A stretch of DNA of 21,202 nucleotides from a virus. The stretch lies in IMG/VR virus record IMGVR_UViG_3300030329_005906, positions 1 to 21,202 of that record; one strand, 5' to 3'. This document shows positions 1-21,202 of this stretch, piece after piece; position 1 is the first letter of the stretch, and each line of letters begins with the position of its first letter. The position numbers and the translations under genes were made by a program. Under the pieces are notes generated by a model. That model saw nothing but the letters and a program-made list of their open reading frames with translations, was not told the DNA's origin and searched no databases.

Positions 1-526
1 CTCCCGTGATGGTTGCCTGCTTCGAGTCCAAGCTCGTTTGCAGACTGGTCACATCGCTGATTGAATGCGTGTGGCTTGAAGGGGTTCTGGAATCAGTCAA
101 CCGTGAGTCATCCCCTTTCACCACCTCGCCACTCGCCGCATCCCCGCTCGACGGGACATCCAGTGCCGCCGCCGTGCCACTGTCGGTCACATCAGAAAGA
201 GTGTGGGTGTGGCTTGAGGCTGCCTTGCCGTCCAGTTGCGTCTGGATGTTGCTGGTCACTCCATCCGAGTAATTCAACTCCGCACCCGTCGCGGTGATCG
301 TCGTTGATCCCATCACCAGGTTGCCGCCCACCGTTGTATCGCCCGTGGACTCCAGTGTGCCGGTCGATTTTACGCCGCCAGTCGATAACTCCAGCGCACT
401 CACGGTCCCTTCACCGTCCTGAACCGATCGGCTGGTTGCGTCAACCCCCGCATTGGAGTTGCTGACCTGCAAGAGATCCTTGTAGGTCGATGAAATTGTC
501 CTGCCTGTCAAATCCGGTGCCGCCAT
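1..526 (-). CDS. Tail fibre / appendage protein (N-terminal 175 residues, cut by window edge)
   Basis: The minus frame opens at ATG 526 and has no stop before base 1, so the C-terminus is missing. The visible protein is a low-complexity fibre rich in Ser, Thr, Gly and Asp. It contains the TATGAELNYSDGVTSNIQTQ-type motif and two SSHTH-(T/S)-(L/I)-SDVT repeats separated by a GDDSRLTDSRTPSSHTH segment. These motifs are common in fibre shafts and adhesion appendages of tailed phages. The start is supported by GGGAGG placed just upstream, overlapping the end of the preceding gene. The role is inferred as a virion appendage contacting the host surface. The receptor-binding end would lie beyond the window. 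Confidence 0.85.
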   Translation of the reverse strand, partial: MAAPDLTGRTISSTYKDLLQVSNSNAGVDATSRSVQDGEGTVSALELSTGGVKSTGTLESTGDTTVGGNLVMGSTTITATGAELNYSDGVTSNIQTQLDGKAASSHTHTLSDVTDSGTAAALDVPSSGDAASGEVVKGDDSRLTDSRTPSSHTHSISDVTSLQTSLDSKQATITG

Positions 527-529
527 GTT

Positions 530-790
530 TTAATCCTCCCAAACCTTCTTCACCTGCGCCTTTGAATAACCACTTCGCCAACGACTGCCCGCCTGGCATT
601 CATGGTCGTAGTACCCCTTCAAAACCTTATCCTTCACACCCTGCTCCCGTGCGCCCCCGGTCAATGCAAATGTCTCCGGCGCCGATGTGCGTCCATAACA
701 AATCCCGTCCTCAAACACCTCCTGGGTGCCGGCGGGGACCAGCCTCTCAATGGTTTCCCCCTTGTTGCTTTTAAATGTATAGATCGGCAT
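530..790 (-). CDS. Small phage protein with FmdB-like N-terminus
   Basis: An 86-residue protein if it starts at ATG 790 (MPIYTFKSNKG...). An in-frame GTG/ATG at 838/835 would add 15-16 residues, but these would be read through a strong hairpin. The opening MPIYTF...ETIERLVPAG resembles the first strands of FmdB-type zinc-ribbon proteins, but the paired cysteines of that family are absent: only two well-separated Cys are seen. It lies between the major capsid and tail-fibre genes, so it may be a minor virion or head-completion protein. That role is inferred from position only. The stop is 3 nt before the fibre start codon. Confidence 0.6.
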   Translation of the reverse strand: MPIYTFKSNKGETIERLVPAGTQEVFEDGICYGRTSAPETFALTGGAREQGVKDKVLKGYYDHECQAGSRWRSGYSKAQVKKVWED

Positions 791-801
791 CTTTTTAAAA
801 T

Positions 802-825
802 CCGGGGGAGGTTTCCCTCCCCCGG
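802..825 (-). terminator. Strong GC hairpin after the major capsid gene
   Basis: A perfect 10-bp inverted repeat (CCGGGGGAGG / CCTCCCCCGG) with a 4-nt loop, reading GAAA on the minus strand, a GNRA-type tetraloop. It lies 27 nt after the capsid stop and 11 nt before the next ATG. On the minus strand it is followed by ATTTTAAAAAG, so the U-tract is weak. It may be a partial terminator or a 3' stabiliser that keeps capsid mRNA more abundant than downstream mRNA, or it may control the start at 790. Structure is visible; function is inferred. Confidence 0.55.
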
Positions 826-851
826 TTTGCACCATCACACCATCACCTCAC

Positions 852-1832
852 TTACGAGAAGGAAGTTTGTGAATACATTTCAACGTAGTACTTCGGCTGA
901 AGCACCTTGCCGCAGAAATACGATTTATAACCGCACTTGGTTTGCTGGTTGAGCGGGTCGTCCTTGCTGGCGCCCTCGGTCACATACACGCTGGGCGAGT
1001 AGGCTGACTGGCTGCTCAACTCCGGAGTGCCAAACGCATCCGCGCCAAACACGAACGTCGAGTAGACGCTACCGGACGAGTCGTAGGTGTTCTGCGTGGA
1101 ACCATCCGAACGGAACGGAACGGTGGTTTGCAGGAACTTCACCCCGTAGAGGCTGCCAACCTCGCCGCGATACAGTTTCTCCACACTCGAATACTGAGCC
1201 GCATTCAACCAGGCATTGTTGGTCATCAGGTCTCGAAGCACCTCCGGACCCGCCACACCCACAAATGAGCCGCCAATCGTCGGCGCATTATTCTGGCGCA
1301 GGTTGGTCGCGCAATCGAGAACGTCGGTCGAACCCACGTCCGCATCACCCGCACTCGCTGAACCCACACCCGAATAGGACGAGGCCGTGCCGGCATAACG
1401 CTCCTGCTTGCCACTCACCGAGCCACCCAGTTCATTGCGCACAATGCTGTCAGCATGCAACGCCGCGTCCTGGCCAGTCACTTTAACCGCTTGCTCAAGG
1501 TGATTGAACAACTCCGTCGCACGCAGCACATCGGTGATTGAGATCACCTGCCCGTACTGAACGAGGTCAGCGTCAACCGACTCCAGGCTCATTGTGCGGT
1601 AGTCGCTCGACGAGATCGCCGTGCCTTCCGTCAAAGTCTGGATGCTGCTGGTGGACGGTTCATCGAACCGATGCCAGCGAATGGTCTTGCTGCCACTCTT
1701 CTCCGGCAGAGGCGCCTTTTGCGCCAACTGCACCAGTTGGAGTTGTTGCGTGATATAATCAAGGAGTTCCTTCGAAAAATACCGCTGGAATTGTGAACTG
1801 ATTCCAGAGGTCGTAGTTGCTACTGTTGCCAT
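852..1832 (-). CDS. Major capsid protein, N4-gp56 family
   Basis: A 326-residue protein with the family layout: an N-terminal helix (FQRYFSKELLDYITQQLQLVQLAQ), then PLPEKSGSKTIRWHRFDE, TLTEGTAISSSDYRTMSLESVDADLVQYGQVISITDVL and a downstream D(A)ALHADSIVRNELGG segment. These match the conserved core of N4-gp56-like HK97-fold capsid proteins as I know them. The start ATG 1832 is preceded by AGGGGG with good spacing. It follows the scaffold gene by 13 nt, the usual order portal, scaffold, capsid. It forms the icosahedral shell. Confidence 0.9.
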   Translation of the reverse strand: MATVATTTSGISSQFQRYFSKELLDYITQQLQLVQLAQKAPLPEKSGSKTIRWHRFDEPSTSSIQTLTEGTAISSSDYRTMSLESVDADLVQYGQVISITDVLRATELFNHLEQAVKVTGQDAALHADSIVRNELGGSVSGKQERYAGTASSYSGVGSASAGDADVGSTDVLDCATNLRQNNAPTIGGSFVGVAGPEVLRDLMTNNAWLNAAQYSSVEKLYRGEVGSLYGVKFLQTTVPFRSDGSTQNTYDSSGSVYSTFVFGADAFGTPELSSQSAYSPSVYVTEGASKDDPLNQQTKCGYKSYFCGKVLQPKYYVEMYSQTSFS

Positions 1833-1845
1833 CTAATTTGTCCCC

Positions 1846-2805
1846 CTAGAAGACCTGCACGCCCTGGGCATCCGCCTCGCGCAATGCGCCAAGCAACGCC
1901 TCCCGGCGCTGCCCCTGGCTCATGTCATCAAAACCCTTCGGCTCCGATGGCCCGCCCGACGTGGGTGATCCTCCGATTTCTGTTTTTTGGTTTAGTTCAT
2001 TCAACTGCGATTGCAGTTCCTCGTTTTTTTGCCGCAATGAATCCGCCGCGCCCGCCGCCAATTTGGTTTTAACAAATTCAACCGCGTCCACGATTCCCTC
2101 CGGGTAGGCACCCAGCACCTTGCGATCCTGCATGATCTGCTCCACCCCGCGGAACAACTCGGACTCCTTGTCATTCAGGTCAGGGTTCTCATCAATCATT
2201 CGGTCGAGGTTCGATTTCCATTCGGACTGGATTTTATCCTGTTCCTCCCTGGCCCGCGACTCGACCGCGGTTCGCTCGGCGGCGGCGGCCTTTTCATCCG
2301 CCATGTCCGCCAGTGCCTCATTACCCTCCTCGCGGAACTGGGACGCTATTTCACGGTAATCCTCCGCTGAATATTTGCCCTCATCCCGCTTCTCCTGAAG
2401 TTCAGCCAACTGCCGCGCCTTCTCAGCCTCGAAGTTCTCCTTCTCCTGCTGAAATTCAGCCTTGGCGTCATTAAAATCGCGCCAATGCTTGTTCAAACGG
2501 TCCTTGGCCTTCTTCTCCCTGGGGTTCCCGTCATTGCTGCCAACGTCCGCATCCCCCTCACCATCAGACTTCGCCTCCGGTTCAGGTTCCCCGTCCGTCT
2601 TTGCCGCGACCTCCTGTCGCCCATCCTCCACTGGCTTGTCCGACGCGAGGTCTTCGGACTCCTGGGGGTTCTCGCTTGGCGCCGTGCGCTCGGAATCCGC
2701 TATCGCGGCGAGCAAACTTTCACGTTCCGCCTTCCTCTCAGCCTGTGGATCCGGGCCTGCCGCATCCATTGTGTTTGTCTCTTCACTCATGGTTTTGCTG
2801 CTCAT
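1846..2805 (-). CDS. Capsid scaffolding protein
   Basis: A 319-residue (or 314 from ATG 2790) highly charged protein. Residues about 1-95 are acidic and disordered-looking (repeated E, D, P, S). Residues about 100-200 are heptad-like coiled coil (FQQEKENFEAEKARQLAELQEKRDEGKY...). A second short coil (LRQKNEELQSQLNELNQK) precedes a Gly/Pro linker and a helical C-terminus, where scaffolds normally contact capsid protein. Composition and position between portal and major capsid identify it as a scaffold; sequence identity to a named family was not established. The start overlaps the preceding gene: ATG 2790 shares ATGAGTGA with its stop, and ATG 2805 is also possible. Confidence 0.8.
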   Translation of the reverse strand: MSSKTMSEETNTMDAAGPDPQAERKAERESLLAAIADSERTAPSENPQESEDLASDKPVEDGRQEVAAKTDGEPEPEAKSDGEGDADVGSNDGNPREKKAKDRLNKHWRDFNDAKAEFQQEKENFEAEKARQLAELQEKRDEGKYSAEDYREIASQFREEGNEALADMADEKAAAAERTAVESRAREEQDKIQSEWKSNLDRMIDENPDLNDKESELFRGVEQIMQDRKVLGAYPEGIVDAVEFVKTKLAAGAADSLRQKNEELQSQLNELNQKTEIGGSPTSGGPSEPKGFDDMSQGQRREALLGALREADAQGVQVF

Positions 2806-3136
2806 TCAGCCACGCCAAATCGTCAGTCGGCACATCCGCGTCATGCTCCGGGTCCGTAATCACCGGTTCCTCCATCAACGCGTCCAGGCTCGATACTGCC
2901 CCGCGAAATCCGGCGGCATAACCCGCCCGATACTCCAGGTCGCCCGGCCTTCCCGTGCCGTCCAAGGCTTGTCTCACGGTCATCGCCAACAACATCAATC
3001 GTAGTCGCTCCCCGTGTTCGCCTTTAAAAAAATTTTTTAAAGCCTTCGCATCTTCTGGCCGCCATTCCGGCATCTCCTGCCAACGCCATGCGCTCAGTCG
3101 CGCATAATTAAAAGCCGCCGCCAGTTTACGCAGCAT
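2783..3136 (-). CDS. Small protein between portal and scaffold
   Basis: 117 residues, not recognised. The N-terminus is basic and aromatic (MLRKLAAAFNYARLSAWRWQEMPEWRPEDAKALKNFF begins it, read in parts), and the C-terminus is acidic. There is no membrane segment or cysteine motif. The start ATG 3136 lies inside the end of the portal gene (ATGCTGCGTAA), and its own end overlaps the scaffold start, so all three are probably translationally coupled. This slot often holds head-assembly accessory proteins in related phages. Function is otherwise unknown. Confidence 0.75.
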   Translation of the reverse strand: MLRKLAAAFNYARLSAWRWQEMPEWRPEDAKALKNFFKGEHGERLRLMLLAMTVRQALDGTGRPGDLEYRAGYAAGFRGAVSSLDALMEEPVITDPEHDADVPTDDLAWLNEQQNHE

Positions 3137-5018
3137 TCAGCACCTCCCCTTCCGCGGGCATTGCCTCCACCGCTTGGTCCCCTTGGCTTTGCTGCTGCTG
3201 TGTTGCTGCCGCGCTGGCAGCGGCAATTTCCGCAATCTCCTGCTCAACCTCCTTCGCCATCTTCGGATCCTGCTGCCGCAACGCCTCCAGGTGTTGAGCC
3301 ACATGTTCCTGCAACCGCTGCATCTCAATCGGCTCCGGCTGGCGCCCCAGTTGCATGCTCATGCCCATGTATCCCAAAATCGTCCGAATATGCGCGGCAT
3401 GGTCATCGCTTTGCTTCACCACCGCCGGGAAACCCAGTTTCAGGAACGTAATCTCATTGGCCTGATCTTCCGCCTGGTCCGCCATCTTCAACTCCGGATC
3501 AACAAACAACCTCTTGGCCAACGCCGCGTCGTCCGCCTCAAGAACCGACTTCCGCAACTCGCCCTGGTCCACATACGGGTCACCCGCAAACATCTGCATA
3601 CGCCCCACCGCCCGATTGTAGATGAACTGGCGATTCACCCCGTCCGCACTGCCAGTCGGCTGGATGGTGAAATTCTCCTGCAACGCCTCCACCGGCAATT
3701 CATCAATCCGGTTAGTGATCCAAAACGAGAGGTCGTCGCCCCCATACTGCACCAGCAAATCCCAGGACATCTGGTACATGGAATTCAGTCCCATCCGGAA
3801 AATGCGCAGACGAAGATCACTCGATTGATGGAAGAGATCGCCAATCGCATTGATCTCCGTCGCCGTCCGGCGCTCCTTCACATTAAAAGTCTGGCTCAAG
3901 CCAAAGTCCGGGGTCGCCACCCGTTGCTCCGCAATATCGCGCACCATCAACATCGACTGGTCAAAACTCACCGGCGGTTGCGGCATCGACACCGGTTGAA
4001 CGTCGTAGGGAAGAATCTGGCCCGGTGTGAATTTTAAATTCGCCGCATTGGGAATGTCCCGGCTGGTGCGGAACAATGGCCGGTTGACGTAAGTCATGTA
4101 GTCATTCTTCTCGTTCATCAACTTGCACAACTCAGCCTCATGCACCGCAACCATCTCCGTCACCCCGCGGGGCGAATACCAACGCTGATCTTTTATCTCA
4201 TAACTGAATGCCGTAAAGGGTGGGCGACCGTGGCGATAGGGTAACTCAAACGATTCGCGCACATCCTGTTCAGGTTGCAACGGACTGTAGGTCTGGCAGT
4301 ACCAGTACCCTTTTTCATTGCGGCACCAGACCTCCCAAACCACAACCGTCCCATCCTCAGAGTGCGTCAATCCCTCGCGCTGGTACTGTGCCTGCGCTTT
4401 CGCCAGGTCGCCTCGCCGGTCGCCCGCCTCCCCGGTAATCAATTTAATAAAACCGGGATCCTGATTAAACCGCTTCTCGCGCCGGTACGCATCCAGCGTG
4501 TATCGCTGGACATGCACAATCCGGTCCGCGTCCGCGATGTCACGGGTGCTTGCCGGCACAATCAAATTCTGTGGGTCCACCGACTCATAGCGCAACCGGC
4601 CCCTGCCCATGTCCCAGGTGATCTTCATCACCCCGCGCCCCCCCATCAACATCGAGTCGATGACCGATAAGACCTCCTGCTCCAGATTACTCTGCTGCTT
4701 GAGCTTGTGATCAAACCACTGCGCCGCCGCGGTCGTGAACCGGCTCGCACTCCCCTCCACCGGCGTGAATGTCGCAATTAAATCCGTCGCGAATAACTGC
4801 TGAAAAAAGAAAGGTTTCAGGCGCTCAATGATCGTGTCGGTCAGGGGATAATGCGCATCACTCGCACCCGGCCACGGTTTGTTTTTTCGCCGCAACCCGT
4901 TATGGCGCATGCGGTAAAACATAGCCTGGCGATCATCCCAACGCGATCGACCCGCCAGGTCATCCAATATCGCCGCATGCAATGCTTCTCTCGACTCCAC
5001 TCCCATCACTGTAAACAT
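3126..5018 (-). CDS. Portal protein
   Basis: 630 residues, typical of the large portal proteins of podovirus-like phages. Visible marks are an N-terminal region with YPLTDTIIERLKPFFFQQLFATDL, a conserved VDPQNLIVPASTRDI...ADRIVHVQRY block, and the central PRGVTEMVAVHEAELCKLMNEKND helix region, followed by a long helical domain. The C-terminal 90 residues are Gln/Ala-rich coiled coil (AAASAAATQQQQSQ), as in a barrel-like tail. The start ATG 5018 has AGGGG five bases upstream; MGVES at 5006 is an alternative. It is the dodecameric DNA channel at the head vertex and sits directly after large terminase. Confidence 0.88.
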   Translation of the reverse strand: MFTVMGVESREALHAAILDDLAGRSRWDDRQAMFYRMRHNGLRRKNKPWPGASDAHYPLTDTIIERLKPFFFQQLFATDLIATFTPVEGSASRFTTAAAQWFDHKLKQQSNLEQEVLSVIDSMLMGGRGVMKITWDMGRGRLRYESVDPQNLIVPASTRDIADADRIVHVQRYTLDAYRREKRFNQDPGFIKLITGEAGDRRGDLAKAQAQYQREGLTHSEDGTVVVWEVWCRNEKGYWYCQTYSPLQPEQDVRESFELPYRHGRPPFTAFSYEIKDQRWYSPRGVTEMVAVHEAELCKLMNEKNDYMTYVNRPLFRTSRDIPNAANLKFTPGQILPYDVQPVSMPQPPVSFDQSMLMVRDIAEQRVATPDFGLSQTFNVKERRTATEINAIGDLFHQSSDLRLRIFRMGLNSMYQMSWDLLVQYGGDDLSFWITNRIDELPVEALQENFTIQPTGSADGVNRQFIYNRAVGRMQMFAGDPYVDQGELRKSVLEADDAALAKRLFVDPELKMADQAEDQANEITFLKLGFPAVVKQSDDHAAHIRTILGYMGMSMQLGRQPEPIEMQRLQEHVAQHLEALRQQDPKMAKEVEQEIAEIAAASAAATQQQQSQGDQAVEAMPAEGEVLNAA

Positions 5019-5072
5019 GACGCCCCTACGGAGCCTGCGTCTACGGAATTCGAGCGGAAAAGAGCGGCAACC

Positions 5073-6476
5073 CTAATAACCCACCTCGGCGCCCTCCAGC
5101 GCCTCATGCCCCGGCAATTCCCCAATCAAGTCATCCAGCGTGGGTCGCACATACTCCATCAGCATGTCCCCCAGTAAACCCCCCGCGGCTACCGCCATCA
5201 CCAACGCATCCGCACGGTCAGGACTCGCCAACCCACGCATCTTCATCTCCCCCTTCGCCTCCAGCATCAATTTCCCCTGCCGATTGCTCGCACAACGCCG
5301 TGCCGTCATCTGCCCCATCAACACCTCGTCTTCCGGCGGCAAAATCAACTCACACTTCTCAACCAATCGCGCCGTCGCAAACCACATCTCCGCGGCACGA
5401 TTCGCATACGCATCCGATTCCCGCGCCGGACTCCCAAAATTCACCCGGTGAATATTCCAACCCGCCTCACTCAACGCATCGGCCATCGGCAAACCCAACC
5501 CCCCCACATCACACCAAACCTGCTCCGACTTCAAACCTTCCCGCCGAAACTCCGTGATAAAACGCCCCACCGCCCGCATCGTATCCTTCTCACGCCACGC
5601 AATAATCTTCGTCACCTCGTTCCCCCTCCTCACCACCATAACATTCTCATCCCCGCCCCCGGCAAAATCCACCCCACACGCCACATCCTTCCCACTCTTC
5701 CGCGGCGGGTTCTGCACACAATGCTCCCAACTCGCATACGGCACCACCACCCGCTCATCGTCCATCTCCATGAACTCCCCAAACACCATCGATCGAATCA
5801 AAGGATGATCACGGCCCCAACGCTCAAACTGTTCCTCAATCCACTCCGGCGCAATGTGCGGGCAATCATAACTCGTCACCGTGTTCAAATCCCACAGGTG
5901 CTGTTGCCGGCTGAAAATGCGATGAAACTCCCCCTTGCACCCGCCCGGCGAACTAATCACCAGCAATCGTGTCGGTTGACACCTCTCCACCGCCTGAAAA
6001 ATCTCGTCCTTCACAGTCTTCGCCTCGTCAATGATCATCAACAGATTATCCGCGTGCCAACCCTCAAACCGACCCGGATCATCGGTCGAAAAACCAATAA
6101 TCCGACTCCCATGAACCGTCGTCAAATCCGTCTGGTTAATCTGCACCCCCCACCCCTTCACTTTGTTCGCCAAGCTCCGAATGCACGGCCACATCTGCTC
6201 CTTAACCTGCCGAAATACCCCCGATGTCGTCACACAAATGCTCCCAGGATAAATCAACGCATGCCACAACGCCGCCGGCGCAGCCAAAAAAGTTGTTTTC
6301 CCACTCCCGTTAGCCGCCTTCACCGCCACCCGACTCTTCCCCCCACGCCCCACAATCTGCCCCATCACCCGACGTTGCCAGGGATAGATTTCCAACCCAA
6401 AAATCTGCTCGCTGAACTTGTCCAAGTCAGTGACGCTGGGGTCTAGTTTTTTAGTCTTCGTCGTTACTTCAGTCAT
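5073..6476 (-). CDS. terL: Terminase large subunit
   Basis: 467 residues. ATPase domain: Walker A AANGSGKT at residues 54-61, Walker B LLMIIDEA with D150/E151, then LLVISSPGG as the coupling region. Nuclease domain: GVDFAGGGDE with D270, VWCDVGGLG near 323 and SPDRADAL near 440, giving the three acidic metal-binding positions of the RNase H-like fold. It packages and cuts phage DNA with the small terminase. The first four bases (ATGA) overlap the stop of the preceding XF1762-like gene. The GGGAGG further upstream and the TerL start context suggest the original promoter-proximal arrangement before that gene was inserted. Codon use is strongly C-ending when read on the plus strand, which creates long false frames opposite. 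Confidence 0.95.
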   Translation of the reverse strand: MTEVTTKTKKLDPSVTDLDKFSEQIFGLEIYPWQRRVMGQIVGRGGKSRVAVKAANGSGKTTFLAAPAALWHALIYPGSICVTTSGVFRQVKEQMWPCIRSLANKVKGWGVQINQTDLTTVHGSRIIGFSTDDPGRFEGWHADNLLMIIDEAKTVKDEIFQAVERCQPTRLLVISSPGGCKGEFHRIFSRQQHLWDLNTVTSYDCPHIAPEWIEEQFERWGRDHPLIRSMVFGEFMEMDDERVVVPYASWEHCVQNPPRKSGKDVACGVDFAGGGDENVMVVRRGNEVTKIIAWREKDTMRAVGRFITEFRREGLKSEQVWCDVGGLGLPMADALSEAGWNIHRVNFGSPARESDAYANRAAEMWFATARLVEKCELILPPEDEVLMGQMTARRCASNRQGKLMLEAKGEMKMRGLASPDRADALVMAVAAGGLLGDMLMEYVRPTLDDLIGELPGHEALEGAEVGY

Positions 6477-6947
6477 TTTTGTGTGTTAACCTCCCATCTA
6501 AATTTTTGTTGTCCGTAAATGGGTTGCCATTCCCTCTTTATTCCATCCTTTTTATTTAACCACTGATTGTGGGGTTTACTCTCCCCAACAACTTTCCACC
6601 CCGCACCTTTCACCGAAGCACCAGACTCACTGGCAAGCGTGTAGGTGATTAACTTTAAGCCGCCCATTGCTTGCCATGCTCGCCAACATGCCGAATACAA
6701 TTTACTGCATGAGTTTTTGGGAGCTTCATCATTAACACAAACCCTCAACACTTCGGCAGTTCCTCTTTTCATAAATGTAGCCGAAAGCGGGTTTCCAACT
6801 ATCGCAACACCAACAAGCGCATCTGTCTCTAGGCCAATCGCAAACTTCCCCCCGTCCCTAGAAGTCCGGCTATTATGCCGGTGAAATGACTCAACAAAGT
6901 CATTTGCTTCTCTCAGGGTTATAGGGACAATAGTCATTTTTGTGTGT
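6471..6947. repeat. 16-bp direct repeats bracketing the XF1762-like gene
   Basis: AGTCATTTTTGTGTGT occurs exactly at 6471-6486 and 6932-6947, 461 bp apart. On the minus strand it reads ACACACAAAAATGACT and includes the start codons of both TerL and the XF1762-like gene. The repeat spacing equals one gene unit. This is what an insertion or tandem duplication with a copied start context would leave. Confidence 0.75.
6473..6937 (-). CDS. XF1762 family protein (GNAT-like fold)
   Basis: 154 residues. The run MTIVPITLREANDFVESFHRHN, KFAIGLE, LVGVAIVGNPLS, TAEVLRVCVNDEAP, CSKLYSACWRAWQAMGG and LITYTLASESGASVKGAGWK matches the XF1762 family found in phages and mobile elements; these read like acetyltransferase-fold proteins. 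The biochemical role is unproven in the family as far as I know. It lies between small and large terminase, an unusual place, is visibly more AT-rich than its neighbours, and begins with the same 16-nt start context as TerL. No good ribosome binding site is seen in front of it. It is probably a cargo (moron-like) gene. Confidence 0.85.
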   Translation of the reverse strand: MTIVPITLREANDFVESFHRHNSRTSRDGGKFAIGLETDALVGVAIVGNPLSATFMKRGTAEVLRVCVNDEAPKNSCSKLYSACWRAWQAMGGLKLITYTLASESGASVKGAGWKVVGESKPHNQWLNKKDGIKREWQPIYGQQKFRWEVNTQK

Positions 6948-6992
6948 CTACCAGAACATTAAGGCTTTTGCTGTTCCGGAAGTCTTACGCGA

Positions 6993-7054
6993 GGGGGGAA
7001 AGGGGGGGTGGGGGGCGCAATAATACCCCCCCCCCACTGTGGGGGCGCCCCCCC
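6993..7054. other. G/C-tract region with nested inverted repeats
   Basis: On the plus strand there are G runs of 6, 7 and 6 (6993-6998, 7002-7008, 7010-7015), then C10 at 7026-7035 and G5 at 7041-7045. GGGGGGCGC (7010-7018) pairs with GCGCCCCCC (7045-7053), enclosing CCCCCAC/GTGGGGG pairing; GGGGGCGCCCCC at 7041-7052 is itself palindromic. The region is non-coding, between small terminase and the XF1762-like gene. It could fold as a large hairpin or G-quadruplex. A terminator or attenuator role is possible but unproven. Confidence 0.5.
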
Positions 7055-7068
7055 TTGAATCCGCACTC

Positions 7069-7092
7069 AACTGTTAGCATAACTGTTAGCAT
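7069..7092. repeat. Two perfect tandem copies of AACTGTTAGCAT
   Basis: The 12-mer is repeated head to tail at 7069-7080 and 7081-7092, ending on the stop codon of the small terminase gene. The core TGTTAGCA (7072 and 7084) is the same octamer found four more times beside the attachment site at 17189-17244, with the same 12-bp phasing. It is probably a protein-binding site. Confidence 0.65.
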
Positions 7093-7694
7093 CACTCGCT
7101 TTCCTTGGCTTCCACGTCAATAACTGCTGATTCGTTATCAGTTCCAGCCTGATCCCGCGCCTCTCGAAGCTGGTGCAAATTGTTCATTATCTCTGGGCTG
7201 ACCTGGGTCTGCATCATCACCCCGGCCACCTGGTGTTTCGAGTGTGCCGCCCATTCGCCCGGAAAGCGGCGCTCAAGGACTTCCAGTGCCAATCTAGGGT
7301 TCTTGCTCATCCCCTGCCTTACAACGCCGTACAACTCATCCTGGGCCACAGCAGACGCACGCGCGAGCGCCTCGCGCATGTCCTCCCACTTCTTCTTCCA
7401 CTCCGACAAAGTCCCCGCACTTATCCCTGCCAACTGCGCTGCCCTACTCTCTGGCATCCCGATCGCTACGTTTCTGAGAATCGCTTCCACGGTTTGCTGA
7501 TTGTACTTGTGTGGACCACCCTTAACCCTGCCAAGGCTATCCTTCCCCTTCTTGGCCTTGCAGGTTTCTGGAATCAGATCCTTCACATCCACCCTTGTTG
7601 GATCCGGCATGGCAATCAATGCCTTGGCTGCCAGTGCCGAATTGCCGGGTTTCTTCTTGGCCCGCACTCGTTTCCTTCCCTTGTTTTCACTCAT
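7092..7694 (-). CDS. terS: Terminase small subunit (HTH DNA-binding)
   Basis: 200 residues from ATG 7694, chosen because CGGAGGAG lies eight bases upstream; an upstream start at 7808 would run through the repeat region. The N-terminus is very basic (GRKRVRAKKKPG). A helix-turn-helix is visible in MPESRAAQLAGISAGTLSEWKKKW. It is followed by helices and NPRLALEVLERRFPGEWA, typical of phage small terminases and related HTH packaging proteins. It recognises the packaging site and is probably the first gene of the late operon, facing the TTGGACAAAA repeat region. Confidence 0.85.
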   Translation of the reverse strand: MSENKGRKRVRAKKKPGNSALAAKALIAMPDPTRVDVKDLIPETCKAKKGKDSLGRVKGGPHKYNQQTVEAILRNVAIGMPESRAAQLAGISAGTLSEWKKKWEDMREALARASAVAQDELYGVVRQGMSKNPRLALEVLERRFPGEWAAHSKHQVAGVMMQTQVSPEIMNNLHQLREARDQAGTDNESAVIDVEAKESE

Positions 7695-7710
7695 GGCAAA
7701 ACTCCTCCGT

Positions 7711-7927
7711 TTGGACTTGGACAAAACCCCCCCTCCCCCTAAAGGGGGGAGGGTTTTGTCTGTCCAACTTGGACATAATAGCTGGACAGCAATATTAGTT
7801 TTGTCCAACTGTATGCTTTAGCACTGTTTTTCAGTACCCATACGCACCCCACTTGGACAAAACCCTTTTGTCCAAGACACCCCATTTGGGCTATGTTGCC
7901 CAAAATCCCAAAAATAATTTTGTCCAA
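7711..7927. promoter_or_regulatory. Cluster of TTGGACAAAA / TTTTGTCCAA repeats: candidate origin or late operator
   Basis: This non-coding gap holds perfect copies of TTGGACAAAA at 7717-7726 and 7853-7862, and of the inverse TTTTGTCCAA at 7799-7808, 7866-7875 and 7918-7927. Partial copies lie at 7711 (TTGGAC), 7754-7767 (TTTTGTC-TG-TCCAA), 7769-7775 (TTGGACA) and 7783. The pair at 7853-7875 forms a perfect 10-bp palindrome with a CCC spacer. The pair at 7717-7767 brackets a C7TC5/G6AG3 hairpin. A further hairpin TTTGGGC-N6-GCCCAAA lies at 7885-7904. Position between primase-helicase and small terminase fits a replication origin or an operator controlling late transcription. Confidence 0.7.
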
Positions 7928-7929
7928 CA

Positions 7930-9930
7930 TTATCCGGTCCATTTCAGTCCTCCATCCGTTCCAATTTGAATGGTTCCATTATCGATTAGATTGTCGATGC
8001 GGCGCGTCACGGTCTTGTAGCTCGCGCCCGTCCTTTTACTGATGTGGTTCGATAAAGAATTCTTTGTGTGCTTGGTTGCTCCAGTGAGAGCTTCCTTGTA
8101 CTCCAAGAAATCAATTTTGACTGATGGTCTGCCGGCGCTTTTCTCCTCTGGCAGGTAATCACTGGCCCGCCAGCAGATGCTGCCTGGCGTATGTTCTAGA
8201 TAGATGGTGTGACCCTCAATGCCGGTCGCTGGGTGGGCCAACCCTGCCCGCTTCCCCCGCTTTGCCGCGGTGAGTTGGAATGTCTCATCCTCACCGCGGA
8301 CACTTTGCAGCACCATGATTGCCCTCGCCCAGTTCGTCAGGATGCTGCTGCCTATGCCTGCATAAGACAAATCATGTGTGGTCCAGCCTTTGGTATCCTT
8401 GGACGACTTGGGTTTGCCGGTGTGATGGATGATCTGGAGAATAGTGCCTGCTCGCAGTGCGATCTCACCCAGTTGATTGACAAAATTCCCCACCTCCTCC
8501 TGTGAATTGATATCGCCACCCAGATAACACAGGAGTGGGTCGATCCACAGCATATCCGGCTCATGCTCTGCCACCAGGTCAGCGGCAAGGTCGAGAAAAC
8601 TGGAACCTGTTTGATTAACAATGCGGAGAATATTTACCCTCTCCTGCACTGCCCTGAAGTCCACACCCTCCAGACCCCTCCTCACCCCCTGCACAGTCTC
8701 TGCAACGTCTCCAAAGTCATTCTCTGCCTCAATAATGAGGCTTGTGAGAGGTTTCACTGGCTTGATGCCCAGGAAATCTGTGCCTGCCGCCCAATGCATG
8801 GCCGCCTGTAGTCCCAGCACACTCTTCCCCAACCCACTGCCACCCACCCACACGCATGATGAGCCGCGGCACAGCCACCGGTTCCCCAGCACATTATCCT
8901 CGTCCTGATCGGGCGAAAACGACAGTAGGTCTGGCCATTCAAAAGGTGCGGGCAGCAGTGGCGCTGAAGGATCCCGGTACTCCACCGCCTGCTCGCATTG
9001 GCGCAGGATATCCAGCTTGGTGGCACCTGCGCGGGTCCAGTCATTGAAATCCTTGTGTTCGCTTGGCGTGGCGATCGACACCATTTTGCGGTAACCACTG
9101 CCGGCGATATCATTCATCCACTTCTTGGCCGGCGAATTACCCTCCGCGTCCTCCTCATCGTTTTGCGGAAATAAATGGACTTTACATGTGGACGGAAAAA
9201 TCCCCTTCAACTTCCCGCCCTGCGCCGCGCCGCGGGTGATTGCCACCGCGGACACGGCGGCCATCTCATTCGGCCAATCCAATGCATCCATGAACGCGAA
9301 CGCATCCCACTGGGATTCGAACGCGAACACGTTCTCCGTATGCTCGCCAATCACCCAGGGCGCCGATTTCCCCCCCAGCATTCGCCACCCCTTGTCCTTT
9401 GAATAAAGGTGGGCGCCGTCCACACTCCCGTTTTGGCGTGGGGGTTTGGGTTTGGGGTTATGTGTGACGGGAAAGGCCAACTGGCCCTGGACGACACCCA
9501 CCAATCTGTTTTCCACCAACCAATCAACGAACTTCTCGGAATAGCCACGCCACTCCACCAGTCTCGTTTTCATCGCCGGCGTAAAAGCCTTGCAAGCTGC
9601 ATCCCAGTCCATCTTCGGTCTGGGTGTGGAAAATTCAATTCGCGCCGGTTCCTCCCAAACCCCGGCGGCCTTCTTGTAATACTTAATTGCCTCCCCAACA
9701 TCCACCTGGAGCGCCCTTTGGATGAACGTCACCTCGTCCCCACTCTCACCCGTACCGTGATCCTTCCAAAACCACTGACCCTCCTTCTCAAAAATACCCC
9801 AGGACGGATTCCGGTCCTCCCTGAACGGGGACGAGCAACTCTGGGTTGCATGCTGCTCGTAACCCATGCGCCGCATCAATGTTGGCAACGGCACCAACCG
9901 CTTAATTTCACTCAACTCCACTTCCGCCAC
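7930..9930 (-). CDS. Primase-helicase (RepA/DnaB-like ATPase with N-terminal primase region)
   Basis: 666 residues. Residues about 10-75 resemble a CHC2-type primase entry domain (TQSCSSPFREDRNPSWGIF...FWKDHGTGESGDEVTFIQ), although only one clear Cys remains, so zinc binding is doubtful. Residues about 195-300 look Toprim-like (VFAFESQWDAFAFMD; HKDFNDW). A RecA-fold helicase follows: Walker A GGSGLGKS at 363-370, Walker B DMLWIDPLLCYLGGD at 459-473, and IIHHTGK near 500. The C-terminal 65 residues form a winged helix (NHISKRTGASYKTVTRRIDNLI). It likely unwinds and primes phage DNA. The start overlaps the preceding small gene by 19 bases. Confidence 0.85.
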   Translation of the reverse strand: MAEVELSEIKRLVPLPTLMRRMGYEQHATQSCSSPFREDRNPSWGIFEKEGQWFWKDHGTGESGDEVTFIQRALQVDVGEAIKYYKKAAGVWEEPARIEFSTPRPKMDWDAACKAFTPAMKTRLVEWRGYSEKFVDWLVENRLVGVVQGQLAFPVTHNPKPKPPRQNGSVDGAHLYSKDKGWRMLGGKSAPWVIGEHTENVFAFESQWDAFAFMDALDWPNEMAAVSAVAITRGAAQGGKLKGIFPSTCKVHLFPQNDEEDAEGNSPAKKWMNDIAGSGYRKMVSIATPSEHKDFNDWTRAGATKLDILRQCEQAVEYRDPSAPLLPAPFEWPDLLSFSPDQDEDNVLGNRWLCRGSSCVWVGGSGLGKSVLGLQAAMHWAAGTDFLGIKPVKPLTSLIIEAENDFGDVAETVQGVRRGLEGVDFRAVQERVNILRIVNQTGSSFLDLAADLVAEHEPDMLWIDPLLCYLGGDINSQEEVGNFVNQLGEIALRAGTILQIIHHTGKPKSSKDTKGWTTHDLSYAGIGSSILTNWARAIMVLQSVRGEDETFQLTAAKRGKRAGLAHPATGIEGHTIYLEHTPGSICWRASDYLPEEKSAGRPSVKIDFLEYKEALTGATKHTKNSLSNHISKRTGASYKTVTRRIDNLIDNGTIQIGTDGGLKWTG

Positions 9931-10124
9931 AATGTCACCCCGTCAAACTTCTGCTTTTTTTGATCCACCCGGCACTCCACCAGGCACCACGGGATCCCGC
10001 CCCGCTCCATGTCATCGATCACCCGTCGCAACAGCATCCCCTCCTGCTCCAGGTTGTAGGTGCGGGTAATGCGCACAAAACCCGCCCGCTTCGCCGCCGT
10101 CTTGCTCAGGGTTTTGGACTCCAT
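9912..10124 (-). CDS. Small conserved-looking phage protein
   Basis: 70 residues, basic, not recognised. It contains KRAGFVRITRTYNLEQEGMLLRRVIDDMERGGIPWCLVE, a mixed helix/strand pattern without metal-binding motifs. The start ATG 10124 has GGGGATAA just upstream and lies inside the end of the preceding gene; its own end overlaps the primase-helicase start, so it is probably translationally coupled to replication functions. Confidence 0.65.
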   Translation of the reverse strand: MESKTLSKTAAKRAGFVRITRTYNLEQEGMLLRRVIDDMERGGIPWCLVECRVDQKKQKFDGVTLWRKWS

Positions 10125-10399
10125 TTATCCCCTTCCCCAAGTGCTTTTAGCACGCGCCTCGCCAATGCCTTCTCGGCATCGTTAGCATTCTTGCAAGCCA
10201 GCACCACCTCGGCCACCTGATGCTTGAGCGTCAGGGCATATACCACCATGTCCACGGCCTCCCACACGATCTCCTTGTGTACGGGCTTCGACGGTAAAAA
10301 CCCGCCATGCTCCGCAACACCGGCCCGATACTTGCCGCTGCCCAGTTGGGCAAACTCGGCCTCAATCCGTTCCCAATCTGCAATATCTGCGTCAGTCAT
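10106..10399 (-). CDS. Small helical protein, possibly MazG-like
   Basis: 97 residues from ATG 10399, chosen because GGAG lies seven bases upstream. The sequence GSGKYRAGVAEHGGFLPSKPVHKEIVWEAVDMVVYALTLKHQ resembles the helical core of small phage nucleotide-pyrophosphohydrolase-like (MazG-type) proteins, with acidic E/D positions in WEAVDMVVY. The full ExxED motif set of active MazG is not clear, so the enzymatic assignment is tentative. Its first 15 bases repeat those of the neighbouring Cys-rich gene. Confidence 0.6.
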   Translation of the reverse strand: MTDADIADWERIEAEFAQLGSGKYRAGVAEHGGFLPSKPVHKEIVWEAVDMVVYALTLKHQVAEVVLACKNANDAEKALARRVLKALGEGDKWSPKP

Positions 10400-10422
10400 T
10401 TTATTTCTCCAGTTGGTGTTTT

Positions 10423-10539
10423 TTATTCCCCCTCGCAAGTGCAGCCAAAGCTCGCGCATTCGCTGCAATAATCGTCCTCATGCTCAAATCCCATGTAGTC
10501 CATGTGCCGCATTTCGGCTTCGTGGTCTGCGTCAGTCAT
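10423..10539 (-). CDS. 38-residue Cys-rich mini-protein
   Basis: The frame runs from ATG 10539 to TAA 10423-10425. The product begins MTDADHEAEMRHMDYMG and ends with C-x2-C-x4-C-x-C (YCSECASFGCTCEGE), a possible small metal-binding site. Its start codon overlaps the methyltransferase stop (ATGACTGA), as is usual in this operon. The neighbouring gene downstream also starts MTDAD, encoded by the same bases. It is not recognised as a family. Confidence 0.55.
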   Translation of the reverse strand: MTDADHEAEMRHMDYMGFEHEDDYCSECASFGCTCEGE

Positions 10540-11647
10540 TCATCAACTCCTTGTACAACGTCCTAAAAGCTACTTCCGCCGTATCCGGCACCACCCCATT
10601 GCCCAATAACCTCAACCGATCCACGCGGTTGGCAGTTGGGTCCAGCCCACTCTCGGTAGTCCCATCAGTTGCTCGACCCAATTTGGATTCAGTTTGCCGT
10701 TTGCTCCTTTCACCACCTTCTCCTCCAGATACAACGGCACAGTGTTCTTGCCCTTGCTCTGCCGAAACTTGAGGCACTTCTCCATCGTCTCCTCGCTGCG
10801 CGGGCGGCTCATTGCCGTTGGGGTTGGCCAGTTCTGCACCTGCGCTGGCAACGGTTGTTGATGAACTTTCCCCTCCGCATTCCGCTTCACCCATGTGTCC
10901 AGATTCTCCGCGCTCGTCTTGTCGGCTCGCGGTGTCGCCCACAACTCTTGGCTCTTCCCATTCGTGCTGGGGTTCGCCAGGGCGGGCGGGCCATTCTCTT
11001 CGATGTTCACTGCATCGGGAAGTAGGTCGCCCCTCATCTTCCCGTCCTTCCGCTTCAGCGTCACATAGCAACCCTTCCAATCTCTCGCCGAGGCTGTGGG
11101 CCAGGATGAACACTCTTTTCCGCTGGTGTGGCGCACCGCATTCAGCCGCTGAGAATACGCCCCACGCACACTGGTAACCTTCTCTTTCCAATTCTCTGAG
11201 GCAATGAAGCAAAACGGGCGTTCCGGCTGGGTCGGCCCATCCGTCTCCCTTGAGTTTGGTGCTGATAATTCCTTCCACGTTTTCAAGGAAGACCCATTCT
11301 GGCTGAATAGTTCGTATTGCATTTTTTATGTAGGGGAAGAGGTGCCTTGGGTCTTCGTCGCCTTCTTGCTTTCCTGCTGCTGAGAAAGGCTGGCAGGGAA
11401 AACCCCCTGATAAGATAGAAACGCCTTTTGGAATGCAGTCCAAAGGGAGGGCCTTAAGATCCGCCCAGATAGGACACGGATCCAGTTCACCCGCTTCCAT
11501 CTTTGCGACCAGGTTTGCGACCGCGTAGGCTTCGATCTCGCTAACAAGGACTGTTCGCAGAGTTGGCAGGCATCGTTTAAGTCCGAGGTCGATCCCTCCG
11601 TATCCAGCGCAGAGTGAGACGTGTGTAATTGGCGCGGTAGTATCCAC
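10532..11647 (-). CDS. DNA (cytosine-5) methyltransferase
   Basis: 371 residues from GTG 11647, which overlaps the TAA of the preceding gene. Motif I is VSLCAGYGGIDLGL (10-23), motif IV GGFPCQPFS with catalytic Cys85, motif VI FLENVEG (E122-N123-V124), motif VIII GAPHQRKRVF (171-180) and motif X DRLRLLGNGVVP near 343-354. The stretch between motifs VIII and X, the usual target-recognition area, is long, charged and low-complexity. It coincides with a second reading frame that also looks like protein. It methylates C5 of cytosine in an unknown target, likely to protect phage DNA from host restriction. Confidence 0.93.
   Translation of the reverse strand: MDTTAPITHVSLCAGYGGIDLGLKRCLPTLRTVLVSEIEAYAVANLVAKMEAGELDPCPIWADLKALPLDCIPKGVSILSGGFPCQPFSAAGKQEGDEDPRHLFPYIKNAIRTIQPEWVFLENVEGIISTKLKGDGWADPAGTPVLLHCLRELEREGYQCAWGVFSAAECGAPHQRKRVFILAHSLGERLEGLLCDAEAEGREDEGRPTSRCSEHRREWPARPGEPQHEWEEPRVVGDTASRQDERGESGHMGEAECGGESSSTTVASAGAELANPNGNEPPAQRGDDGEVPQVSAEQGQEHCAVVSGGEGGERSKRQTESKLGRATDGTTESGLDPTANRVDRLRLLGNGVVPDTAEVAFRTLYKELMND
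10612..11322 (-). CDS. Nested out-of-frame gene inside the methyltransferase (WPTP / LMG-P-GWT type protein)
   Basis: A 236-residue frame starting at ATG 11322, in a different minus frame from the methyltransferase and lying wholly within it. It contains repeated SSWPTASARDWKG, LWATPRADK and NWPTPTAMSRP blocks and ends GKLNPNWVEQLMGLPRVGWT, a pattern I know from phage proteins linked to cytosine methyltransferases. It begins right after the ENV motif region and stops almost exactly where motif X begins in the other frame. Shadow frames rarely show such repeated family-like motifs. No clear ribosome binding site was seen. It could be a real overprinted gene or the remnant of an older frame of the recognition domain. 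Confidence 0.55.
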   Translation of the reverse strand: MQYELFSQNGSSLKTWKELSAPNSRETDGPTQPERPFCFIASENWKEKVTSVRGAYSQRLNAVRHTSGKECSSWPTASARDWKGCYVTLKRKDGKMRGDLLPDAVNIEENGPPALANPSTNGKSQELWATPRADKTSAENLDTWVKRNAEGKVHQQPLPAQVQNWPTPTAMSRPRSEETMEKCLKFRQSKGKNTVPLYLEEKVVKGANGKLNPNWVEQLMGLPRVGWTQLPTAWIG

Positions 11648-11648
11648 A

Positions 11649-12146
11649 TTAGTTGGCCTCCAGCGTGTAAACCGGCTTTACCATTCCGGCGAGGAGGTGC
11701 TGGTGCGCACGTCTCTTCACCTCGGCAATGGTCAGGCGTTTGCGACTGTCGATGGTAACCTCTGCCTCTATTTTAACGCGGCAACGGTTTGGCGCCGGTT
11801 CACGCTCCGAGTCGTCCGGGTTCATCTCCAGCAGATGCTTGAGCCGCCAGAAACGCTTGGCTGTGTGTTTGCAAATGCCGATCAACCCGCGGATTTTCTT
11901 GGTCGCATACAAGACAGTACCGTGGTCCCTGTTAAAAACAGTCCCCACACCCACCGCGGTGGCGCCCAATTCCCTCAAAATGAACATTGCCATTTGCCGT
12001 GCCTCCACCAGCAGGAACGTCCGTCGTCGTCCCAACAACTCACCCCGCGTCACCCCGTAGACCTCGCAGACCTCGCGGATGACCTCATCACAAAACTCTT
12101 TTCGCAAAGCATTGCTCGCGCCAATTCGGTGTGGACTCATGGTCAT
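11649..12146 (-). CDS. Stand-alone DnaA domain IV-like DNA-binding protein
   Basis: 165 residues. Residues about 17-95 match the C-terminal DNA-binding domain of DnaA: VIREVCEVYGVTRGELLGRRRTFLLVEARQ, then ILRELG, then the signature FNRDHGTVLYATKKI (R73-D74-H75), equivalent to the RDHTTVLHA loop that reads DnaA boxes. The AAA+ ATPase domain is absent. The C-terminal 60 residues are basic and unassigned. It could load replication at a phage origin or compete with host DnaA. The start ATG 12146 overlaps the exonuclease stop by four bases (ATGA). Confidence 0.85.
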   Translation of the reverse strand: MTMSPHRIGASNALRKEFCDEVIREVCEVYGVTRGELLGRRRTFLLVEARQMAMFILRELGATAVGVGTVFNRDHGTVLYATKKIRGLIGICKHTAKRFWRLKHLLEMNPDDSEREPAPNRCRVKIEAEVTIDSRKRLTIAEVKRRAHQHLLAGMVKPVYTLEAN

Positions 12147-12817
12147 GCCGCCACCCTCCTTTCGATGCGGTCAAATACCTGCTCGGTCAGTTCAAGATCC
12201 TTCTCCAGATACTCCAGCGCGGCAGCGTCGTCCTCCTTTAACAATCGGGCAAAATTCGCGCCGCTCCCGTTTTTCGCGCCAATGCCCAGGTGTTTGGCAA
12301 AATTGTCCAGCGACACGCGACCCTCCGGCCCAAACACTCCGCAACCCCACAACTGCATCGTGTCAACGAAGCAGTCATCGAATCGACCCTTACCTGTTCG
12401 CGCCAGGTACGGGATGGCAATGTCATGCCTCCAACAACGGCGCACAATAAATGGCAGATCGAAGCTCAATACGTTATGCCCCACCCACCAGGCCGGCTTG
12501 ATCTTCTCCCATGCATTCCAGAATGATGTCAGGACATCCTTCTCGTCACCGAGGAGCAGGGTATTCTCCCCGCCAACCCTCATGCCGATCGCCAGCACCT
12601 CGCCCGTCAACGGACTCAATGCTGCGCGTTCTCGCCACTCACTGGACTTCTTCGCCAGTGCTGCGCGGATCTTCTCTGGGTCTTTAATATTCCGCGGCGG
12701 ATCAAACACCGGCTCAAAGTCATCCAACTCCTGCTCCGGCAACGGTCCCGTTTCAATATCAAAGAAAACCGTCTTCATGCCGTCCCTCATGTCATATTGT
12801 CCTACGTCTTTATTCAT
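12143..12817 (-). CDS. 3'-5' exonuclease, DnaQ/PolB-exo-like (RNase H fold)
   Basis: 224 residues from ATG 12817, which overlaps the stop of the upstream membrane peptide (ATGA). ATG 12778 with GAGGG upstream is an equally good start and gives MKTVFFDIETG at once. Exo I is VFFDIETG (D20/E22 in the long form), Exo II VGHNVLSFDLPFI, and Exo III YLEKDLELTEQVF. The family resembles predicted exonucleases related to family B polymerases. There is no polymerase domain. It likely serves in replication or recombination with the neighbouring DUF669 and DnaA-like proteins. Confidence 0.85.
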   Translation of the reverse strand: MNKDVGQYDMRDGMKTVFFDIETGPLPEQELDDFEPVFDPPRNIKDPEKIRAALAKKSSEWRERAALSPLTGEVLAIGMRVGGENTLLLGDEKDVLTSFWNAWEKIKPAWWVGHNVLSFDLPFIVRRCWRHDIAIPYLARTGKGRFDDCFVDTMQLWGCGVFGPEGRVSLDNFAKHLGIGAKNGSGANFARLLKEDDAAALEYLEKDLELTEQVFDRIERRVAA

Positions 12818-12930
12818 CGTGATAAGTGTATAATGGTTGCGATCAGCGCGACCAACCAGGCCAGGAGAACAATCCAGAAACCGAGAAGTCCCCACCTCTT
12901 TTGTCCTTCATGCTCTCCTGACCCTTTCAT
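12814..12930 (-). CDS. 38-residue single-helix membrane peptide
   Basis: The frame runs from ATG 12930 to TGA 12814-12816. A short charged N-terminus (MKGSGEHEGQKRW) is followed by one strong hydrophobic segment (GLLGFWIVLLAWLVALIATI) and a short basic end (IHLSR). The stop overlaps the exonuclease start as ATGA, the same junction used elsewhere in this operon, which supports it as a gene. A ribosome binding site is weak. A perfect AGGAGA lies 5' of a different-frame ATG at 12911, so initiation is uncertain. Function unknown; a holin-like or membrane-tethering role is only speculation. Confidence 0.5.
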   Translation of the reverse strand: MKGSGEHEGQKRWGLLGFWIVLLAWLVALIATIIHLSR

Positions 12931-12972
12931 GGTCGCCGTCTCTATTTGTTGGTAGCGATTAGCGAATAAAAC

Positions 12973-13037
12973 GGGTGCCGGGGAGGCTGAATGCGACCGT
13001 AGTCGCTAAGGAGGTGCGCCCGTGGCCCCCGGCACCC
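12973..13037 (-). ncRNA. Structured RNA element with an exposed anti-Shine-Dalgarno-like sequence
   Basis: An 11-bp perfect stem (GGGTGCCGGGG at 12973-12983 with CCCCGGCACCC at 13027-13037) encloses a 5-bp hairpin at 12993-13006. On the minus strand the loop reads C(UACG)G, a UNCG-class very stable tetraloop, which suggests the minus strand is the functional RNA. Between the two stems the minus RNA carries CACCUCCUUA (13007-13016), identical to the 3' tail of bacterial 16S rRNA. The outer stem is followed by GTTTTATT, so part of it may also terminate transcription. It lies between the DUF669 gene and the membrane peptide. Confidence 0.55.
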
Positions 13038-13047
13038 ATAATTGAAT

Positions 13048-13680
13048 TTAAAATGGAACGTCGTCGTCCTCCGGCAACTCATTCCCCGGTTTCACACCCA
13101 CCGGTGTCTTCGGCTTCGCCGGCGTATTCGTCACCGACAACGTCTTCTGCGCCTTGGCCTTGTCATCCACAAAGCCCGACTCCTCACTCAGGTCACCGTA
13201 GCGTTCCCTTGCCCGCTCCGCGTTCTCCGCAACATAACCGCGGATGCGTTCGCCATCGTAATGCCCGCTTGGCGCCGGCCATTCCTCTTCCGCCAAGGCC
13301 CGCGCACGGTCCACCACAGCATACTGGTTGCCGGCATTGGAGATCTCGTTCTCTACCTCCAAAACACAACCCGTGCCAACCAGCTTGGAGAGGTTGATCG
13401 TCTCGCCGGGCTTAATGTCCTGGCCGCGCCACTTTTTGAGGAACTTGTAAAGGTTCGCCTTGGGGTTCAGCGACTCCGTGAATCGGGTCTTCACCAGGAA
13501 CGGGCGCCCGTCATTCATCTTTTCCTCCACCTCAAAATAAAAGTAGAGCATGTTCTTCACCCCAAACGAGGTGTGTTCGTTTGGTGACTGCACAATGTCC
13601 ACCAGCACAGCCCGATGCTCTCCGGGTGGGCAGGGTTTGTAATCGGTTGTTCCTGAACTTGCTGTCAACGTGATACTCAT
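13048..13680 (-). CDS. DUF669-like protein with SSB-type acidic tail
   Basis: 210 residues. The core (YKPCPPGEHRAVLVDIVQSPNEHTSFGVKNMLYFYFEVEEKMNDGRPFLVKTRFTESLNPKANLYKFLKKWRGQ, read in parts) matches the pattern of DUF669 phage replication proteins. The protein ends in ELPEDDDVPF, nearly the DDDIPF tail of bacterial single-stranded DNA-binding proteins, which recruits partner enzymes. A long Lys/Pro linker precedes the tail. It is inferred to bind single-stranded DNA or recruit the adjacent exonuclease, nuclease and helicase. The start ATG 13680 lies 14 nt after the nuclease gene. Confidence 0.75.
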   Translation of the reverse strand: MSITLTASSGTTDYKPCPPGEHRAVLVDIVQSPNEHTSFGVKNMLYFYFEVEEKMNDGRPFLVKTRFTESLNPKANLYKFLKKWRGQDIKPGETINLSKLVGTGCVLEVENEISNAGNQYAVVDRARALAEEEWPAPSGHYDGERIRGYVAENAERARERYGDLSEESGFVDDKAKAQKTLSVTNTPAKPKTPVGVKPGNELPEDDDVPF

Positions 13681-13694
13681 GGTGTTTCTTTCGT

Positions 13695-14048
13695 TTACTT
13701 TTTTGGTGCATTTTCCGGCGGGTACACCCCGCCCAAAAAATTCATAAAATCATCCGCCCGCAACGTGATGAGCCAGTCGCAGTGATCCTTCTTGTGTGCC
13801 ACCACCGGCAACCGCCCCGCCGCATCCCGCTTCGCCTGGTCGATCGCGTCCTGTATGTTGGGTTGGTTTTTGCCCACCTTCACCTCCCAGTGGACCCACG
13901 GTAACTCCTCGCAAACCACGTCGCTCGCGTCTCCGCTTTGCCCACAAAATTGGCTCGTCCTCCTCGCACTCCCATAACCCGCGTCCCTCAAGACCAAAAC
14001 CCATGCCCGCTCGCCCCTCTTCCCTTTCTGCCGGCTCGCTCGTCCCAT
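13695..14048 (-). CDS. PDDEXK nuclease, Holliday junction resolvase-like
   Basis: 117 residues. The layout is a basic N-terminus with E13 (KGKRGERAW), then SGDASDVV (D40/D43), then HWEVKVG giving the E55-x-K57 catalytic pair, then AIDQAKRDA and PVVAHKKD. This matches small phage PDDEXK endonucleases of the archaeal-resolvase type. It likely resolves branched DNA before packaging. The start ATG 14048 is two bases after the stop of the zinc-ribbon gene. Confidence 0.8.
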   Translation of the reverse strand: MGRASRQKGKRGERAWVLVLRDAGYGSARRTSQFCGQSGDASDVVCEELPWVHWEVKVGKNQPNIQDAIDQAKRDAAGRLPVVAHKKDHCDWLITLRADDFMNFLGGVYPPENAPKK

Positions 14049-14049
14049 C

Positions 14050-14265
14050 TCAATTATTAGGAACCTCGCTTGGATGCTTCGGGTGCCTCACCCCGGTAGT
14101 CGCCGCCAGTAAAGCGTCGATTAAAATTGCCTGTGGGGCGCACTGGGGACAGACATACGCCCGCACCGTGGAATCGAGGTAGTTTACCATTGTTGCCGAA
14201 TCGCACGCCCAACAATATCCCGCACTCAAATGCCCCATCTTCTTGATCCCCGGCAATTTCCCCAC
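14050..14265 (-). CDS. Small zinc-ribbon protein
   Basis: 71 residues from GTG 14265, chosen because AGGGGGA lies six bases upstream; ATG 14238 is an alternative. Two CxxC pairs (YCWAC at 18-21, VCPQC at 39-42) spaced 17 residues apart form a classic zinc ribbon. No other domain. Such proteins often bind DNA or act as transcription factors in phage early operons. Its specific role is unknown. Confidence 0.7.
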   Translation of the reverse strand: MGKLPGIKKMGHLSAGYCWACDSATMVNYLDSTVRAYVCPQCAPQAILIDALLAATTGVRHPKHPSEVPNN

Positions 14266-14276
14266 AACTATTCCCC

Positions 14277-14873
14277 CTACTTCAGAAACCCCTCCAGCTT
14301 CGCCACTGCCCGGCGTGTGACGGCGGGGCAGTTCCTTAAATTAAAACCGCGGCGTTGATACCCGCGCACACCCAGATTCCAGGCGCAATACAGGTCAGCC
14401 GCGGTGGGTTCGCGATCGCCCATGACCCCCTTTAGTCTTGAATCGAGAATCGCGAGATAAGAATACGCATAAGCCCGGCCCACAACCGGGTGATGAACCT
14501 TGCTATAATCCCAGACCTCCAGCCCGCGGGCCTTCCGCCACTGGCTGGCATCCTCAAACGCCGCCCGATGCATTTGCCACGCACCCCGCGCCGCTCCTCC
14601 ATCGCCCACAGCCGCATGATTCAGTCCGGACTCAACCCGGCCAATCGCGTCCAGCAACGACAGGCTCAACTCCGCTGCCGGCGCACAATGCACCGCGAGA
14701 AAAACGCACGCCGCCCCGATCAACTTTCTCAGGCTCTTCCCTGAAATCCTTGGTGACCCGGAGGTCACATAGTGGGTGACCAACTCGCCCCGCTTCCGGA
14801 GCCGATCCACGGTCTTGCGGGAAACCCGTAAAATGTCCGCCGCCTCAGTGATGGTGTAGAGTTCTGGTTTCAT
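14277..14873 (-). CDS. HTH-transglycosylase fusion (excisionase-type HTH + signal/TM segment + SLT-like domain)
   Basis: 198 residues. Residues 1-50 are a complete MerR/excisionase-type helix-turn-helix (YTITEAADILRVSRKTVDRLRKRGE...SPRISGKSLRK). Residues 51-67 are a hydrophobic segment with an AxA-like end (LIGAACVFLAVHCAPAA). Residues 70-198 look like a lytic transglycosylase: LLDAIGRVESGLN with the catalytic Glu81, GDGGAARGAWQMH and CAWNLGVRGYQRR. A TTG at 14721-14723 (codon 51) could start a separate secreted lysis protein. The main start ATG 14873 has AGGAGGAA upstream and overlaps the RHH gene stop. A DNA-binding and an exported cell-wall domain in one frame is odd. Confidence 0.75.
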   Translation of the reverse strand: MKPELYTITEAADILRVSRKTVDRLRKRGELVTHYVTSGSPRISGKSLRKLIGAACVFLAVHCAPAAELSLSLLDAIGRVESGLNHAAVGDGGAARGAWQMHRAAFEDASQWRKARGLEVWDYSKVHHPVVGRAYAYSYLAILDSRLKGVMGDREPTAADLYCAWNLGVRGYQRRGFNLRNCPAVTRRAVAKLEGFLK

Positions 14874-15031
14874 GCTTCCTCCTTGTAGGTTAGGCAGTAC
14901 TGCTCAATGAGGTTTTCCAGCACTCCCGTCATGGTTGTTTTTTTCCTCCTCGCAAAAGCCGCCAACCTCCGCTTCGTTTGCTTGTTGAATTTGAAACTCA
15001 CCAGTTGCTTCTTCATCTGCGTTGTTCGCAT
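14870..15031 (-). CDS. Ribbon-helix-helix regulator (53 residues)
   Basis: The frame runs from ATG 15031 (or ATG 15016) to TGA 14870-14872, overlapping the next gene as ATGA. The product MKKQLVSFKFNKQTKRRLAA, then FARRKKTTMTGVLENLIEQY, fits the RHH fold: a basic beta strand (QLVSFKF) followed by two helices with T-G-V-LENLI. ATG 15031 lies six bases after a -10-like element, so the mRNA may be leaderless. As first gene of the early minus-strand operon, and divergent from a second RHH gene, it is a candidate lysis-lysogeny regulator. Confidence 0.75.
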   Translation of the reverse strand: MRTTQMKKQLVSFKFNKQTKRRLAAFARRKKTTMTGVLENLIEQYCLTYKEEA

Positions 15032-15066
15032 GCGAAATGTGTACATACAGATATACGTATTGCAAA
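15032..15066 (-). promoter_or_regulatory. Promoter/operator-like element of the minus-strand RHH operon
   Basis: On the minus strand TTGCAA (15065-15060), a 16-nt spacer, TACACA (15043-15038), six bases, then ATG 15031. The spacer carries TACGTATATCTGTATGTA, close to the integrase promoter sequence (TACGTACATACGGATGTA). The -10 is poor, so it may need activation. The element has a near-palindrome TATAT-N4-ATGTA. Confidence 0.5.
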
Positions 15067-15088
15067 GGAAAAAGTTTGTGTTACCTTG

Positions 15089-15102
15089 TGTATAGTATAT
15101 AC
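15089..15102 (+). promoter_or_regulatory. AT-rich promoter-like palindrome before the plus-strand RHH gene
   Basis: GTGTATAGTATATAC contains TATAGT (15091-15096) and the palindrome GTATATAC (15095-15102), the only -10-like material ahead of the start at 15127. A matching -35 was not clear. It may be an autoregulatory operator as well as a promoter. Confidence 0.4.
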
Positions 15103-15126
15103 CTTTACCCGATTGAGTTCGGTATT

Positions 15127-15513
15127 ATGGGAGAAAAAGGCACAGTAAAAAAATTGGCATCATTCAGGTTCTCACAGGAGATTCAGGATGCGCTTAATGC
15201 CACCTCACGCATCACTGGCCTGAATAAAACCGAGATTGTGGAAGCCAGCCTGCGAAAGCATCTCCCTGGCTTAATGAAGGAAGTAAGTCTGGACACCTTG
15301 GCCAAAAAACGAGCCGCTGAAGCTAAGCGGCAGGCCGCCAAGGATATCAAGGCTGCTGAGAGTATTTTGTCCGGAAAACTGGATCAACTCCCCAGCCTGG
15401 AAGAAGACCACCCTACCGTGGACTCTTCCGCCCGCAAGCTCGCCCGGAAAGCTGCCCAGGATGCGATCGAGAAGGTTCGCGGGAAGAAACGGAAGCGAGC
15501 CGGTTCTCAATAG
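15127..15513 (+). CDS. Ribbon-helix-helix regulator with long basic tail
   Basis: 128 residues from ATG 15127. An upstream in-frame start at 15022 would run through the intergenic operator region and gives an unlikely N-terminus. Residues about 10-45 (LASFRFSQEIQDALNATSRI and TGLNKTEIVEASLRKHL) form an RHH domain with the strand ASFRFS. The rest is a helical Lys/Ala/Arg-rich tail with two coil-like stretches, ending GKKRKRAGSQ. It diverges from the 53-residue RHH gene and lies 0.5 kb before the integrase on the same strand. It is a candidate phage repressor or partition-like protein. Its last 100 bases overlap a convergent small gene. Confidence 0.75.
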   Translation: MGEKGTVKKLASFRFSQEIQDALNATSRITGLNKTEIVEASLRKHLPGLMKEVSLDTLAKKRAAEAKRQAAKDIKAAESILSGKLDQLPSLEEDHPTVDSSARKLARKAAQDAIEKVRGKKRKRAGSQ

Positions 15514-15619
15514 CCCCCTGCACCACCTCCTCGCACGCGCAAAATTCCCGCCTCAATTCCTGAAGCTCATCTAGGGAAAGACCCTGTAAATCACGCGCAC
15601 TCAAAACAGGCCGGGACAT
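15413..15619 (-). CDS. Small helical protein convergent with the RHH gene
   Basis: 68 residues from ATG 15619, preceded by the strong AGGAGGAGTCGG. The sequence MSRPVLSARDLQGLSLDELQ and ELRREFCACEEVVQGAIENR is a plausible helical domain, followed by a Ser/Arg-rich tail. The last part overlaps the RHH gene on the other strand by about 100 bases. Not recognised. Confidence 0.55.
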   Translation of the reverse strand: MSRPVLSARDLQGLSLDELQELRREFCACEEVVQGAIENRLASVSSREPSRSHPGQLSGRACGRKSPR

Positions 15620-15730
15620 TCCGACTCCTCCTTGGTTGAGGACACTTTGAAGAAGAAAATCCAGCGAGTCAACCCGCCGATTAAAAAAAGTTTGGCCAAC
15701 CTCCTTGCAGTGGCCCAGAAGAACTCATGG

Positions 15731-15976
15731 CTAATTGTTGCGCAGCCGCCATGCACTGCGAGGTTCCGGCGGCCAAAGCGGCGGCGCCTTGCCCGGCGGT
15801 GGATAATCAAAATCCATTGAAAGACTCATCCGGATCTGCCGCGCCCAACGCTCAAACTTCTTGGCCAATTCAACCCGCTCCTCCGCATAATGCTCCTTGC
15901 AGATGAACTCCAGTTCCGGCTCCATCCGGCACCGTTGCGGTTTGGGGACTCGTAAGATAATAGGTGCATGTTTCAT
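15731..15976 (-). CDS. Small phage protein upstream of the integrase
   Basis: 81 residues. The start ATG 15976 diverges from the integrase, 104 bases away. It contains RMEPELEFICKEHYAEERVE and KKFERWARQIRMSLSMDF, a helical pattern with a proline-rich C-terminus (YPPPGKAPPLWPPEP). Not recognised as a known family. The 111 bases between it and the next minus-strand gene hold no convincing gene. Confidence 0.55.
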   Translation of the reverse strand: MKHAPIILRVPKPQRCRMEPELEFICKEHYAEERVELAKKFERWARQIRMSLSMDFDYPPPGKAPPLWPPEPRSAWRLRNN

Positions 15977-16045
15977 AACTGCCCACAGTCCACCACACCC
16001 AGTGGGACATCACCTGCCCCACTCCCCAGCAAGTGAAATTTCTTG

Positions 16046-16080
16046 TTGCATACGTACATACGGATGTATATATTACGCGC
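16046..16080 (+). promoter_or_regulatory. Integrase promoter overlapping an operator; leaderless start
   Basis: TTGCAT (16046-16051), a 17-nt spacer, TATATT (16069-16074), then six bases and ATG 16081. The expected transcription start coincides with the ATG, so the integrase mRNA is probably leaderless; no ribosome binding site is present. The spacer holds the palindrome TACAT-ACGG-ATGTA (16055-16069 region), a likely repressor site covering the promoter. Confidence 0.65.
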
Positions 16081-17175
16081 ATGACACTCACCAAGCGAAA
16101 CAACTCAAAAGACTACACCGCCATTGAGAGCATTAACGGGCGCCGGGTCTGGTATGCCACCCGCACCGGCGACGAGCGCACGGCCCGCAAGCGGGCCAGG
16201 GTCTACTTCGATGCCGTCCGTGAAGAGAACCTGGCCGCCGTCGAGGCTCTTGCCAACAAGCGCAAACGAGTCCCCACCATTGGTGAGGTGCTGGAGAACT
16301 ACGAGCGTCTGTCCAACGTGCGGCGCAAATCATTCCTCTCCAACCGCGCCTCCCTTCGCACCATCGTGCGCGAAGCTATGGGCAAGGAACCTGACAACCT
16401 CCCTCTCACCGTCCTCACCGGGCGCCTCCTCTCCAAGTTTGAAACCCTGCGCTGGGCATCGGCCAATGGCGACGTGAACACCCTGCACCGCGTCAAGCGC
16501 ACTGTCCATTCCACCGTGCGGCAAGCCAAGTCCATCTTCTCCAGCCGCATGCTCCAGCGTTACGACGACATCGGCATGGACATCCCCGACCTCACCTCAT
16601 TTCTTGAGCGCATTGTCGAGAATGGTCCGCGTGTCCGCTACAAGGCGCCCAAGGATAAGGGACTCGCCGCCCGCACCATGAAAGCCGCCGTGGAACTCAA
16701 GCAGACCGACCCACAAGCCTACATCGCATTCCTGCTCGCCTCCAGCGCCGGCCTGAGACGATCCGAGATCGCCAATGCCCGCATGCACTGGATCGAAGAC
16801 CACCAGATCCATGTTCAGCCCGATGGCAAATACGACACAAAAAACTCGCACGAACGCGAGATCCCCCTAGCCACCAACATACACCAGGAACTGGTGGAAC
16901 TCACCCAAGGCAAAAGCGATGATGATTACCTCCTGGACGGTCCCGCCTTGGAGCGCGAAAAAAGCACCCCCGATCGGCTCAATAAATGGTTGGCTGAACA
17001 AGGCTGGACCCACACCGACAAAAAGATGCACGAACTGCGCAAGCACTACATCAGCCAGGTCAGCAAGATCGCCGGCATCCACGCCGCCCAACACCTCGCC
17101 GGCCACATGGACTACTCCACCACCGACCGATACTACGCCGATCCTGAGATCAAGGTAGTCGTAAACGAATCCTGA
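16081..17175 (+). CDS. int: Tyrosine-family integrase
   Basis: 364 residues from ATG 16081; the in-frame ATG at 16033 lies upstream of the promoter and is rejected. The N-terminal part (SKDYTAIESINGRRVWYATR) is arm-binding-like, followed by a core-binding helical domain. Catalytic residues in the C-terminal domain are R226 (SSAGLRRSEI), K254 (KYDTKNSHEREIPL), H317/R320 (HELRKHY), H342 (LAGHMDYSTTDRYY) and nucleophile Y351. It integrates the phage at the tRNA-Thr site whose 3' half lies 126 nt downstream. Regulated by the overlapping operator. Confidence 0.92.
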   Translation: MTLTKRNNSKDYTAIESINGRRVWYATRTGDERTARKRARVYFDAVREENLAAVEALANKRKRVPTIGEVLENYERLSNVRRKSFLSNRASLRTIVREAMGKEPDNLPLTVLTGRLLSKFETLRWASANGDVNTLHRVKRTVHSTVRQAKSIFSSRMLQRYDDIGMDIPDLTSFLERIVENGPRVRYKAPKDKGLAARTMKAAVELKQTDPQAYIAFLLASSAGLRRSEIANARMHWIEDHQIHVQPDGKYDTKNSHEREIPLATNIHQELVELTQGKSDDDYLLDGPALEREKSTPDRLNKWLAEQGWTHTDKKMHELRKHYISQVSKIAGIHAAQHLAGHMDYSTTDRYYADPEIKVVVNES

Positions 17176-17188
17176 AACCCACTGATTA

Positions 17189-17244
17189 TGCTAACACTTT
17201 TGCTAACACCCCTGTTAGCAAGGAGTGTAGCAAAACTGTTAGCA
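17189..17244. repeat. Array of TGTTAGCA octamers beside attP
   Basis: TGCTAACA at 17189-17196 and 17201-17208, and the inverse TGTTAGCA at 17213-17220 and 17237-17244, mostly 12 bases apart; a degenerate TGTAGCA near 17226 fills the gap. Two inverted copies face two direct copies. The same octamer with the same phasing occurs at 7072 and 7084. Probable arm-type integrase or accessory-protein sites. Confidence 0.7.
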
Positions 17245-17258
17245 AACCTTTCGACCCC

Positions 17259-17397
17259 ATTGGGGAAATTCAGAAACTCCCTGAAATTGTGTGATAAAAA
17301 TGGAGCCAGTTGCCGGACTCGAACCGGCGACCTGCTGATTACAAATTCCCTAAAAATCTCAACTTCACAATTGGGAAAATACAGATTCCCCTGAAAT
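17259..17397. repeat. Direct repeats flanking the attachment core (attP arms)
   Basis: A 29-nt block at 17259-17287 and a similar 28-nt block at 17370-17397 share ATTGGG-(G/A)-AAAT-N-CAGA-N-CCCTGAAAT with few mismatches and lie on either side of the tRNA-like core. The heptamer CCTGAAA also occurs at 17171 and 17469, giving four copies, with CCTGAAACC-N2-CTGATT shared by the outer two. This is the layout of integrase arm sites on both sides of attP. Confidence 0.65.
17301..17345 (-). other. Attachment core: 3' half of tRNA-Thr(UGU)
   Basis: The minus strand reads TTTGTAATCAG then the T-arm GCCGG-TTCGAGT-CCGGC, an acceptor 3' strand and CCA (17303-17301). The anticodon is TGT, for threonine. 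The 5' half (D-arm and 5' anticodon strand) is absent upstream at 17346 onwards, so this is not a functional tRNA but the identity segment used for integration into a host tRNA-Thr gene. Confidence 0.85.
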
Positions 17398-17464
17398 CAC
17401 GGGATATTGGTGGGCAGACTTGGACAGGTTGAGGCAAGCCCGGACACGCAAGGGTAGCATGTTT

Positions 17465-17713
17465 TCACCCTGAAACCTTCTGATTCGTTGAGGTAATCCT
17501 TTTGATGCATCCTTTGACCACCACTGTGTAATCTCCAATATCGGAGCCTGAATATTGACTGGTGGCGACAACAAGGTAATCCGGCTCATTCCTTACAAGA
17601 ACGCCTTCGGTCCAACATGGCGCCGGCACTGCCTCCTCCAGAGGGGCGGATATGAAACCTGCCGGATCAAGCCACTCAATTCGAATCCGACTTTGTAATT
17701 TTGGAATCTTCAT
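17465..17713 (-). CDS. Small phage protein with beta-rich domain
   Basis: 82 residues from ATG 17713; the longer frame to 17893 overlaps the preceding gene too far to be likely. The sequence IRIEWLDPAGFISAPLEEAV, CWTEGVLVRNEPDYLVVATSQ, IGDYTVVVKGCIKRIT resembles small beta-barrel-like proteins seen near such phage modules. Function unknown. It overlaps the previous gene by 38 bases. No ribosome binding site, so it is probably translated by coupling. It is the last gene before attP. Confidence 0.6.
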   Translation of the reverse strand: MKIPKLQSRIRIEWLDPAGFISAPLEEAVPAPCWTEGVLVRNEPDYLVVATSQYSGSDIGDYTVVVKGCIKRITSTNQKVSG

Positions 17714-17963
17714 TGAGTTTGTAGTGTGGCACCGGGTAGGTCCGGTTCCCCACCCAGATTCTAAATTTCCGCGATTCGGCACGCCCGGCCAATAGTAATT
17801 CCCTAACGATGCGCATGGTGTGGGGGCGACTGCGTCTAATTTCAGTCGCCAACTCCGCGGCGGATTTCCATCCCTCCGGCACAGGCTCCGCACCGTCCTT
17901 CACCGCGTTCTGGAGCGCACCTAGCCAGTCTTCACTTCCTTGAACTTTTCTGGGACCACCCAT
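17676..17963 (-). CDS. Small winged-helix-like protein
   Basis: 95 residues from ATG 17963, with GAGGAGGTGG nine bases upstream. The centre, GWKSAAELATEIRRSRPHTM then RIVRELLLAGRAESRKFRIW, reads as a helix-turn-helix followed by a wing, and the end VGNRTYPVPHYKL is strand-rich. A DNA-binding role is inferred. It overlaps the phosphoesterase by 43 bases and the next gene by 38. Confidence 0.65.
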   Translation of the reverse strand: MGGPRKVQGSEDWLGALQNAVKDGAEPVPEGWKSAAELATEIRRSRPHTMRIVRELLLAGRAESRKFRIWVGNRTYPVPHYKLNEDSKITKSDSN

Positions 17964-18652
17964 GTACCATCCACCTCCTCACATTGTACCGTCCAATAGT
18001 TGCCGGTTTTCTCGTTTAAAAGTGCCATAACAAAACCATGCGCGTGTCGCATGCTCGATGGCATGTGCGCATTCCACTTCATGTCGAGCTTGCACAGACA
18101 CCCCGCACCGCGGGCCACACGCCGCTCCAGCCCAGGAATGGAATGCTCGTCGATCGTGTGTGTGTGACCGAACAGGCATCCGCCGTAAATCTGAGCGTGT
18201 TGACGTGCGGCGTAAACGCCATGTGAAAAACCATGCAATGTTTTAAGGTGACCAAAACGGAAGACCTCCTTTTTGTTGTACGGTTTCCACTCCGTCCCCA
18301 GCTTACCCAGCAGGGATTCCATCTCGTTGACCCCTTTCCAGGCGAAATCGCTTTCCACACCCCTGTCTGCCTCGGCCAGATCATAGAGTCGTTTGTCATG
18401 GTTGCCCATGTGCAGATGTGTGGGTTTCCATTCCTTGAGAAAATTCATCCCCTTGTGCCAGTCGTCGATCATCGACTCGGCACGCTCTTCTGCGCCGGCG
18501 CCACGCCGCAATGGGCGTGCATCCACCAGGTCACCCCCGAATACCCTATACTTGGGTTTAAAGTCCCTTGTCACCTCCATCAGCGCCTTCACGGTAGCCT
18601 TGTCCTGCTGATCCCCGTGCAGGTCGCTGGCAAATATCAGTCTCTGCAACAT
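17921..18652 (-). CDS. Metallophosphoesterase (calcineurin-like)
   Basis: 243 residues from ATG 18652, preceded by GGTGGAGG; an ATG at 18667 lacks this site. Motifs of the two-metal phosphoesterase fold appear in order: FASDLHGDQ (D-x-H), FGGDLVDARP (GD), MGNHDKRL (GNHD), LHGFSHG, and FGHTHTIDEHS (GHxH). Such enzymes in phages cleave phosphodiesters or phosphomonoesters; the substrate here is unknown. The C-terminus beyond residue 170 carries an extra CLCKLD segment and is not assigned. Confidence 0.85.
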   Translation of the reverse strand: MLQRLIFASDLHGDQQDKATVKALMEVTRDFKPKYRVFGGDLVDARPLRRGAGAEERAESMIDDWHKGMNFLKEWKPTHLHMGNHDKRLYDLAEADRGVESDFAWKGVNEMESLLGKLGTEWKPYNKKEVFRFGHLKTLHGFSHGVYAARQHAQIYGGCLFGHTHTIDEHSIPGLERRVARGAGCLCKLDMKWNAHMPSSMRHAHGFVMALLNEKTGNYWTVQCEEVDGTWVVPEKFKEVKTG

Positions 18653-18701
18653 GCCTCCACCTTTCATGCTTGCAGCTAGATTTTGTGCCTAGCCGGATGT
18701 T

Positions 18702-18830
18702 TTATTTAAAACCAAAAATCATGTTGACTACTCGACTCCTTTTGCCACCATCCCCGGCGGTTGGTGTTACGCCGCACTCTCGGCCCTGCTCGCCATGCGG
18801 GCATCCGGGTTTATCCGGCGACCCAATCAT
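18702..18830 (-). CDS. Possible 42-residue peptide in the operon gap
   Basis: A minus frame from ATG 18830 to TAA 18702-18704, with PGCPHGEQGRECGVTP as a possible metal-binding knuckle (C-x2-H...C). No good ribosome binding site. Competing short frames exist in the same gap (18653-18869), including one whose ATG overlaps the stop of the large upstream gene. Real status is uncertain; otherwise the 217-base gap is non-coding with a GC hairpin. Confidence 0.25.
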   Translation of the reverse strand: MIGSPDKPGCPHGEQGRECGVTPTAGDGGKRSRVVNMIFGFK

Positions 18831-18862
18831 CTTGACTGCGTTCTTGCGGAGTCTTGATTCCG

Positions 18863-18899
18863 GCCCGCATCACTCAACAGGGTGGCGCGGGCTTTTTTT
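18863..18899 (+). terminator. Hairpin with T7 tract at the end of the large gene
   Basis: GCCCGC (18863-18868) pairs with GCGGGC (18887-18892), followed by TTTTTTT on the plus strand. It is oriented as a terminator for plus-strand transcripts, which could stop readthrough from the integrase into the opposing late operon. On the minus strand the same bases encode the last residues of the large protein, so a chance structure is possible. Confidence 0.4.
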
Positions 18900-21202
18900 G
18901 CGATCCTCAAATTGTGCTTTTTGAACATTCCACCTTTCATCCGCCTTATCCTGCATTAACTGGCGCAGCCGATCGTCAAGCTCTGGGCCATAGCGCAAAT
19001 CGTTATCATAATGTCGAGGAGAGTTCACGCTTACTTGGCCGTGATCAGATATTCTGACCATTTCTCCAATGACGGCACCATTACTTAATTTTGCTGTAAC
19101 CACATTGTAAGTACTCTTAGACCTGCGTGACTGCTCTCCATCTATTTTGATATCGACAACGTCCGGCGGCTCGCCTTCGCCTTGAAACACATAGTCCCTA
19201 AATCTCTCATCCGACAAACGAACATCACTTGGGCTGAGTCTTCCGCCTACAATTATCTCTGGGACAGGGTGCTTCTGCAACTCCCTCCAAGGCAAAACTT
19301 TTGCTTCCAGTTTGCCGAGTTTGGATTCGGCAGAAGCAACTCGCATCTTTTCAGCATCATTTCTGTCTTTACGGAATGCCTCATGCTTGTCCTTAATCCA
19401 ATTGGGCCAAGAATCATAATCCCGCCACCCCCCCCAACTCATCATGTTGCTCAAGACTATGTCCCTTGACTCCCAACTTTTCAGACGGGATTTTAGTGCG
19501 GCAGCAAATAAGATGCCGGGGTCAACCCTATCCTTTGGCGCAGCATTATATGGCGGGCGAATAATTTCCTTCCCACCAATAAAAACCTTTACCCCAGAAA
19601 GCCCACCCCCAGACCTTCTCCTCACTTGAACACTATCCACGCCTGGCGTTTGGGTCGAGCGCCGCCTATCCCTCTTGGGTGTGAAGCGATCGTCGTTGGG
19701 GAGGAATTTGGTTTTGGCGGGAGAAGCTACTTTTCCTTTAGAACCTTGTCGGCCCACGCCAACGTCGCCTTCGCTTCGTCCGACTCGGCCCACTCGTCCT
19801 GTTCCTTCTGCAAATGATCGAGACGGTCCGCCTCGTACCCGCTCATGGATGGATTCTGCTGCGGAAGCGTAGTCTGCCGCTCCTGACCTTGATCTGACTC
19901 CAATGGCATTATAAAGTTCCTTTTCGTTGTACCAGAGTAATGCTTGAAGATCGGCATTCTCAAGTTCGATGCCTTCATCTTTTAGCTTTTTCTGGATATT
20001 GTCAATTCTTTGCCTAATCCACTTGCGATGCTTTCCTGTCGTAGGTGCCTCGACTAGCGGTTTCCCAAGTTTTGTCAGGGAATTAGCAGCCAGGCGTAAT
20101 TCGTTCATTGCCGGGGATATACCTTTTCGATTCTCTGTTTTAGAAAAATGTGTGGAAAGTTTCTTTGCCACAACGTCCGCGCCGGTTCCTTTAGCATCCG
20201 ACTTGGTCGCATTGAGTGACTTCTTTTCGGATGATTTTAGACTGTCAAACGCAGTCCTTACCCTTCCCCTTGCGGATGCGATCTGGGTGGCACTGATCTT
20301 TTCAACCTGGGTTCCCGTGAGTCTCCCAATTGTCCGCATAAACCAGCGATCCATTGTGACACTGGAATAATCCCCAAACAGGTTATTAAAGAATGACCCC
20401 AGCTTTGGGCCAAAAATAACCGCATAAGGGACGACGGCATCGACCAGTTCACCACTGCCGATCTTCATGGCGGTTTTCTTGTCCATCCCCAGATCGCGCT
20501 GGGCGGCTTCCCTAACCTCACTGATGGTTCCTTTTCGCATCAACCAATCCCGTGCATTTTCTTCTCCGCCAAGTTGCCTGACCAGTGCCTCGCCCCGCTT
20601 GATATTATTTCTGATATTCCCCACTCGATCACCAGAAGCAAACTTACCAGTGTACTTGCCGGTATCGCGCCAATGCGAATAGGTGTCCCATGCCTGGTTG
20701 AACTGCCCGCTGACCTCATTCCCGTCCGAGGTGAGAGCAGTCATTAACTTCAAGAAAAAATCATTCCTTGGTTGAGCAAGGGACGGGTCAACCTCACGCA
20801 AAATACTGGTTGCCAGTCCAAGGTTTTCGTCGTACCACCCGGCAGCTTCTGGGTGCAGTTCCATTGCATTCTTAACCTCTGCAACTGCTGCATTATCAAA
20901 TGCCTCAACCTGTTCAGGGGTTGCCTTCTTCCAGTCCAGTGGATTGCCAATTCTATTCTGAAACCATTGGGCAGCCTCCAGCACTGTTGGTTTCGAGGGC
21001 AATCCAACAGTTGGGATATCACCCCTTAAAACGCCTAATCCCGCGCCAGGATTGTAATCCCGCCTGTCCCTCTTGGGTGTGAATTGCGGCAAACCTCTTT
21101 GCGAAACGCTTTCCCTCGCCTCCGGCGAGAGGCGGACGATGTGGCCGGGGATGGGATACACGATTTCCTGCGGTGATCCCTCCCAGTATTTGCGTAGACC
21201 AA
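18870..21202 (-). CDS. Large multidomain probable virion-associated protein (N-terminus beyond window)
   Basis: At least 777 codons: the frame stays open to the right window edge, so the GTG at 21161 (AGGA upstream) is probably internal, and the sequence reads on smoothly as ...LRKYWEGSPQEIVYPIPGH. Helical stretches dominate (WLMRKGTISEVREAAQRDLG; YAVIFGPKLGSFFNNLFGDY). The octapeptide FTPKRDRR occurs twice, about 466 residues apart, each in a Pro/Gly/Arg-rich linker, marking a modular polyvalent-type protein. The C-terminal 200 residues form a separate charged module. By size and late position it could be ejected with the DNA. Family not identified. Confidence 0.6.
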   Translation of the reverse strand, partial: GLRKYWEGSPQEIVYPIPGHIVRLSPEARESVSQRGLPQFTPKRDRRDYNPGAGLGVLRGDIPTVGLPSKPTVLEAAQWFQNRIGNPLDWKKATPEQVEAFDNAAVAEVKNAMELHPEAAGWYDENLGLATSILREVDPSLAQPRNDFFLKLMTALTSDGNEVSGQFNQAWDTYSHWRDTGKYTGKFASGDRVGNIRNNIKRGEALVRQLGGEENARDWLMRKGTISEVREAAQRDLGMDKKTAMKIGSGELVDAVVPYAVIFGPKLGSFFNNLFGDYSSVTMDRWFMRTIGRLTGTQVEKISATQIASARGRVRTAFDSLKSSEKKSLNATKSDAKGTGADVVAKKLSTHFSKTENRKGISPAMNELRLAANSLTKLGKPLVEAPTTGKHRKWIRQRIDNIQKKLKDEGIELENADLQALLWYNEKELYNAIGVRSRSGAADYASAAESIHERVRGGPSRSFAEGTGRVGRVGRSEGDVGVGRQGSKGKVASPAKTKFLPNDDRFTPKRDRRRSTQTPGVDSVQVRRRSGGGLSGVKVFIGGKEIIRPPYNAAPKDRVDPGILFAAALKSRLKSWESRDIVLSNMMSWGGWRDYDSWPNWIKDKHEAFRKDRNDAEKMRVASAESKLGKLEAKVLPWRELQKHPVPEIIVGGRLSPSDVRLSDERFRDYVFQGEGEPPDVVDIKIDGEQSRRSKSTYNVVTAKLSNGAVIGEMVRISDHGQVSVNSPRHYDNDLRYGPELDDRLRQLMQDKADERWNVQKAQFEDRKKSPRHPVE

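Follow-up and report, generated by a model that had tools for sequence, protein, structure and literature searches.

M.EcoHK31I, which recognises YGGCCR, is a C5-cytosine DNA methyltransferase composed of two polypeptides, as is M.EaeI. Lee, Kam and Shaw are said to have found in 1995 that the beta subunit of M.EcoHK31I is read from another frame within the gene of the alpha subunit. The large chain of this two-polypeptide enzyme carries motifs I-VIII and X and the small chain carries motif IX; some part in recognition was predicted for the alpha subunit (PMC3404938). The catalytic and recognition halves are also situated on separate chains in M.AquI, in other split C5 methyltransferases and in the gp6/gp5 pair of phage Catdawg, but there motif X belongs to the small half and the overlap of the genes is absent or short. 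A second frame hidden in a phage methylase gene has been reported for ShiLan (PMC11855218). That out-of-frame HNH frame is a mobile endonuclease insert of scattered occurrence and contributes no part of the methyltransferase, which makes it a different phenomenon.

The window analysed here is the whole 21,202-nucleotide stretch of the virus record IMGVR_UViG_3300030329_005906 (IMG/VR). The initial annotation had pointed to two protein-like frames overprinted in one methyltransferase gene of its minus strand, and both frames are present where it placed them (Table 1). The best reading of the arrangement, by analogy, is a two-subunit enzyme of the M.EcoHK31I type. The split of the motifs is the same, with I-VIII and X on the large chain and IX on the small one, the two systems being compared by description and motif IX being identified here by its pattern and PHROG membership. 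Unlike M.EcoHK31I, the phage system has blocks resembling a target-recognition domain (TRD), of WPT type, in beta; its +1 frame usually spans the whole alpha gene from a common start; and it is widespread in phages. What sets it apart from the M.AquI and Catdawg type is the place of motif X, on alpha, and an almost complete overlap.

Table 1. Features of the overlapped methyltransferase gene (window coordinates)
Feature	Position	Strand	Remarks
Alpha, C5-cytosine methyltransferase, frame 0	10532..11647	-	371 aa; starts with GTG; motifs I-VIII and X joined by disordered linker
Motif IV of alpha, GFPCQPF	11384..11404	-	Catalytic; PCQPF region invariant or nearly so
Linker element of alpha, WPARPGEPQHEWEEPRVV	10940..10993	-	Conserved; same bases encode GPPALANPSTNGKSQELWATP of beta
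Motif X of alpha, RVDRLRLLGNGVVP...	10535..10627	-	Helices well folded in model
Shine-Dalgarno-like GGAGG	11657..11661	-	7 nt ahead of ATG; read from sequence
Dual start ATGTG	11645..11649	-	+1 frame begins at ATG 11649-11647, alpha at GTG 11647-11645
ORF A, upstream part of +1 frame	11326..11649	-	107 codons; ATG overlaps alpha start
TAA-AAA-ATG	11320..11328	-	ORF A stop and beta start; conserved within window's clade
Beta (ORF B), nested +1 frame	10612..11322	-	236 aa; WPT blocks (TRD-like), motif-IX-like end
Block 1 of beta, WPTASARDW	11077..11103	-	WPT block; overlaps alpha right after motif VIII
Block 2 of beta, WATPRAD	10921..10941	-
Block 3 of beta, WPTPTAM	10810..10830	-
Motif-IX-like end of beta, LNPNWVEQLMGLPRVGWT	10639..10695	-

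The alpha frame has motifs I, IV (PCQ), VI (ENV, amino acids 122-124) and VIII of a C5-methyltransferase catalytic domain, as judged by profile, invariant columns and fold. It lacks a small domain holding a TRD and motif IX in one chain, a motif-IX-like sequence being absent from alpha and present in the +1 frame only. In the profile search PF00145 matched amino acids 8-189 with an E-value of 5.7e-36, the match ending at profile position 166 of 324, that is, past motif VIII. The core modelled with AlphaFold2 has a confident fold which was found to match M.HhaI on fold comparison. The core and motif X have pLDDT values of at least 90, and amino acids 192-333 have values of about 37-55, except for a short stretch near 81. 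In the model this linker is mostly disordered and contains no recognisable small domain. Nevertheless, alpha itself may take some part in recognition, because the element WPARPGExQxEWEEPRVV, kept in the alignment of relatives, sits in its linker. Motif X of alpha matches the end of the phrog_1008 profile (positions 289-319).

The nested frame, with its 236 codons, its WPT-type blocks and its LNPNWVEQLMGLPRVGWT end, is as initially annotated. It stops at about alpha codon 345, where motif X begins, also as described; its ATG had been placed just past ENV, but alpha codon 109, where it in fact lies, precedes that motif by about 13 codons. Residues L211, W215, E217, L219 and G221 near the end of beta are invariant across 104 sequences, and the motif-IX-like pattern of the nested frame is LNPxWVEQLMGxPxGWT. 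Beta matched phrog_1008 ('DNA methyltransferase') with an E-value of 1.1e-12, amino acids 38-230 aligning to positions 96-281 of the 329 in the profile. By this profile the nested protein is a member of PHROG 1008, a library entry that is silent on overprinting. The profile search gave no Pfam match for the nested protein, and sequence searches of solved structures gave no PDB match for beta or its profile. The AlphaFold2 model of beta alone was poor (pLDDT 58.8, pTM 0.24) and unusable for a fold search. Motif IX is called from its pattern, its position and the PHROG to which beta belongs; when the beta profile was compared with Catdawg gp5 by hhalign, the WPT part alone was aligned. Two single-frame phage enzymes compared with the PDB were matched in their catalytic half only, so that motif IX is without an anchor in a solved structure.

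Relatives were gathered by two scans of viral contigs, one seeded with each frame, which gave 121 distinct loci with placeable motifs I-VIII and X. These motifs are in a common frame in 120 of the 121. The sole exception, with motif X out of frame with I-VIII (L147, 3001-3976), may be an assembly error or a true frame change. Between motifs VIII and X no +1 stop occurs in any of the 120 distinct loci, although many of them share ancestry and the counts of loci overstate their independence. The +2 frame is never open there. Upon permutation of synonymous codons, 284 +1 stops were expected between VIII and X (114 loci with open alpha) and none was observed, and in motifs I-VIII 14 were observed against 322 expected (112 loci). 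The corresponding +2 counts were 1043 observed and 1072 expected between VIII and X, and 752 and 896 in motifs I-VIII. In 559 control ORFs from the same contigs, 5862 +1 stops were observed against 5998 expected. For the window by itself only 1.5 stops are expected between VIII and X and 9% of the permutations are free of stops; the case for the nested frame is thus carried by the comparative data. Searches for homologues of the nested frame, made with three queries, yielded 55, 113 and 116 phage records, and a strict genome scan returned only 6 loci. Alpha is interrupted between VIII and X in five loci, L022, L024, L047, L069 and L076. In these, many stops close it not far past motif VIII with the nested frame open, and motif X lies in a separate short open stretch.

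Selection was estimated from disjoint pairs. Between motifs VIII and X the first codon position of alpha, equivalent to the third position in nested codons, evolves fastest, and substitutions are concentrated at sites silent for the nested frame. Rates of synonymous and non-synonymous change in both frames, a comparison that the initial annotation had proposed, gave an omega (dNN/dNS) of 0.20 (0.16-0.24) for the nested frame and 0.92 (0.72-1.24) for alpha in this stretch; with the sequences aligned by the alpha frame instead, the values were 0.28 and 0.68. The baseline of dNN/dNS in control genes is 0.69-0.71. In motifs I-VIII the constraint falls mainly on alpha (omega 0.18-0.26), and close pairs have diverged at wobble positions about half as much as control genes of equal protein identity. 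Changes that are silent in alpha and alter beta are depleted there: dSN/dSS, a ratio derived from estimated overlap and control substitution rates, is 0.23-0.31, as opposed to 0.77-0.79 in controls, the depletion peaking at alpha amino acids 21-60 and 141-160. As it stays open more than chance would allow and is subject to purifying selection, the nested frame is, on the evidence of these alignments, a real overlapping gene.

The overlap is larger than had been noticed at the outset: in most cases nothing interrupts the +1 frame from one end of the gene to the other, and a start codon of its own lies 2 nt from where alpha begins. Among 113 loci having the alpha N-terminus, ATGTGGAT is found in 88 and GTGTGGAT or TTGTGGAT in 9, all three placing a +1 start codon 2 nt ahead of the alpha GTG. 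The remaining loci have a +1 ATG near the alpha start with a different spacing. An open +1 ATG at most 30 nt from the alpha start was found in 104 of the 113 loci, compared with 16 of 538 control ORFs, and when GTG and TTG (9 loci) are included, every one of the 113 has a +1 start near that of alpha. Directly upstream, the 165-amino-acid ORF at 11649-12146 (minus strand) matches the DnaA C-terminal helix-turn-helix (PF08299, E = 2.2e-17); the stop of this ORF shares bases with the +1 start ATG, in TAATG.

ORF A is joined to beta without a break in most relatives. An internal +1 stop occurs in 10 loci, at codon 107 in the eight of the window's clade and at codon 80 in L017 and L018; four further +1 stops are at codon 1, ahead of the start. 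In the loci of the window's clade an ATG follows the stop closely, the sequence being TAA-AAA-ATG or TAA-AGA-ATG. Here wobble positions are invariant at 10 of the 12 codons 103-114, compared with 2-5 of 12 in most adjacent stretches. Since the stop-ATG is conserved and the flanking wobble positions are nearly frozen, beta probably starts at ATG 11322 in this clade, and the start listed in the initial annotation is likely to be correct for it.

The preferred reading, to which a probability of roughly 0.78 is given, is that one gene yields two proteins that jointly form a C5-cytosine DNA methyltransferase, with beta providing the TRD and motif IX. Frame 0 would encode the catalytic domain (I-VIII and X), with the long disordered linker replacing the small domain, and the +1 frame would encode motif IX and, with the WPT blocks, a region of variable sequence for target recognition. 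Once translated, alpha and beta would associate into an active enzyme in which alpha methylates and beta reads the sequence, the probable purpose being to shield the phage DNA against host restriction. In most relatives a single ribosome-binding site would serve both proteins through the overlapping starts (ATGTG). In the window's clade, where TAA-AAA-ATG cuts the +1 frame, beta would start at ATG 11322, perhaps by termination-reinitiation. The chances are about even for a more far-reaching version: two full genes on the same bases (about 1.1 kb), with a common ribosome-binding site and starts 2 nt apart, encoding an obligate heterodimer balanced by start-codon choice in a large and diverse phage group.

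That beta is the recognition and motif IX subunit is inferred from several comparisons. Catdawg gp6 stops past motif VIII, and the overlapping gp5, which matches phrog_1008 with an E-value of 5.2e-59, has WPT blocks, motif IX and, unlike the nested protein, motif X in one chain. In Mycobacterium phages Tweety (gp72) and KyMonks1A (gp92) a motif-IX-like sequence is followed by X in the same frame. The five loci in which alpha is closed and the missing small domain of alpha lend further support. Single-frame enzymes such as that of Tweety (L167, 2177-2578) still have PTP blocks in the +1 frame ahead of the point where motif IX returns to frame 0, which suggests that parts have moved between frames by frame changes.

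The initial annotation had left a choice between a genuine overlapping gene and a frameshift that swapped the recognition domain. The former is supported by the absence of stops in relatives and by the low nested omega. Neither of the outcomes that the initial annotation had named as refuting it, a want of phage homologues or frequent stops in close relatives, was observed. As to the latter, the idea of a recognition domain was largely right, in that TRD-like blocks and a motif-IX-like sequence do lie in the nested frame, but a recent frameshift is rejected since the two-frame arrangement is conserved in very diverse phages. Programmed +1 ribosomal frameshifting, by which alpha I-VIII would continue into the nested TRD and motif IX as a single polypeptide, has in its favour an overlap of hundreds of codons, in which a shift at any codon between 109 and about 185 could join the two parts in frame. 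Motif X would then require shifting back. Moreover, the +1 start codons keep their place 2 nt from that of alpha, the frame is open even upstream of plausible shift sites, and Catdawg has both parts as separate genes; this mechanism is thus quite improbable. It is unlikely, too, that the nested protein is real but independent of the methyltransferase, a regulator or an anti-restriction factor for example, as the want of Pfam and PDB matches and the poor stand-alone model might indicate. The same family is fused to motif X as one half of a split methyltransferase (Catdawg gp5, phrog_1008), and the end of beta resembles the motif IX of single-frame enzymes, a motif which alpha lacks.

There is little reason now to regard alpha as a complete small methyltransferase whose open +1 frame is a by-product of codon use or composition. 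The stop-free permutations of the window and the conserved element in the alpha linker are compatible with such an origin, but the permutations across relatives, the control ORFs, the substitution pattern and the conserved starts are all contrary to it, and five loci lose the alpha frame yet keep beta. A frame open by chance is contradicted by the comparative data and was rejected. No more credible is a mobile out-of-frame insert akin to the endonuclease hidden in the ShiLan methylase. That published case gives a precedent for an out-of-frame ORF within an insert (PMC11855218), but the nested frame matched neither HNH nor any other endonuclease family, extends over core motif VIII, and is universal among the 120 relatives rather than scattered, and the mobile insert was likewise rejected.

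Direct reading of the sequences showed the +1 overlap in Paenibacillus phages Diva and Xenia, Acinetobacter phage ABMM1, Lacticaseibacillus phage R23.9, phage C75C1, Salmonella phage SLP-22, Klebsiella phages MAG26fr and BUCT711, E. coli phage K1G, Synechococcus phage Yong-M2-251 and Microcystis phage Mel-JY01, and also in bacterial assemblies of Shimia and Kroppenstedtia. The +1 frame starts near the alpha start in ABMM1, C75C1, Mel-JY01, BUCT711 and Yong-M2-251. Both frames are annotated in some genome records: DIVA_50 was labelled 'g49 internal gene' by the authors of Diva, and ORF30 of K1G is inside ORF31. Diva_50 and K1G ORF30 match phrog_1008, as does Catdawg gp5. When plasmids were searched by tblastn, the three nested proteins used as queries matched either nothing or just four records apiece.

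Some further observations concern individual loci. In BUCT711 (L180, 1497-2177) the annotated methyltransferase start at 1662 is apparently too far downstream, the frame with motif I being open from about 1497, adjoining the +1 ATG. L173 (3913-4197) and L174 (982-1437) have fragments of the beta end and motif X with the catalytic half absent nearby, and are perhaps decayed prophage copies. Elsewhere in the window, the ORF at 6473-6937 (minus strand) matches the Mom family (PF25680) with an E-value of 2.9e-6, just above the cut-off, which suggests that the window has one more gene for modifying DNA. In L171 Mom is matched more clearly, upstream of the overlapped methyltransferase.

The two-frame layout is kept in more than 100 related phage sequences, and in the part of the literature that was covered no account of this arrangement in phages turned up. 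Long same-strand overlaps with selection on both frames are rarely documented for DNA phages, and gene-calling programs usually retain just one of two overlapping frames. Should recognition be the task of beta, the annotated proteins of many phage C5 methyltransferases would not reveal their specificity, and an assay of the annotated frame alone would make the enzyme appear falsely inactive. The overlap would also be a natural system in which one stretch of DNA varies a recognition domain while a second frame stays open.
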